Part shown: positions 1-61,244 of the stretch, in pieces
How the letters are laid out: each line of letters begins with the position of its first letter
Position numbering within the stretch: position 1 is the stretch's first letter
Assembly (NCBI GenBank): GCA_017443985.1
Contig: JAFSXR010000012.1
Coordinates: 1 to 61,244, forward strand
Reading direction: 5' to 3'
Source: Synergistaceae bacterium
Lineage (GTDB): Bacteria > Synergistota > Synergistia > Synergistales > Aminobacteriaceae
DNA length: 61,244 nucleotides
Notes under the pieces: model-generated
The model's database searches: none
The model's input: the letters and a program-made list of their open reading frames with translations, nothing else
Told to the model about the DNA's origin: nothing
Made by a program: the position numbers and the translations under genes

Positions 1-1
1 A

Positions 2-1408
2 CAGCAGCAGACAACACGTTACGAGATGGCTTCAGCTTTAGCCAGAGCGTTAGCAGTTGTTGACATGACAAAGGCAAGCAAACAGGATGTCGAAATGCTC
101 AAGAGACTCGTTGTCGAGTTTAAGGACGAGCTTGAAGCACTCGGCGTTCGCGTTGACGAGCTTGACGAGAGAGTAGCTGTTCTTGAGGACAGACTCGGCG
201 GCTGGCACATTCACGGAGTTTTAGCTCTTGATGTTACGTACCGCAAGAACGATGCACCGACCTCACAGACCAGCTTCACATACGATGATGCAAAGCTGTT
301 CTTCGAGCGTACATGGGGCGAAAATGACGAGTACTTCTTCCAGGCAAGACTGGAGCATGGCGGAGCGAACGTCGCAGCAGACCGTTTCTTTGTAGAAATG
401 CCGTTCTTCTTCGACAGCAGACTTACAGTTGGACGTTTTGCATGGGCATGGGAAGGCGCTTATCGTGTAAAATCGAACATCGGCAACGTCGAGACCGGCG
501 GCTGGGACGGAGCTCACATCATGACCGACTGGTGGTGGGACGGATTCGGATTTACAAAGAACTTTGCACTTGGAAACTTCAAGGCGGTTGTTGCTCACCC
601 GACAAGAACACGTCTTCTTCACGGCGCAGTTAATAATCTTTATGGTACCAACCTTGATGGTCTTAACGCTTGGATGCTCATGCTTGGCTTTGACATGCAG
701 TTCACGGAGCAGTTAGGACTTGATCTTGGCGGTCAGATATTCATCGGCGATAAGTCAGAGCCCGCAACAGGTGGAGCACAAAATAACGATTTAGCGTTTG
801 ACAAGCTCTGGACAGTATGGGGCGGCTTACGCTTCAACTTCAACGACAACGTTGCTTTGAAGGGTATCTTCTATCATCAGAAGATGGATATGGAAGTGGC
901 TGATACGGCCAATAATCGTTGGGCTAGCTATGGCTACGGCACGTTTAACGGCAAAACAGAAGACGGCGCAAACCACTGGGCAATCATGGCTGACATCAAG
1001 CAGGAAGTCCTCAAGTACACCAGCTTATGGCTCGAATACGGCCAGTATGACGCAGGCTTTATCGTGCGCACGGATACTGGAATATTCTACAGCCCGACTC
1101 TTGCCACAAATCATGCTCTGAATAAAACGAATTACTGGAGAGTCGCGCTCGGCCAGCAGTGGAACGACAAGTGGTCAACACATATCTTCTACTACGGATA
1201 CAAGATTGATGACTATGATGGTGCTAACGCTGCCTATGCAAATGGTCAGGATTGGAAGCCTGCAGAGTACGGTCTCGGTGTTCAGTACAAACTCAACGAC
1301 TACACAACGATTGGCTTGAACTACATGCGTGTCAAAGACGGTAAACGCGACAACGGCAACTTAAAAGACGACGACGTAGTCAGAATGAGAACATCAATCA
1401 GCTTCTAG
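2..1408 (+). CDS. SLH-domain outer-membrane porin, 5' end missing
   Basis: The reading frame is open to the left edge, so the gene starts before the window and the Met at 26 is internal. The first visible residues (TTRYEMA) look like the end of an S-layer homology domain, which anchors the outer membrane to peptidoglycan. A coiled coil of roughly 50 residues follows (VDELDERVAVLEDRLGG). The remainder is rich in alternating aromatic and polar residues and ends in ...RTSISF. A terminal Phe is the usual signal for BAM-assembled beta-barrels. This SLH-coiled coil-barrel architecture is known from diderm Negativicutes, Synergistota and related groups. The likely role is a general porin and envelope tether. 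Two hairpins follow the stop codon. Confidence 0.85.
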   Translation, partial: QQQTTRYEMASALARALAVVDMTKASKQDVEMLKRLVVEFKDELEALGVRVDELDERVAVLEDRLGGWHIHGVLALDVTYRKNDAPTSQTSFTYDDAKLFFERTWGENDEYFFQARLEHGGANVAADRFFVEMPFFFDSRLTVGRFAWAWEGAYRVKSNIGNVETGGWDGAHIMTDWWWDGFGFTKNFALGNFKAVVAHPTRTRLLHGAVNNLYGTNLDGLNAWMLMLGFDMQFTEQLGLDLGGQIFIGDKSEPATGGAQNNDLAFDKLWTVWGGLRFNFNDNVALKGIFYHQKMDMEVADTANNRWASYGYGTFNGKTEDGANHWAIMADIKQEVLKYTSLWLEYGQYDAGFIVRTDTGIFYSPTLATNHALNKTNYWRVALGQQWNDKWSTHIFYYGYKIDDYDGANAAYANGQDWKPAEYGLGVQYKLNDYTTIGLNYMRVKDGKRDNGNLKDDDVVRMRTSISF

Positions 1409-1457
1409 TCTGTAGGAAAGTTACAATAGAAACAAATTAACAAAGCGCAATTAAACC

Positions 1458-1500
1458 GAAGGTTCGGAGTGAGATAAAAATCCGGGCCTTCATAAAAAAA
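1458..1500 (+). terminator. Hairpin after porin gene
   Basis: Arms at 1458-1468 and 1481-1491 pair over 11 positions, including two G-T wobbles. An A-rich rather than U-rich tract follows, so this may protect the porin mRNA 3' end or act as a weak terminator. A stronger terminator lies about 30 bp further on. Confidence 0.45.
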
Positions 1501-1522
1501 TTTATAATTAATCGAGAAAATT

Positions 1523-1559
1523 AAAAGCGGTTCTTCCGAGTGTGGGAGACCGCTTTTTT
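1523..1559 (+). terminator. Rho-independent terminator between convergent genes
   Basis: AAAAGCGGT (1523-1531) pairs with ACCGCTTTT (1549-1557), with an inner CTTCC/GGGAG stem, and a T run follows. It ends the porin transcript. Read on the other strand it can also serve the antiporter gene that stops at 1576. Confidence 0.85.
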
Positions 1560-1575
1560 GTTGTGCAAAAAATTT

Positions 1576-3009
1576 TTAGTGAAAATTAGAATTGTTTGTG
1601 TGTATGTGCTGACGGTTGACGAGGCCCTTGCTCCGGGTGTTATTAACTTCAACGGGAACGGCCTGCGAATGTTCCGGCAGCTCTCTTTGAATTTCCCTTA
1701 TACGTTCAATCAAAAGATTAACAATAATTTTATCTTCTTCTTTAGTTGTCAGCGGCTTCTCCTCGACAAGATTTTTATCGTAAGAATGAGACAGAGCGAG
1801 CGACAATTTAGCGCAGGCCGGGCCGATAAGCTCATACAGAACGCTCGAAGCAAGTATGACCGTCCGCAATGCGCTGCCCGTCTCTCCGCCGAGTGTCCGC
1901 GCTCCAAGTTCGGCCAGTCCGATAGCAACGCCGGCCTGAGGAATTAAAGCGAGTCCGAGATAATTTCGTACGAGTTTATTTTTATGCGTCATTAAGCAGC
2001 CGAGAAAAGCTCCTGAATATTTTCCGGCGATCCTCACAAGAAAATACACGACCCCTAAAGTTAATAAAGACGTTCCGCCCTGATTATGTCCGCCCAACAG
2101 CGCGCCAAGCTCAAAGCAGACCCCCGAACGCACAAAGAATAAAAGCAAAATCGGAGGACTGAAATTATTTAACTGCTTGAATAATTTATCGTCGTCTGTG
2201 ATGTTTATGTAAACCGTAGCCATGAACATACAGCCGAGCAGCGGCGAAACTCCGAGCATCTCGCAGATACCGCAGAAGCCGAATAAAACGGCGACTGAAA
2301 TTATTAACCTGTTGTCCGTCGAACGTTCCGGCGGCAGAAGCATTTTTAACAGAACGCCCGACAGCGCGCCTATTATTACGCTCACGAGATTAATAAAAAC
2401 CGGCGCAGCGATATTTTTTATATCGAAGTTCACGCCCGACGCCGAACTCGCAAGAGCGATCGAGATCGCTATGCTGTAGGCAATGAGCCCGACAACGTCA
2501 TCAAGAGCTACGACTTGAAGCAGAGTGTTTACAAAATCGCCGTGTGCTCCGGTCTGTCTGATAGTCATCATTGTAGAAGCCGGAGCAGTCGCAGAAGCAA
2601 GAGCCGCCAAGACCGTTGCGAAGGCCAAGTCCATTTTCAAAACGTAATACGCCGCTATGAATACGAACACCGAAGCCACGCAGGACTCCAGAACCGTAAT
2701 AATTAAAACTTTCGCCCCGTTGCCCTTGAGTGCATTTAATCTGAAAAACTGTCCCGTGCTGAATGCTATGAACGCAAGCGCGATGTTCGGAAGAAAGGCT
2801 GTGCTGTCAGCAACAAAACCAGGCACGAGATTCAAACAGTAAGGCCCGATTAAAATTCCTGTTACTATGTAGGCGGTAACGTTAGGAAGTTTTAATAACT
2901 TTGTTATTCTTGTAAGAGCAAAGCCGAAAAAAAGCATCAAAGCAACCGTCAAGACTCCTCCGCTGGCGGACGCGCCGGCATGAAGAAAATCAACAAACCG
3001 AGCAAACAA
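1576..3009 (-). CDS. Cation:proton antiporter (CPA family)
   Basis: A 477-residue polytopic membrane protein of the Na+/H+ exchanger superfamily (PF00999 type). About 12 hydrophobic segments are followed by a charged cytosolic tail from about residue 410. The early segment with LPNVTAYIVTGILIGPYCL and the later ALDDVVGLIAYS match the family. The paired Asp (DD) is the ion-binding signature of the electrogenic CPA2 branch, and SATAPAS precedes it. The start is TTG at 3009-3007, with GGAGA about 8 nt upstream. No KTN/TrkA regulatory domain is visible, so the transported ion (Na+ or K+) cannot be settled. Monocistronic: a terminator separates it from rlmB. Confidence 0.85.
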   Translation of the reverse strand: MFARFVDFLHAGASASGGVLTVALMLFFGFALTRITKLLKLPNVTAYIVTGILIGPYCLNLVPGFVADSTAFLPNIALAFIAFSTGQFFRLNALKGNGAKVLIITVLESCVASVFVFIAAYYVLKMDLAFATVLAALASATAPASTMMTIRQTGAHGDFVNTLLQVVALDDVVGLIAYSIAISIALASSASGVNFDIKNIAAPVFINLVSVIIGALSGVLLKMLLPPERSTDNRLIISVAVLFGFCGICEMLGVSPLLGCMFMATVYINITDDDKLFKQLNNFSPPILLLFFVRSGVCFELGALLGGHNQGGTSLLTLGVVYFLVRIAGKYSGAFLGCLMTHKNKLVRNYLGLALIPQAGVAIGLAELGARTLGGETGSALRTVILASSVLYELIGPACAKLSLALSHSYDKNLVEEKPLTTKEEDKIIVNLLIERIREIQRELPEHSQAVPVEVNNTRSKGLVNRQHIHTNNSNFH

Positions 3010-3053
3010 TTTTATTCTCTCCTTTCTTTATTTTGTTTGCACATTTCATCAAA

Positions 3054-3090
3054 GCGAAAAAAAATAAAAATTCCCCTTTGTGAAAAGGGG
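3054..3090 (-). terminator. Terminator of helicase-rlmB operon
   Basis: On the minus strand CCCCTTTT-CAC-AAAGGGG (arms at 3084-3090 and 3073-3079) is followed by a long U-rich tract. It lies between the rlmB stop and the antiporter start. Confidence 0.85.
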
Positions 3091-3152
3091 AGCAGTGGAT
3101 TTAATATTAGCGAATTATTTTATCATTTTACGCTGTAATTACATTCAGAATA

Positions 3153-3920
3153 TTACTTATTTTTTTCTTGGCTTCTTGCCCATTCAAAAATTCCAAGCGC
3201 GGCGGCGACGCTCGCATTTAATGACCCTGCGCTGTTTTCTTTAATCGGAATTTTAACGGCCATGTCGCAGTTTTCCATGACGAGCCGCGAAATTCCGAAG
3301 CCTTCAGCACCGATAACGAGGGCAGTTCTTTCCGGCAGCTTTTCTGACCATATTGAAGTCTCTGATTTTTCGCTCAAGCCTACGATCCAAAAATTAAATT
3401 CTTTCAGACGCTCGATAGCTCGTGTTATATTTGCGACTTGAATTAAAGGAAGCCTGAGCGATGCCCCCGCGCTTGTTTTGATTACTGTGTCGTTAGGGAC
3501 TGCCGACCGCCTTTTTGCGTAAATCACGCCTGACGCTCCGCCTGCTTCGGCTGAACGAATGACCGCGCCCAAGTTGTGAGGGTCCTCAATGTGATCAAGA
3601 ATCACCAGCAGGGCTGGGATATTTTTATCGAGAGTTTTCAAAAATTCTTCGAGCTCCGCCGGCTTTGATTGAATAAGTTTGCAGATAACGCCCTGATGTT
3701 TTTCGCCCCCTGAAATTTTATCGAGTGCTTCAGGCGCGACAACCTGATAGACGACTCCTGCGGCACGGGCAGCCGTTAAAACTTCATCGAGAAAAGGCGG
3801 CCTGACGTTATTCGCGATTAATAATTTTCCGCAGAGGCGCGGTGTTTTCTCAAGCAGATCTAAAACGGGCCTGCGTCCCCTGCACAGCGAGGAGTCTGAA
3901 GTTAAATTTTTTTTCATCAT
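3153..3920 (-). CDS. rlmB: SpoU/TrmH-family 23S rRNA methyltransferase (RlmB-like)
   Basis: A 255-residue SPOUT methyltransferase that would 2'-O-methylate a guanosine in 23S rRNA using SAM. An N-terminal substrate-binding domain (CRGRRPVLDLL) precedes the knotted catalytic domain. Visible motifs are motif 1 DHIEDPHNLGAVIRSAEAGG (catalytic Asn and Arg), motif 2 VIGAEGFGIS and motif 3 SAGSLNASVAAAL. The usual family form of motif 3 is SLNVSVA, so this is a mild variant. Two Met codons stand in tandem at the start, directly after the helicase stop, so translation is probably coupled. The exact target nucleotide is inferred from family only. Confidence 0.85.
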   Translation of the reverse strand: MMKKNLTSDSSLCRGRRPVLDLLEKTPRLCGKLLIANNVRPPFLDEVLTAARAAGVVYQVVAPEALDKISGGEKHQGVICKLIQSKPAELEEFLKTLDKNIPALLVILDHIEDPHNLGAVIRSAEAGGASGVIYAKRRSAVPNDTVIKTSAGASLRLPLIQVANITRAIERLKEFNFWIVGLSEKSETSIWSEKLPERTALVIGAEGFGISRLVMENCDMAVKIPIKENSAGSLNASVAAALGIFEWARSQEKNK

Positions 3921-5549
3921 TTAATTTTTTTCGGGATAAAGTCCAAATTTTGAGAGCCCTGCGCGTCCCTGTTCGAGCCTTGAGAGAGCAAGCGGCATCA
4001 ATTCCACAAGAATATAATTATCGTGAAGCCTAATCGCTCCGACTTCGCTGCGTTCAACTTTCAACGACTTGCACAGAGCGTTGAGGACCTGCCCGACGTT
4101 TTTATTATTCTGGCTGCTCGTGAATTTTTTGAAAGAGCCTTTAGGCTTGGAAATTTTTTTACTTCTTGCTTTTTCACTCTTAACCCCTAACTCTTCGCTC
4201 CGCACTCTCTTAAAGCCGGGTTTCTTGTTGCGCTTTTCCGTCTCGTGAGCTAATTCTCTGTCTAAGCTGTAGCCTTTATTTCTTGCGCTCAGCACGGCCA
4301 ATAATTTTGCGATTATGACCTTAGGTTCGGCACGCTGCATTAGATCGCTTGCCCACTTCACGCACTCTCCGTAGTCAGAATCGACAGGAGCCGCAAAAAT
4401 ATCCTGTTCGGCCTGTTCTCTCCAAGCGTCTCGGATTTTTTCGATGTTGGGAATGTCGCGCCATTCTGTTTTTATTTGAGTGCCGCGCAGCATTTCTCTA
4501 AATCTTCCGATTTCGGTCGGCGATAACAACACGATATTAACTCCTTCATGACCGGCACGGCCTGTCCTTCCGCTTCTGTGAATAAAAGTTTCTCTGTCGT
4601 CTGGAAGTCCGAGCTGTATAACGTGGCTCACGCCTTCGATATCAAGACCGCGAGCAGCTACGTTTGTAGCAACGAGACACGGCATAGACCCGGACTTGAA
4701 CGAAGCCAAAACGGCATTGCGCTCGCCCTGCGTCATATCGCCCTGCAAAGCCGCCGCGTTAAAACTGTGGTCTTGGAGTCTTTGAGCGATTTCGATTGAT
4801 TCCATTTTTGTGTGGCAGAAAACTAAACTGCGCGAAGGATGTTCCCACAGCAGAATATCGACAAGGCCCTCAAATCTTTTGTGCGATGGTATCCTGTAAA
4901 CTCTGTGCAAGATGTCCTCATGCTGTTCGCCCTCTTCATCGACTGAAAGAACTATAGGTTCATTGAGGTAACGGCTTGCAAGCTCTTTAACTTCATGTGG
5001 CATTGTCGCGGAAAAAAGCCACCGCCTGCCCTTAGGTATAGCGTTCAAAATGTCCTCGAGCTCTTCACGAAATCCCATGTCGAGCATTAAATCGCCCTCA
5101 TCAAGCACAACGCTTTCAATCTCATCAGTTATCAAAGAACCGCGCTGAATGTGATCGCGGACGCGGCCGGGAGTCCCTGCGATTATTGCGGCTCCGTGCT
5201 TGAGTGTCCTAAGCTGCGGATAAATATCCATGCCTCCGACTAAAGACGCAACCGAAATTCTTAAAAACTTTCCCAAAAATTCTGCTTCGTCGGCAGTCTG
5301 CTGGGCAAGTTCGCGAGTCGGAGCAAGCACCAAAACTTTTGGCGAGCGTTCGCCGATTTTCATCTCCTGCAGCAGCGGCAGAAGAAACGCGAGAGTTTTT
5401 CCTGAACCTGTCTTAGCTCTGACGATTAAATCGTTGTTCCATTCCTCTGAGAGCACTCTGTCCTGAACTTCCATAGGAGCCTCAAAACCGTGCTGCTCAA
5501 TGGCATTTAATAATTCTTTTCGTAACCCGTAAGAATAAAAATCATTCAT
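3921..5549 (-). CDS. deaD: DEAD-box RNA helicase, CsdA/DeaD type
   Basis: A 542-residue ATP-dependent RNA helicase. Motif I AKTGSGKT, PTRELA, TPGR, SAT and HRSGRTGRAG are all present. Motif II reads DEGD instead of DEAD (codons at 5091-5102). A basic linker (about residues 440-480) leads to a C-terminal DbpA/CsdA-type RNA-binding fold (NVGQVLNALCKSL). Known relatives act in ribosome assembly and cold mRNA remodelling, which fits the co-transcribed rRNA methyltransferase. The linker contains RSEELGVKSE, the translation of a degenerate heptamer array (4175-4212). A short ORF, ATG to TGA encoding MKIFHE, has the better-placed SD and overlaps this start. Confidence 0.9.
   Translation of the reverse strand: MNDFYSYGLRKELLNAIEQHGFEAPMEVQDRVLSEEWNNDLIVRAKTGSGKTLAFLLPLLQEMKIGERSPKVLVLAPTRELAQQTADEAEFLGKFLRISVASLVGGMDIYPQLRTLKHGAAIIAGTPGRVRDHIQRGSLITDEIESVVLDEGDLMLDMGFREELEDILNAIPKGRRWLFSATMPHEVKELASRYLNEPIVLSVDEEGEQHEDILHRVYRIPSHKRFEGLVDILLWEHPSRSLVFCHTKMESIEIAQRLQDHSFNAAALQGDMTQGERNAVLASFKSGSMPCLVATNVAARGLDIEGVSHVIQLGLPDDRETFIHRSGRTGRAGHEGVNIVLLSPTEIGRFREMLRGTQIKTEWRDIPNIEKIRDAWREQAEQDIFAAPVDSDYGECVKWASDLMQRAEPKVIIAKLLAVLSARNKGYSLDRELAHETEKRNKKPGFKRVRSEELGVKSEKARSKKISKPKGSFKKFTSSQNNKNVGQVLNALCKSLKVERSEVGAIRLHDNYILVELMPLALSRLEQGRAGLSKFGLYPEKN
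4175..4212 (-). repeat. Heptamer array inside helicase gene
   Basis: Degenerate TAGGAGT-type units read on the minus strand, in frame within the helicase linker. The stops have been lost by substitution, so they encode RSEELGVKSE. Confidence 0.6.
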
Positions 5550-5584
5550 GAAAAATTTTCATTTCTCCTTAAAATTTTTTGTGT

Positions 5585-6208
5585 TTAACGTTCAAAAACC
5601 ATTCTTTGAATTACATCGTCTTCAAGAATAAATCTTATACATGTATCTTCATCGAGGCGGTATTCAACTAGAAATTCATCATCATTTGCGGAATCTTCGC
5701 CCAAAACTTCCGCGATTTTTTCTCTTCCATCGCCGATTTGAATCTCGCCGAACGCGGAGCCTTTGCGCGATATTTCAAGATATTTCAAATATCCGCCGTC
5801 GCTATAGCGGACTTTTGCTTTCGGGCCGTCATAAAATTTCCCTTTGTCGCGTGTTATTCCGTAATTTTGCAAAATATCAACCATGAGGGAATATGTCTTT
5901 GTTCTTTGATTTTTTTCGCTGAATACAGGCACGATATACTTGCCAAAAATCCAAGCAACGTCTTCGCCGTGAGGGTCTTCAATTTCGTACCATATATCGC
6001 CGTCGATTGATGTCTGACTCAAAATAATAACCTGTTCGGGAGTGTTGAGCCGTCCGAGAATTTCGGCGTTAGTGTCAGCTTCTGCACGGTAGCGCACGTA
6101 AGTTCCGGTGCATGTACCAAGTCCGGGAAAAGTAACAAATTTTGCCGCCGCATAAGACGGAGCTGTGAGCAACAAAACCATTGCAATAACTGCTAAAAAC
6201 TTTCTCAT
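5585..6208 (-). CDS. Secreted SH3-like domain protein
   Basis: A 207-residue protein with a clear signal peptide (MRKFLAVIAMVLLLTAPSYA). A bacterial SH3-like domain spans about residues 34-95 (YVRYRAEADTNAEILGRLN, then WYEIEDPHGEDVAWIFGKYI). Such domains bind cell wall or protein ligands in the envelope. The C-terminal half (about 100-207) is acidic and not recognised. The promoter region carries one of three copies of a direct-repeat motif (6311-6331) plus a -10-like box at 6266-6271. Function beyond envelope localisation is unknown. Confidence 0.75.
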   Translation of the reverse strand: MRKFLAVIAMVLLLTAPSYAAAKFVTFPGLGTCTGTYVRYRAEADTNAEILGRLNTPEQVIILSQTSIDGDIWYEIEDPHGEDVAWIFGKYIVPVFSEKNQRTKTYSLMVDILQNYGITRDKGKFYDGPKAKVRYSDGGYLKYLEISRKGSAFGEIQIGDGREKIAEVLGEDSANDDEFLVEYRLDEDTCIRFILEDDVIQRMVFER

Positions 6209-6265
6209 AAAAAATTTCTCCTTAGTCCAATAAAATTTAGATTGAATTATTTTTTGGATAATGTT

Positions 6266-6331
6266 ATAATATTTTAGCAGCTTTCGGAAAAAAACCGAGA
6301 GCTATTTTTTTACCACTACATTTACACCTAC
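6266..6331 (-). promoter_or_regulatory. Direct-repeat operator and -10 box upstream of SH3 gene
   Basis: On the minus strand 6331-6311 reads GTAGGTGTAAAT followed directly by GTAGTGGTA, two imperfect 12-bp direct half-sites. About 40 nt downstream lies AAAATATTATAACAT, whose TATTAT/TATAAC is a -10 candidate at 6271-6263. The same pairing occurs upstream of the sugar kinase and cbiK. An imperfect hairpin (arms around 6283-6302) lies between the two boxes in this copy only. Confidence 0.55.
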
Positions 6332-6404
6332 AAAAATTTCAAAAAATTTTAGCGATTATAAAAATTTACGAGGCAATCAAAAAAAATAGAGTCGCAAAAT
6401 TTTT

Positions 6405-6689
6405 TCAGCCGCTCAAGACAGATTTATAACCCCCCGTTCCATAGTCGAGACATTTTTTCACGCGGCTGATTGTTGCTGTACTCGCGCCTGTTTCGCTCAC
6501 AACTTCGGGATATTTTTTTGACATGCTCAACAATCTTGCGACTTCGAGACGCTGTGCCATCGATTTAATTTCGCCGATCGTCGCAAGATCTTCAAGAAAA
6601 GCATAGACTTCATCAATATCTTTTAATTTCAAAAAGGCGCGGCACAGATTATCCGTCTGCAAATCGCGCCATGAATTTTTTTCAGGCAT
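6405..6689 (-). CDS. YerC/YecD family TrpR-related regulator
   Basis: A 94-residue small helical protein matching the TrpR-like YerC/YecD family: LCRAFLKLKDIDEVYAFLED, then EIKSMAQRLEVARLLSMSK and the helix-turn-helix VVSETGASTATISRVKKCL. The family length is about 95-105 residues, so it is complete. It overlaps the mscS 3' end by 8 bp and is probably translated from the same message. The DNA target and ligand are unknown for this family. Confidence 0.85.
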   Translation of the reverse strand: MPEKNSWRDLQTDNLCRAFLKLKDIDEVYAFLEDLATIGEIKSMAQRLEVARLLSMSKKYPEVVSETGASTATISRVKKCLDYGTGGYKSVLSG

Positions 6690-8979
6690 TTTTTGTATCT
6701 TCCTGAGTATCTTCTTTAATCTCTACGGGCTTCGACTCGTCATTGATGATGTGAATATCTCTTTGAGGGAACGGGATATTAATTCCTTCGCGCTCAAACA
6801 CCGCCGCAATGTGATGACGCATATCGCTTGATACTTTCATTCCCGACGATGTCCGCAGCTCTATCCAGTAATAAACTTCAAAATCAAGAGAACTGTCGCC
6901 AAAGTCCTTGAATATTACGAAAGGCGCAGGATTTTTTAGGACTTGCGAATGATCTCTTGCAACTTCCAGCAAAATTTTCTCGACCCGCCGCGTGTCGGAG
7001 CCGTAAGCTACGCCGACTTTTAATATTTCGCGCTTCTTTAAGTCAGATTTTGTCCAGTTCGTAACGCTGTTCTCAAGAAAATATCTGTTGGGCATGACAA
7101 CATCAAAGCCGTCCCAAGTTTTTATCGTCGTTGAGCGCGAGCCGATGTCATCAACTGTTCCCTGTATTCCCATTACGTCAACAATGTCATTTACTTTGAA
7201 AGGACGCGAGAAAATTACAATGAAGCCGCTGATTAAATTATTAAAGATGTTCTGCATTCCGAAACCTATGCCGACCGCAAAGGCACCGCCCATAAACGCA
7301 AACGCCGTCAAAGGAATTTTTACAATGTTTAAGGCGATTAAAGCGAATGCCACCCATAAGATATAAAATACAATTCTTTGAACACCGTTAGCGGCAGTTA
7401 TGCTGACTTTTTCGCGTCTCAACATTCTGCGCTTGATCCAGTTGCTGCCCCATGAACTTAAAAAGAAACTCGATAAAAATACAAATATAGCGATGATTAA
7501 TTTGCTGACTGTTACGGAATAGCCCTCGCCCTGCCATAATTCAGTGTCCAAAAATCCCATAATTGTATCTTTGCTGAAAGAGCTGACTTTTTCAGCAAGC
7601 CTCAACGCGCTTATGTTGTCATTCGCTTCGTTGTAGAGCCGCTGCTGTAAAAAAATCGCGTCAGGGATCAGTGCCTCGTATCTGTTGCAGATATCCGAAA
7701 CTATTTTTCTGTAATTATTTGCGGCCTGTATAATGCTTTGTTGAACGGTGCTTGCAATTCCTTCAGTCTCTGCATGGGCCTGTATGCTGTCGGCCTGAAG
7801 CAGCAATGTGTTTTCGAGAGTTCTAACGCCCTCAAGCTGTGTAGTAAGGTCGTTGATTCTTGCCTGCGAACTTTCTCGGATCTTCCAAATTTCTTCGCCG
7901 CTTGCTTTGTCATTGAAGAGCTTGAATCTTTCGCGCCATGTCTGCTGAAATTCGAGGTTAATCTCTATTTCATCATCAAGCAAAGCTATCATGTATTCCC
8001 AGTAATTAACTCTTGCGTTTCGTGCCATGTAATGAGCAGATGAGGCGTTAGTCAATACATTTACATCAGCCGAGCCAAGCGCAGCCCGTGAGCGAACTAA
8101 CGAAGCATGAGCCGAGTCAAGAGCCTTCCTTGCATCGTTCAATTCTTTTGTTAAATCATTCAAGCGCGTTTGAATTTTTTCGAGGTTTTTATCTAACAGC
8201 TCTTGAGGAAAAATTAACTTCCCCTGAATATCCGCGAGCCTCCGTCTTAATCGTTGAATTGTGGCTACGTTAGTGTCAAAGTTTTTTCTCTGAGCCTGTA
8301 CCTGCAAGCGAGTCAAAGCTACGTTTAATTTAGCAAGCTCCACTCTTAAAATATAAGTTCGTGGAAGTTCGAGAGCTTCTCCGCCTTCTTGAGCAGCCTT
8401 TAATTTTTTTTGCATCTCAATAGCTTCTGCTAATTCTAATCGTAATTTATTTGTCTTAGTTTGCAGATAAAAAACTTGAACGTCAAGATTGCTTGAAGTT
8501 TTATTAATCTCTTTTCTTAATTCGTCGCTGTAATTAATATCCGGCGACTCTACATTTTTAAGCGAGGCCGCGTCAATTTCTTGAGTCTCTTTGCTATTGC
8601 TCAGAGAAGTCTGATAGAGCGAGTCATACGCAGCATAAGCGACGGTTAATTGCGACAAAACCTGAGTGCGGAGTTCTCTTTGCTCGTCAGTGTAGCCCCA
8701 TGCTGCCATATCGTCCGAAGATTTTTCGGTTAGTATATTAAGCTCCGCGAGTCTTTGTTGAATATCCGAGCTTAAAAGTTTTATGTCGGCAAGTTCAGTT
8801 TCTATTGCAGTTCTTAATTTTGAGAGGTCCGCGCTGATTTCGTTTTGAATTTTAGTTACGTAATCGATAGCAATTTCTTTATTGTTAGCGTCAGCTCCGA
8901 AACCTGCCGAAGGAATTATTGTTAATGTAAAAATTGAAAGAATAAAAATAAAAAACGTGAACGAAAATTTTTTTGCCAC
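6682..8979 (-). CDS. Large MscS-type mechanosensitive channel
   Basis: A 765-residue protein. It has a signal peptide (about residues 1-30), then roughly 400 residues of periplasmic coiled coil, several membrane helices from about 480, and a C-terminal MscS core. In the core, MGGAFAVGIGFGMQNIFNNL is the pore-lining helix and SRPFKVNDIVDVMGIQGTV the beta domain. The layout resembles the long MscK/YbdG-like branch rather than the 286-residue MscS. The start is GTG (8979-8977) with GGGGG about 8 nt upstream. Expected role: emergency release of solutes at hypo-osmotic shock. It is co-transcribed with the yerC-type gene and diverges from the flavoprotein genes. Confidence 0.88.
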   Translation of the reverse strand: MAKKFSFTFFIFILSIFTLTIIPSAGFGADANNKEIAIDYVTKIQNEISADLSKLRTAIETELADIKLLSSDIQQRLAELNILTEKSSDDMAAWGYTDEQRELRTQVLSQLTVAYAAYDSLYQTSLSNSKETQEIDAASLKNVESPDINYSDELRKEINKTSSNLDVQVFYLQTKTNKLRLELAEAIEMQKKLKAAQEGGEALELPRTYILRVELAKLNVALTRLQVQAQRKNFDTNVATIQRLRRRLADIQGKLIFPQELLDKNLEKIQTRLNDLTKELNDARKALDSAHASLVRSRAALGSADVNVLTNASSAHYMARNARVNYWEYMIALLDDEIEINLEFQQTWRERFKLFNDKASGEEIWKIRESSQARINDLTTQLEGVRTLENTLLLQADSIQAHAETEGIASTVQQSIIQAANNYRKIVSDICNRYEALIPDAIFLQQRLYNEANDNISALRLAEKVSSFSKDTIMGFLDTELWQGEGYSVTVSKLIIAIFVFLSSFFLSSWGSNWIKRRMLRREKVSITAANGVQRIVFYILWVAFALIALNIVKIPLTAFAFMGGAFAVGIGFGMQNIFNNLISGFIVIFSRPFKVNDIVDVMGIQGTVDDIGSRSTTIKTWDGFDVVMPNRYFLENSVTNWTKSDLKKREILKVGVAYGSDTRRVEKILLEVARDHSQVLKNPAPFVIFKDFGDSSLDFEVYYWIELRTSSGMKVSSDMRHHIAAVFEREGINIPFPQRDIHIINDESKPVEIKEDTQEDTKNA

Positions 8980-9078
8980 GCAAAAATCCCCCTGTAAAAA
9001 TAAATTTTTAATGTGATTAGATTATATAATATACTCACCGTAATGATATTCAAGATTTTTTATGAGGAGGAACGTGTA

Positions 9079-10950
9079 ATGAAAAGGCGCGTATTTTTAA
9101 TTCTATCAGTGATAACGATGGCGGTTATAGCGTTCAGTCCTGTTTCACAAGCCGCAGAGGTAACAGGCACAGCTAAGGCGGACGGCTTCGGAGGCCCTGA
9201 CGCGATCACCGTAACGATCACCGTTGAGGACGGAAAGATCAAGAGCGTAAAAGCAGAAGGCCCGAAAGAAACAGAAGGCATCGGCTCGGTCGCTATTCAG
9301 AAACTTCCGGCAGAGATGGTCGAGAAAAATTCAATCAACGTTGACGGCATGACCGGCGCAACTTTCAGCTCGACGGGAATTTTGAAAGCAGCTGAAGCCG
9401 CGTTGAAGGCCGCAGGAGTAAATCCCGAAGATTATAAGAAAAGTTCAGACAGTGCAAAAGCCGCTGAAGAAAAAATTTTTGAGACCGATGTTGCGATAAT
9501 CGGCGCGGGCGGTGCAGGAATGGTCGCTGCTATCACAGCCGCAGACGCAGGGAAAAAAGTTATCTTAATTGAAAAACAGGCGATGGTCGGCGGAAACTCT
9601 GTGAGGTCTACCGGCGGAATGAATGCCGCGCACACTCCCGAACAGGATAAAAATAAATTCGGTGAGAATGCAGGCATCGAAAAAACTCTCAAGGCCGCTG
9701 AAAAATTTTCGGACAACAAATTTATTGCGGACTTGGCCGCGAAAGTCAAAGCACAGTACGAAGCATGGAAGGCAGACCCGAAAGGCTATTTTGATTCAGT
9801 CGAGTTAATGGAGCTTGATACAATCATCGGCGGACATGGAATTAATAATCCTTAACTTGTCAAAGCACTCTGCGAAAATACTGCGGACGCTATCAAATGG
9901 CTCAAGACGGTTAATATTGATTTAAGTTCTGTAGGAGCGTTCGGCGGCGCGTCAGTCAAGCGTATTCACAGACCCCTGAATGAAGAGAAAAAAGTTGTCT
10001 CCGTCGGTGCTTACATGGTCCCAAGACTTGAGGCGGCCTGCAAAGCAAGAAAAAACATCACGATAATGACAGAGACAATGGCAAAAGCAATTCTTACGGA
10101 CGATAAAGGAAACGTCTGCGGAGTTGAAGCCGAGAGCAAGGGCAGCAAAGTAATACTTAAAGCAAAAGCCGTCATTCTTGCGACAGGGGGCTTCGGAGCA
10201 AATTTGAAAATGGTTGCGGAACTCGAACCCTCTCTCAACGGTTTCATGACAACTAACGCGCCCGGAGCAACCGGCGAAGGAATTACAATGGCTCAAAAAA
10301 TCGGCGCGGCTGTCGTTGACATGAAAGAAATTCAAATTCACCCGACCGTACAGTTTGATACTTCAGCGTTAATCACCGAAGGACTTCGCGGAGACGGAGC
10401 TATTCTTGTCAATACAGAGGGCAAAAGATTTATTGATGAAGTTCTTGCACGCGATGTAGTCTCAAAGGCAGAAATCGATCAGCCTAACTCATTCGCTTGG
10501 CTCGTGATTGATAACAAAATGGCGGACGCTTCTTCAGTCATTAAGGGCTATATAACAAAAGGCTACACGTTCAAAGGCGATACTTACGAAGAATTAGCTA
10601 AGGCAATTAATATCCCTGCTGATGTTTTTGCAAAGACCATGCAGACATGGAACGGCCATGTAAAAGATAAAAAGGACGCTGACTTCGGTCGCACGAGTTT
10701 TGCTAATCCGTTAGACACGGCCCCGTTCTACGCGATAAAAGTTACTCCGGGCATTCATCACACGATGGGCGGATTAAAAATTGACGCGGGCGCACACGTT
10801 CTCAAAGCCAACGGCGAAAAAATTCCGGGATTATTTGCGGCCGGCGAAGTTGTCGGAGGAGTTCACGGCGGCAACAGGCTCGGCGGAAATGCTGTAGCGG
10901 ACTTCGTAGTTTACGGAAGAATCGCAGGAAAATCGGCTTCAGAGTTTTAA
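9079..10950 (+). pseudogene. FMN/FAD fumarate-reductase-like flavoprotein, in-frame TAA
   Basis: ATG 9079 has GAGGAGG 8 nt upstream and begins a signal peptide (MKRRVFLILSVITMAVIA). An FMN-binding domain with the ApbE flavinylation motif DGMTGATFSS follows, then an FAD domain (IGAGGAGMVAAITAADAG). TAA at 9853-9855 interrupts the frame, where the downstream paralogue has a Val codon. The same frame then continues intact to 10950, including IQIHPTVQF, GLRGDGAILVNTEGKRFIDE and GGVHGGNRLGG. Length with the stop ignored is about 623 residues, against 626 in the paralogue. The single lesion with otherwise clean coding suggests a recent nonsense mutation, a sequencing error or readthrough. Confidence 0.7.
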
Positions 10951-10955
10951 TCAGG

Positions 10956-10978
10956 TAGGAATTAGGAGTTAGGAGGTA
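10956..10978 (+). repeat. Heptamer array between flavoprotein genes
   Basis: Units TAGGAAT, TAGGAGT and TAGGAGG in tandem, sense to both flanking genes. A separate AAGGAGGA serves the next start codon. Confidence 0.7.
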
Positions 10979-11026
10979 AAATTCTTATCCCTGACTCATA
11001 TATTTTTAAGGAGGAATATTTTTATA

Positions 11027-12907
11027 ATGAAAAAACGTGTATTTGTAATCGTATCATTGTTATTAATGGCGGTTATTATGCTCAACACCTCGCAGGCCAA
11101 AGACACTTCGATAACAGGCAAAGCGACGGCGGACGGCTTCGGAGGAGCTGACGCGATCACCGTAACGGTTACTCTTGACGAGGGCAAGATTAAAAATGTA
11201 ACGGCAGAAGGCCCTAAAGAAACGCAGGGCATAGGCTCGGTAGCTATTGAGAAACTTCCGGCGGAAATGGTCGAGAAGAACGCTATTAACGTTGACGTTA
11301 TGACCGGCGCGACGATAAGCTCAACGGGAATTTTGAAAGCCGCTGAGGCCGCCTTGAAAGCCGCAGGAGTCAACCCTGACGACTATAAAATTAAAGCCGC
11401 AGACGTTAAAGAAGCTGAAGAAAAAATTTTCGAGACTGACGTTGCCATAATCGGCGCGGGCGGTGCAGGAATGATCGCCGCTATCACAGCCGCAGATGCC
11501 GGAAAAAAAGTTATCTTGATCGAGAAACAGGCGATGGTTGGCGGAAATTCAGTCAGAGCTACGGGCGGAATGAATGCCGCTCACACTCCTGAACAGTCGG
11601 GCAACAAATTCAACGAAGCCGCAGGGGTTGAAAAAACTCTCAAGACTGCCGCAGATAAATGGAGCAGTCATAAAGTTATCAGCGACTTGGCCGCAAAAGT
11701 TAAAGAGCAGTATGACGCATGGAAAGCTGACGGCGAAAAAGGCTACTTTGACTCAAGCGAGTTAATGCAGCTTGATACTTTAATCGGCGGACACGGAATT
11801 AACGACCCCGTATTATTAAAAGCTCTTTGCGACAATACTGCAGACGCTATAGCGTGGCTCAAGACAGTCGATATTGATTTAAGTTCCGTAGGAGCGGCCG
11901 GCGGCGCGTCAGTAAAGAGAATACACAGACCCGTTGACAAAAATAAAAAAGTCTTGTCCGTCGGAGCGACTATGATACCGAAACTCGAAGCAGCCTGCAA
12001 AGCCAGAAAAAATATAACCCTGATGACGGAGACAATGGCGAAATCAATTCTTACGGACGACAAAGGCAGCGTCTGCGGAGTTGCGGCAGATAGCAAAGGC
12101 AACAAGATAACAATAAAATCAAAGGCCGTAATTCTTGCAACAGGAGGTTTCGGAGCAAATTTGAAGATGGTTGCAATGCTTAACCCTGCGCTTGAAGGTT
12201 TCATGACAACGAACGCACCCGGAGCAACGGGAGAAGGAATTATTATGGCTCAGGAAGTCGGAGCGGCTGTTGTCGATATGAAGCAGATACAAATTCACCC
12301 GACCGTGCAATTTGATTCTTCAAATTTAATCACTGAGGGACTTCGCGGCGACGGAGCTATTCTCGTTAATACCGAAGGCAAGAGATTTATTGACGAAGTT
12401 TTAACACGCGACGTGGTATCAAAGGCAGAAATCGCACAGCCTCATTCTTTTGCGTGGCTCATAATTGATCAAAAAATGGTCGATGAAAGCTCTGTTATTA
12501 AAGGCTATATCGCAAAGGGCTACACGTTCAAAGGCGACACTTACGAAGATTTAGCGGCAGCGGTTAATCTTCCTGCTGACGTTTTCGCGAACACCGTCAA
12601 AACTTGGAACGGCTACGTGAAAGAACGCAACGATCCTGACTTCGGACGCACGAGTTTTATTAACCCGTTAGATACAGCACCGTTCTACGCGATTAAAGTT
12701 ACGCCGGGCATTCATCACACGATGGGCGGCTTAAAGATTGACGGAGCCGGGCATGTACTGAGGGGCAACGGCAAAATAATTCCGGGATTATTCGCGGCCG
12801 GAGAAGTTACGGGAGGCGTACACGGAGGCAACAGGCTCGGCGGAACTGCTGTAGCTGATTTTGTTGTTTACGGAAGGATCGCAGGAAAGAGCGCGGCGGA
12901 GTTCTAA
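11027..12907 (+). CDS. FMN/FAD flavoprotein reductase (fumarate reductase-like)
   Basis: An intact 626-residue enzyme with a signal peptide (MKKRVFVIVSLLLMAVIML). An FMN-binding domain (about residues 30-110) carries DVMTGATISS, whose Thr is the expected covalent FMN site. An FAD-binding-2 reductase domain follows (IGAGGAGMIAAITAADAG; HPTVQF; EGLRGDGAILV; TPGIHHTMGGLK; GGVHGGNRLGG). The arrangement matches soluble flavin-only relatives of flavocytochrome c, which reduce fumarate, urocanate or other unsaturated acids in the periplasm. No CxxCH haem motif is present, so electrons must enter through FMN. The substrate cannot be read from sequence. The tandem copy upstream is closely similar. Confidence 0.85.
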   Translation: MKKRVFVIVSLLLMAVIMLNTSQAKDTSITGKATADGFGGADAITVTVTLDEGKIKNVTAEGPKETQGIGSVAIEKLPAEMVEKNAINVDVMTGATISSTGILKAAEAALKAAGVNPDDYKIKAADVKEAEEKIFETDVAIIGAGGAGMIAAITAADAGKKVILIEKQAMVGGNSVRATGGMNAAHTPEQSGNKFNEAAGVEKTLKTAADKWSSHKVISDLAAKVKEQYDAWKADGEKGYFDSSELMQLDTLIGGHGINDPVLLKALCDNTADAIAWLKTVDIDLSSVGAAGGASVKRIHRPVDKNKKVLSVGATMIPKLEAACKARKNITLMTETMAKSILTDDKGSVCGVAADSKGNKITIKSKAVILATGGFGANLKMVAMLNPALEGFMTTNAPGATGEGIIMAQEVGAAVVDMKQIQIHPTVQFDSSNLITEGLRGDGAILVNTEGKRFIDEVLTRDVVSKAEIAQPHSFAWLIIDQKMVDESSVIKGYIAKGYTFKGDTYEDLAAAVNLPADVFANTVKTWNGYVKERNDPDFGRTSFINPLDTAPFYAIKVTPGIHHTMGGLKIDGAGHVLRGNGKIIPGLFAAGEVTGGVHGGNRLGGTAVADFVVYGRIAGKSAAEF

Positions 12908-12948
12908 CCTCCTATTTCCTAACTCCTGCCTCCTACCTCCGAACTAAC
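12908..12948 (-). repeat. Heptamer array, antisense orientation
   Basis: CCTCCTATTTCCTAACTCC-type units on the plus strand just before the SD (GGGAGGG) of the next gene. In the transcript these C-rich units can pair with that SD. Confidence 0.65.
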
Positions 12949-12970
12949 TTTTAGGGAGGGATTATTTTTT

Positions 12971-13921
12971 ATGAGACGCAAAATTTTTCTCTGCATTTTT
13001 ATTTTTATTCTTGCTGTATTCGTATTTAACCGGGACGCTTATTCGGATTTCGGGAGCTTTTCCGGAAACTCTGATTACGATAGTTCGTCGAGTTCTTCGT
13101 CTTCGTCATCATCGAGAAGCTACGGCTCAGGAAGTTCAACGCGCCGCAGCGTCAGTTTAGGCGACACAAATAATTTTAATGTTCTGCCGCTCACAGCAGG
13201 GACGCTCGGAGGAAGCACATCGGACGACATTGAGGGAGTTATTCTCGTTTTTGTGCTCGTTATTATTTTCTTCCTGCTCATAAAAATGAAGAAGGGCAAA
13301 CGCAACGCGCCCATAATGCTTAACACTGACGCACCCACGCAAAATTTAAGGCCGATGAATGAATATTTAGAGCTTGACCCGAATTTTGATGAAGAAAAAA
13401 TTAAAACGTTGATGTCAAATCTTTATGTTCAGATGCAGGACACATGGCGCGACAAAGATATCAGCACGCTTCGTCCGTACATGACCGATGCTTTTTATAA
13501 TCAAATGGACAGACAGCTCGAAGCCTTCCGCAAAAATCACAGAACTGATTACACTGAAAGAATTGCCGTGCTTAACGTCGGCTTAAAAGGCTGGAGACAG
13601 TCAACGGGGCGCGATTATATTACTGTGAGATTAAATTCGCGGATTGTTTCATATGTTCTTGATGATTTTACGGGCAAATTAATTTCAGGCGACAGAGAAC
13701 GCGAAAAATTTTTAGAATACGAAATTGAATTGACGCGAAAATCCGGCGAGTTTACAACTCCTGAAACAGAAGGCGTAAAATCTGACGTGTGTCCTCATTG
13801 CGGTGCGCCGATAAAATTAAACGCTTCAGCTAAATGCGAATACTGCGGAAGTATTATCACAGCTGTTAATACAGACTGGGCAATCTGCTCAATGAAAGGA
13901 ATTTCACAGAGAACAGCGTAG
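12971..13921 (+). CDS. Tim44-like membrane protein with C-terminal zinc ribbon (copy 1)
   Basis: A 316-residue protein. An N-terminal signal or anchor helix is followed by a Ser-rich stretch (about residues 35-60), a hydrophobic helix at about 88-106 (VILVFVLVIIFFLLI) and a Tim44-like domain at about 130-260 (NLYVQMQDTW, RPYMTDAFYNQMDRQL). A Cys4 zinc ribbon with CPHCG and CEYCG ends the protein. Tim44-like domains bind membrane lipids and partner proteins. Bacterial versions with zinc ribbons are uncharacterised envelope proteins. SD GGGAGGG lies about 10 nt before ATG. The stop TAG is the first codon of a heptamer unit. A tandem paralogue follows after 16 bp. Confidence 0.75.
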   Translation: MRRKIFLCIFIFILAVFVFNRDAYSDFGSFSGNSDYDSSSSSSSSSSSRSYGSGSSTRRSVSLGDTNNFNVLPLTAGTLGGSTSDDIEGVILVFVLVIIFFLLIKMKKGKRNAPIMLNTDAPTQNLRPMNEYLELDPNFDEEKIKTLMSNLYVQMQDTWRDKDISTLRPYMTDAFYNQMDRQLEAFRKNHRTDYTERIAVLNVGLKGWRQSTGRDYITVRLNSRIVSYVLDDFTGKLISGDREREKFLEYEIELTRKSGEFTTPETEGVKSDVCPHCGAPIKLNASAKCEYCGSIITAVNTDWAICSMKGISQRTA

Positions 13922-13937
13922 GAGTTAAAAATTAGGA
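13919..13937 (+). repeat. Short heptamer array supplying stop and SD
   Basis: TAGGAGT, then TTAGGA directly before ATG 13938. The TAG ends copy 1 and AGGAG/AGGA lies upstream of copy 2. Confidence 0.5.
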
Positions 13938-14885
13938 ATGAAAAGAAAAAGTTTTTTCATTGCGTTAATAATTTTTTCATTAATAATTTTTGTCGGCAGT
14001 GCTTGGCCTGACTTCGGAAATTTTTCAAGCACTTCAGATTACGGCGGCTCATATTCAAGTTCAAGCTCAAGTTCATATTCAAGCGATTATAATGACGAAG
14101 CTGACACTGACTGCGGGGAAATGACTATTGGCTCAATCGTGCTTGCGTCTTTTGCGTTTATTTATTACGTTTTCAAATTAGCATGGGATATTATAAAAAC
14201 TGCAATAGGCTGGATATTCGGAGGAATTTATTTTATCTTCACGGGGAAATGGCCTGAGACAACGCAAAAAGAGCCGGTAGTAATTCAAAAAACTGCGCCG
14301 GTGAAAAAATTAAAACAGATTGAAAAATACTTGGCACTTGATCCGAATTTTGACGAAGAAGATATTAAAACATTAATGGCAAATCTTTTCGTTCAAATGC
14401 AGGACGCTTGGCACGCAAAAGATATTAGCCCGTTTCGTCCGTACATGACTGACGCATTTTATAATCAAATGGATAGACAGCTCGATGAGTTACGGAAAAA
14501 TCATAGAACTGATTACACTGAAAGAATAGCCGTGCTTGATGTAAATATTAAAGGCTGGCGGCAGTCCGGCGGACGCGATTATCTCACAGTCGGATTAAAT
14601 TCGCGCTTTGTTTCTTATGTTCTCGATGATTTTACAGGCAAATTAATTTCCGGCGACAGGGACAAAGAAAAATTTTTAGAATACGAAATAGAATTGTCGC
14701 GCAAGAAAGGCTCTTTGACACGGCCCGAAGCTGAAGGCGTGAAATCTGATACATGTCCTCATTGCGGTGCGCCGATAAAATTAAATGCCTCCGCTAAATG
14801 CGAATACTGCGGAAGCATCATAACGGCCGTTAATATTAACTGGGCAATTTGTTCAATGAAAGGAATTTTACAGAGAACAGCGTAG
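13938..14885 (+). CDS. Tim44-like membrane protein with C-terminal zinc ribbon (copy 2)
   Basis: A 315-residue tandem paralogue of the preceding gene. The last ~200 residues are nearly the same (EKYLALDPNFDEEDIKTLM; RPYMTDAFYNQMDRQL; CPHCG and CEYCG). The N-terminal half differs: the Ser-rich stretch is shorter and the membrane region is longer (about residues 60-100, SIVLASFAFIYYVFKLAWD). This indicates duplication followed by divergence of the membrane anchor. The two products may form a hetero-oligomer. This is inferred only from adjacency. Confidence 0.75.
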   Translation: MKRKSFFIALIIFSLIIFVGSAWPDFGNFSSTSDYGGSYSSSSSSSYSSDYNDEADTDCGEMTIGSIVLASFAFIYYVFKLAWDIIKTAIGWIFGGIYFIFTGKWPETTQKEPVVIQKTAPVKKLKQIEKYLALDPNFDEEDIKTLMANLFVQMQDAWHAKDISPFRPYMTDAFYNQMDRQLDELRKNHRTDYTERIAVLDVNIKGWRQSGGRDYLTVGLNSRFVSYVLDDFTGKLISGDRDKEKFLEYEIELSRKKGSLTRPEAEGVKSDTCPHCGAPIKLNASAKCEYCGSIITAVNINWAICSMKGILQRTA

Positions 14886-14895
14886 AAAACTTACT

Positions 14896-14920
14896 GCCTT
14901 CTAACTCCTAACTCCTAACT
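14896..14920 (-). repeat. Heptamer array at dipeptidase 3' end
   Basis: Reads TTAGGAGTTAGGAGTTAG on the minus strand. It encodes the last residues of the dipeptidase (QLGVRS) and its TAG stop. Confidence 0.7.
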
Positions 14921-16313
14921 GTTCAAATTCTTTCGTCCATTGAAGCAGAGCCGCGTCCATCATTGCACGGGCTATTCGCGGTTCGCTGCGTAGTCTTAAT
15001 TCAATTTGAGGGTCGAGAGTTTTTAATTTGTTTTCGATTTTTTCTTCGAGCGCGTAAATTTTTTTCTTGAGTTCAAAATTTTCATCGTCATGATGAGCTT
15101 CGCACTCCGCACAAATTTTTAGTGCCCTATCCCAAGCGTTGTCTTTTTCTTCCATGTCTTCGGGCGTTGTCAAAAAATGTTCGCGCAGAGAAGTTTCCGC
15201 GTCCTTCTCTTCATAATCTTTAGGAACTGAATTTATTCCGAAGTACCACGCGATATACGGCGAGCAGCACGGACGGCCGAGAGCTTTGCGTAAAATTATT
15301 CTGTCGGGGTTGTGCCTTATCTGCGCGATTGTGCTTTCGAGCGTCTCAAAGTTGCAAATTCCTATAGGCTTGTCGAAGTGATATAAATTTTCGTTGTGGG
15401 CGCGCAAAATTTTTTTCAGCATGTCGATGTCAACTTTTTTTGCAGGCTTTATCGAAAACGGGAGCGGCTGCCATTCAGTTTTTAACAATCCCGATAAATC
15501 CATGTCCAATAAAATTTCAAAGGCTTTCACGTGTCTGTAAGTATTCTTTTCAAGCCCAAATGAATTTTCAGCCTGATACACTCTCGCGAAATCAAAAGCT
15601 CCGTCGCTTTCTTTGTACCAGCCGCGCTCTTTTGCGTAAGAAATTAAATTTTCATAGCCTCGTGATTTTTTTTCGGGTTCTCTTATCGTGTAGTGATTGG
15701 GAATTACGGCGACTTCGTCATCAGGCACTCGCGCAATAGCGTAATGTTTTCCGTGAACAATCTGCATTACGTAAATTTCTTCCTTGTCTGAAAATGCGTA
15801 AGACCTTCCGCTCGAAGCATAGCCGTATTTTTCAACTAAATTACAGGCAATTTCGAGAGCGTCCTTTGCAGAGCGTGCCTTCTCCGCAACGAGCCGCCGA
15901 AGTCCATAGCCTATTCCGCCGTTCAATAATTCAGGGTTATCTTCTTTTGAGTCTGCGCAATTATTCGAGCAGATTACAACCCCGTAGCCGTTGACGTAAA
16001 AATCACAGAACGCCGAGTCGGAATAATTTTCGCTGAGAGTTTTTGCCTCCGCCCAAAAAAGATTCGTCCTCGTGTCGAAGAGTTCAATTTCTTCGAGATT
16101 AGGTTCAAATTTTATTTTTGTTCCATGCGGCCTGCGCTTTTTTTTGACAAGATGAGTCTGCATTGTGAAGCGTCCCGGAGCGTCCTCGTTATGTCCGACT
16201 AAAACTTCGCCCGTTGCCGATGCTTTTTTACCGACAAGAATTGTCATGCACGCCCAAGAAGTTCTGGGCATTATTAAAAAAATTATCAGGCTCACGAAAA
16301 ATATAATTGCCAT
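14901..16313 (-). CDS. C69-family dipeptidase, exported
   Basis: A 470-residue N-terminal-nucleophile hydrolase of the peptidase C69 (PepD/DipA) family. A hydrophobic signal (MAIIFFVSLIIFLIMPRTSWA) ends immediately before Cys22 (CMTILVGKKAS). That Cys is the expected catalytic residue freed by processing. VLVGHNEDAPGRF and VSGGIGYGLRR-like regions match the family. The likely role is cleavage of dipeptides outside the cytoplasmic membrane, which fits an amino-acid-fermenting lifestyle. SD GGAGAG lies 12 nt from ATG. The C-terminal tail and stop lie in a heptamer array. A lipoprotein reading of the same Cys is possible but the lipobox is poor. Confidence 0.82.
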   Translation of the reverse strand: MAIIFFVSLIIFLIMPRTSWACMTILVGKKASATGEVLVGHNEDAPGRFTMQTHLVKKKRRPHGTKIKFEPNLEEIELFDTRTNLFWAEAKTLSENYSDSAFCDFYVNGYGVVICSNNCADSKEDNPELLNGGIGYGLRRLVAEKARSAKDALEIACNLVEKYGYASSGRSYAFSDKEEIYVMQIVHGKHYAIARVPDDEVAVIPNHYTIREPEKKSRGYENLISYAKERGWYKESDGAFDFARVYQAENSFGLEKNTYRHVKAFEILLDMDLSGLLKTEWQPLPFSIKPAKKVDIDMLKKILRAHNENLYHFDKPIGICNFETLESTIAQIRHNPDRIILRKALGRPCCSPYIAWYFGINSVPKDYEEKDAETSLREHFLTTPEDMEEKDNAWDRALKICAECEAHHDDENFELKKKIYALEEKIENKLKTLDPQIELRLRSEPRIARAMMDAALLQWTKEFEQLGVRS

Positions 16314-16396
16314 TAAAATTTTTTTCTCTCCTTTATAATATTCTTTATAATATTAAAGCTAATTATAAATTACGGAGTAAGAATGAAAAATAAAAA

Positions 16397-16433
16397 TTCC
16401 TAACTCCTAACTCCTACCTAAAAATTATAGGAG
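16397..16433 (+). promoter_or_regulatory. Antisense heptamers forming hairpin over SD of AsmA-like gene
   Basis: C-rich heptamers (16397-16418) precede the SD. CTCCTA at 16411-16416 is a perfect complement of TAGGAG at 16428-16433, which contains the SD. This would give a 6-bp stem with an 11-nt loop that hides the ribosome site. Confidence 0.45.
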
Positions 16434-16444
16434 TGTGAAATATT

Positions 16445-19400
16445 TTGGCTCACGAACTTGAAGTTGATGATATTTTGATACCCAAACCGCAGCACACAAC
16501 GAGAAGGCGGCGTGCAGTACCTCCAACGCCTCCCAAGCAAAAAACAAAAGGGTCAGGGGGATTTATAAAATTTATGGCTGGAGTATTTTTAATTCTTGCT
16601 GTCCTTGTTGTCGTTCTTTCACTTGCTGACATCGGAGGCAGCGCAATTTTATCAATGGCTCAAAAATATTTAGACGAGAATTATAAAATTTCCCTCAACG
16701 CCGAAAAAATGACGGGCAACCCGATAAAGGGCTACACGCTTCATAATTTTGAAATCGCTGACGGAAATAATAACAATCAAAAAATTTTGTCCGCAGGATT
16801 TTTATCGGGACGTGTAAATTTTCCTGCACTCTTCACGGGAAAAATCAGGCTCGCTGAAATTTCTTTAGGCGGAATGGACATGGACGTTGATAATTTATTA
16901 AAGACTATCGAAAAATTGAAGGGGAAATTTTCTTCGGTCTCTTTTAACTCCTACAGTCTGCCTTCTGCCTCCTACTTGATTACGGCCGCATATGCAGAGG
17001 ACGAAAATAAAAAAGCCGTGCCCGAAATTCCGCTGGATAAATTTATTTTGAAAGACAGCAAATTTTCTTCTCAATACGGAGTTGTCGAAGTGAACGAAAT
17101 CGGCGCAGACTTAATTAATTTTAATATTGACGTTGACGGAAATATTAACGGCCTCCCTGTTAAAGGCGATATCGACATGGGCGAGGAAGCCGGCTTTACG
17201 GCAGTGAACAGGTCTGAATTTAATTTAGGCTCCGGAAAAATTTTAGCGACCGGCGGACTGATTAATAATAAATTAGATTTACATGCCTCGCTTGAAAATC
17301 TTGACTTGAGCGAAATGACTGCGCTGTATCCCGAAATGTTAAACGCGAAAGATTTTTCAGGCAAAGCGAATTTCAACGCCGACGTTTTAGGAACGCTGGA
17401 GGCTCCGAAAATTTCCGGGACGTTTGATTATAAAGGCTCAAAAATTTACGGCTTCCCTGTTGAACATGCAAGCGCGAATCTTTCATATTCAGACAACAGA
17501 TTCGCTGTAAATAACATTCAGGCCAACGCGCTCAATATTCCGATACAGGGAGAGCTGGCAGTCGCCAACCGTCCGAACGAAATTACTTCGGTCATGATAA
17601 AACTTGACGGCACAGAAGCAAATTTAGACGGGCTCGATAAAATTTTGAGGATCCCGGAACTTAAAACTCTTTCGGGAAAAGTCGAGACCTTCAACGCTAA
17701 CATCAGCGGCCCTGTTAATGCTCTGAACGGTCTTGTGAATTTCAACGCTCCTAAAATTTCGTACGAGGGCAAAGCCGTAACTAACATCAAGGCTCAATTA
17801 AAACTCGCGAACAGCGACACGGCTCACGTTGACGGAAAATTTAATTTTGAGGGCGCGAACGGATTTTTACAGGGAACAATAGCTTCAATGTTAATCAAGC
17901 CGAATTTTAATTTGACTGCGAAACTTGCAAACCTCGACGTAAAAAAAATCGAGTACATGATACCCAATGCCCGTGATTATAAATTATCAGGAATTATTAC
18001 GGCGGAGGCAACATTAAAGGGAAATATCGCAAATCCTGCCGTTAAAGGTTCGCTGACGAGCCCGGCATTTTCCGGCTTTGATCAAAAAATTACGAAGCCC
18101 GTTATAAATTTTGAGTTCGCCAATAAAACTTTAACGTTAAGCAAAACTGAAGGGACGTTGAACGGAATGCCGATTAATTTGAGCGGAACTGTAGGGCTGC
18201 TTCCGTCGTCAAACCCGAATTTGAATATCAACGCGACAATCGCAATGTCTCCGGCTAATCTCAAAGCCTACGTGCCTGACATCGACAGCTACGCGCTGAA
18301 GGGAACAATCAACGCCGGATTAAAAATTCAGGGCAGCGTGAATAATCCTTCAATAAAGCTCTTGGCCTCGTCTCAAAATTTGCAGGCCATGAATATTATT
18401 ACGGCAAGGGACATCGAACTAACTACCACCGCCGGAGGAGATTTAACGAAGCTCGAAAAAATTAGCATCAACGCTTCAGCAAAAAGTATAATCGCCAGCG
18501 GAGTAACTTTTAACGGAGTGAACGCCGCAATAAATAAGAACGGCGATAAAATTTCTCTCGACACTCTGAAAGCCTCAAGCGGTGCAGGAACTATAACAGG
18601 CACCGGGACTGCTTCAGCGTCGGGCAAGGAACCTTTGAACTTCAATTTTAATTTCAATAAACTCGCTCTGGCTTCGCTTGCTGCTGCGTCAGGCGTTGAC
18701 GTTAAAGGCGAATTGTCAGGCTCTTTGAAAATCGCGGGCGCGAATGACAACCCCGAAATATTTTTTAACGCCGGTATTCCGTCATTAAATGCTATGGGCT
18801 TCGCGTTAAATAATATTGTCGCGGATCTGTCGGGAAATTCTAATAACTTGAAATTTAATAAAGTTACCGCCGACTTTGAAGGGTCTGAACTCGTCGCACT
18901 CGGCAACATTCAATTCTCGCCTCTGAAATATAACGTCGCCCTCAGCGGAAATAATATAAAGCTCGAAAATCTTTTGCGCGAAATGCCTGACATGAAAAAT
19001 AAATTATCAGGTACTGCAGGATTAACTTTCAACTTGACGGGAAATGAAAAGGGCGCGACGGGCAAAGGCACTATCACCTCACCGGCAATAAAAGCCTTCG
19101 GGCTGAACTTGACGAAAATTAACGTGCCTCTCTCGTACACGGGAAATTCTTTTGCGTCAAATAATGCGACCGCGAATTTTTACGGAGGAACGGCAAAGAA
19201 CACTCTCAACTTTGACATCAAGAACATGAAATTTACTGACAATGTCGAAGCGTCAGGAATTGACGTGAACGCTCTGATTCAGGACGCGGCCGGAGGGCTT
19301 GAAGGCAAAATCACGGGCGCGGGGAAATTTTCAATGAAGATCAACGGAGCTGTGAAGGACACGGCAAATTATTCAGGCACAGGAAATTTCTCAATGGGCG

Positions 19401-20242
19401 AGGGAGCTATCAGCGGCTTCAAGTGGCTCGACTTGATCACAAAAATTCATAACTCTAATGGAATTAGATACGCCTCTGTTAATGCGCCGCTGGCTTTGCA
19501 GACGGGGAAGTTATTAATAAAATCAGGCTCAATAGCTAACGCATACAACAAAGACCCGATTTATACGTATGCAAAGTTAATCAAGGACGGAGTTGTAAAC
19601 TTCAGCGGAAAAGAACCGACCATTGACTTCATGACCGAGAGCAATATTAACTATCAGCTCATCAACGCGATACAGGGCGGAAGCAAGGGCGGACTTGACG
19701 CTTTATTCAAGGGCGGAGCGTCAACCTTGCAGGACGGATTAAAAGCCTTCTTAACGGGCGGAATGGCAGGAGCTGAAAAAGTCGCTTCAACGGGAGATTT
19801 TAGAATTGTCAACCTAAGAATTTCGGGCAAAGCCGTGTCGCCTTCGTTCTCCGGGTTAAAAATCGGGCCGTCAACTTTGAAGAAAGAGGAGCAGCCGAAA
19901 GCCCAGACAGCCGACACGAAGGACAATCAAAAAGAAAATTTCCAAGAGAAAATTATTAACCGCGCTGTCGATGTAATTTTGCCGACTAATAATAACGACG
20001 CTAAGAAAAAACTTGAAGAAGCAATCAAGAAAAATATTCCAAGCGTCGCGCCGAAGACTCAAACACAGACTTCAGGGACAACGGCCGCGCCTTCGACTTC
20101 GACAAATTCGACAACTCCGACACAAAAAAAGGACATTAAAGATGCAATTAAAGATGGCGTTCAAAATGCACTGAAAGACCCGAAAAATCAGGAGCGTCTT
20201 AAACAGGAACTGCAAAAAGGATTAGGAGGCCTCTTTAGATGA
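16445..20242 (+). CDS. AsmA/TamB-like envelope protein, 1265 residues
   Basis: A single N-terminal membrane helix (about residues 40-65, FIKFMAGVFLILAVLVVVLSL) is followed by ~1000 residues of repeated short beta strands. Recurring patterns such as LSGTVNLT..GN and IKGSLTSPAF..F are typical of the AsmA/TamB superfamily. Those proteins form long grooves across the periplasm and move phospholipids or assist outer-membrane protein assembly. The C-terminus turns Pro/Thr-rich, then basic and helical. The start is TTG with AGGAG 11 nt upstream. The stop overlaps the next start (ATGA). A degenerate heptamer array is embedded at 16943-16977. A whole-length AsmA versus TamB assignment needs profile comparison. 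Confidence 0.75.
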   Translation: MAHELEVDDILIPKPQHTTRRRRAVPPTPPKQKTKGSGGFIKFMAGVFLILAVLVVVLSLADIGGSAILSMAQKYLDENYKISLNAEKMTGNPIKGYTLHNFEIADGNNNNQKILSAGFLSGRVNFPALFTGKIRLAEISLGGMDMDVDNLLKTIEKLKGKFSSVSFNSYSLPSASYLITAAYAEDENKKAVPEIPLDKFILKDSKFSSQYGVVEVNEIGADLINFNIDVDGNINGLPVKGDIDMGEEAGFTAVNRSEFNLGSGKILATGGLINNKLDLHASLENLDLSEMTALYPEMLNAKDFSGKANFNADVLGTLEAPKISGTFDYKGSKIYGFPVEHASANLSYSDNRFAVNNIQANALNIPIQGELAVANRPNEITSVMIKLDGTEANLDGLDKILRIPELKTLSGKVETFNANISGPVNALNGLVNFNAPKISYEGKAVTNIKAQLKLANSDTAHVDGKFNFEGANGFLQGTIASMLIKPNFNLTAKLANLDVKKIEYMIPNARDYKLSGIITAEATLKGNIANPAVKGSLTSPAFSGFDQKITKPVINFEFANKTLTLSKTEGTLNGMPINLSGTVGLLPSSNPNLNINATIAMSPANLKAYVPDIDSYALKGTINAGLKIQGSVNNPSIKLLASSQNLQAMNIITARDIELTTTAGGDLTKLEKISINASAKSIIASGVTFNGVNAAINKNGDKISLDTLKASSGAGTITGTGTASASGKEPLNFNFNFNKLALASLAAASGVDVKGELSGSLKIAGANDNPEIFFNAGIPSLNAMGFALNNIVADLSGNSNNLKFNKVTADFEGSELVALGNIQFSPLKYNVALSGNNIKLENLLREMPDMKNKLSGTAGLTFNLTGNEKGATGKGTITSPAIKAFGLNLTKINVPLSYTGNSFASNNATANFYGGTAKNTLNFDIKNMKFTDNVEASGIDVNALIQDAAGGLEGKITGAGKFSMKINGAVKDTANYSGTGNFSMGEGAISGFKWLDLITKIHNSNGIRYASVNAPLALQTGKLLIKSGSIANAYNKDPIYTYAKLIKDGVVNFSGKEPTIDFMTESNINYQLINAIQGGSKGGLDALFKGGASTLQDGLKAFLTGGMAGAEKVASTGDFRIVNLRISGKAVSPSFSGLKIGPSTLKKEEQPKAQTADTKDNQKENFQEKIINRAVDVILPTNNNDAKKKLEEAIKKNIPSVAPKTQTQTSGTTAAPSTSTNSTTPTQKKDIKDAIKDGVQNALKDPKNQERLKQELQKGLGGLFR
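16943..16977 (-). repeat. Heptamer array inside AsmA-like coding region
   Basis: TTAACTCCTACAGTCTGCC and following C-rich units on the plus strand, read in frame as NSYSLPSASYL. Substitutions have removed the in-frame TAA that a perfect array would carry. Confidence 0.5.
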
Positions 20243-20856
20243 TGAGAATACTTCATGACCCGGTAAGACTTTTATTAACGATCCCGGCTCTTATATGGGC
20301 GTTATCGTTCCATGAATTTTGCCACGGCTTTGCGGCGAAGATGGCAGGCGATCCGACTGCTGAACGTTCCGGCAGGCTTTCATTAAATCCTTTTGCTCAT
20401 TTTGATTTAGTCGGAACTTTAATGCTATTGTTCGTCGGTTTCGGGTGGGCAAAGCCCGTTCCAATTAACGCGAGATACTTTAAGCACCCCCGCAGAGATT
20501 TAATAATCGTATCGCTTGCAGGGGTAGCCGGAAATATTTTGACCGCTGTCGTTACAGTTTTATTCTTTAGATTTTTGGGCGACTACTGGTTCAAATTTAC
20601 GGGACGCGCAGGGCTTATATTTTTAATTCAAATGGTGAATATTAACATGGGCTTGGCGGCGTTCAATTTAATTCCTATACCGCCGCTTGACGGCTCAAGA
20701 GTTCTTGAAGCTTTCCTGCCGTATAAATATCTTCACTATTATTACTGGCTCGAACACTACGGAATGATTATTCTGCTCGTGTTATTAATGACGGGAATAA
20801 TAAATTTTATTTTCGACCCGATTATAAATATTCTCTGGGCTCTGCTTCCGATGTAA
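20239..20856 (+). CDS. Site-2-protease-like M50 metalloprotease
   Basis: A 205-residue membrane protein of the small Rip/M50 group. The zinc motif HEFCH sits near the N-terminus in a helix (ALSFHEFCHGFAAKMAGD). The second-site motif is NLIPIPPLDGSRVLE, whose Asp is the third ligand. It has about five membrane helices and no PDZ domain. Such proteases cut substrates within the membrane, often anti-sigma factors. ATGA overlap with the AsmA-like gene implies translational coupling and perhaps a shared envelope role, which is inference. Confidence 0.88.
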   Translation: MMRILHDPVRLLLTIPALIWALSFHEFCHGFAAKMAGDPTAERSGRLSLNPFAHFDLVGTLMLLFVGFGWAKPVPINARYFKHPRRDLIIVSLAGVAGNILTAVVTVLFFRFLGDYWFKFTGRAGLIFLIQMVNINMGLAAFNLIPIPPLDGSRVLEAFLPYKYLHYYYWLEHYGMIILLVLLMTGIINFIFDPIINILWALLPM

Positions 20857-20864
20857 ATTTTTTG

Positions 20865-20880
20865 TCCTAACTCCTTACTC
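20865..20880 (-). repeat. Short heptamer array after M50 gene
   Basis: TCCTAACTCCTTACTC on the plus strand, just after the M50 stop codon. Confidence 0.45.
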
Positions 20881-20888
20881 TTTTCAAA

Positions 20889-21077
20889 ATGTATCTAAAA
20901 ATAAAGCTCGTAAAGTCCCTCACTGAACTTGTACGAGCGGTGGCGGAGTTAATCCGCGCCATAAACTCACGTTAGTAATCTTCCGCTTGAAGGCTTTTGC
21001 CTGAGGTGGGGATTGCAGTCCCTACTTCAGCACAGCCTTCTCAATTAACGTCCGACCTCTCCCGGACGGTTTTATTA
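20889..21077. other. Highly structured intergenic element (ncRNA candidate)
   Basis: Five successive hairpins in under 190 bp. GCTCGTA (20906-20912) pairs with TACGAGC (20932-20938) and extends with AAGT/ACTT. GCGGA (20943-20947) pairs with TCCGC (20953-20957). AGGC-TTTT-GCCT is at 20991-21002. A 12-bp stem joins 21001-21012 to 21019-21030, overlapping the third by 2 bp. CGTCCG (21049-21054) with CGGACG (21063-21068) is followed by a T-rich run. Read on the minus strand the first hairpin also precedes a U-rich tract, so the transcribed strand is uncertain. A 28-codon ORF (20889-20975, MYLKIKLVKSLTELVRAVAE...) lies in the first part without a clear SD. It could be a small RNA or the end of a lost mobile element. 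Confidence 0.4.
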
Positions 21078-21111
21078 TTAATATTATTATACCTCACGAC
21101 CGTTTTATTAA

Positions 21112-21591
21112 TTACGCTAAAAAATCGTGCCCTGCGCTTGGAATATTATCGACTCTGACCTCCGGGAGCTCCGGCGGATTTCCTTTTTCTTTTTCACTCT
21201 CAACGAGTTCATTAAATTCTTCAGCGTCAAGAACTTCACGCTCAAGCAAAACTTCGGCGATTTTATCAAGCAGTGCGCGACGTTCTGTCAAAATTTCCTT
21301 TGCGCGTTCGTAACAATCATCGATAATTTTCTTGACTTCCTTGTCAATCGCGTAGGCTACTTCTTCGCTGTAGTTTCTGTCTTCGGAAATGTCCCGGCCT
21401 AAGAAAATTTCTTCGCGCTTCTTTCCAAGTTTCACAAGTCCTATAGAGTCGCTCATTCCGAGCTGGGTTACCATTTGACGCGCTGTTTCTGTTGCTTTTT
21501 CGAGGTCATTTGCCGCGCCGCTTGTAACGTCATCAAAGACAATTTCTTCGCTTACACGGCCGCTCAATAAAATTGCAATTCTGTTCATCAA
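21112..21591 (-). pseudogene. ftsH 3' fragment (duplicate C-terminus)
   Basis: A 159-codon open frame closely matching the last ~150 residues of the intact FtsH encoded at 22355-24235 ([49 protein letters not shown]). It lacks the membrane, AAA+ and HExxH parts, so it cannot be an active protease alone. Homology begins a few codons before the apparent Met and breaks towards the 128-bp repeat at 21620. Its tail (VESEKEKGNPPELPEVRVDN...) differs from the intact gene and may be the ancestral FtsH tail. Synonymous differences between the copies are numerous, so the duplication is old or came from a related strain. Confidence 0.8.
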
Positions 21592-21619
21592 GTCAGACTT
21601 TCTTTCTTAAATCTTTCTT

Positions 21620-21747
21620 AGAGCCTGTTCAGTATCTTTCTGGGAATCGAAAATATCTCTCGTTGCTGACTGAGAAAATTTAGCTTCAGTTAAATTTCGA
21701 TAAAACCTTGTGAGAACTGAATAATTTTTAGATACTAAACAGGCTCT
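21620..21747. mobile_element. 128-bp inverted-repeat element, copy 1 (MITE-like)
   Basis: The ends AGAGCCTGTTCAGTATCT and (reverse) AGAGCCTGTTTAGTATCT form an 18-bp terminal inverted repeat with one mismatch. There is no coding capacity. It matches copy 2 at 22145-22272 over all 128 bp with one visible difference (GAGAACTG versus GAAAACTG). It sits just upstream of the ftsH fragment. No convincing target duplication is seen; the flanks are ...CTT and AAGG.... Confidence 0.75.
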
Positions 21748-21831
21748 AAGGACTTCAAGAACGATGAGAAAACTCGTGAGAAATTACTCTCGGCACTTTC
21801 AAACTCAGAGGGACAGGTTCAGGTCTACAGC
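21748..21831 (+). other. Possible coding relic between repeat copy 1 and glycine-rich ORF
   Basis: On the plus strand the frame directly after the repeat reads KDFKNDEKTREKLLSALSNS and onward to VQVYS without a stop. The composition looks protein-like. It has no start and no recognised family. It may be the tail of a gene broken by the repeat, or chance. Confidence 0.2.
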
Positions 21832-22112
21832 ATTTTTTTTATCGCTTCAGAGAGATCTTGAGTTATTGTTGCATCAATTTTATCTTTCATTCCCAAAGCT
21901 CCAACTACTCCTCCCACTCCAGCACCTAATTTTGTACCAACCAACGCTCCACCACCTATAGCTGGAAGTAAAGCGGGAAGAGCAGCTAGCGAAGCACCCC
22001 CTGTGAAAGCTGCACCAGCAACACACACAACACCTGCAATACAGCCCCAAAAGCCCCCCTTTAAAGTACCTTCAACAGTATCACCAGTAACTTGACGTAT
22101 ATCTCTACCCAT
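21825..22112 (-). CDS. Small glycine-zipper hydrophobic protein
   Basis: 95 residues from ATG 22112, which has GAGGG 7 nt upstream; an ATG at 22130 lacks an SD. MGRDIRQVTGDTVEGTLKGG leads into two hydrophobic Gly/Ala-rich segments (FWGCIAGVVCVAGAAFTGG; LPALLPAIGGGALVGTKLG) with repeated GxxxG spacing, then a charged helix (KDKIDATITQDLSEAIKKML). Glycine-zipper helices pack tightly in membranes and occur in bacteriocins, effectors and membrane stress proteins. The class cannot be resolved. It lies as cargo between two 128-bp repeats, which suggests recent acquisition. Confidence 0.55.
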   Translation of the reverse strand: MGRDIRQVTGDTVEGTLKGGFWGCIAGVVCVAGAAFTGGASLAALPALLPAIGGGALVGTKLGAGVGGVVGALGMKDKIDATITQDLSEAIKKML

Positions 22113-22144
22113 TACATATCCCTCACTCATAAAAAATTTTTGTA

Positions 22145-22272
22145 AGAGCCTGTTCAGTATCTTTCTGGGAATCGAAAATATCTCTCGTTGCTGACTGAGA
22201 AAATTTAGCTTCAGTTAAATTTCGATAAAACCTTGTGAAAACTGAATAATTTTTAGATACTAAACAGGCTCT
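22145..22272. mobile_element. 128-bp inverted-repeat element, copy 2 (MITE-like)
   Basis: Same length, orientation and sequence as copy 1 apart from one base. The flanks are GTA and TAA, compatible with a TA duplication at this copy only. It lies between the glycine-zipper ORF and the intact ftsH. The two direct copies bracket about 400 bp, like a miniature composite element. Confidence 0.75.
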
Positions 22273-22354
22273 TAAATCTTAAATAATTTTTCTTAAAATA
22301 ATTTTTATTTAATTACTTGAAATATCGCTATTTGCGAAAGTATATCATATTCAC

Positions 22355-24235
22355 TTACCTGCCGTCCTGCCTGACGGCAGGCAGGTCGTCCTCGTGCATA
22401 AGTTTGTCGAGTTCTTCCGCGTCAATAACTTCACGCTCCAATAGCACGCCTGCGATCTTATCGAGCAGGGCTCGGTGTTCTGTCAAAATTTCTTTTGAAC
22501 GTTCGTAACAATCGTCGATAATTTTTTTGACTTCCTTGTCAATCGCATAGGCAACTTCTTCGCTGTAATTTCTGTCCTCCGAAATGTCCCGGCCCAAGAA
22601 AATTTCTTCGCGCTTCTTTCCAAGTTTCACGAGGCCGAGAGCGTCGCTCATGCCAAGCTGGGTTACCATTTGCCGCGCAGTCTCCGTAGCTTTTTCGAGG
22701 TCGTTGGCCGCGCCGCTTGTAACGTCATTAAAAACAATTTCCTCGCTCACCCGTCCGCTCAATAAAATTGAAATCCTGTTCATTAACTCGGACTTTGAGA
22801 TTAAAAATCTGTCCTCCTCCGGGAGCTGAAGAGTGTAGCCGAGTGCCGCGTGTCCTCTAGGAATGATTGAAATCTTGTGAACGGGGTCAGCACCGGGCAG
22901 AATTTTTGCGACAATCGCGTGGCCTGTCTCATGGTAGGCAATAATTTTTTTCTCATGGTCGTTGATTATGCGGCTCTTTCTTTCAGGGCCTGCCATGACG
23001 CGCTCAATGCCTTCCTCTAAATCTTCCATCGTGATTTTTTCTTTGTCCTTACGTGCCGCGAGCAAGGCTCCTTCATTGACGAGGTTTTCAATGTCTGCTC
23101 CGACAAGTCCCGGAGTGCTGCGTGCGAGGACGCTGACATCGACATCATCAGCAAATTGTTTTTCTTTCATGTGAACTTTCAAAATTTCTTCGCGGCCTTT
23201 AACGTCAGGACGGTCAACGACAATATGCCTGTCAAAGCGTCCCGGCCTCAACAAAGCAGGGTCGAGAATATCAGGTCTGTTAGTCGCGGCGATTAATACG
23301 GTGTTGCTGTTGTCGTCAAAACCGTCAAGCTCAACAAGAATTTGATTGAGAGTCTGTTCGCGCTCGTCATGTCCTCCGCCAAGTCCTGCGCCCCTGTGCC
23401 TTCCTACTGCGTCAATCTCGTCAATAAAAATTATGCACGGCTGATATTTTTTTGCTTGAGCGAAAAGATCTCTGACTCTCGCAGCTCCGACTCCGACTAG
23501 CATTTCGACAAATTCAGAACCGCTTGTGCAGAAGAACGGGACATCGGCTTCACCGGCGGCGGCTCTTGCCAAAAGAGTTTTACCTGTGCCGGGAGGGCCG
23601 ACGAGTAAAACGCCCTTCGGAACTTTTGCGCCGAGCTTCTTAAATTTTTCCGGGTCTTTCAGGAAGTGAATGACCTCCTGCAATTCTTCTTTAGCTTCAT
23701 CACAGCCGGCGACAGCGTCAAATTTTATTTTAGGTTTGTTGTCTAAAAATAATTTTGCTTTGCTCCGTCCGAACGACATCAAACGGCTTGGCCCGCCTCC
23801 GCCCTGCATACTGTTCATAAAGTAGACCCACACGCCGATTAATAAAAGCGTCGGGAAGAGGGACGTTAATAAAGTCATTACCCAGCTGTTTCGCTGCGGA
23901 GCTTCGACCGTTACCGTAACGCCCTTAGCTGCCGCTCTGTCAGCAAGCCCGGAAACATCGAGCCTGTATGTTAAAAATCTCTGACCGTCCGCAAGTTCGC
24001 CTTGAATGACCGCAGAACTTGACTCGCCGGGAACAGTGTTGTTTCTTATCTGTAAAATTTTTATTCGTCCTGCGTCAAGTTCTTTTAGAAATTGGCTGTA
24101 ACTTATTTCATCATATTGTTTCTGAACTTCTTCGGGCGTTAAATATGAGTTGACCATCGACACAACGACAAGCACAAGCACAAGATAAAGCCCTAGATTT
24201 TTTACGACTTTGTTCAAGATGAAAAATTCCTCCAT
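22355..24235 (-). CDS. ftsH: ATP-dependent zinc metalloprotease FtsH
   Basis: 626 residues. Two membrane helices (about 10-30 and 110-135) flank a periplasmic domain. An AAA+ domain follows with Walker A GPPGTGKT, Walker [14 protein letters not shown] and the second region of homology [20 protein letters not shown]. The M41 protease carries HETGH and later the Asp ligand in [11 protein letters not shown]. It degrades membrane and regulatory proteins. The final residues ([11 protein letters not shown]) are encoded by a palindromic insert at 22358-22381 and differ from the tail preserved in the adjacent fragment. Divergent from rlmN. Confidence 0.97.
22358..22381 (-). repeat. Palindromic insert forming ftsH 3' end
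   Basis: CCTGCCGTC (22358-22366) and GACGGCAGG (22373-22381) are perfect 9-bp inverted arms around a 6-nt loop. They overlap the last FtsH codons and stop just before the TAA. No U-tract follows, so it is not a standard terminator. Confidence 0.55.
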
Positions 24236-24282
24236 TTCCAGTGATATATAATGACTTTAGTATAACAGAGGAGGAAAATTAA

Positions 24283-25311
24283 ATGACTTGCGACGCATTA
24301 GAACTTTCATTAAATGACTGGCAGATATTATTTTCAAAATGGAACGAGCAAAAATTTCGGGCCGCTCAGGTTTGTCAATGGATATACGCAAAAAAAATTT
24401 TTAATTATCACGACATGACAAATCTCTCGAAAGACATTCGCGCAAAATTAACAGAGAGCGTTTTAATGACGCTGCCGGTATTAATTAAACAGCAGACTTC
24501 AAAGGACGGGACAAAAAAATTTTTATGGCTCTTGGCTGACGGAAATAAAATCGAGAGCGTTTTATTAAATCACGGCGGACACATGACGGCGTGTATATCG
24601 AGTCAGGCCGGCTGTCCTTTAGGCTGTGTGTTCTGCGAGACGGGCGCAAACGGTTTCACGAGAAATTTATCACGCGGAGAAATTCTCGGACAGTTTTTAA
24701 TGATGGAAAAAATTAACGGAGCTGACATTAATAATATCGTCTTTATGGGAATGGGCGAGCCGTTTTTGAACGAAGATAATATTTTTGCGGCGATACGCGC
24801 ATTAAATGACAAGGACATGAGAAATTTAGGAGCGCGGCACATAACTATTTCAACGTCGGGAATTGTGCCGGGCATTGAAGATTTAGCGGACTTTGAAATC
24901 CCTTTGAGGCTTTCAGTTTCTCTTCACGCGCCTAATGATGCTCTGCGCTCAAAATTAATGCCCGTCAATAATAAATATCCGCTCGCTAAATTAACCGCCG
25001 CGTTGAGGCATTATAAAGAACGGACGGGCGAAAGAATTACGATTGAATACGCTTTAATCGACCGCGTTAATGATGACGTTCAATATGCTTACGAAATGGC
25101 AGCACTGCTTGACGGCTTGAGCCCGTACATAAATTTAATTCCGTTCAATCCGATACCGTCAAAGCCGGAATTAAAACGCTCGCAGGAAGCTCGGATAAAA
25201 GAATTTTGCAGGGCACTGAGCGAATTAAAAATTGAGTTTGAACTCCGCAAGGAACGCGGACGGGATATTATGGCGGCATGCGGACAATTAGCAGGGGCAA
25301 AAAAATTTTAG
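24283..25311 (+). CDS. rlmN: 23S rRNA/tRNA adenine C2-methyltransferase RlmN
   Basis: A 342-residue radical SAM enzyme that methylates A2503 of 23S rRNA and A37 of some tRNAs. CISSQAGCPLGCVFC supplies the CxxxCxxC [4Fe-4S] motif, and the preceding Cys matches the family's methyl-carrying region. IVFMGMGEPFLN binds SAM. The C-terminal AACGQLAG carries the second catalytic Cys. Length matches the family. SD GAGGAGG is well placed. A tRNA promoter starts within 2 bp of its stop codon. Confidence 0.97.
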   Translation: MTCDALELSLNDWQILFSKWNEQKFRAAQVCQWIYAKKIFNYHDMTNLSKDIRAKLTESVLMTLPVLIKQQTSKDGTKKFLWLLADGNKIESVLLNHGGHMTACISSQAGCPLGCVFCETGANGFTRNLSRGEILGQFLMMEKINGADINNIVFMGMGEPFLNEDNIFAAIRALNDKDMRNLGARHITISTSGIVPGIEDLADFEIPLRLSVSLHAPNDALRSKLMPVNNKYPLAKLTAALRHYKERTGERITIEYALIDRVNDDVQYAYEMAALLDGLSPYINLIPFNPIPSKPELKRSQEARIKEFCRALSELKIEFELRKERGRDIMAACGQLAGAKKF

Positions 25312-25312
25312 C

Positions 25313-25340
25313 TTGACGCAAAAATTTTCAAGAGTATAAT
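25313..25340 (+). promoter_or_regulatory. Sigma-70-like promoter of tRNA-Leu
   Basis: TTGACG (25313-25318), a 16-bp spacer and a perfect TATAAT (25335-25340). This is the strongest promoter match seen in the window. It sits 30 bp before the mature tRNA 5' end. Confidence 0.85.
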
Positions 25341-25369
25341 ACTCTTTCGTCATGCCTCACTATGAAAGT

Positions 25370-25460
25370 GCGGGGGTGGCGGAATTGGTAGACGCGCAAG
25401 ACTAAGGATCTTGTGGCTAACTAAATGGCTGTGGGAGTTCGATTCTCCCCCTCCGCACCA
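25370..25460 (+). tRNA. tRNA-Leu(AAG)
   Basis: A 91-nt cloverleaf with a long variable arm typical of Leu. The acceptor GCGGGGG pairs with CCTCCGC, and CCA is encoded. The anticodon stem CAAGA/TCTTG encloses the loop CTAAGGA, so positions 34-36 (25404-25406) read AAG. Such a tRNA would read CUU/CUC and, if A34 is deaminated to inosine, CUA too. Bacteria more often use GAG here. GTTCGATTC is the T loop. Confidence 0.92.
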
Positions 25461-25480
25461 AATTAATCAAGAAAATTATC

Positions 25481-25521
25481 GCTCTCTGGAGTTATTCTTC
25501 AGAGAGCTTATTCTCTTTTAT
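25481..25521 (+). terminator. Terminator after tRNA-Leu
   Basis: GCTCTCTG (25481-25488) pairs with CAGAGAGC (25500-25507), and TTATTCTCTTTT follows. It separates the tRNA from uvrA. Confidence 0.8.
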
Positions 25522-25605
25522 ACTCTGTTTTGTTATCATGATTAAAATTTTTAATGACAGCACGAAAAAAAATCTTATCTTAAAAAAATTAAGGAGCAAA
25601 GAATT

Positions 25606-28413
25606 TTGAACGAAAAAATTTCAATTAAGGGTGCACGCGAACATAATCTAAAAAATGTCAGCGTTGATATTCCGCGTGGAAAATTAATCGTCGTAACAGG
25701 GCCGTCAGGGTCGGGGAAATCTTCGCTTGCTTTCGATACTCTTTACGCAGAAGGCCAGCGGCGTTACGTTGAAAGTCTCTCGGCTTATGCGCGTCAGTTC
25801 TTAGGCGTTCAAAAAAAACCTGACGTTGATGAAATTTCCGGACTGTCTCCGGCGATTTCGATTGAGCAAAAAGGGACGGGGCATAATCCGCGCTCTACGG
25901 TCGGAACGGTTACAGAAATTTATGATTATTTAAGATTATTGTACGGGCGTATCGGCATTCCTCATTGTCCCAAGTGCGGCAAGCCCGTTCAGCGTCATTC
26001 TATCGATGAAATTTTAGATTATATTCTTGAGCATGAAAAAAATTTGAAGGTCGAAATTTTTTCGCCGCTCGTGAAAAATAAAAAAGGCGAGTTCAAAAAT
26101 TTATTTAACCAGACACGCGAAAAGGGCTACACACGCGCACGGGTTGACGGAAATATTTATTATCTTGAAGAAGAAATTTCTTTAGAGAAAAATAAAAAGC
26201 ACAACATAGAAATTTTAGTCGACCGTCTGAAAATTTCGCCTGATAAGCGCAGCCGCCTAGCTGAAAGTATCGAAGCAGCATTAAAACTTTCAAGCGGCTA
26301 TGTCTTAATCAAACCCGAAGGACGCGAAGAATATACGATGACGGAAAATTATTCGTGTCCCGACTGCGAAATAGGCATGCCGGAAATTGAGCCGCGTTTA
26401 TTCTCGTTTAACAATCCTGTGGGCGCGTGTCCTGACTGCGGAGGTTTGGGAAGCCACGAACATTATTCGCGTGAACTCACAATAGACCCTGAACGTTCTG
26501 TACTCGACGGTGCAATTCTTCCATGGAAGACAAAACCTCATACAATTGAAAAATTAAAATTATTTGCGGATAAGCACGGCTGGGATCTAACAAAGCCGTA
26601 TAAAAAATTAAGCAAAGAAGTTCAGGATTTTATCTGGAACGGAAGCGGCGACGAAAAAATACCGATGATTTTTGACGAAAAAGGCGTTGCTCGTCCTTAC
26701 ATGGGACGTTACGAGGGCGTTGTCGGCTGGCTCGAAAATAAATTACAGTGGTTTGCCGACAATGAAAACGTAGCTGAAGAAGTTGCCCAGTACCGCGAGG
26801 AAGATATTTGCAAGACCTGCGGAGGCTTGAGGCTTCGTCAGGAGGCTTTGAACGTCAAGGTTTCGGGCTACGGGATCGGCGAATTAATTTCAATGCCCGT
26901 TGAAAAGCTCGTGAGCGTTGTAAAAAATTTTGATTTAACAAAATCCGAACGCGCAATAATTTCTCAAGTCATCAACGAAATCATAACACGCCTTAAATTT
27001 CTTGTTGATGTCGGCGTGGGCTATCTTTCTTTATTGAGACGGGCTGACACTCTTTCCGGCGGCGAGAGCCAAAGAATTAGACTTGCTACACAAATCGGCT
27101 CGAATTTAAGCGGCGTTCTTTATGTTCTCGACGAGCCTACTATAGGACTTCACTCAAGAGACACAGAAAAATTAATAAAATCCCTGCGATCAATAAAAAA
27201 TCTCGGCAACACCGTTGTAGTTGTCGAACATGACAAAGAAACAATGCAGGCTGCTGACGAATTAATAGAGCTTGGCCCGGAAGCGGGCGAGAAGGGCGGA
27301 GAAATTTTACACTCCGGAAGTTACGAGGAAGTTATAAAAACTGACGGCAAGACCGGAAAATATTTGCGCGGAGAAGCTACTGGAATTGTGAAAAAGTCAG
27401 AACGACGCAAGCCTTCCGGCTGGATTAAAGTCATCGGCGCGGCACATCACAATTTGAAAAATATTGACATAAAAATTCCCGTCGGCGTTTTTACTTGCAT
27501 AAGCGGCGTATCAGGCTCAGGCAAGAGCAGTTTTCTTTATGATGTTTTGTACAAAGGCATGAGACGAATTTTAGACCGCGATTTCCGCGAGCGTCCGGGA
27601 AAATTTGAAAAAATCGAAGGCACAGAACAATTTGACAATATTGTCTTAGTTGACCAAAGCCCGATCGGAAGAACTCCGCGCTCAAACCCTGCGACTTACA
27701 CGGGCGTTTTTTCTTTGATACGGGATTTTTACGCGGCTCTTCCCGAAGCTAAAATCAGGGGCTATTCAGCAGGACGCTTCAGCTTCAACGTTAAGGGGGG
27801 CCGCTGCGAGGCTTGCGGAGGTGCCGGGAGTGTTAAAACTTCAATGTTATTTTTGCCTGATATTTATTCCGACTGCGAGATTTGCAAGGGGACGCGCTAC
27901 AATCATGAAACGCTCGAAGTAAAATTCAAAGATAAAAATATTGCTGACGTTCTTGCCATGACTGTTGACGAAGCGATGGAATTTTTCAGGGATATTCCTA
28001 AAATCGCAAATAAATTAAAAGTTATTCAAGATGCCGGGCTCGGCTATATAAGGCTTGGACAGTCGGCTTTGACTTTATCCGGCGGAGAGGCTCAGCGCGT
28101 GAAACTTGCTAAGGAGCTTTCAAAAAAATTCGGCGGAAGAACTTTATATCTGCTTGACGAACCGACGACTGGATTATTTTATACGGACGTTAAAAAATTG
28201 CTTGAGATTGTTCACAGGATTATAGACGACAATAAAAGCACAGTAGTTTTTATTGAGCATAATCTTGATGTTTTGATGTCGGCTGATTATATCGTTGACT
28301 TAGGGCCTGAAGGCGGCGAGGCCGGAGGAAATTTAATTGCGTCTGGAACTCCCGAAGAAGTCATGAAAAAAAATAAAGGCTACACGGCAAAGTTCTTGAA
28401 AAAAAATTTGTGA
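25606..28413 (+). CDS. uvrA: Excinuclease ABC subunit A
   Basis: A 935-residue damage-recognition ATPase of nucleotide excision repair. Two ABC modules are present: Walker [10 protein letters not shown] with signature [14 protein letters not shown], and [15 protein letters not shown] with [15 protein letters not shown]. The zinc modules show CPKCG, then CPDC/CPDCGG and CEACGG/CEICKG pairs. Length matches the roughly 940-residue family. The start is TTG at 25606 with AGGAG 9 nt upstream. uvrB and uvrC are not in the window. Confidence 0.97.
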
Positions 28414-28473
28414 TTCTAATTTTTTAATCAGCTCTGTAAAATTTTGCGAGGACAAAAAATTTTTGAGGTTTTT

Positions 28474-28541
28474 GTAGTAGTAAATGTAGTGGTAAAAATT
28501 TCTCTTTCATAAAATTTTATAATCTTGGGTAAAAATATTTT
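28474..28541 (+). promoter_or_regulatory. Direct-repeat operator and -10 box upstream of sugar kinase
   Basis: 28474-28494 reads GTAGTAGTAAAT followed by GTAGTGGTA. About 42 nt downstream AAAAATATTTTAGCAC (-10 candidate TATTTT at 28536-28541) aligns with the boxes in the other two copies. A closer TATAAT at 28518 is an alternative start signal. Confidence 0.55.
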
Positions 28542-28645
28542 AGCACAAAATTTTTTCCGGCTGGAGCAATATAACGAAAATGCTCTATAATTAAAAACAC
28601 TTCACGAAAACTTTAATTAATTGATGAAAGGAAGATCAATCACAT

Positions 28646-29743
28646 ATGCAGTTGAACTTGAAAGAAAAAAAAGATTGCAGATTTGACGCGGTAAGTCTTG
28701 GAGAAGTTATGCTCAGGCTCGATCCTGGCGAGGGCAGAATTAGAACGGCGCGTTCGTTCAGAGCGTGGGAAGGCGGCGGAGAATATAACGTCATTCGCGG
28801 ACTTCATAAATGCTTCGGCATGGACACGGCTGTTATTACGGCGTTCGCAGACAACGAAGTCGGAAAGCTCATGAAAGATTTTATCGAGCAGGGCGGAGTC
28901 AACACGAGCTTAATTTACTGGAAAAAGACTGACGGAATCGGCCGCATCTGCCGCAACGGAATTAACTTCACTGAGCGCGGCTTCGGCATCAGAGGTGCGG
29001 TCGGCTGCTCCGACAGAGCTAACACTGCAATTTCACAGGCAACCCCCGAAGATTTTAACTTTGAATATATTTTCGGCGAGCTTGGAGTGCGCTGGCTTCA
29101 CACGGGCGGAATTTACGCGGCACTCTCCGAACAGGCCTGCAAGACGGTAATCGAGGCCTGCAAAGTTGCGAAGAAGTACGGGACTTTGATTTCATACGAC
29201 TTGAATTATCGTCCTTCAATGTGGAGCGCGATCGGCGGTCAGGCAAAGGCTCAGGAAGTCAACAAGGAAGTTGCGAAATACGTTGACGTTATGATCGGCA
29301 ACGAGGAAGATTTTACGGCGTGCTTGGGCTTCCAGATTGAGGGCAACGATGAGAATTTGAAGGAATTAAATCTTGACGGCTACAAAAAAATGATCGGCGA
29401 GGCCGCGAAAGCATATCCAAACTTCAAAGCAGTAGCTACAACTTTACGCACTGTCAGGACTGCAACAGTCAACGACTGGAAAGCAATTTGCTGGGCTGAC
29501 GGCGAGATTTACATGTCAAAGGCTTACGACAAACTCGAAATCATGGACAGGGTAGGCGGCGGAGATTCTTTTGCTTCAGGACTTGTCTACGGCTTAATGA
29601 CGACGGGCGACCCTGAAAAGGCCGTGAATTACGGTGCGGCTCACGGAGCTTTAGCTATGACAACGCCGGGCGACACTTCAATGGCAAGCGTCAAAGAAGT
29701 TGAAGCTATCATGGGCGGAGCCGGCGCAAGAGTTAAAAGATAG
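28646..29743 (+). CDS. PfkB-family sugar kinase
   Basis: A 365-residue ribokinase/PfkB-fold kinase. The N-terminal region SLGEVMLRLDPG and GGGEYNVIRGLHKCFG resembles 2-keto-3-deoxygluconate kinases. The C-terminal signature DRVGGGDSFASGLVYGL contains the anion-hole glycines and catalytic Asp. It would phosphorylate a sugar or sugar acid with ATP. KDG is a guess from similarity; no aldolase or dehydratase lies nearby to confirm it. It is followed after 58 bp by an AGCS symporter and may share its message. The promoter region carries the shared direct-repeat motif. Confidence 0.82.
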   Translation: MQLNLKEKKDCRFDAVSLGEVMLRLDPGEGRIRTARSFRAWEGGGEYNVIRGLHKCFGMDTAVITAFADNEVGKLMKDFIEQGGVNTSLIYWKKTDGIGRICRNGINFTERGFGIRGAVGCSDRANTAISQATPEDFNFEYIFGELGVRWLHTGGIYAALSEQACKTVIEACKVAKKYGTLISYDLNYRPSMWSAIGGQAKAQEVNKEVAKYVDVMIGNEEDFTACLGFQIEGNDENLKELNLDGYKKMIGEAAKAYPNFKAVATTLRTVRTATVNDWKAICWADGEIYMSKAYDKLEIMDRVGGGDSFASGLVYGLMTTGDPEKAVNYGAAHGALAMTTPGDTSMASVKEVEAIMGGAGARVKR

Positions 29744-29760
29744 TTAGAAGCTAAAATTTT

Positions 29761-29790
29761 TTCCTAACTCCTCATTTTTTCTTCAGGAGG
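29761..29790 (-). repeat. Antisense heptamers before AGCS start
   Basis: TCCTAACTCCTC (29762-29773) on the plus strand precedes the SD AGGAGG (29785-29790). CTCCT can pair with AGGAG, as at 16411-16433. Confidence 0.4.
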
Positions 29791-29801
29791 TTATTTTTAT
29801 T

Positions 29802-31211
29802 TTGAGCGAAATAATTAACAGCTTTAGTTCAGTTATAAATACTCTTAACGGCGTTATGTACGAGCCTTACGTACTGCCACTCATTTTGATTTGCGCAGGA
29901 ATTTATTTCACATTCAGGACAAATTTTTTACAGCTAAGACTCTTCAAAGAATCAATTAAAGTTGTAACAGAAAAGCCCGTCAATCTCGGTGCTACTTCAT
30001 CATTCGGAGCGTTAATGGTCTCGACGGCCTCGCGTGTCGGAACGGGAAATATTATGGGAGTTTCTACGGCTTTGTGTCTCGGCGGAGCGGGCGCAATATT
30101 CTGGATGTGGGTAACGGCAATCGTCGGAGGCGCAAGCGCATTCATCGAGTCAACCCTTGCACAGATCTATAAGAAGCGGGATAAGGACGGGAGCAGTTAC
30201 GGGGGTCCTTCGTATTATATGCAGGACGCACTCGGACAGCGTTGGCTCGGCGTTATTTTTTCAATCGTCTTGATTTTAACTTACGCCGTCGGTTACAACA
30301 TGCTCGCGTCATATAACACTCAGGATACTTTCTCAACGTTTTCATTTTATAACTCTTCAACGCCTTACATGATCGGAGCTGTTTTAGCAGTTTTATTCGG
30401 CGCGAGCGTACTTGGCGGGGCAAGACGCTTAACAAAAGTTACTGAAGTCCTAGTGCCTTTGATGGGCGTTATATACGTAATAGTTTCTCTGGCAGTAGTT
30501 ATTATGAATATAAATCTTCTGCCGGACGTGTTCGCAAAAATTTTCAAGTCTGCTTTCGACTTCAAAGCGATTTTCGGAGGCTTCACAGGGTCATGCTTAA
30601 TGTACGGAATTAAACGCGGCCTCTATTCCAACGAGGCAGGCATGGGATCAGCACCTAACGCAGCGGCGGCGGCGGACGTGTCGCACCCTGTCAAGCAGGG
30701 ACTTGTTCAAATGCTTTCAGTTTTCATTGATACGCTGTTAATATGTTCAGCAACGGCTTTCATGTGCCTGTTTTCAGGCGTTGAACCTTCAGCAAGCGCG
30801 GCAGGCGCGGCCTATGTTCAATCTGCAACTCAAACGGCACTCGGAGAATTTGGCCCGGTATTCGTAACAGTTGCGGTCTGCTTATTCGCGTTCACAACTT
30901 TAATCGGAAATTATTATTACACTGAAGGCTGTCTGCGCTTCATAATGAAGAGAGAGCCCGGAAAAACTTTTATGATGTGCTACAGACTTTGCGCAACATT
31001 CTTAGTTTTTCTCGGAGCGGTGCTTTCAGCCGGACTTGCTTGGGACACAGCGGACTTTCTTCAGGCTTTAATGGTCGTGATTAATATTCCCGTCATAATT
31101 ATCTTAACGAAGCCGGCTCTCGAAGCATTGAAAGATTACGAGGAGCAAAGAAAAACGAAAGACAATCCCCTGTATCATTCAACAGGCAACACAGATTTTT
31201 GGAAAGAATAA
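29802..31211 (+). CDS. Sodium:alanine/glycine symporter (AGCS family)
   Basis: A 469-residue, roughly 11-helix carrier. ATSSFGALMVSTASRVGTGNI matches the AGCS signature region (written here up to 20 residues from A to N plus I), and GGPSYYMQDALGQRW and YSNEAGMGSAPNAAAAADV are typical conserved loops. It would import alanine or glycine with Na+. The start is TTG with AGGAGG 11 nt upstream. It runs with the sugar kinase and faces dnaE convergently; no clear terminator hairpin lies between them, only a heptamer array. Confidence 0.9.
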   Translation: MSEIINSFSSVINTLNGVMYEPYVLPLILICAGIYFTFRTNFLQLRLFKESIKVVTEKPVNLGATSSFGALMVSTASRVGTGNIMGVSTALCLGGAGAIFWMWVTAIVGGASAFIESTLAQIYKKRDKDGSSYGGPSYYMQDALGQRWLGVIFSIVLILTYAVGYNMLASYNTQDTFSTFSFYNSSTPYMIGAVLAVLFGASVLGGARRLTKVTEVLVPLMGVIYVIVSLAVVIMNINLLPDVFAKIFKSAFDFKAIFGGFTGSCLMYGIKRGLYSNEAGMGSAPNAAAAADVSHPVKQGLVQMLSVFIDTLLICSATAFMCLFSGVEPSASAAGAAYVQSATQTALGEFGPVFVTVAVCLFAFTTLIGNYYYTEGCLRFIMKREPGKTFMMCYRLCATFLVFLGAVLSAGLAWDTADFLQALMVVINIPVIIILTKPALEALKDYEEQRKTKDNPLYHSTGNTDFWKE

Positions 31212-31220
31212 AATAAAAAA

Positions 31221-31257
31221 CTCTAACCCCTCACTCCTAACTCCTCATTCCTAACTA
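31221..31257 (-). repeat. Heptamer array at dnaE 3' end
   Basis: Minus-strand TTAGGAATGAGGAGTTAGG-type units. They encode the last DnaE residues (NEELGVRG) and the TAG stop. Confidence 0.7.
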
Positions 31258-34200
31258 ATTCCGGGTTCACGCTCACGCCGTTCAAACATATGCGGCAGAT
31301 CTCGTCCTCGTCCTTGAGTTCTAAAATTACTTTCGCGTTTCCCTTGTGGCTTTTCAATTTCTCAATAAATTCTTTCATGTCTATTTTTTCTTTATTTACA
31401 TCAACGGCAATGTTCACATAACGCTGAGACTTTTCAAGCTCATCAACTTTCACGAGCCTGTCTAAAATCATCTGCCCCCTGTCATCCATTTTTCCTTCAG
31501 CTACGCACGCCGAGCCTTTATCGAGATAGCCCTTTAATTCCTGCCACAACTTTGGAAAAACTACAAGCCCGATGCTGTTCTCATCGTCCTCAAAATTTAT
31601 GACGCACATCGCGTCGCCCTTCTTTGTAGTCTTTTCAGTGAGCGAAGTAATAATGCCTCCGACACATGGCTTTATATTCTCACTGCGCCACTGTGAAAGC
31701 TCGCCGATCGTGCAGTTCGTACACTGCCGGATTTTTTCAAAATAAGTTTCGTAAGGGTGCCCGGAAATATACAAGCCCGTAACTTCTTTCTCGTAATTTA
31801 ATTTTTCATGCTCATCATATTCTTTTACGTCCGGCATCTCCGGCTCTGCTGAGGCTTCATCTTCTGCGTTGAACATGTCGAACATTGTAAACTGATCCGT
31901 TTTTTTCAAGCTCTGCGCACCATCAAGATATAACGGCAGTGAAGCGATAAGCTGCGCCCGGTTTTTATGAAGCTCATCAAACGCTCCGGCCTTGATTAAA
32001 TTTTCAAAGACACTTTTATTAATCATGCTCATATCCACGCGCTGAATAAAATCCCACAAAGATTTGAAGCGTCCGTTTTGTCTGCGCTCGTTCACTATCA
32101 TTTCGATTGTATTATGTCCGACACGTGAGACCGCGCCGAGCCCGAAGCGTATGACTTCTCCGACAGCCGTAAAACTTTCCATTGAAGTGTTAATATCCGG
32201 CGGAAGGACTTTAATTCCGCTGCGCCTGACCTCTAGAACATAACGCCCTAAAATTTCTTTCTTGGCCTTCATCTGGCTTGATAGGTACGACGCTAAAAAT
32301 TCAGCCTTGTAATTTGCTTTGAGCCACGCCGTGTCATAAGAGATTAAAGCGTAAGCCGCACTGTGTGATTTATTGAAGCCGTAGCCGGCAAATTTTTCGA
32401 TGTTATCAAAAATATCTGCGGCAGTTTTCGAGTCTATTTTATTTTCTGCCGCGCCTGCAAGAAATTTTGCTTTCTGTTCCTGCATTACATCGACTTTCTT
32501 TTTTCCCATAGCCTTACGCAGCATATCAGCCTCGCCCAGCGTATATCCGGCCAAGACCGAAGCGCACTGCATGACTTGCTCCTGATATAAAATAACACCG
32601 TAAGTTTCTTTCAAGACTTTTTCAAGCAATGGGTGCGGATATGTTACTTTTTTGCGTCCGTGCTTGCACTCGATATATGTATCGACCATTCCGCTGTCAA
32701 GAGGGCCGGGACGGTACATAGCCAAAGCCGCGACTAAATCTTCAAAGCGGTCGATTTTTAATTTTCTAAGCATTGCGCGTATGCCGTCAGATTCAAGCTG
32801 AAACACTCCCATTGTGTCGGCCTCCTGCAAAATTTTGAAAGTCGCAGGGTCGTTCATGTCTTCATTAACTTTATTGAGGTCGGGAACTTCTTTGCCGTTG
32901 TTCTTGATATTTTCGAGAGCCTCTTGAATTATTGAGAGCGTGCTCAGGCCAAGAAAATCCATTTTCACAAGCCCTAATTTTTCTACGGGCTCCATTGTAA
33001 ATTGCGTAACTATTTGGCTGACTCCCTCAACGTTTTGATCTGTGCTGATGCGCTTGACCGGTACAACGTTAGTAATCGGGACGGGAGTAATTACAACTCC
33101 GGCGGCGTGCTGTGAAGTATGCCGTGCAAGTCCCTCAATGTTCATAGCCGTGTCAACAATTCCGTGAACGCTTAAATCATTGTCATATTGAGCCTTAAAA
33201 TCCGGCGTTGTATCGAGAGCTTCTTTGAGGCTTTTTGCCATTGCGGGAATTAATTTCGCCGTCTTGTCCATGACGGAATAATTAACGCCCAGCGCCCTGC
33301 CTACGTCTTTGACGGATTGACGGCCCTTCATTCGTCCGAACGTGATAATCTGCGCTACGTGGTCGCTTCCGTATTTTTGAGAGATGTAACGCAAAAGTTC
33401 ATCGCGCCCCTTGTCCGAAACGTCCGTATCAATATCGGGCATTGAAATTCTTTCGGGGTTCAAAAATCTTTCAAAGAGCAAATTATATTTCAAAGGGTCA
33501 AGCTCGGTAATTTTTAAGCTCCACGCAACGACAGAGCCTGCTGCCGAGCCTCGTCCGGGCCCTATAGGAATATTTTTGCTCTTGGCCGCCTGAATAATTC
33601 CAGAGACGATTAAAAAATACGCGGAGAATCCCATTTGAGTTATAACACCTAACTCGTATTCGAGACGCTCTAAATATTTTTGAGGCACTTCACCCTTACC
33701 GGCCTGCAGAAATCTATTTTTAAGTCCCTCCCGGGCCTTCTCTCTTAAATCATCTTCGGCGGTCTGTCCTTCTTTCAAGTCCAAATCCGGCAAGATATAA
33801 TGCCCGGTTTTTAACGGCAGTTCAACATTACAGCGTTCAGCAATTTCCAGCGTGTTCGTGAGAGCTTCGGGGATTTCGTTTTCAAATACTGAATACATTT
33901 CTTCAGGAGACATTAAATAAAATTCATTCTTTGAAAATCCGAAAGCGTCATCGTTAGGATCCGCGTGCGTGTTGATTTTTAATAAGGTCTTGTGCCAATC
34001 GTAGTCGCTCTTCTCTAAATAATGAGCGTCGCCCGTCGCGATTATAGGGATACCGGTTTTCTTTGAGATTTCTAAAATTGCCGTATTAACTTTTTTTTGT
34101 TCTGGCAAAGAATTTGGCATTACTTCAAGAAAAAAATTTCTTTCACCCATTATTGCCTGATAATTTACCGCGAGGCGTTCGGCTTCTTCGACATTGCCCG

Positions 34201-34639
34201 ATAAAATTAACTGGGGAATTTCTCCGGCCAAGCACGCTGACGACGCTATGATGCCTTCGTGATATTGTGTTAGAAGCTCATGATCTATTCGAGGCTTGTA
34301 ATAAAATCCTTCAGTGTTCGCAATCGAAATTAATTTTATTAAATTGTGCCAGCCTTCTGAATTTTCAGCGAGCAATATTAAATGATTGTTGCGTTTATTT
34401 TCACGCGATGAAATTCCTTGCGGCGACACGTAAGTTTCACAGCCAAGTATAGGCTTTACGCCGTTGGCCTTGCAATTTTCGTAAAACTCTACAGCTCCGT
34501 ACATAACGCCGTGATCCGTCATAGCTACGGCTTTATTCTCCCAGCCTGCAACTTTTTGCGCGAGCTTCTTTGTCCTTATTGCCCCGTCAAGCAAACTATA
34601 TTCCGTGTGGACGTGCAGATGCACAAATTCTTTTGACAT
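31223..34639 (-). CDS. dnaE: DNA polymerase III alpha subunit DnaE
   Basis: 1138 residues: the replicative polymerase. The PHP domain starts the protein (HVHTEYSLLDGAIR). The polymerase catalytic motif reads PDIDTDVSDKGRDE; both Asp are kept but the usual Phe after the second Asp is Val. MDFLGLSTLSII, helix-hairpin-helix and C-terminal OB regions follow. No DnaQ-type exonuclease is fused. The last residues RNEELGVRG come from a heptamer array. SD GGAGG lies upstream of ATG. dnaX is upstream on the same strand, and together they may form a replication operon. Confidence 0.97.
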   Translation of the reverse strand: MSKEFVHLHVHTEYSLLDGAIRTKKLAQKVAGWENKAVAMTDHGVMYGAVEFYENCKANGVKPILGCETYVSPQGISSRENKRNNHLILLAENSEGWHNLIKLISIANTEGFYYKPRIDHELLTQYHEGIIASSACLAGEIPQLILSGNVEEAERLAVNYQAIMGERNFFLEVMPNSLPEQKKVNTAILEISKKTGIPIIATGDAHYLEKSDYDWHKTLLKINTHADPNDDAFGFSKNEFYLMSPEEMYSVFENEIPEALTNTLEIAERCNVELPLKTGHYILPDLDLKEGQTAEDDLREKAREGLKNRFLQAGKGEVPQKYLERLEYELGVITQMGFSAYFLIVSGIIQAAKSKNIPIGPGRGSAAGSVVAWSLKITELDPLKYNLLFERFLNPERISMPDIDTDVSDKGRDELLRYISQKYGSDHVAQIITFGRMKGRQSVKDVGRALGVNYSVMDKTAKLIPAMAKSLKEALDTTPDFKAQYDNDLSVHGIVDTAMNIEGLARHTSQHAAGVVITPVPITNVVPVKRISTDQNVEGVSQIVTQFTMEPVEKLGLVKMDFLGLSTLSIIQEALENIKNNGKEVPDLNKVNEDMNDPATFKILQEADTMGVFQLESDGIRAMLRKLKIDRFEDLVAALAMYRPGPLDSGMVDTYIECKHGRKKVTYPHPLLEKVLKETYGVILYQEQVMQCASVLAGYTLGEADMLRKAMGKKKVDVMQEQKAKFLAGAAENKIDSKTAADIFDNIEKFAGYGFNKSHSAAYALISYDTAWLKANYKAEFLASYLSSQMKAKKEILGRYVLEVRRSGIKVLPPDINTSMESFTAVGEVIRFGLGAVSRVGHNTIEMIVNERRQNGRFKSLWDFIQRVDMSMINKSVFENLIKAGAFDELHKNRAQLIASLPLYLDGAQSLKKTDQFTMFDMFNAEDEASAEPEMPDVKEYDEHEKLNYEKEVTGLYISGHPYETYFEKIRQCTNCTIGELSQWRSENIKPCVGGIITSLTEKTTKKGDAMCVINFEDDENSIGLVVFPKLWQELKGYLDKGSACVAEGKMDDRGQMILDRLVKVDELEKSQRYVNIAVDVNKEKIDMKEFIEKLKSHKGNAKVILELKDEDEICRICLNGVSVNPELVRNEELGVRG

Positions 34640-34693
34640 TGTAAATTTATTTTCCTCCGTTGTTGTTAATTTAGAAAGTAATGAGCTTTTTTT

Positions 34694-34732
34694 ACTTCCT
34701 AACTCCTAATTCCTAATTCCTAACTCCTACCT
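34694..34732 (-). repeat. Heptamer array between dnaX and dnaE
   Basis: Five tandem units on the minus strand (TAGGAGT, TAGGAAT, TAGGAAT, TAGGAGT, TAGGAAG types), directly after the dnaX stop. Confidence 0.75.
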
Positions 34733-34735
34733 GTA

Positions 34736-36427
34736 TTACTCCTCTTCTTTTTCTTCTTCCTTGTCGAGTTCCGCTGCTGCTTCGCTTTCCGCTGTATTTT
34801 CTTCCTGTTCGCTGTGCTTAATCAAAATTACTTCCGGTCTTGTGTGAAGTCTTATTAATTCCTTCCTGAATTTTTCAAACGCTGGAATTTCAGAGCGCGG
34901 AATTTCTCCCGGTGTTTCTGAATTTTCCGGGACTTCCGCTTTGACTGTCTCATCAGCAGATAATTCTGAGGTTTGTTTTTTCTCTGTGCTCTCAAATTTT
35001 GCGCAGACGTATTCAGCCGCTCCGAACTTCACCGCCACGCTCGAATAACTATCAAAAATTTTCGACACGGCCGCAGAATTTCTGTCCTGCCTCAAAACTT
35101 CGTAATTATATATATGCTCCATGTCGAGAATTAATTTTCCGTCCTGTTCATACGGCCTAGCGTCAAAAAGCGCGCAGTAAATCAAAAAATTTTTTTCATG
35201 AGCTTTATTAAGCAAATTTTCTTTCAAATTTTCGTCAGCTTCAATTACGTTTGCTTTATTTGCTTTAATTTTTTCGGGCACTCGGACGGGCTGCGGCGTT
35301 GACGGCTGAGGCGGAGCACTGCGCACGGGGATTGAAATTTCTTCGGGAATTTGCGCAGGAGCCTCAAGCATCATAAAGAACATTCCCAAAAGAATATCGT
35401 TTTTAATTCCCTGCCTCGATTGCGTGAGAATTTTATTTATGACGTTCAGAAGATAATGCAATTTTTCGGGCTTCCAGTTTTTTGCCTCGTCCTTTAGAAA
35501 ATTTTTTTCTTGCGCGGAATTTCCCAGAGTGTCCGCAATTTTCTGCCACTTCGACGCAAGCCACAAGTCCTTCACGATTGCGAACATCTCCTCAAAAACT
35601 CTCGCGCCCGACGCGCCGCCGTCAAACATTGCTTTAAGATTTATATAAGCCTCGTCCGGGCTGGCCCTGAAAGTTTTTATCCAGCGTTCAAAAAATGGCC
35701 GGCTCCCTGTTCCAAAAGCGGCCTCAACGTTTTCGAGAGTTATATCTCCGGCGGCTGTAACCTGCTCAAGCAAAGACAAAGCGTCCCTCAAAGCACCGTC
35801 AGCCTGCCGCGCAATTTCCCACAACGCTTCCGGCTCGGCCTTAATATTTTCAAAATTGCAGACCTGTTCAAGCCGTTTATAAATATCTTCGGGGCTTATG
35901 ACGTGAAAGGGAATATGCTGACAGCGCGAGCGAATTGTAACGGGGACCTTGTGCGGCTCCGTCGTCGCTAAAATAAAAATTACATGCTCCGGCGGTTCTT
36001 CGAGAGTTTTCAATAAGGCGTTGAAAGCTCCCTGCGATAACATGTGAACTTCATCAATGATATAAATTTTATATTTAGACGTGAACGGCGCGAGTGCTAC
36101 GTTCTCTTTTAATTCTCTTATGCTGTCTACACCGTTGTTAGAAGCTCCGTCAATTTCTATCACGTCGAGGCTTTCCCCTGCGGTTATGGCCGTGCAGTTT
36201 GAACATTTTCCGCAAGGCTCAAAATCTTGACGGTCCAGACAATTCAAAGACTTCGCAAAAATTCTAGCGACCGAAGTTTTTCCGCAGCCCCTCGATCCTG
36301 AAAATAAATAAGCATGGCCCACTCTGTCTTTTGCAATGGAGTTAGTTATAATTTCTAATGCGGTTTTCTGACCGGCTACTCCTGCGAAGTTTTGTGGCCG
36401 ATACTTTCGGTATAGTGATATACTCAT
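34736..36427 (-). CDS. dnaX: DNA polymerase III gamma/tau subunit DnaX
   Basis: A 563-residue clamp-loader ATPase. Walker A GSRGCGKTS, a zinc finger with CLDRQDFEPCGKCSNC, Walker B IIDEVHML and sensor ATTEPHKVP are visible. A Pro-rich linker begins near residue 370 and an acidic tail ends the protein (EEEKEEE). At codons 411-413 (35197-35189) the slippery A7T6 run A-AAA-AAT occurs. A -1 shift there adds FFDLLRAF and reaches TGA at 35165-35163, giving a 421-residue gamma-like form. SD AGGAG precedes ATG. Confidence 0.96.
   Translation of the reverse strand: MSISLYRKYRPQNFAGVAGQKTALEIITNSIAKDRVGHAYLFSGSRGCGKTSVARIFAKSLNCLDRQDFEPCGKCSNCTAITAGESLDVIEIDGASNNGVDSIRELKENVALAPFTSKYKIYIIDEVHMLSQGAFNALLKTLEEPPEHVIFILATTEPHKVPVTIRSRCQHIPFHVISPEDIYKRLEQVCNFENIKAEPEALWEIARQADGALRDALSLLEQVTAAGDITLENVEAAFGTGSRPFFERWIKTFRASPDEAYINLKAMFDGGASGARVFEEMFAIVKDLWLASKWQKIADTLGNSAQEKNFLKDEAKNWKPEKLHYLLNVINKILTQSRQGIKNDILLGMFFMMLEAPAQIPEEISIPVRSAPPQPSTPQPVRVPEKIKANKANVIEADENLKENLLNKAHEKNFLIYCALFDARPYEQDGKLILDMEHIYNYEVLRQDRNSAAVSKIFDSYSSVAVKFGAAEYVCAKFESTEKKQTSELSADETVKAEVPENSETPGEIPRSEIPAFEKFRKELIRLHTRPEVILIKHSEQEENTAESEAAAELDKEEEKEEE
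35163..35197 (-). other. Candidate -1 frameshift site in dnaX
   Basis: GAA-AAA-AAT-TTT-TTG in frame 0 contains the canonical heptamer A-AAA-AAT. The -1 frame ends eight codons later at TGA (35165-35163). Confidence 0.45.
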
Positions 36428-36557
36428 AAGAAAATTCTCCTGTTAAATTTTTTACTTTAATTTTACAGCTTGCACACGAAAAAATTAAAACGTATGGTAG
36501 AATTACGTAGAGTGTATATAATTTTATTTTAATTTCAAAAGGAGTTTACGAACAAAT

Positions 36558-36983
36558 ATGCCGATGCAGATAGGCCTAGATGATCTTTTAGGAATGCTCA
36601 TGTCGCGTGTCGAGGAGATGTCTCTTGATACGGAGAACCAGAAGAGCAAATTTAATATAATGTTCCGGATTTTATACCGTAAAGGAATTTTTAACGAGGC
36701 AGACGTTTATAACGCAATAAAAGAAGAAAATAAAATTTTGCTCGAACTTGGAATGATAAAAGAAATGCCGGACGATAAAACTATAAAGGCCGCCGCAGAT
36801 AATTTAATGCTCTGGATAAAGGGCGACGCAAAAGAAATTAAAAATTCTCTTGAAGAAATGAAAAAACGTTTACAGGAAGCTGCGGAAAAGCAAAATAGAC
36901 CGAAAATTGACGTAGCACCTGCCGGAGTTTTGAACGAGCTTGACCGAATCGGAGCAAATAACAGTAAAAAAATAATTTTATAA
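36558..36983 (+). CDS. Small cytosolic protein of unknown function
   Basis: 141 residues, largely helical and charged. The N-terminus (MPMQIGLDDLLGMLMSRVEE) is followed by KFNIMFRILYRKGIFNEADV, which looks like a small winged-helix or adaptor fold. A coiled helix (EIKNSLEEMKKRLQEAAEKQ) and a short tail complete it. No catalytic motif or signal peptide is seen. AGGAG precedes the ATG, and codon use fits the neighbours, so it is very likely real. It diverges from dnaX and precedes the capD-type gene by 18 bp. Confidence 0.7.
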   Translation: MPMQIGLDDLLGMLMSRVEEMSLDTENQKSKFNIMFRILYRKGIFNEADVYNAIKEENKILLELGMIKEMPDDKTIKAAADNLMLWIKGDAKEIKNSLEEMKKRLQEAAEKQNRPKIDVAPAGVLNELDRIGANNSKKIIL

Positions 36984-37001
36984 AAAATTTTAAGTTAAGA
37001 C

Positions 37002-38852
37002 ATGAAAATATCGTCTATTCAGGAAAATTGGCGAAGGACCGCAGGAAAAGTTTTTTTCGTTGCTCTGATTGATTTCGTTTTGCTTGCCTTTGCCGTTTAT
37101 GTTGGCTATGCCCTGCGTGAGGGAAGCTTGGTGCCGGCCGGGATCGAAAAGTGGCCTTATATGATGCTTATACTTCCGGCGGTCTGTGTGGCTGTGTTCG
37201 CGCTCTTCGCTCAGTATGGGACTATATGGCCTCATGCCGGGACGGAGGACTTTATAAAATTTACAGGCGTTTATATTTTTGCGTTCGCTGTCTTTCTGAT
37301 ATTGAACGCCTTGCTGAAAATCGTCGTATTCTCCCGAATTTCATTCGCTATTACGTTTTTGGCCGGGTTATTTTTCTGCGGAGGGCTGCGTTTTTCGTGG
37401 CTGCTAACAAAATCTATACACACGAATAATAAAAGCAAGCGTCTAAAAACTTTAATAATAGGCGCAAGTGAAGCCGGAGCATTTTTGGCACGCGATTTAA
37501 TGCGCAATGAAAACGAACTTTACCCTGCCGGTTTTGTTGACGACGACCCGAATAAAATCGGAATGCACGTCTCAGGGCTTATGGTCTTGGGAAGCACTGC
37601 TGAAATTAAAAGCATAGTTGAACGCGAAAATTTCAAGGTAGTTTTGATTGCGTTTTCGACATATAACGGCAAAAAAATTAAAGACATTTATAACACTTTG
37701 GCACCATTGAACGTTCAGGTCAGAATTTTGCCAAGCCTTCGGGAATTAGCAGGAGGCCAAGTCTCTGTCTCTCGTATCCGTAAAGTTAAACTTGAAGATT
37801 TATTAGGCCGCGAGCCTGTAAAAATAAATCTTGAGCACTCAATGAATTACATACACGGCAAAAGAATCTTAATCACCGGTGCCGGCGGTTCAATCGGCAG
37901 CGAGATCGTTCATCAAGTCATTTATAACACTCCTTCAGAAATTTATGTTCTCGGTCATGGCGAACAGTCAATATATTTATTGCTTGAGTCGCTCAACAAA
38001 TTAAATTTGGATATTCCTGTCTATCCTGTCATCGCGGACGTTGCCGACGAGATAGCAATGCAGGAACTTTTTGAGCAGTTTAGGCCGCAGGTTGTCTTTC
38101 ACGCCGCTGCTCATAAGCACGTGCCCTTAATGGAACTTTCGCCGCGTGAAGCTATGCGCGTCAATGATCTCGGCACACGGACTATAGCGCGCTTTGCAGG
38201 GAAATATAACGCCGAAAGAGTGGTCATGATTTCGACGGACAAGGCCGTTAATCCCTCAAGCGTAATGGGCGCGACAAAAAGACTTGCTGAAAAAATTCTT
38301 GAGCATGAGCAGCGCAATTACCCGGAGACAAAATATATGGCCGTCCGTTTTGGAAACGTTTTGGGAAGTCGCGGCAGTGTCATTCCGAAATTTGAAGAGC
38401 AGATCGCCTCAGGCGGGCCGGTTACAGTTACACACCCGGACATGAAACGATATTTTATGCTCATTCCAGAAGCTGTAAGCCTCGTTATTCAGGCCGGAGC
38501 TTTAGGACACGGCGGAGAAATTTTTGTCCTCGACATGGGCGAGCCCGTAGTTATAAAGGAAATGGCAGAGCTTTTAATACACTTGTGCGGTTACGAGCCT
38601 TATAAAGAAATTAATATCGTGTTCACCGGCATCAGACAAGGCGAAAAGCTTTATGAAGAGCTATTTTATGACGAAAACTCCGTACACGGAACACTGCACC
38701 CGAAAATTTTTGTCAGCAATATACAATCAGGAGAAACACACATTAATTCAGAACTTGATACTACACTTGAATACGCACTGAGAAATCCTAACGAGGCACT
38801 GAAATTATTAAGAAAATTAGTTCCCGAATATAACCAAAATTTCAATTTTTAA
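37002..38852 (+). CDS. CapD/WbpM-type nucleotide-sugar 4,6-dehydratase
   Basis: 616 residues. Four N-terminal membrane helices (about 15-130) precede a CoA-binding-like fold (IGASEAGAFLARDLM) and an extended SDR domain with the NAD motif ITGAGGSIGSEI. ISTDKAVNPSSVMGATKRLA carries the catalytic residues of the dehydratase group, in which Tyr is replaced by Met. It would convert UDP-GlcNAc to a 4-keto-6-deoxy sugar, the first step to bacillosamine or N-acetylfucosamine type sugars for surface glycans or flagellin glycosylation. No glycosyltransferase lies nearby. Confidence 0.9.
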   Translation: MKISSIQENWRRTAGKVFFVALIDFVLLAFAVYVGYALREGSLVPAGIEKWPYMMLILPAVCVAVFALFAQYGTIWPHAGTEDFIKFTGVYIFAFAVFLILNALLKIVVFSRISFAITFLAGLFFCGGLRFSWLLTKSIHTNNKSKRLKTLIIGASEAGAFLARDLMRNENELYPAGFVDDDPNKIGMHVSGLMVLGSTAEIKSIVERENFKVVLIAFSTYNGKKIKDIYNTLAPLNVQVRILPSLRELAGGQVSVSRIRKVKLEDLLGREPVKINLEHSMNYIHGKRILITGAGGSIGSEIVHQVIYNTPSEIYVLGHGEQSIYLLLESLNKLNLDIPVYPVIADVADEIAMQELFEQFRPQVVFHAAAHKHVPLMELSPREAMRVNDLGTRTIARFAGKYNAERVVMISTDKAVNPSSVMGATKRLAEKILEHEQRNYPETKYMAVRFGNVLGSRGSVIPKFEEQIASGGPVTVTHPDMKRYFMLIPEAVSLVIQAGALGHGGEIFVLDMGEPVVIKEMAELLIHLCGYEPYKEINIVFTGIRQGEKLYEELFYDENSVHGTLHPKIFVSNIQSGETHINSELDTTLEYALRNPNEALKLLRKLVPEYNQNFNF

Positions 38853-38870
38853 TATTTTAAGCAGGGAATA

Positions 38871-39923
38871 ATGTCAGAGTACACCGTTTCTAAAGTTTAT
38901 AAGTCAGACAGAAAAGCAAACGCCGCTGTAGAAAAATTGCTGCTTAACGAGGGCATAAGACGTGATAAAAATCTTGACTACACGTGCGCAGTTTATGACG
39001 AAGATTATAATGTAATCGCAACCGGGAGCTGCTTCGGAAATACTTTGCGCTGCATGGCCGTCAGTCATGAGCATCAAGGCGAAGGACTCATGAACGAAAT
39101 TGTTTCACATTTAGTCCAATATGAATACGCTAAAAAAATTTATCATTTATTTTTATACACGAAGTGCGATTCTGCAAAATTTTTCGGGGATCTTGGCTTT
39201 TATGAAATCGTCAGGATTGAAGATCAAATAGTCTTTATGGAAAACAGCCGGACTGGGTTCAACGATTATTTGGAAAGGCTTGCTAAAAATAAAATCAATG
39301 GCAGGAAAATTGCCGCGCTCGTACTCAACGCAAATCCTTTTACGCTTGGACATCAGTACTTGATAGAAAATGCCGCAGGCGAAAATGATTTTCTTCATGT
39401 TTTCATTGTGAGCGAGGACGCTTCCCTTGTTCCCTTTGAAATCAGAAAAAAACTTATCATGGAGGGAACTTCGCACCTTAAAAATTTAATCTATCATGAT
39501 ACGGGCCAATATATAATAAGCAACGCAACTTTTCCGAGCTATTTTCAAAAAGATGACAGAGCAGTAATAGAGAGCCACGCAAATTTAGATTTAAGCGTGT
39601 TTGTGAAAATTGCCAAAGTTCTTGGCATTAATTCGCGTTATGTCGGTGAGGAGCCTCAAAGTTTAGTTACGGGAATTTATAACGAGATAATGAATAAAAA
39701 ACTTCCTGAGCACGGTATAAATTGCGTGATTGTTCCGCGAAAAACTGACGGGGAAAACGGCAAAGTCATAAGCGCGTCAGACGTGAGGCAGGCAATTAAG
39801 AACGGAAATTTTGATAAGCTAAAAAATCTTGTCCCTGAGAGTACATATAAATTTTTCACAAGCCCGGACGCTGAAAGCATCATAGAAAAAATTAAAAGCA
39901 CTGATGACGTTAAACACTATTAA
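38871..39923 (+). CDS. citC: [Citrate (pro-3S)-lyase] ligase, CitC-like
   Basis: 350 residues. An N-terminal GNAT-like domain (MAVSHEHQGEGLMNEIVSHL) is followed by a nucleotidyltransferase domain (ALVLNANPFTLGHQYLIENA; ISASDVRQAIKNGNF). This two-domain order is that of citrate lyase ligase, which acetylates the prosthetic group of citrate lyase with ATP and acetate. None of citDEFX or a citrate carrier is in the window, so it is an orphan here, or a relative with another acceptor. It is 18 bp downstream of the capD-type gene. Confidence 0.82.
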   Translation: MSEYTVSKVYKSDRKANAAVEKLLLNEGIRRDKNLDYTCAVYDEDYNVIATGSCFGNTLRCMAVSHEHQGEGLMNEIVSHLVQYEYAKKIYHLFLYTKCDSAKFFGDLGFYEIVRIEDQIVFMENSRTGFNDYLERLAKNKINGRKIAALVLNANPFTLGHQYLIENAAGENDFLHVFIVSEDASLVPFEIRKKLIMEGTSHLKNLIYHDTGQYIISNATFPSYFQKDDRAVIESHANLDLSVFVKIAKVLGINSRYVGEEPQSLVTGIYNEIMNKKLPEHGINCVIVPRKTDGENGKVISASDVRQAIKNGNFDKLKNLVPESTYKFFTSPDAESIIEKIKSTDDVKHY

Positions 39924-39931
39924 AAAATTAA

Positions 39932-39972
39932 AAGCCGTCCAACACTTGCAGACGGCCTCATATATTTTTATT
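39932..39972. terminator. Bidirectional terminator citC / receiver gene
   Basis: GCCGTC (39934-39939) and GACGGC (39951-39956) form a stem between convergent genes. T-rich runs lie on both sides. Confidence 0.75.
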
Positions 39973-40633
39973 TCTCAAAAAAATTTTGTATTATCGTTTT
40001 TATTTCTTTAAGCGGCAAAGTTTTCAGCATGTGTTTTTCTTCGAGTTTCACGTCAGTTTTTGCCGTCAGGAACATAACGGGAATATTTGCAGTATTCGGA
40101 TTGCTTTTTATTTTTTCAAGAACTTGCGGGCCGTTCATCTCCGGCATTTCGTAATCAAGCAAAATTAAATCCGGCGTTGCTCTCTCAAGAATTTTTAAGG
40201 CGTTCGCTCCTCCGTTCGCAGGGATAACTTTATAAGACGTGCTCAGCCCTTCGCGTAAAGTTTTTAACATCACCGCATCATCATCAACGAGCAATAAAAT
40301 TTTTTGAGCTTCAGCATCATTTTTTGAAAGACCCGATAATTTTTCGCGTATCTCGTTAGCATTAAACGGCCTCACAAAAAATTCCGCTCCCTTAATATCT
40401 GAATTATTGATTTCAAATTGAGTGCCTAGCAAAAAAATTTTAACGTCCTTGAAATTTTTGACTTTTTCGGAACTTTCGAGCCCTGCCATATTCACAAGAA
40501 TTATTTTAGGCTCATAATCAACATCATCGCTTGAGCGCACACGCATAATTTCAAAAGTGTCATTCAAATTTTTTATCAGCATGTCAGCTCCCATTGAAGG
40601 CCTGTCGCTGATGTATAAAATTTTTTCTTTCAT
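39968..40633 (-). CDS. Tandem receiver-domain response regulator
   Basis: 221 residues with no output domain. The first ~100 residues resemble a degenerate receiver lacking the acidic pocket (ILYISDRPSMG; IILVNMAGLE). The second (about 110-221) is a receiver with DDD, the phosphoacceptor in LILLDYEMPEMNG and Thr in MFLTAK, but it has a shortened C-terminus. It probably accepts phosphate from the hybrid kinase encoded directly upstream. Its ATG is preceded by a heptamer array whose AGGAG serves as SD. Confidence 0.8.
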   Translation of the reverse strand: MKEKILYISDRPSMGADMLIKNLNDTFEIMRVRSSDDVDYEPKIILVNMAGLESSEKVKNFKDVKIFLLGTQFEINNSDIKGAEFFVRPFNANEIREKLSGLSKNDAEAQKILLLVDDDAVMLKTLREGLSTSYKVIPANGGANALKILERATPDLILLDYEMPEMNGPQVLEKIKSNPNTANIPVMFLTAKTDVKLEEKHMLKTLPLKEIKTIIQNFFEK

Positions 40634-40662
40634 TCCTAACTCCTACCTCCTAATTCCTAACT
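40634..40662 (-). repeat. Heptamer array joining hybrid kinase and receiver genes
   Basis: Minus-strand units hold the kinase stop TAG (40652-40650) and the SD for the next ATG (40633). It is a clear stop-plus-SD junction. Confidence 0.8.
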
Positions 40663-43600
40663 GCATTTTCAAGTCCTGCCCAGTCTGCGCTGTCGGCACA
40701 CGAGGCAATTAAATTAAATTTTTCTGCTTCTTCGTCCGGGATTTTATATTCGCGCAGCATTGAAATAATACCGTCTATTGAATCGCTGTCGAACATTGCC
40801 GCAAACTCTTTTATGGCCTCGTAGGCTTCGTATAATTTTTCACGCGAAATTAATTCTGCGCTATCGTCTTTTTTATACAGAGGCGCGAGTTTTTCAAGAT
40901 ATGCCCGATAATTTTGCAACAGCTCCGGCGTTAAATCTTTTATCGTGTCAACATCGTTGTTATTTCCGCAGTCCTCAAGATATGCCGCCTGTGCGGACAG
41001 TTCCGACGCTCCGATCAAACGCGCTGAACTTTTCAGAGCATGGACTTTTATTGTGTAATTATGAATATCATTTTCAGCAAAGAATTTTTCAATATCGCGC
41101 AGATTATTATTGATTGAGTTATAAAACTGCTGAAGGGTTTTCGCTAAAATTTCTTCGTTGGCACAGTTTTTAATAGCTTCCGAATAACTCAGGCCGTCAG
41201 TGTGCAAATAAAATTCTTCAAGCTCGGATTTATTTTTATTTTCGGGCTCGCTGATAGCTTCTGAAGCCGACTGCACGATAATTTTTTCACCAGGCAGATA
41301 TTTTATTAAGGCTGCTTCGAGTGTCGCGCTTTCAACAGGCTTTGAAAGATAATCAGTGAAGCCTTCTTCTATGTATTTATTTCTTGCTCCGCTCACGGCG
41401 TCAGCAGTCAGGCATATAACCGGCGTGTCAATATTTGCTCCGCCTTCCTGCGAACGAATGTGATTTAACGTCTGTGTGCCGTCCATTTGAGGCATTCTCT
41501 GATCCATTAAAATTAAATCGTATTTTTTATCTTTTGTGAGATTGAGGGCTTCAGCACCGCTTGAGGCTGTGTCTAATTGAATTTCAGTCTTACTCAAAAG
41601 TCCCTCGATAACTGTCAAATTCATGTCCGTATCATCGACGACAAGAACATGAGCGTCAGGAGCTCTGAAAGATTCCTGATACGCCTTCATAGCGTGAACG
41701 TAGCGGTCAAATTTATCGTGGAAGTTCCCGATCGGTTCGGCTGAAACAATTTTCTGCGGAAGATATATTATGAACGTTGAGCCTTTTCCGTATTCGCTCT
41801 CAACTTCAATTTGACCGTTCATTAAATTTAATAAATTATGCGTTATCGATAGGCCAAGCCCGGTGCCTTCGACAGTGTTATTCTGAACTAGATCAATTCT
41901 CTCAAATTTCTTAAATAATTTCGGCAGGTCCTCTTCTTTTATGCCGATGCCGGTGTCTCGGATCTTGAAAACCAGATTTATATGAGCAAGTCCGGCCTCG
42001 TCAACAAATTTTTCGCCGGTAATGTTAAGCGAAACGCTGCCCTCGTGAGTATATTTTACGGCGTTGTTCAAAACGTTCGTAACGACCTGACGCACACGGA
42101 CTTCATCGCCGTATAAGCCGTCGGGTAAATTTTCATCGACCTTGACATCAAATTTCAAATCCTTCTGGCGCGCTTTGAAAACTATCATGTTAGTAACGTC
42201 GTTCAAAACGGAGCTTAATTTATAATCGCTCTCGGCAATTTCCATTTTGCCTGCTTCAATTTTTGAGAAGTCGAGAATGTCATTGATGATTGACAGCAAA
42301 TTTTTTCCTGCACTCTCAACATTCCGGGCGTAAGTCGTAATTCTGTCGCTCGTGCTTTCGCGTATTATCATTTCGTTCATGCCCAAGACCGCGTTAATAG
42401 GCGTTCTGATTTCGTGGGACATGTTAGCTAAAAATTCACTCTTCGCTGAATTTGCCCGGCGTGCCTGCTGCATTGCCGCCCTTGCAAGTTCGAGAGCCTC
42501 TTCCAACTGTTCGCTGCGTTCCTGCTGTTCTTTGTGAAGCCGTGTAGTGTCGGCGACAAGAATAATATAAAATCCCGGATTGACCGCGTAAAAATTAAAC
42601 TGCTTGTTAAAAATTTTTCCTTCAATTTCACACGCTATATTAACTTCATAGAGAGCGTTTTTCTGCGTCCCGAATGCTATCGAGTCCGGCGCAAGAGCAT
42701 GGGCCATTGAATAAATCTGTTCTTCAGTGCCGTGCAAAATCGGGATAATTTCTTCGTTAATGTAAGAGTGAAAAGTTTCGTGCATAGCTTTCGGCAAAAT
42801 GCTCCCTTCGGGTAAATCCTCGCTGACTGTAACGTGATAACGCCCTATTGCCATATAAGCTATCATTTCAAATTGACGGACGAGAATTTTATCAACAATA
42901 GTCTGATAAACTTTTGAATTGTTGCACTCTCTTTCAGTTATGAAGGCTGTAACGTGGCCTGTTATAGGGTTGCGAGTCATCGCGGCTGAAATTTCAACGT
43001 AACATATATTTCCGTTCTCGCGCCGTGATAATAAGACCTGCCTCGTCGCAATTTTGCCTTTAACGTAAGCATCGAGAAGGTTGTCGACGTTGAAAGTCTC
43101 AATAAATTTTTTGCGCTCTATGAAATTTATATAATTCTTGGCCCGTTTGCTTAATATCTCTGAATAAATTATAGAACTTTTATCAGAGCTGAAGAGATCG
43201 CGTCCGCGAATTTCTTCGACAGAGTCAAGCGTCAAATCTACACGGATCATTCCGAGCGTAAATTTATCCTGATGATAAAAATTTTGGCCTATCGAGTTAT
43301 AACTTGTTCTGATTTTTTCCTCATAATTTTTGAAGAGCGTTATATCTGAAAAAGTTAAATACGTATAATTTTCGTTCTCAATCGTTATAAAAGCATAATG
43401 AACTTTGCACCATATAATATTATTCTTCGCCGTGATTTTTCTAATCTGAATAGTCGGAGATTTATCGGGGGCTTCGTGATGTTCGAGAACGTATTGAACG
43501 ATCGGCCAGTCGTCAGGGTGAATAATTTTGCTGAAATCTCCGTCTGAGTTAAAGCGCGCTGAATTTTCCGGCGTGTCCTCCATCATTTCGGCGTATTCAG

Positions 43601-43718
43601 GCGAGATAAAAACCGCTTCAGGCTTTCCGTCATCTTGTACGTGAATTAATATCGCGCTGTTGCCTAACTGCTTTATGGTCTCAATAAATTGTTGCTGTTC
43701 ATTCTGCTGCAGAGACAT
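40650..43718 (-). CDS. Hybrid sensor histidine kinase with PAS, REC and HPt domains
   Basis: 1022 residues, no membrane segments. PAS-like regions fill about residues 20-410 (FISPEYAEMMEDTPEN; ITLFKNYEEK). HisKA follows with SEFLANMSHEIRTPINAVLG, then HATPase (NVLNNAVKYTHEG; GTGLGLSITHNLL). A receiver domain has LILMDQRMPQMDG, and a C-terminal HPt domain has IKVHALKSSARLIGA. It would run a His-Asp-His relay in the cytoplasm and pass phosphate to the adjacent tandem receiver protein. The stimulus is unknown. Its stop codon lies in a heptamer array. Confidence 0.92.
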   Translation of the reverse strand: MSLQQNEQQQFIETIKQLGNSAILIHVQDDGKPEAVFISPEYAEMMEDTPENSARFNSDGDFSKIIHPDDWPIVQYVLEHHEAPDKSPTIQIRKITAKNNIIWCKVHYAFITIENENYTYLTFSDITLFKNYEEKIRTSYNSIGQNFYHQDKFTLGMIRVDLTLDSVEEIRGRDLFSSDKSSIIYSEILSKRAKNYINFIERKKFIETFNVDNLLDAYVKGKIATRQVLLSRRENGNICYVEISAAMTRNPITGHVTAFITERECNNSKVYQTIVDKILVRQFEMIAYMAIGRYHVTVSEDLPEGSILPKAMHETFHSYINEEIIPILHGTEEQIYSMAHALAPDSIAFGTQKNALYEVNIACEIEGKIFNKQFNFYAVNPGFYIILVADTTRLHKEQQERSEQLEEALELARAAMQQARRANSAKSEFLANMSHEIRTPINAVLGMNEMIIRESTSDRITTYARNVESAGKNLLSIINDILDFSKIEAGKMEIAESDYKLSSVLNDVTNMIVFKARQKDLKFDVKVDENLPDGLYGDEVRVRQVVTNVLNNAVKYTHEGSVSLNITGEKFVDEAGLAHINLVFKIRDTGIGIKEEDLPKLFKKFERIDLVQNNTVEGTGLGLSITHNLLNLMNGQIEVESEYGKGSTFIIYLPQKIVSAEPIGNFHDKFDRYVHAMKAYQESFRAPDAHVLVVDDTDMNLTVIEGLLSKTEIQLDTASSGAEALNLTKDKKYDLILMDQRMPQMDGTQTLNHIRSQEGGANIDTPVICLTADAVSGARNKYIEEGFTDYLSKPVESATLEAALIKYLPGEKIIVQSASEAISEPENKNKSELEEFYLHTDGLSYSEAIKNCANEEILAKTLQQFYNSINNNLRDIEKFFAENDIHNYTIKVHALKSSARLIGASELSAQAAYLEDCGNNNDVDTIKDLTPELLQNYRAYLEKLAPLYKKDDSAELISREKLYEAYEAIKEFAAMFDSDSIDGIISMLREYKIPDEEAEKFNLIASCADSADWAGLENAVRN

Positions 43719-43724
43719 TTTTTC

Positions 43725-43797
43725 AGTTAGGAGTTAGGAGGCAGGAGGTAGGAACTAAAAACTTTTCAATTCCTAATCCATAATTCCTAATCCCTAA
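43725..43797. repeat. Head-to-head heptamer arrays
   Basis: G-rich units (43725-43755, TTAGGAGTTAGGAGGCAGG) are followed by C-rich units (43768-43797, TTCCTAATCCATAATTCC). The two runs are roughly complementary and could fold into one imperfect hairpin. This is the only site here with both orientations. Confidence 0.65.
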
Positions 43798-43839
43798 TTT
43801 TTTTCACTCCTCTTGAAATTTTGCTGTAATTTTCATTAA

Positions 43840-44922
43840 TTATAGCAACACCGAGCGAATTATATTCATACCCCTTTCAACAAGTTTGTTATCAGCCTGA
43901 CTGCCCATGTGTCCGATTCTGAAAACTTTTTCAGCTAATGAGCCGTAATTGCCGCCAACCGCCAAGCCTTTTTCACGCAAGAGAGCATTAAAATTTTTCC
44001 ACGTGAATTTTTCCGGCACATAAAACGCCGTTACAGTAGGAGAAGAAAATTTTTCGTCTTTCGGGAAAAGTTTTAATCCCATACTGCGTCCCATATCACG
44101 GCATAATTTTGCGGCTCTCTCATGACGCGCAAAAATATTTTCAATTCCCTCATTAATAATTTTTGAGAGCGAAATATTCAGAGCTTTCATTGCGTGCCAG
44201 TCATGAGTATAGGGCGTGAATTTTTTTTCGGGAACTCCGCGCCAATCTTTGTAAGCCTCATAGCCGGAATAATTCACGCTTTCGATGACTTCCCAAGCTC
44301 TTTGAGATATTGTCGAAATTGAAAGGGACGGAGTGAGCGACAAAACTTTTTGACTTCCCCATAAGCCGATGTCAATTTCAAATTTATCAACGTCAAGCGG
44401 AACGCCTCCCGCGCTCGAAACAAAATCAACGACAAACAACGCGCCGACCTCGTGAGCAATTTTCCCGATTTCAGCAAGGCACGGCGTAATTGTCCCTGAA
44501 GGCGTTTCGCAATGCACAGCAGTTATAACTTTGGGCTTAAATTTTCTCGCATGTTCATAAATTTTTTGAGGTTCAGGCACGTCATCATAATCAAAGCTGC
44601 AAATTTCAGCGGCTGCCCCAAAAGTTCCAGCCATCTCCGCAAAACCTTCGCCGAATAAACCTGACGAGACAGTTAAAATTTTTTCGCCGGCCTTGAGCGT
44701 ACATTTAAGACTTGCCCATAAAATTGACATAGCCTCGCCGGAAGTTATGATGATGTCGTTTTTGGTGTGAAGAATTTTTTGCGCTGATAATTGATTTTCG
44801 CGATAAAGATTAAAAAATTCGTCCTCTAAGTCCGGGCTTGCAAAATCATTTTTCCATACGCTGCGAATTTCTTCGGGGACGCTTACCGGGCCGGGAACTA
44901 ATCCGATTTTATAAAATTCCAC
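43840..44922 (-). CDS. Class V aminotransferase (alanine-glyoxylate/serine-pyruvate type)
   Basis: 360 residues from GTG 44922 (VEFYKIGLVPGPVSVP), with GGAGGA about 12 nt upstream. A TTG at 44958 would extend it by 12 codons but has no SD, and the SD lies inside that extension. GEAMSILWASLK, the Asp in LFVVDFVSSAGGVPLD and the PLP Lys in LWGSQKVLSLTPSLS match the alanine-glyoxylate/purine-catabolism branch of fold-type I aminotransferases. It probably transfers amino groups between glyoxylate or pyruvate and Ala or Ser. It diverges from a MerR regulator that may control it. Confidence 0.85.
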   Translation of the reverse strand: MEFYKIGLVPGPVSVPEEIRSVWKNDFASPDLEDEFFNLYRENQLSAQKILHTKNDIIITSGEAMSILWASLKCTLKAGEKILTVSSGLFGEGFAEMAGTFGAAAEICSFDYDDVPEPQKIYEHARKFKPKVITAVHCETPSGTITPCLAEIGKIAHEVGALFVVDFVSSAGGVPLDVDKFEIDIGLWGSQKVLSLTPSLSISTISQRAWEVIESVNYSGYEAYKDWRGVPEKKFTPYTHDWHAMKALNISLSKIINEGIENIFARHERAAKLCRDMGRSMGLKLFPKDEKFSSPTVTAFYVPEKFTWKNFNALLREKGLAVGGNYGSLAEKVFRIGHMGSQADNKLVERGMNIIRSVLL

Positions 44923-44972
44923 GATGATAATATTTCCTCCGCTTAGAAAAAAATTCAAGAATAGCAGAATAG

Positions 44973-44988
44973 TATAATCATTATAATG
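44973..44988. promoter_or_regulatory. Overlapping -10 boxes between aminotransferase and merR genes
   Basis: Two TATAAT boxes (44973-44978 and 44982-44987) lie in the divergent intergenic region, the second inside the palindrome CATTATAATG. This is a possible operator, but no typical MerR dyad with a long spacer is evident. Confidence 0.35.
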
Positions 44989-45034
44989 CTAAAGAATATT
45001 TCAACAGCAAAAAATAAACGGAGCTGAATGTGTT

Positions 45035-45493
45035 ATGCCTTACTCTATAAAAGAAATGTCGGAAATTACAAACCTTCCGGCCTCAACACTAAGATATTAC
45101 GATAAGCAGGGACTGCTGCCCTCGCTCAAGCGCGACGCTAACAACGTTAGAATTTTTGATGACGGAGATTACAGGACAATAAAATTAATTTCGTGCCTGA
45201 AAAAATCCGGGCTTTCAATAAAAGATATTAAAAATTTTATGGAGATAACCGCGCAGGGCGACAAAGCATTGAACAAAAGACTGAATATATTTAGAAAACG
45301 CCGGGACACTTTGAAAAAAGAGCTTGAAGTCATGCAGGAAATTTTGAACGTCATGGAATATAAATGCTGGTACTACGAACAAGCCTGCGCCGCCGGAACT
45401 GAAGACGCAGTGAAAAATCTCGACGAGTCAAAAATTCCCGAAAAATTTAGAAAAGCACGCGAGCATATTTGGGGCTTTATTCCTCATTCTTAA
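45035..45493 (+). CDS. MerR-family transcriptional regulator
   Basis: 152 residues. The N-terminal winged helix YSIKEMSEITNLPASTLRYY and DKQGLLP is typical of MerR, followed by GDYRTIKLISCLKKSGLSIK and a dimerising coiled coil (DTLKKELEVMQEILNVMEYK). The tail holds two Cys (CWYYEQAC). Such proteins untwist promoters with long spacers in response to a ligand or stress. The closest style is the YyaN/stress group rather than metal sensors. It overlaps the recN 3' end convergently by 17 bp and is divergent to the aminotransferase gene. Confidence 0.85.
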   Translation: MPYSIKEMSEITNLPASTLRYYDKQGLLPSLKRDANNVRIFDDGDYRTIKLISCLKKSGLSIKDIKNFMEITAQGDKALNKRLNIFRKRRDTLKKELEVMQEILNVMEYKCWYYEQACAAGTEDAVKNLDESKIPEKFRKAREHIWGFIPHS

Positions 45494-47063
45494 TTAATTT
45501 CTTCGCGTGTTCTAATGCTTCTGTCATGTCCGGCGAGCCTGATAACATTCGCGCAAGCTCTTTCACACGTTCATCGCCTTCAATATTTTTCATGAAAGTT
45601 TCGCCCTCCTGCCTGCGAATTAATATGTGAGTGTCGCCGAGTGCCGCTATAGAGGCCTCGTGAGTTACCAGAATAACCTGACACTTACGCGATAATTTTT
45701 TCAACTGCATACCCGACAGCACAGCCGCCCGGCCTCCGAGCCCTGCCTCAACCTCATCGAAAACTATCGTGGGAGGCAGCCACTCTTCTGGAAGCGAGAG
45801 CTGTAACGCCAGAAGCAAGCGGCTTAATTCACCGCCCGACGCAATTTTTTCGACCCGTCCCTCACGCGAGCCGTCGCTGAAAATAAATTCTATTCCGTCA
45901 GCCCCGTTGCGCTTTAATTTTTGAAGGCCAAGAAAATTTATTTTGAAAGTTATTCCCGTCATTGCGAGCCCGGCTAAAATTTCATTAACTCTTTTCTCTA
46001 AATTTTCTGCGGCTTCGTGCCGGGCTTTTCTAATTTCCATAGCTAGGGCGTTGGCTTTTTTCTTTTCTTCGAGCGAACGCGCCGACAAAATTTCCAGCTC
46101 TTTATAACTTTTTTCGAGCCATTCGAGATTTTTATAAATTTCCTCGCAGTAATTTAATAATTCGTTTTCGTCGGGAATGTTGCAAAGGCGTTTTAATCTT
46201 CTCAAAGCTCCGAGCCTGGCTTCAATTTCTTCGCGCAAAGTTAAATCGCTCTCATCGTCTCCGAACACGCCGGAAATATTTTTTACCGCGTCATATAAAT
46301 TTTCAAAAGACCTGCGTATTTCTTCAACGTCCTCATCGCTCATAAATTCATAAAGTTCTTCAAAGTGCGCTTCAGTTTTTTCGATTAAGCCGTTTTCAGA
46401 AAGTCCGCCGGTCAAAGTGTCGTAGCTTTCTTTAGCTCTTTCGCGCCTCGTAATTTTGTGAGTGATGTCGGCCAATAAATTTTCGAGTTTCATTTCAAGC
46501 CCCTGCTCCGGCCGGGCAATTTTAACGAGCTCAAAAATTTCTTTTGCGTTTGCGTATTGTCTTTCAATATCGGCGCGGCGTTTTTTAATTACCCGTAACT
46601 CGTCCGCACTGCTCTTGGCCTTGTCGTAAATTTCACGGAAGCTGTTAAAAATTTCGTTCCTGATTTTTTCCGGTAGGCATGAATCTAACATTGCTAACTG
46701 CTTTTCATTGTCAAGCAAGTCTAATTGCGCGAACTGGCTTTGAATTTTTACGAGAGAGTTAAATAAATTTGCGCTCTCGTTCAAGCCTGCATTAACGCCC
46801 TGAATTTTTGCGCGTGAGCGTCCGTTGTTATTAATCTCGCGTGAAATTAAAGTGTCCGTGAATTTCGCTTCGACGCTTCCGCGATTTTCTCCGGCCCTGA
46901 TAAATTTCACTCCTCCGCGTCCGCCCGTGAGAAGTTCCAGCGCACGAACGACACTGCTCTTGCCCGCGCCGCTCTCGCCCGTAATGACATTAAGGCCGCC
47001 CGAAAAAATGAGGCTTGCCTGTTTTATTCCGCCGATATTATTTATAAAAAGTTTTTCAATCAA
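45477..47063 (-). CDS. recN: DNA repair protein RecN
   Basis: A 528-residue SMC-like ATPase for double-strand break repair. Walker A is ESGAGKSSVV near residue 30, a long coiled coil fills about 150-370, and the C-terminal half-site has ASGGELSRLLLALQL and VFDEVEAGLGGRAA. The start overlaps the nadK stop by 4 bp. nadK-recN linkage is common in many bacteria, which supports both assignments. Confidence 0.95.
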   Translation of the reverse strand: MIEKLFINNIGGIKQASLIFSGGLNVITGESGAGKSSVVRALELLTGGRGGVKFIRAGENRGSVEAKFTDTLISREINNNGRSRAKIQGVNAGLNESANLFNSLVKIQSQFAQLDLLDNEKQLAMLDSCLPEKIRNEIFNSFREIYDKAKSSADELRVIKKRRADIERQYANAKEIFELVKIARPEQGLEMKLENLLADITHKITRRERAKESYDTLTGGLSENGLIEKTEAHFEELYEFMSDEDVEEIRRSFENLYDAVKNISGVFGDDESDLTLREEIEARLGALRRLKRLCNIPDENELLNYCEEIYKNLEWLEKSYKELEILSARSLEEKKKANALAMEIRKARHEAAENLEKRVNEILAGLAMTGITFKINFLGLQKLKRNGADGIEFIFSDGSREGRVEKIASGGELSRLLLALQLSLPEEWLPPTIVFDEVEAGLGGRAAVLSGMQLKKLSRKCQVILVTHEASIAALGDTHILIRRQEGETFMKNIEGDERVKELARMLSGSPDMTEALEHAKKLIKNEE

Positions 47064-47935
47064 TTCTTAACGCCCAATCCCGACCAAAAGCCTAATTTTT
47101 CTCTCACGATGTCAAGAAAATCCCGTCCATGTAAATTTAATGTTCTGATTTTTTTTGTCCGTGAGAGCCTTATGTCTATTTTATCGCCTGGAAAAATCTC
47201 GTATGCTAATTGTCCGTCCTGAGTGAGCATTAAATCTCTTGACGCTCCACGCGGAATTAAATTTATCGTGTCGTTTTCAGATGCCATCAACGGGCGTGAA
47301 TATAAAGTGTGAGCGCATAGCGGTGCCAATAAAATCGCGTCCATGTGCGGCGGAATTATCGGCCCTCCTGCTGAAAGAGCATAAGCCGTCGAACCCGTAG
47401 GCGATGAAACTATAACGCCGTCTGCCGGAAGCACGCAGAATTTTTTTTCGTTGAAGTCTATTTCAATCTGCAATAATCTGGCAATAGAATTTGAACTTAT
47501 AACAACGTCGTTTAGCGCGTAAATTTTATGGAGCGGCGAATTTTTATCATCACGATAGACACAGCACTTTAATACTCTGCGCTCTAAAATTTCAAAATTA
47601 TCATCGAGAATATTTTTTAAGTCCTGTTCAATTTCTTCGGGGCGGCTAAGAGCAAGAAAGCCCAGATGTCCGAGATTGACCCCGTGCAAAATTATTTCCG
47701 TTCCCATGACGTAACGCGCTGCGCGTAAAAAAGTTCCGTCGCCCCCGATTACTATTGCAAGTTTTACGGTCTTGAGCCATTGCTCATCGTCAAGTCCTGC
47801 CGTTGTCAGCGCACTGGCTTCTTGATGAGGCAGAAGAAATTTACAGCCGTTTTCATTTCCCCACTGCAATAATTTTTTCGCCATGCTCACTGCTTCGGGC
47901 TTGCGTAAATTTACAATCATTCCAAGTTCTTTCAT
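47060..47935 (-). CDS. nadK: NAD kinase
   Basis: A 291-residue ATP-NAD kinase producing NADP. GGDGTFLRAARYV is the catalytic GGDGT motif, NDVVISSNSI the NE/D motif, and SPTGSTAYALSAGGPI the conserved Gly-rich loop. Its SD comes from the heptamer array at the end of dcd, and its ATG overlaps the dcd stop (ATGA). Operon order is dcd-nadK-recN. Confidence 0.96.
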   Translation of the reverse strand: MKELGMIVNLRKPEAVSMAKKLLQWGNENGCKFLLPHQEASALTTAGLDDEQWLKTVKLAIVIGGDGTFLRAARYVMGTEIILHGVNLGHLGFLALSRPEEIEQDLKNILDDNFEILERRVLKCCVYRDDKNSPLHKIYALNDVVISSNSIARLLQIEIDFNEKKFCVLPADGVIVSSPTGSTAYALSAGGPIIPPHMDAILLAPLCAHTLYSRPLMASENDTINLIPRGASRDLMLTQDGQLAYEIFPGDKIDIRLSRTKKIRTLNLHGRDFLDIVREKLGFWSGLGVKN

Positions 47936-48465
47936 TGCTGCTTCCTAACTCCTAACTCTTTATACAACATGCTCGGCTGAATGCCTTGATTATTTTGATA
48001 TTTGCCCTTCGTGTAATTTTCATAAGGCTCTGAAATCGTGTGATAATAAATCTGCGCGATTTGAACTCCGGAGTAAATTCTTACGGGCTGAACGCAAAAT
48101 AATTCTAGCGTCCAATACCCTGCGAAGCCGACATCTCCGAAACCTGCCGTAACGTGAATACAAATTCCAAGCCTGCCGATTGACGACCGTCCCTCAAGCA
48201 TGGGGATATAGCCCTCTGTCTTTGTATATTCTTCCGTGCGGCCTAAATATAATTTTCCCGGCATTAGCAGCAAACCTTCGGGAGGAATTAAAATTTTTTG
48301 AGTCTCGTTAGCTTTTTTCATGTCTAATTCTTTTTCAGAGTAAATTAATAATTCATTGTGCAGTGAAAGATTATAACTGTTCGGATTTAATCTTTCCGGC
48401 AAGAAAGGCTCTATTATAATCTCACGGCCAATGTGATTTTTAATTTCAAGTCCTGATAATATCAA
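47932..48465 (-). CDS. dcd: dCTP deaminase
   Basis: 177 residues from TTG 48465, with AGGAGA 10 nt upstream; family proteins begin with this ILSGLEIKNHI segment. The open frame runs 65 codons further upstream, but that part is not homologous and overlaps the divergent gene. MLEGRSSIGRLGICIHVTAG holds the catalytic Glu and Arg/Ser. FGDVGFAGYWTLEL and the C-terminal Q-rich tail match the trimeric family. It makes dUTP (or, in bifunctional forms, dUMP) from dCTP. The last residues KELGVRKQQ derive from a heptamer array that also provides the nadK SD. Confidence 0.92.
   Translation of the reverse strand: MILSGLEIKNHIGREIIIEPFLPERLNPNSYNLSLHNELLIYSEKELDMKKANETQKILIPPEGLLLMPGKLYLGRTEEYTKTEGYIPMLEGRSSIGRLGICIHVTAGFGDVGFAGYWTLELFCVQPVRIYSGVQIAQIYYHTISEPYENYTKGKYQNNQGIQPSMLYKELGVRKQQ
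47941..47959 (-). repeat. Heptamer array at dcd-nadK junction
   Basis: GAGTTAGGAGTTAGGAAG on the minus strand: codes for the dcd C-terminus and supplies GGAG ahead of the nadK ATG. Confidence 0.7.
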
Positions 48466-48553
48466 GTTAATTTTTTCTCCTTTTAATTGCTTAAAATTGC
48501 GCTGATATAATATTACAAATTTCAAAAAACGAGAGGCAGAAAAAAATCTTTCC

Positions 48554-49573
48554 ATGAAACAACAAATTCTAAAGATAAATGAAGTTAAGCAGCTCCAAAA
48601 AAATTCTGATTTTAATACGATGGGGATTGTCATAAAAGTTTCGACGCGAAGAGACCGCAACGATAATATATTCTGGGACTTAACAATCAGCGATCAGACG
48701 GGCGACCTCGACGGCAAAGCGTGGGGGACTGCCTCATGGTGGAACCATCAGGGCGGCGATCGCTTCATGATTGACCCGGATAACTGCGGCTTCAGGCTCG
48801 AAGGGCTGACGGTCGGGTTAGTAGGCAGGGTTGCCGATTTCAGAGACCAGCTTCAATATAACTTTAATGAAATTTATATTGTCGATCAAAATAAATATCC
48901 GCCGATTGATTTCAAGAGGCGTTCTCCGATTAATCAAGATTTTTTAGAAAACACTTTCAAAAATTTAATCGCCGAAATTTCCAGCGAGCCGATAAAAAAT
49001 TTTTTGAACGCCGTATTTTTTAAGCACGGTCTTTGGGAAAAATATAAAATCTGGCCCGCAGCGTTTGCGCTTCATCACGCATACACGGGCGGACTTCTTG
49101 AGCATTCTGTCTCGGTCGCAATCGGCGCAAGGGACATTGCAAAGCACTACGAAGAGTTCAAAATTCCCGTTGACGTTGATTTAATTGTCGCCGGAGCATT
49201 GCTGCACGACATCGGCAAAATTGAAGCCTATGAGGCCGACCCCGTCCCGACTGTGCAGACTCAAGGCAATGTCATAGAGCACGTCGCATTAGGCTACGGA
49301 ATGTTTGTAAAATTTGCCGCGCTTGAAAATCTCGACAAAAATTTAGAACTTGCACTCGGTCATATAATTTTGAGCCATCACGGAAGAAGAGAGTACGGTG
49401 CGCCCGTCCTTCCCGAAACTCCCGAAGCGTTTATAGTCAGCTCTGCTGATGACGTTGACTTCAAATTAAGCTACTGGAAAATGCAAATGGAAGCGTCAGG
49501 CTATCAAAACGACGTTACCGAATATTTACCGATGATTGAGCGCAGACTTTGGCGGGGAATTTCAGCGAAATGA
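48554..49573 (+). CDS. OB-fold plus HD-domain protein (YhaM/CBF1-like 3'-5' exoribonuclease)
   Basis: 339 residues. An N-terminal OB-fold domain (about 1-110; IVIKVSTRRDRNDNIFWDLT; DGKAWGTA) precedes an HD metal-dependent domain with HHAYTGGLLEHSVSVA, ALLHDIGKIEAYEAD and ILSHHGRREYGAP. The order matches the YhaM family, which trims RNA or DNA 3' ends. The start overlaps nothing upstream; dcd diverges 89 bp away. Its stop overlaps the next start (ATGA). Confidence 0.87.
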   Translation: MKQQILKINEVKQLQKNSDFNTMGIVIKVSTRRDRNDNIFWDLTISDQTGDLDGKAWGTASWWNHQGGDRFMIDPDNCGFRLEGLTVGLVGRVADFRDQLQYNFNEIYIVDQNKYPPIDFKRRSPINQDFLENTFKNLIAEISSEPIKNFLNAVFFKHGLWEKYKIWPAAFALHHAYTGGLLEHSVSVAIGARDIAKHYEEFKIPVDVDLIVAGALLHDIGKIEAYEADPVPTVQTQGNVIEHVALGYGMFVKFAALENLDKNLELALGHIILSHHGRREYGAPVLPETPEAFIVSSADDVDFKLSYWKMQMEASGYQNDVTEYLPMIERRLWRGISAK

Positions 49574-50532
49574 GCTACACGATAAAAATTTCGCAGGACG
49601 ACAACGACAGGCGGCTCGACAGAATTTTGCGCGGCATGTTCAAACATATAACGCTAGGCGAAATCATGAAATCAATCAGAAAAGGCGAAGTCCGCGTTAA
49701 TTCAAAGAGAGTAAAAGAACCAGGCACAAAAATTTTTGCAGGCGATGAGCTTGTCGTTAAATGGCCACCTGAAAATGAAAATAACGAAAAAGAAAACGAG
49801 AAAAAAATTTTTGCTCATAATTCTTGGGGAAAAATAAAAATTTTATTTCAGGGCGAGAACGTTTTAATTCTCAACAAGCCGGCCGGAATTTTAGTTCAGC
49901 CTGACGAGCCCGGAGGCGACAGCGTAATCTCCCGCGTATGGGCTATGACAGGCTCAAAAACTCCTGCGGCAGTCCACAGACTCGACAGAAACACAACGGG
50001 CGTTCTTGCCGTTGCTCTTCACGGCGAGGCACTCAGAGCTCTTGAAGAACTTTTCAAAAATCGAAGCGTCAGAAAATTTTATTTAGCAGTCGTTACGGGC
50101 CAAGCCCCCGAAGAAATTATTATTGACGCGCCTTTATTAAAAGACTCTGAAAATAATTTAGTGAAAGTCTCGGACGAAGGATTAACCGCCGTTACAAAAT
50201 GCGAAAGAATTGCGACTGACGGGAAATTTTCTCTCGTTAAGCTCGAATTATTGACGGGACGGACACATCAGGCGCGAGTTCATATGGCGCACATCAAACA
50301 CCCGATTTTAGGCGACAGGAAATACGGAGATTTTAGAATTAACAGGCTCATGAAAAAAATCACGCGGCCCTTATTGCACGCTTACGAGCTTGAATTTCCT
50401 GATAACCTTCGCCCTGCATTGAGTGAAATTGAAGACAAAACTTTCTCCGCGCCGCTGCCTGATGATATGAAAGAATTTTTGAATGAGTTAGGAATTAGGA
50501 GTGAGGAGTTAGGAGTTAGACATGAAAGCTAA
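49570..50532 (+). CDS. RluC/RluD-family pseudouridine synthase
   Basis: 320 residues from ATG 49570, which overlaps the preceding stop as ATGA. A Met 7 codons earlier is less likely. The S4 RNA-binding domain (DRILRGMFKHITLGEIMKSI) is followed by the synthase domain with catalytic Asp in AVHRLDRNTTGVLAVA and GRTHQARVHMAHI. It would modify uridines in 23S rRNA. The C-terminal tail ELGIRSEELGVRHES is the translated heptamer array, and its stop overlaps the yibE-like start. Confidence 0.92.
   Translation: MSYTIKISQDDNDRRLDRILRGMFKHITLGEIMKSIRKGEVRVNSKRVKEPGTKIFAGDELVVKWPPENENNEKENEKKIFAHNSWGKIKILFQGENVLILNKPAGILVQPDEPGGDSVISRVWAMTGSKTPAAVHRLDRNTTGVLAVALHGEALRALEELFKNRSVRKFYLAVVTGQAPEEIIIDAPLLKDSENNLVKVSDEGLTAVTKCERIATDGKFSLVKLELLTGRTHQARVHMAHIKHPILGDRKYGDFRINRLMKKITRPLLHAYELEFPDNLRPALSEIEDKTFSAPLPDDMKEFLNELGIRSEELGVRHES
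50485..50519 (+). repeat. Heptamer array at rluD-like / yibE-like junction
   Basis: Units GAGTTAGGAATTAGGAGTGA and GGAGTTAGGAGTTAGA, sense. They encode the synthase tail and supply GGAG 10 nt before ATG 50522. Confidence 0.8.
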
Positions 50533-51649
50533 AAATTTTTTTGCGCGAATAATTTTAGCGTGTGTAATTTCGTGGGCGTTTTACTGCGCCGTTGACTATT
50601 ACGCCGTTCATAACTGGAACAATAACGAGTCTTTAATAGTCCGCGTTATCGAAGCAGGCCCGGAAATTCCCATACCGCCGGAAGACGAAAGAGAAGAAAG
50701 CTACGAAATGCTTGAGCGCGATACGGTTTTGCAGATTTTATCCGGCACTGACAGCGAAAATTTAATGAACGTGAAAACAGTCAGGCTCGCCGGAACAGGA
50801 ATTGAAATCGTGAACGGACGAAGATATTTATTAGTCTGGGACATGTTCAGCGACGGGCGCGTTCAATATTCAATCGCCGATGCCTTTAGAGTTTCTTCTG
50901 TCGCCGGAATTGTCATGGCAGTCTGTACAATTTTAATCGCGCTTACGGGTTTTCGGGGACTGTTCGCTCTTCTTGGCCTTGCCGCGTCAATCGCAGTATT
51001 AATTTTCACTATGATCCCGTTAGTTTCAAACGGCTGGAGCCCCGTTGCCCTTGCCCTTGCTTCGGTTTTAATAATCGCCACCGTAACTATTTTATGCGTC
51101 GTTCACCACGTCCGTTATATGCTCGTGGCTTTGCTTGGAAGTTTAGGGGGTGCGCTCTGCGGATTTTTATGCGGTGCTTTAATGGTCTTTTTATGGCAGC
51201 TTTCAGGACTTGCAGGAGAAGGAGCCGCGCTGCTCGCTTCAACACTGCCGGGCTTAAATATGCGCGGAGTTTTATTAGCGTCCGTTTTAATCGGCTCGAT
51301 CGGTGCCGTGCTTGACGTTGCCGTTTCAGTTACTGCCTCAATGTCGGAATTTGTTGACTATGATAACGATATTCCGCTCGACAGGCTTTTATTAGCAGGC
51401 TTGAACGTCGGCGGCGAGGTCTTGGGCAGCATGATTAACACGTTAATTCTTGCTTATATGGGAAGCTCTCTGCCGATGGCTATTTTAATTTGCAGCGCAG
51501 GCGTAGAAATTTCCGGCATCATGAACGACCCGTATATAGCGCAGGAAATTGTTCAAGGCTTGGCCGGGACGCTCGGACTTTTGCTCACGATACCGGTTAC
51601 GGCGTTTTGTTTCGTAATGCAGGAGTCTTTGAGGAGACGCGATGATTAA
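50522..51649 (+). CDS. YibE/F-like membrane protein
   Basis: A 375-residue polytopic protein. One N-terminal helix, an extracytoplasmic domain (about 35-120) and seven to eight further helices from about residue 125 (VAGIVMAVCTILIALTGFRG). The loop FVDYDNDIPLDRLLLAGLNV and GEVLGSMINTLILAYMGSSL is characteristic of the YibE/F family. Function is unproven, though some relatives are linked to membrane transport. The SD lies in a heptamer array. It overlaps the ppx/gppA-type gene by 8 bp. Confidence 0.85.
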   Translation: MKAKNFFARIILACVISWAFYCAVDYYAVHNWNNNESLIVRVIEAGPEIPIPPEDEREESYEMLERDTVLQILSGTDSENLMNVKTVRLAGTGIEIVNGRRYLLVWDMFSDGRVQYSIADAFRVSSVAGIVMAVCTILIALTGFRGLFALLGLAASIAVLIFTMIPLVSNGWSPVALALASVLIIATVTILCVVHHVRYMLVALLGSLGGALCGFLCGALMVFLWQLSGLAGEGAALLASTLPGLNMRGVLLASVLIGSIGAVLDVAVSVTASMSEFVDYDNDIPLDRLLLAGLNVGGEVLGSMINTLILAYMGSSLPMAILICSAGVEISGIMNDPYIAQEIVQGLAGTLGLLLTIPVTAFCFVMQESLRRRDD

Positions 51650-52553
51650 AGCCATAATAGACATAGGAAGCAACTCTATAAAAATGCGCGTTGCCCGTGT
51701 TACGTGCGGAAGAGTTCATGTAATCCGCGATGAGACTGAAGTTGTCAGGCTTGGACGCGGAATGTCAGACACTGGAGTTTTGAGCGACAGCAGCATGAAA
51801 ATTTCCTGCAATACTGTCGCAAGAATGACTCGAAGGGCAAAAAGGCTCGGCGCAAAAATTTTTATCGCCGGAACAATGGCCTTGAGGACTGCGAAAAATT
51901 CAGACGTTTTCATAAAAATGATAAAGGACGCGACCGGCCTTGATGTTCATGTTTTTTCAGGAGAGGACGAGGCAAAATATTCATGGCTCGGCGCGGTTGA
52001 CGGCTTCAGCACCGGCGAAGATGTAATAATGTTCGACAGCGGAGGCGGAAGCACGGAATTTGTCTCCGGCACAAGCGGAAGCGTAAAAAAAATCGTCAGC
52101 GTTCCCGTCGGCGCGGTAAATCTTTCAGAGCGTTTCTTTAATATTTACGACATGCCCATAAAAAAAATTTTTTGCGATGAAGCCGTCGAGCACGTCAAAA
52201 AACTTTTCACTGAATACAAAATTGATGAGTTTGTCTCAAGCTCACCCCCCTCTCATATTATCGGAGTCGGCGGCGGGGTCGTAACTATGGCGAGCGTAAA
52301 GTTTGCCTGTGAAAATTTTATGCCCTCAAAACTTCACGGGAGCATATTGACCGTGCGCGACATAGTCCGGCAAATTAAAATGTATGCGTCGCTGACTCTG
52401 AGCGAGCGTCAGAACGTAATCGGCCTCCCTGCCTCAAGAGCTGACGTTATTTTAGGAAGCGCGTGCATAATTCTTACGGCTCTTCAAATGTTGAACGCAA
52501 ATTCTTGTTTCGTCAGCATTAACGGCTTGCGGCACGGACTTTTATTAAGTTAG
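51642..52553 (+). CDS. Ppx/GppA-family phosphatase
   Basis: A 303-residue actin-fold phosphatase acting on polyphosphate or pppGpp. AIIDIGSNSIKMRVARV is the first phosphate motif, FSGEDEAKYSWLG holds the catalytic Glu, and FDSGGGSTEF and IGVGGGVVTMAS are the other nucleotide motifs. It lacks the C-terminal HD domain of long Ppx, so it is the short form. GGAG precedes the ATG within the upstream gene. Its stop codon TAG is part of a heptamer unit. Confidence 0.9.
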   Translation: MIKAIIDIGSNSIKMRVARVTCGRVHVIRDETEVVRLGRGMSDTGVLSDSSMKISCNTVARMTRRAKRLGAKIFIAGTMALRTAKNSDVFIKMIKDATGLDVHVFSGEDEAKYSWLGAVDGFSTGEDVIMFDSGGGSTEFVSGTSGSVKKIVSVPVGAVNLSERFFNIYDMPIKKIFCDEAVEHVKKLFTEYKIDEFVSSSPPSHIIGVGGGVVTMASVKFACENFMPSKLHGSILTVRDIVRQIKMYASLTLSERQNVIGLPASRADVILGSACIILTALQMLNANSCFVSINGLRHGLLLS

Positions 52554-52580
52554 GAGGTAGGAGTTAGGAAGTAGGAGGTA
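52549..52580 (+). repeat. Heptamer array after ppx/gppA-type gene
   Basis: TAGGAGG, TAGGAGT, TAGGAAG, TAGGAGG in tandem from 52551. The first TAG is the stop codon. It is the cleanest array in the window. Confidence 0.85.
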
Positions 52581-52668
52581 TTTTTTTTGCGTCAAAAAAA
52601 ATTTGAGAACTTATAAAAAAATTTTTCTCCGTAAATTTTTATGGGGATTAAAAAATTTTGAAATTTTT

Positions 52669-52736
52669 GTAGGTGTAAATGTAGTGGTAAAATTTTTATC
52701 TCTTGAAATTTTTGAAGTAAACAAAAATATTATAAC
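52669..52736 (+). promoter_or_regulatory. Direct-repeat operator and -10 box upstream of cbiK
   Basis: 52669-52689 reads GTAGGTGTAAAT then GTAGTGGTA, the same as the SH3 copy. AAAAATATTATAACAT follows, with TATTAT at 52728-52733, 39 nt after the motif. TTGAAA at 52703 is a weak -35 with a long spacer. Confidence 0.6.
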
Positions 52737-52778
52737 ATGGACTATAATTTTATAAAATTTTACGAGGAGAGTTTTATT

Positions 52779-53675
52779 ATGCAAAAATTTTTTAGCGTAT
52801 TAATTTTATTTTCGCTGATTTTTTTTCCGTCAATTTCATCGGCTGAAGAAAAAAATAAAAATGACGGCAGGCCCGCAATTTTAATCGTCTCGTTCGGAAC
52901 GTCAATGCCCGAAGCAAGAAGAGCAATCGACAATTTGGTAAACGCCGCGAAAAAAAATTTTCCTGAGTGCGAAGTCAGGCTCGCTTTCACTTCCAACATA
53001 ATCAGAAAAAAATTAGCAAGAGAATTTAACGAAATTATTTCAAATCCCGTTGAGGCTCTCGCAAAATTAAATGAGGAAGGCTTCAAAAAAGTTTACGTCA
53101 TGCCGACGCACATGATACCCGGCGAAGAATACGACGAGATTAAAAACGTCTACAGCGCGTTCAAAATCTTAAAAGGGAAATACGGCTTTGATGATTTAGA
53201 ACTCGGCACGCCGTTTATGAACAGCTCGAAAAGCTGCGAACGAATGGCGGAAATTTTGATTGAACGTTTCAAAAATCAGCTTGCTGATAAAGACACGGCG
53301 ATAATTTTAATGGGACACGGAACGCCTAATCACTTTGCGAACGCTCTTTATTCTTTATTGCAGGTTGAACTTGATAAAAAACTTTACGGAAAATTTTTCG
53401 TGGGAACAGTCGAAGCTGCGCCGGAAATTGACGACGTTATTGCAAATTTGAAAAGGCACCCCGAAATTAAAAAATTAATTTTATCGCCTTTGATGATTGT
53501 CGCAGGAGATCATGCTAATAACGATTTAGCTGGCGAAGATGACGAAGAGTCCTGGCTGAATGTTCTTAAAGCTGACGGCTACGAAAATATTTCAAGTTAT
53601 CTTGTCGGGCTCGGCGAGGACGAGAACATAGCAAAAGATTTCGTGAAAAAAATTCATGAGCTCATAAGCAGGTAG
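52779..53675 (+). CDS. cbiK: Exported CbiK-type anaerobic cobalt chelatase
   Basis: 298 residues from ATG 52779 (SD GAGGAG 10 nt upstream). It begins with a signal peptide (MQKFFSVLILFSLIFFPSIS). The chelatase follows: ILIVSFGTSMPEARRAIDNL, MPTHMIPGEEYD, and metal-binding His in MGHGTPNHFAN and AGDHANNDLAGED. Cytosolic CbiK inserts cobalt in anaerobic B12 synthesis. Exported forms are known in Desulfovibrio, where a role in metal or haem transport is proposed. The adjacent FecCD permease gene fits a metal or corrinoid uptake link. The promoter carries the shared direct-repeat motif. Confidence 0.88.
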   Translation: MQKFFSVLILFSLIFFPSISSAEEKNKNDGRPAILIVSFGTSMPEARRAIDNLVNAAKKNFPECEVRLAFTSNIIRKKLAREFNEIISNPVEALAKLNEEGFKKVYVMPTHMIPGEEYDEIKNVYSAFKILKGKYGFDDLELGTPFMNSSKSCERMAEILIERFKNQLADKDTAIILMGHGTPNHFANALYSLLQVELDKKLYGKFFVGTVEAAPEIDDVIANLKRHPEIKKLILSPLMIVAGDHANNDLAGEDDEESWLNVLKADGYENISSYLVGLGEDENIAKDFVKKIHELISR

Positions 53676-53706
53676 GAGTTAGGAGGTATGAAGTAGGAGG
53701 TGAGGA
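53671..53706 (+). repeat. Heptamer array covering the fecCD start
   Basis: TAGGAGT, TAGGAGG, TATGAAG, TAGGAGG, TGAGGAG in tandem. The GTG start (53700) of the permease lies inside it, with AGGAGG 13 nt upstream. Confidence 0.8.
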
Positions 53707-54653
53707 GCAAAAAATATAACAAGCAAATAATTTTTTTGCTCGTAATTTTAATTTTAATTTCGATTTTCAAAATCACTTTCGGCGAATGGAAAATCCCTTT
53801 AACCGAAGTGATTTATTTTTTGTTTCACGCAGATGTTTCGCCTGAGTCGGTTGTCATTCGTTCGGTGAGGCTGCCGCGTTTATTATGCTCAATCGGTACG
53901 GGCGGATTGTTGAGCGTTGCCGGAGCCGTCCTCCAGGGCTTGCTTGCTAATCCTTTAGCGGAGCCCTACACGCTCGGAATAGCATCGGGCGCGGCGTTCG
54001 GAGCGGCACTGGGAATAATGTCGGGCTCTTTTATGATTATGCCTATGGCTTTAATGGGCGCGCTGTTCGCTTTATTTTTGACGGGCATAATTTCAATGGG
54101 CGGCACTGAAAAAATAATTTTAGCCGGAGTAATTTCAAATTCAATTCTTTCAGCCGGAGTAACTTTTATAAAATCAATCGCCGGAGACAAAATAGGCGCG
54201 GTCGTTTTATGGCTCATGGGAAGTTTTTCGGGCGCGGGCGTTAAAGACGTTTACGCGACGTATGCCGGAGCGGTTTTAATTTTAATTCCTGCGTTTATAT
54301 TTGCCCCTGCTCTTGACGCGATGTCGCTGGGCCGGGACCGGGCTTCAATCTTAGGGATTAATGAAAAATTTACACGGATATTCTTATTAATTTTCACTTC
54401 GACGGGCGTTGCGTTTGCTGTCAGTTCATTCGGGATAATAGGATTCGTGGGCTTGGCAGTGCCTCATATTTCAAGAAATTTAATCGGGGCTTCTCACAGA
54501 AAATTAATTTTTCATTCGTTCTTGACGGGCGCGTGCATTCTTTCAATGGCTGACTGTGCGGCGCAGTTTTTGGGCGAGCTTCCTGTGGGCGTATTAACTG
54601 CTCTGACGGGCGGTCCGTTTTTTTGCTGGATACTTTCAAAACGTCATTACTAA
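53700..54653 (+). CDS. FecCD/BtuC-type ABC transporter permease
   Basis: A 317-residue, roughly ten-helix permease for siderophores, haem or B12. RLPRLLCSIGTGGLLSVAGA and LANPLAEPYTLGIASGAAFG are the family signature, and GIIGFVGLAVPHISRNLIGA is the EAA-like ATPase contact loop. The GTG start lies within a heptamer array. The matching ATPase and binding protein are absent next to it (a secreted unknown follows), so partners must be elsewhere. With cbiK upstream, a cobalt, corrinoid or haem substrate is plausible. Confidence 0.87.
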   Translation: MRSKKYNKQIIFLLVILILISIFKITFGEWKIPLTEVIYFLFHADVSPESVVIRSVRLPRLLCSIGTGGLLSVAGAVLQGLLANPLAEPYTLGIASGAAFGAALGIMSGSFMIMPMALMGALFALFLTGIISMGGTEKIILAGVISNSILSAGVTFIKSIAGDKIGAVVLWLMGSFSGAGVKDVYATYAGAVLILIPAFIFAPALDAMSLGRDRASILGINEKFTRIFLLIFTSTGVAFAVSSFGIIGFVGLAVPHISRNLIGASHRKLIFHSFLTGACILSMADCAAQFLGELPVGVLTALTGGPFFCWILSKRHY

Positions 54654-54718
54654 CTCTAAAAATTTTTCTGTGTTAAAATAGCTCAATACTAAAATTTAAG
54701 AAAGGCTGTGTATAAATA

Positions 54719-55249
54719 ATGAAAAAATTAATTTTGTGCGCGCTGCTTGTTGCTGTTATTGTTGCGTTTGCTTCTCCTGTTATGGCTTGGGATATTGCTA
54801 AACAGAAAAATCTTGGCCAGGACAAGAATAAAATGACGTGGTATTTACTCGACTACGGCAAGGACAGCGACGGAGTACCCTTTGCAGTTTCGAGAAAGTA
54901 TTATACAAACACAACAGTTAAGAATGAGACTATCGAGCTTCTTATGTCGAAGTTTGGAATTTCCCCCGAAGTTGCCGGAAGCCTTTACTTTACGGAGTAC
55001 GGCTATCAGTACAACGAAAACGGCTCGCAGTTTGCTCTGACATATCTGCGCCATTATGACATGCTCGGAAACGAAATTCACGGCACTGAATACGGCACCG
55101 ATGAAAATCCCAAGACCTTTGCCGCAATTCCTGCCGGTTCGACCCCTGCGAAGGGCGCGGCCTACGCACTCGGCAAGTCAGTATCTTCTTCATCAACCGC
55201 AAAGAAGGGCGCAGTCCCCACGAAAAAAGTAAAAGCGAAAAAGAAATAA
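54719..55249 (+). CDS. Secreted protein of unknown function
   Basis: 176 residues. A signal peptide (MKKLILCALLVAVIVAFASP) is probably cleaved after VMA. The mature part has many Tyr and Gly (KYYTNTTVKNETIELLM; YTEYGYQYNENG-like), then a low-complexity Ala/Ser/Lys tail (SSSSTAKKG; KKVKAKKK). No family recognised. The basic tail could bind peptidoglycan or nucleic acid, which is speculation. A strong terminator follows. Confidence 0.7.
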   Translation: MKKLILCALLVAVIVAFASPVMAWDIAKQKNLGQDKNKMTWYLLDYGKDSDGVPFAVSRKYYTNTTVKNETIELLMSKFGISPEVAGSLYFTEYGYQYNENGSQFALTYLRHYDMLGNEIHGTEYGTDENPKTFAAIPAGSTPAKGAAYALGKSVSSSSTAKKGAVPTKKVKAKKK

Positions 55250-55265
55250 GCGAACACGGTAAAAA

Positions 55266-55302
55266 AAGGACAGTCTCGAAAATTCCGGGACTGTCTTTTT
55301 TA
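55266..55302. terminator. Terminator between secreted unknown and fliQ
   Basis: GACAGTC (55269-55275) pairs with GACTGTC (55289-55295), with an inner TCG/CGG, followed by TTTTTT. An A run on the other side lets it work for the flagellar operon as well. Confidence 0.85.
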
Positions 55303-55306
55303 TTCT

Positions 55307-55582
55307 TCACTGAATAAATCTTTCCAGTTGGCCTAAAATTTCGCGTGTCATCACTAACATTCTTTGACCGATCCACGGCGATAATAAAACTATACACAGA
55401 AAGACCGCTAAAATTTTCGGGATAAATATTAAAGTCTGCTCCTGTATTGACGTTGCCGTCTGCAAAATTCCTATGAGAAGTCCGATTATCATAGCCGTTA
55501 ATAATATCGGCAGCGTAACAGAAATCATTGTCCATATTGCCCCCGTCAAAATATCTAAGAGGCTCAAATTTGTTACAGGCAT
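55307..55582 (-). CDS. fliQ: Flagellar export protein FliQ
   Basis: A 91-residue membrane protein with two helices (TMISVTLPILLTAMIIGLLI and IPKILAVFLCIVLLSPWIGQ). The loop ILQTATSIQEQTL is the FliQ signature. It forms the export gate with FliP and FliR. It is the last gene of this operon; fliR, flhB and flhA do not follow, as a terminator comes next. Confidence 0.95.
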   Translation of the reverse strand: MPVTNLSLLDILTGAIWTMISVTLPILLTAMIIGLLIGILQTATSIQEQTLIFIPKILAVFLCIVLLSPWIGQRMLVMTREILGQLERFIQ

Positions 55583-55627
55583 TTTTTTCCCTTTCTAAAA
55601 ATTAATGAGAAGCAGAATGATTTTTTA

Positions 55628-55657
55628 CTTCCTACCTCCTAACTCCTAACTCCTACC
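55628..55657 (-). repeat. Heptamer array between fliP and fliQ
   Basis: Four minus-strand units (TAGGAGT, TAGGAGT, TAGGAGG, TAGGAAG), sense to the operon, between the fliP stop and fliQ start. Confidence 0.75.
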
Positions 55658-55662
55658 TGACC

Positions 55663-56502
55663 TCACGGCACGTTCGTAAAACTTTTCAGCACACTCACGA
55701 CTACTAAGTTCCACCCGTCGGCCATTATGAATAATAAAATTTTGAACGGCAGCGAAATCATCATAGGCGGAAGCATCATCATTCCCATAGCTAACAATAC
55801 GCTCGATACGACCATGTCGACGACTAAGAACGGAATATAAATCACAACGCCCATTTGAAACGCCGTTTTCAATTCGCTGAGCATGAAGGCCGGAATTAAA
55901 ACATGAGTCGGGACTTCGGACTGGTTAGCCGGGCGCGGAGACTCCGACATTGAAATTATCAAAGATAATTCTTCCTGCCGCGTGTACCTGAACATAAAAT
56001 CGCGGACTGGATTAATAGAATTTTCCCAAGCCTGCTGAGAATTTATATTGCCTGACAAATAAGGCTCAAGGGCATTGTTATAAACGCGCTCCCAAGTCGG
56101 ATACATCGTGAACATCGTTAAAAATAACGCAAGACCGGCTATAACCTGCTGAGGCGGCGACTGCTGAAGCCCTATAGCTCTTTGAACGAAGCCCAAGACT
56201 ATTATTATCCGCGTGAAACTCGTTACCATTAATAAAATCGCAGGCACGAGGCTCAACACGGTCATTAAGGCTAAAATTTGAAGCGTCAGGGCAACATCGC
56301 GAGGCGAATCGGCTTGGCCCACCCCAAGCGTTAAAGCAGGCAAAGGGATCGTCCCGGAAAGCTCAGGGGCGCGGGGTGGATTTAATATTGCTGCTCCGTA
56401 AGAAATTCCGTCAAAAATGGGAATAAAAAAAATTAAAAGGCATAAAAAAATTATGTGAATGAAATTTTTAATTCTTTTCTTGAGATTTATTCCATTCTTC
56501 AT
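55663..56502 (-). CDS. fliP: Flagellar export protein FliP
   Basis: 279 residues with an N-terminal signal-like helix. MVTSFTRIIIVLGFVQRAIG and PPQQVIAGLALFLTMFTMYP are strongly conserved FliP segments, and FKILLFIMADGWNLVVVSVL ends it. It builds the core of the flagellar export gate. Its start lies inside the fliO 3' end (35-bp overlap), with GGTGGAG just upstream. Confidence 0.96.
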   Translation of the reverse strand: MKNGINLKKRIKNFIHIIFLCLLIFFIPIFDGISYGAAILNPPRAPELSGTIPLPALTLGVGQADSPRDVALTLQILALMTVLSLVPAILLMVTSFTRIIIVLGFVQRAIGLQQSPPQQVIAGLALFLTMFTMYPTWERVYNNALEPYLSGNINSQQAWENSINPVRDFMFRYTRQEELSLIISMSESPRPANQSEVPTHVLIPAFMLSELKTAFQMGVVIYIPFLVVDMVVSSVLLAMGMMMLPPMMISLPFKILLFIMADGWNLVVVSVLKSFTNVP

Positions 56503-56746
56503 AACTCCACCTGCCCATGAAAGATGCGCCCTTTTGCGTTAAAACGAAGGCTATAACGTCTGGGCCGCAGTGAACGACTAAAAATATATCCCTGCTCGTC
56601 AGGCGCAGGGACGACAATATTCTAACGGCTGACGCACCTTTTATATTCTGATTATATTTTTTCATGTACTTCAAGAAAATCAGTGCGCCAAGCGACATAA
56701 TTATTAATGCTGCTACAGCCTTGATTACATAGGCCGTAAGACTCAC
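56468..56746 (-). CDS. fliO: Flagellar protein FliO
   Basis: 92 residues. One N-terminal helix (YVIKAVAALIIMSLGALIFL) then a short cytoplasmic domain (VRILSSLRLTSRDIFLVVHC). Position between cheY and fliP and the topology fit FliO, which helps assemble FliP. Sequence conservation in this family is weak, so position carries much of the evidence. Confidence 0.8.
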   Translation of the reverse strand: MSLTAYVIKAVAALIIMSLGALIFLKYMKKYNQNIKGASAVRILSSLRLTSRDIFLVVHCGPDVIAFVLTQKGASFMGRWSYEEWNKSQEKN

Positions 56747-56759
56747 ATCTGAAATTATT

Positions 56760-57122
56760 TTATGACAGCACCTTTGTAATTGCTTCGATAACTCTTTCCG
56801 GCTGGAATGGTTTTACTATGAAGTCGTTAGCTCCTGCCTGAATGGCCTCAATGACCATAGGCTGCTGTCCCATTGCAGAGACCATGACGATTTTTACACT
56901 GGGGTCAAGAGCTTTAATCGCTTTTACTGCGTCAATGCCGTTCATTTCGGGCATAGTAATATCCATAGTGATAATGTCGGGCTTGTATTTCTGGAAAGCC
57001 GCAACACCTGCCTTGCCGTTTTCTGCTTCTGCGACGACCTCGAAATCATTTTTAGTGAGAATGTCCTTTAACATCATGCGCATGAATGCCGCGTCGTCGA
57101 CTATTAAAACTTTTTTACCCAT
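56760..57122 (-). CDS. cheY: Chemotaxis response regulator CheY
   Basis: A 120-residue single receiver domain. VDDAAFMRMMLKDIL supplies the acidic pocket, DIITMDITMPEMNGIDA the phosphoacceptor Asp, VSAMG the Thr/Ser switch and IVKPF the Lys. It lies between fliY and fliO, an order seen in Bacillus, Thermotoga and other groups. Both FliM and FliY here carry N-terminal CheY-binding motifs. Confidence 0.95.
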   Translation of the reverse strand: MGKKVLIVDDAAFMRMMLKDILTKNDFEVVAEAENGKAGVAAFQKYKPDIITMDITMPEMNGIDAVKAIKALDPSVKIVMVSAMGQQPMVIEAIQAGANDFIVKPFQPERVIEAITKVLS

Positions 57123-57209
57123 TCTGAAAACTCCCCTGAATAAAAATTTTATAAATTTGCAAAGATTAAATGAATTATAACACGAAAAAATTTAGTTAAA
57201 AGTTAAGGC

Positions 57210-58250
57210 TCATTGTCTCGCTCCTGCTACTATATCAGTGATACGCACGCCGAAATTTTCATCAATGACAACAACCTCGCCGTGAGCGATTAATTTTCCG
57301 TTCACTAAAATATCAACAGGTTCGCCTGCCATTTTGTCAAGCTCGATGACTGCGCCGGCGTTGAGAGCAAGAATTTCCGATACGCTTTTCCTAGCCTTGC
57401 CAAGTTCAACGGTAACTCTGACGGGAATGTCGGCAATTAAGTCAATGGGGCTTGGGTCTCCTCCTCCGCTGCTGCCACCTCCTAACGGCTGAAAAGCTGC
57501 CGGTCTAACATCAACTGCCGGACCCACGTTTTGTCGTCCTCCTCCCATAGAGTTATTATTGCTGCTTGCCTGCGGCTGAGGCTTCTTGCCTTCAAGAGCG
57601 TCGCGCATATAGCCTGAAATTGTCAGAGCGTCGTCAAGCGTTAAGCATGTCCAAATATTAAAAGGCGGCAGTCCTTCAATCGTAACGCTGACGGGACTTG
57701 CCCAGATTTTTTGGTCGGCAGGTTCAAGAGAAAAAGCCCGCCAATTTTCCTCGCCGAGTGCCGAGCTCGTATTTTCAGGCATCAGTCGTCGGCCTGCGAG
57801 CATTCCTGCTAAACTTGTGAATGCAGAGCCTACTATCTGGCTTAAACCTTCCTGAGCAGCTCCCCAGTACATGTCGTTGGGTTCGGGAACTGAAGCACCC
57901 GTTCCGCCCATCATGAAGTCAGCAAGAGTTAAAGCACCCTTCTGATCAACAACAAGGGCAAGCGGCATGTCGTCCATTCCGCCGAACGTAGTCGAAAATA
58001 AAAAAGGAATTTCGGAAAATTTTCCGGTGAAGTCCTCTTGAGTTAAAACTTCCGGGCTTCCTGTGTTTGTTGTTACATTTTTGCCCGCAAGCATATTTAT
58101 TACGCTGTTCTCTGAATTAGCGAATGTATCTGAAATTTTTGCAAGCCGTTCCGCATCCGCGTCAGAAATTTCGCTCAAGTCTCCGAAATCTCCGCCTGCT
58201 CCTGATAAAAGGGCATTAATTTCATCGGGGCTTAATATATCGTCAGGCAT
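57210..58250 (-). CDS. fliY: Flagellar switch protein FliY (FliN with CheC-like domain)
   Basis: 346 residues. The N-terminal ILSPDEINALLSGAGG is a CheY-binding motif like that of FliM. A CheC/FliM-like domain (about 60-210; PLALVVDQKGALTLADFMMG) precedes a Gly/Ser-rich linker and a C-terminal SpoA/FliN domain (IPVRVTVELGKARKSVSEIL). FliY can dephosphorylate CheY-P in Bacillus. No extra phosphatase motif was checked position by position here. Confidence 0.93.
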   Translation of the reverse strand: MPDDILSPDEINALLSGAGGDFGDLSEISDADAERLAKISDTFANSENSVINMLAGKNVTTNTGSPEVLTQEDFTGKFSEIPFLFSTTFGGMDDMPLALVVDQKGALTLADFMMGGTGASVPEPNDMYWGAAQEGLSQIVGSAFTSLAGMLAGRRLMPENTSSALGEENWRAFSLEPADQKIWASPVSVTIEGLPPFNIWTCLTLDDALTISGYMRDALEGKKPQPQASSNNNSMGGGRQNVGPAVDVRPAAFQPLGGGSSGGGDPSPIDLIADIPVRVTVELGKARKSVSEILALNAGAVIELDKMAGEPVDILVNGKLIAHGEVVVIDENFGVRITDIVAGARQ

Positions 58251-59273
58251 TTATTCTTTCTCTCCTTTTTCGCTGCTTTCTTCTATTACCGGCATATCCT
58301 GAATTAAAACTTTAGTCAGCTCCACCGCCATATGTCCGTTCAAAGTACCGGGCCGCGCCTTAAATCTAACTTGATTGCCGACTCTGACATCAATTTGAGA
58401 ATCTTTAAGCTCATCGAGTTTTATAACGTCTCCGGTCTGAAGCGCGTAAACGTCATTGAGCGACAAAACAGTATGTCCGAGTTCCATAGCAAGAGGCATT
58501 TTAACCTGCATCATTGAATTATTCAGCCATGTTTTCATTTCGGGGTCGGCCTTGTGGCTCGTCGAGGCGAACCACTGCTGGCTTGACAGTCTGTCCATGA
58601 TAGGCTCGATTAAAAAATACGGGAAACATAAGCTGACCATGCCTTCAACGTCCGAGACCCTTAACTTCATAATTACGACTAAGACCATGTCGCTGGGCGA
58701 ACATATCTGAACAAAGAAAGGGTTGCTCTCCATGCTTTCAAATCTAAATCTGACATCAACAACCGTGCTCCAGCTGTCCTCGAGAAGTTCAAGTATTCGC
58801 ATTATTACGCGCTCTATTACGGTTTTTTCAATGTCAGTTAATTCTCTGATGTTGCCCGTGAAAGTTCCGCGCCCTCCCAGCATTCTGTCAATAATCGTAA
58901 AGACTAAGGCCGGGTTAATTTCAATCAGCATTGAGCCCTCAAACGGGTGCATTTCAATTAAGCCGATTACTGTCGGCTGGACCATATAATTAACAAATTC
59001 TTCATAAGCTATCTGCTCGACCGAAGCAATTTCAGCCGAGACTATGGCACGGATTAAAGTTGAAAGAACAGTAGTCATCTGACGCGCAAAACTTTCATGT
59101 ATCATTTGAATTGCGCGGAGCTGGTCTTTGCTGAACTTGTCCGGGCGTTTGAAGTCGTATATTTTTAATTTTGCGTACTCGTCAGCTTTTGAAGCTATCT
59201 CATCGATGCTGGCACCGCTTGAGATAGATTTCATTAAGGCATCAATAGCGTCCTGTGATAATACGTCTGGCAT
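58251..59273 (-). CDS. fliM: Flagellar motor switch protein FliM
   Basis: 340 residues. VLSQDAIDALMKSI is the CheY-binding N-terminus. The middle domain contains the conserved MIHESFARQMTTVLSTLI and the MLGGRG turn, and the C-terminal SpoA domain has VGNQVRFKARPGTLNGHMAV. It transmits CheY-P binding to motor direction. fliY starts directly at its stop. Confidence 0.96.
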   Translation of the reverse strand: MPDVLSQDAIDALMKSISSGASIDEIASKADEYAKLKIYDFKRPDKFSKDQLRAIQMIHESFARQMTTVLSTLIRAIVSAEIASVEQIAYEEFVNYMVQPTVIGLIEMHPFEGSMLIEINPALVFTIIDRMLGGRGTFTGNIRELTDIEKTVIERVIMRILELLEDSWSTVVDVRFRFESMESNPFFVQICSPSDMVLVVIMKLRVSDVEGMVSLCFPYFLIEPIMDRLSSQQWFASTSHKADPEMKTWLNNSMMQVKMPLAMELGHTVLSLNDVYALQTGDVIKLDELKDSQIDVRVGNQVRFKARPGTLNGHMAVELTKVLIQDMPVIEESSEKGEKE

Positions 59274-59290
59274 TTTTCAAAAATTTTTTT

Positions 59291-59746
59291 TTACTGCAAA
59301 ATCATGCTTTCAAACAAAACTCCGACAACAGGAGCCTCACCGCCTACGTCGGGCAGCATTCTGTTTAATGAGCGTTTTATGTCGCCTGCTAACTGCAAAG
59401 CTCCCTCCGCGCTCGTCAAGTCGTCATAAACTCTGTCCTTCATGAGCATAAAAATTTCGCTTCTTATTCTGTTCATCCAGCCGGGCGACTGAATGAGAGC
59501 CGACGCTCCGTCCTTGTCGATAAGCTCAAGAGCCAGCGTGCAATCAATGACATGACGGCCTGCTCCGGCCAAGTTGCTTGTAAATTGTCCGATCGAGACC
59601 ACCGGGCCGGGCTCTTTGATAACTTTTCCTGCTCCGATCTCGTTAGCATCTTTAGGAGCCATCGTGCGGCCAAGTATTAAACCGCCGCCGAACCCTGCCC
59701 CGAACATTACGAGGCCGACTATTGCAAAAATTAAAATGCGTTTCAT
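59291..59746 (-). CDS. fliL: Flagellar basal body protein FliL
   Basis: 151 residues. One N-terminal helix (MKRILIFAIVGLVMFGAGFG) then a periplasmic domain with IDCTLALELIDKD and RSEIFMLMKDRVYDDLTSAE, matching FliL. It associates with the stator and affects torque. It lies just downstream of the inserted hicBA pair. Confidence 0.93.
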   Translation of the reverse strand: MKRILIFAIVGLVMFGAGFGGGLILGRTMAPKDANEIGAGKVIKEPGPVVSIGQFTSNLAGAGRHVIDCTLALELIDKDGASALIQSPGWMNRIRSEIFMLMKDRVYDDLTSAEGALQLAGDIKRSLNRMLPDVGGEAPVVGVLFESMILQ

Positions 59747-59776
59747 TTATATAATTTCTCCTCCCTGAATGAAAGT

Positions 59777-59968
59777 CTAGAATATCGGTAAAAGTTTTGC
59801 GTCTTTCAAAACTTCATTAGCAGATATTCTGTCAAGAATGTTATGTCTTTTTACGGCAGTAGCTCTTCCGTCTTCGTGAGCATAAAAAGTGTGTCGCTTT
59901 CCTTCACGTTTCAAGAAAAAGCCGTTCTGCTCTAAATAACGTATAAGATCTCTGCGCTTAACTGACAT
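59777..59968 (-). CDS. hicA: HicA-family mRNA interferase toxin
   Basis: A 63-residue small dsRBD-like protein. VKRRDLIRYLEQNGFFLKRE and the catalytic-type His in GKRHTFYAH match HicA. It would cut or block mRNA when free. It overlaps hicB by 11 bp, with the antitoxin gene first. Confidence 0.88.
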   Translation of the reverse strand: MSVKRRDLIRYLEQNGFFLKREGKRHTFYAHEDGRATAVKRHNILDRISANEVLKDAKLLPIF

Positions 59969-60224
59969 TTACGAGCAACGCCTCTTCTCGCGGCAAACAT
60001 TCAGGAGCAACCGATACAGATATAGGCTCAAGAATAAGCGGAGCATAAGGAATTTCACGACCATCATCTTTGTAAATTTCTGCCATTTCGGTTGCGGCCT
60101 CTTTCAAAAGTTCACGGCAGTCTTCTAAATCATCGCCTTCCGTAATTACTCCGGGCCACTCAAGAATTTTTCCCATATATCCATGTTCAAGTTTTCTATA
60201 GCAAGCTGTAAAATTTTTTAACAT
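59958..60224 (-). CDS. hicB: HicB-family antitoxin
   Basis: 88 residues. GKILEWPGVITEGDDLEDCR is the HicB partial RNase-H-like fold, followed by KEAATEMAEIYKDDGREIPY. No added helix-turn-helix or ribbon-helix-helix domain is evident, so self-repression may be weak or lost. The SD comes from a heptamer array after motB. Placement inside the motility operon suggests insertion. Confidence 0.87.
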   Translation of the reverse strand: MLKNFTACYRKLEHGYMGKILEWPGVITEGDDLEDCRELLKEAATEMAEIYKDDGREIPYAPLILEPISVSVAPECLPREEALLVNVS

Positions 60225-60261
60225 AACTCCTACCTCCTAATTCCTAACTCCTACCTCTTAG
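60224..60261 (-). repeat. Heptamer array at motB-hicB junction
   Basis: Minus-strand TAGGAGTTAGGAATTAGGAG and further units. It contains the motB stop TAG (60253-60251) and the AGGAGG/GGAG that precede hicB ATG (60224). Confidence 0.8.
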
Positions 60262-60979
60262 GGTATTGCGACAAGAAAACAATTTCAACACGCCTGTTTA
60301 ACGCTCTGTGCGCCGGCGTGTCGTTCGGGACTATCGGCTGCGCTGAACTGTAACCGACCGCCTGTAATTTTTTAGCGTCAAAACCTCCGGCGTGTTCCAT
60401 GTAGCTTGCAACTGCGGCGGCCCTCATTGCGCTTAATCCCCAGTTGTCCCGATAAATTCCGCCGTTCAAAATTCCTGCGTCCGTGTGTCCCTCAATCGCG
60501 GCGGCCGGCACTCTGTCTCTGACAAGCTCAGAAATTTTATATAACGCCCTCTGACCTTCGGGCCGTAATTCTGCGCGGCCGGGCTGAAATAAAAATTGAT
60601 CGCTTATCGAGACAGCTACGCCCCTTTGATTAATCGAGACTTGAATATCCCGCGTCAAGTTTTCTGAACGCAAAAAAGAATTTAGAGTATATGCTACGTG
60701 TCTTGTGTCAATTTCAACGCGCTCGCTCGCGCCCGGACTTGTTCCGACTTCGCCGCTCTTGTTAGGATCTTGAGACTCTTCTGTAGTAACTCCGCCCTTC
60801 AAAACTCCGAGCGAACCTCTTAACGATAAAAGAGCCTTCTGAAATTTCTGCGCGTCTATCGATGACATTGCGAAGAGCAATATAAAAAAGCAAAGAACGA
60901 GCGTAATCATATCCCCGTAAGTACTCATATAGAACGGTGCTGAAAGTCCGGGCTCTTCAGGTTTTTTCTGACGTGCCAT
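60251..60979 (-). CDS. motB: Flagellar stator protein MotB
   Basis: 242 residues. A short cytoplasmic start, one helix with the ion-carrying Asp (STYGDMITLVLCFFILLFAM), a plug and linker, and a C-terminal OmpA-like peptidoglycan-binding domain (AAIEGHTDAG; NRRVEIVFLSQYPKR). It anchors the stator to the cell wall. The helix does not by itself settle whether H+ or Na+ is used. Confidence 0.95.
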   Translation of the reverse strand: MARQKKPEEPGLSAPFYMSTYGDMITLVLCFFILLFAMSSIDAQKFQKALLSLRGSLGVLKGGVTTEESQDPNKSGEVGTSPGASERVEIDTRHVAYTLNSFLRSENLTRDIQVSINQRGVAVSISDQFLFQPGRAELRPEGQRALYKISELVRDRVPAAAIEGHTDAGILNGGIYRDNWGLSAMRAAAVASYMEHAGGFDAKKLQAVGYSSAQPIVPNDTPAHRALNRRVEIVFLSQYPKR

Positions 60980-60982
60980 TAA

Positions 60983-61243
60983 TTATTCGCCCTCCTGATT
61001 AAATGCCTCGCGCATCTTAGGCGGAAGATAGACTTTTAATTTTTCTTCAACTATTCTTGGGTTTTCTCCGGCTTGAATTGCTAAAATTCCCTCGACCATT
61101 AATTCCATTGCTTTAACTTCTTCGGCTGAACGCGCCGCGAGTTTCTTTGCCGTAGGAATTGCAAACATGTTCGAAAGCATTGAGCCGTACATCGTCGTAA
61201 TAAGAGCGACCGCCATACCGGGACCAAGCGCGCTGACGTCCGC
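60983..61243 (-). CDS. motA: Flagellar stator protein MotA, N-terminal part outside window
   Basis: The frame is open to the right edge; the Met at 61216 is internal. Visible residues LGPGMAVALITTMYGSMLSN, IPTAKKLAARS and MVEGILAIQAGENPRIVEEK match the last two helices and cytoplasmic tail of MotA. It is followed by motB after 3 bp. Confidence 0.93.
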   Translation of the reverse strand, partial: ADVSALGPGMAVALITTMYGSMLSNMFAIPTAKKLAARSAEEVKAMELMVEGILAIQAGENPRIVEEKLKVYLPPKMREAFNQEGE

Positions 61244-61244
61244 C

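Follow-up and report, generated by a model that had tools for sequence, protein, structure and literature searches.

Composites in which passenger genes lie between two MITEs have been documented mainly for Tn3-derived ends. Among them are the TIME-COMPs, which are bounded by Tn3-derived miniature elements and include the integron mobilization unit (PMC13367494, PMC4133298). Composites with MITESen1 in direct repeat have been proposed to originate when a circle recombines with a resident copy, and according to a 2026 survey no composite bounded by non-Tn3 MITEs had been reported in Enterobacteriaceae (PMC13367494). Mobile insertion cassettes (MIC/MICE), for example the qnrS2 cassette of plasmid pAC3, similarly carry a passenger gene between IS-like ends with no transposase (PMC5444012).

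The locus described here lies in a 61,244-nucleotide stretch of DNA from a Synergistaceae bacterium, analysed as a whole and referred to as the window. The genome to which it belongs (G000) is metagenome-derived; it comprises 76 contigs totalling 1.69 Mb and is 75% complete. The locus is of a known structure type, chiefly found with Tn3-type ends, and what is different here is the IS5-type ends. As in TIME-COMPs, passenger DNA lies between two copies of one transposase-free miniature element, here a MITE; the TTA present on both outer sides may be the counterpart of the short direct repeat outside a TIME-COMP. However, TIME-COMPs proper have Tn3-family inverted repeats and 5-bp duplications, whereas the window pair has IS5-family ends (17-bp GAGCCTGTT) and 3-bp TNA target sites. 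The putative unit also differs in lying in a gut Synergistaceae chromosome and in having no resistance gene. In comparison with a MIC, where one pair of ends surrounds the gene (PMC5444012), the window has a complete two-ended MITE on each side. The features of the locus are as follows:

21112..21600, minus strand: displaced second ftsH 3' end, part of the M41 peptidase domain
21618..21620, unstranded: outer left target-site copy, TTA
21621..21746, plus strand: MITE copy 1 with IS5-type ends, 126 bp, 17-bp terminal inverted repeats
21747-21749: inner left target-site copy, TAA
21747..21830, plus strand: trbJ fragment of about 27 codons, 79% and 74% identical to trbJ of G030 and G008
21825..22130, minus strand: glycine-zipper ORF, 101 aa; codon 7 (22110-22112) is the likelier start, with a GAGGG motif before it
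22143..22145, unstranded: inner right target-site copy, TAA
22146..22271, plus strand: MITE copy 2, 126 bp, one base unlike copy 1
22272..22274, unstranded: outer right target-site copy, TTA
22355..24235, minus strand: full-length ftsH with its C-terminal tail replaced

The two elements are direct copies that differ only at position 94 of 126 (G/A), in agreement with the single difference reported in a first-pass annotation of this DNA. Their terminal inverted repeats match at 17 of 18 positions, with one mismatch in the 17-bp ends (GAGCCTGTTYAGTATCT). The annotation had recognized the element correctly but gave it 128 bp and 18-bp repeats; comparison with other copies set the borders at GAGCC...GGCTC and the sizes at 126 and 17 bp, the outermost A and T being part of the 3-bp TNA target site. 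Allowing up to three mismatches, the window contains exactly four occurrences of the end motif, compared to 0.07 expected by chance. Neither copy contains an ORF or has coding capacity. The elements thus show the features of MITEs, as they are short and non-coding, have terminal inverted repeats, show target-site duplication in their relatives and share their ends with an autonomous element. A search of plasmids with the MITE gave no match, and 69 viral contigs carry the 17-bp motif, each with a single motif.

The annotation had proposed a search for more copies, and a third, diverged copy (70% identical) was identified in the same genome at C10:10159-10286. This copy interrupts a coding sequence and has TGA on both sides, and deletion of its 126 bp together with one TGA restores an open frame of 725 codons; this defines well both where the element ends and its 3-bp target duplication. 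At this locus (G000:C10:8659-11786), the interrupted protein is large and carries repeats of InlB type as well as leucine-rich-like ones. Weak partial matches on contigs C60 and C27 of the same genome lacked the end motifs and were taken as chance. Relatives of the same genus and family (G006, G025 and G111) carry elements of 126-162 bp that have these ends, and a scan of GTDB genomes showed dozens of MITEs with the same ends in many gut Clostridia. Among paired elements of other genomes, 42 of 51 have identical 3-bp flanks (23 TAA, 18 TTA and 1 TCA). A related MITE on G006:C64 is embedded in a ATTAGAAAATATCACCCTGTC repeat array and lies upstream of a transposase-like gene.

An 876-bp IS bearing the same 17-bp ends as the window MITEs was found in a congener, G010. 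Its two frames overlap around nine consecutive A; orfA matches DUF4096 and orfB matches DDE_Tnp_1 in Pfam. Both frames also match the NCBIfam IS5 model (IS5_3), orfB above the cut-off (E 2.3e-33), which places the element in the IS5 family by its IS5-type DDE transposase. On the basis of its two frames and TNA targets, we take it to belong to the IS427/IS1031 part of IS5. The full-length transposase that the annotation had suggested looking for thus exists in a congener, whereas no matching transposase was found in the window's own genome, which is 75% complete. The two outcomes that were named as arguing against a mobile element, no other copies and ends matching no transposon, were both contradicted. 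The window MITEs share with IS5-family elements the ends of the G010 IS and the TNA target sites, but unlike that IS they are non-coding, resemble it at the ends only and are paired around foreign DNA. They are best classified as non-autonomous MITEs with ends fitting an IS5-family transposase of the G010 kind, and the matching ends and TNA targets suggest that such an enzyme may move them.

The insert between the MITEs (21747-22145, approximately 400 bp) is chimeric. Its first 84 bases match the trbJ genes of the two congeners listed above, which adjoin other conjugation-type genes; the G008 protein matched TrbJ models with an E value of 5e-11, although it fell short of the cut-offs set for these models. 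What the annotation had called a possible coding relic is this trbJ fragment. The homology starts at the MITE edge, at a point where the intact gene reads TAA (GCTAAGGATTTC), and the far side of MITE copy 1 shows no clear trbJ likeness.

The remainder of the insert is mostly occupied by the glycine-zipper ORF, the hydrophobic GxxxG protein noted previously, whose stop codon falls in the trbJ-derived DNA. Relatives were found in two other species of the genus (53% identity in G004 and 47% in G003), with a flgL-like gene and a small membrane-protein gene nearby. GC3 is 0.23 in this ORF compared to 0.50 in ftsH. The protein gave no confident family in Pfam, PHROGs or NCBIfam, and its weak holin-like and tail-assembly matches were dismissed as glycine-rich low complexity. 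No relative was found by tblastn in plasmids and phages or in the viral-contig scan, and a consensus promoter scan identified sites no more common than in shuffled sequence. The ORF is a foreign gene and is possibly intact, and the cargo as a whole, a trbJ scrap with a small glycine-zipper gene, is most likely a passenger.

The cassette sits between the full-length ftsH and the displaced second ftsH 3' end, and so within a second rearrangement, a partial duplication of ftsH that the annotation had left unmentioned. In the nearest relative found, G019, the genome is collinear along the window, with one ftsH and without the cassette. At the sites that distinguish the two window copies, the complete ftsH mostly agrees with G019 over roughly its first 330 aligned positions but not in its tail, while the displaced copy shows the opposite pattern. 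The complete gene has lost its native C-terminal tail (window 22355-22800), and the displaced fragment retains about 300 bp of ftsH homology past the switch point. A donor of the foreign ftsH stretches was not found among 43 genomes of the genus, none of which was closer than G019. The reciprocal pattern is what one crossover with related DNA entering from outside would produce, and a chimeric assembly could look similar. Empty sites in relatives, another comparison suggested by the annotation, gave a partial answer, as G019 lacks the insert but the exact empty TTA site was not found; no relative was found with the cassette or with that site.

The target-site flanks are informative when the pair is considered as a unit. 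Each MITE alone has mismatched flanks (TTA/TAA for copy 1 and TAA/TTA for copy 2), whereas the pair has TTA/TTA outside and TAA/TAA inside. These paired flanks would fit a unit that arrived together, although the direct repeat around the whole unit is just 3 bp of TTA and flanks vary in relatives. The target-duplication argument is suggestive only, because flanks are identical in just four of seven single elements of related Synergistaceae and are mismatched TTA/TAA in the other three, and given these the flank pattern could arise otherwise.

On balance, we consider it probable that a MITE-cargo-MITE unit of foreign DNA entered a TTA site beside ftsH, with the cargo as a passenger. The two MITEs would have landed at TAA sites bordering 400 bp of foreign DNA, one of them inside trbJ of a conjugative element, and the resulting unit would then have reached the TTA site. 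Entry may have occurred by composite transposition, with the transposase acting in trans, or through a MITE-bearing circle (TAA) recombining with a MITE already present at TTA. Both routes predict TTA/TTA outer and TAA/TAA inner flanks, and the two cannot be separated here. Counting against such a unit are the lack of a matching transposase in a genome that is 75% complete, the search for a relative with the cassette or the exact empty TTA site, which found none, the mismatched flanks of three single elements in related Synergistaceae, and the fact that only one MITE pair with this cargo is known. The composite element proposed in the first-pass annotation is accordingly upheld in its transposable-element ends, its paired flanks and its insertion relative to G019, but not in movement as one transposon rather than by MITE recombination, nor in a membrane-active cargo. 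Its reading of near identity as recent movement was not sustained: the similarity of the copies does not date the event, because recombination can keep direct repeats alike. We hold tentatively a broader proposal, that in gut Synergistaceae pairs of IS5-type MITEs may function as true composite transposons which, given transposase in trans, take up conjugative-element pieces and small glycine-zipper genes and carry them to TNA sites.

Three other explanations were weighed against entry as a unit. The MITEs might have inserted independently on either side of DNA already in place, which would never have been a mobile unit. Single elements with mismatched TTA/TAA flanks do occur in G010, G025 and G111, such that each window copy could be a separate insertion with TA duplication. 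However, the trbJ homology reaches precisely to the MITE edge with no clear trbJ likeness beyond the element, the outer and inner flanks pair up, and the window copies are one base apart compared to 70% identity for the third copy of the genome, leaving independent insertion unlikely. We regard as similarly improbable an assembly chimera at this locus, with sequence from two strains joined through MITE repeats. A metagenome-derived genome in 76 contigs and 75% complete would allow such a join, as would the partial duplication of ftsH across the cassette with its reciprocal switch in similarity to G019 and the step in identity to G019 from about 88-90% left of the cassette to about 94% right. 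Nevertheless, identity is 97-99% further left, the window and G019 are collinear to the left and right alike, and a chimera by itself leaves unexplained why trbJ and glycine-zipper sequence lies between the MITEs.

The explanation we consider least probable, and very unlikely, is that the whole 1.2-kb insert is a conjugative-element remnant integrated in the ftsH 3' end, supplying a new tail, with the MITEs added later. It would account for the trbJ fragment and for the replaced ftsH tail with its displaced old 3' end, but the trbJ piece ends at a MITE and not at an element end, and the ORFs between 18 and 26 kb showed no integrase and no other conjugation gene. That an element integrated site-specifically into ftsH was itself judged unlikely because the ftsH homology continues past the switch point for about 300 bp, more than a short att core would account for.

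The probable entry of a MITE-bounded unit beside ftsH illustrates one way for a fragment of a conjugative element to end up next to a housekeeping gene. This case, with IS5-type ends and from an uncultured gut lineage, suggests that the route described for Tn3-derived ends is open to other transposase families as well. It also suggests that MITE-bounded units can be carried by genomes lacking the transposase. As a single locus read from sequence, it is modest evidence for either suggestion.

Two further observations concern the window outside the cassette. An amino-acid:sodium symporter-like gene at 29802-31211 is absent at that place in the otherwise collinear G019. At 9013-12907, the window contains tandem paralogues of an FMN-binding/FAD-dependent reductase-like gene, of which the first is split into ORFs at 9013-9855 and 10015-10950 and the second (11027-12907) is intact.
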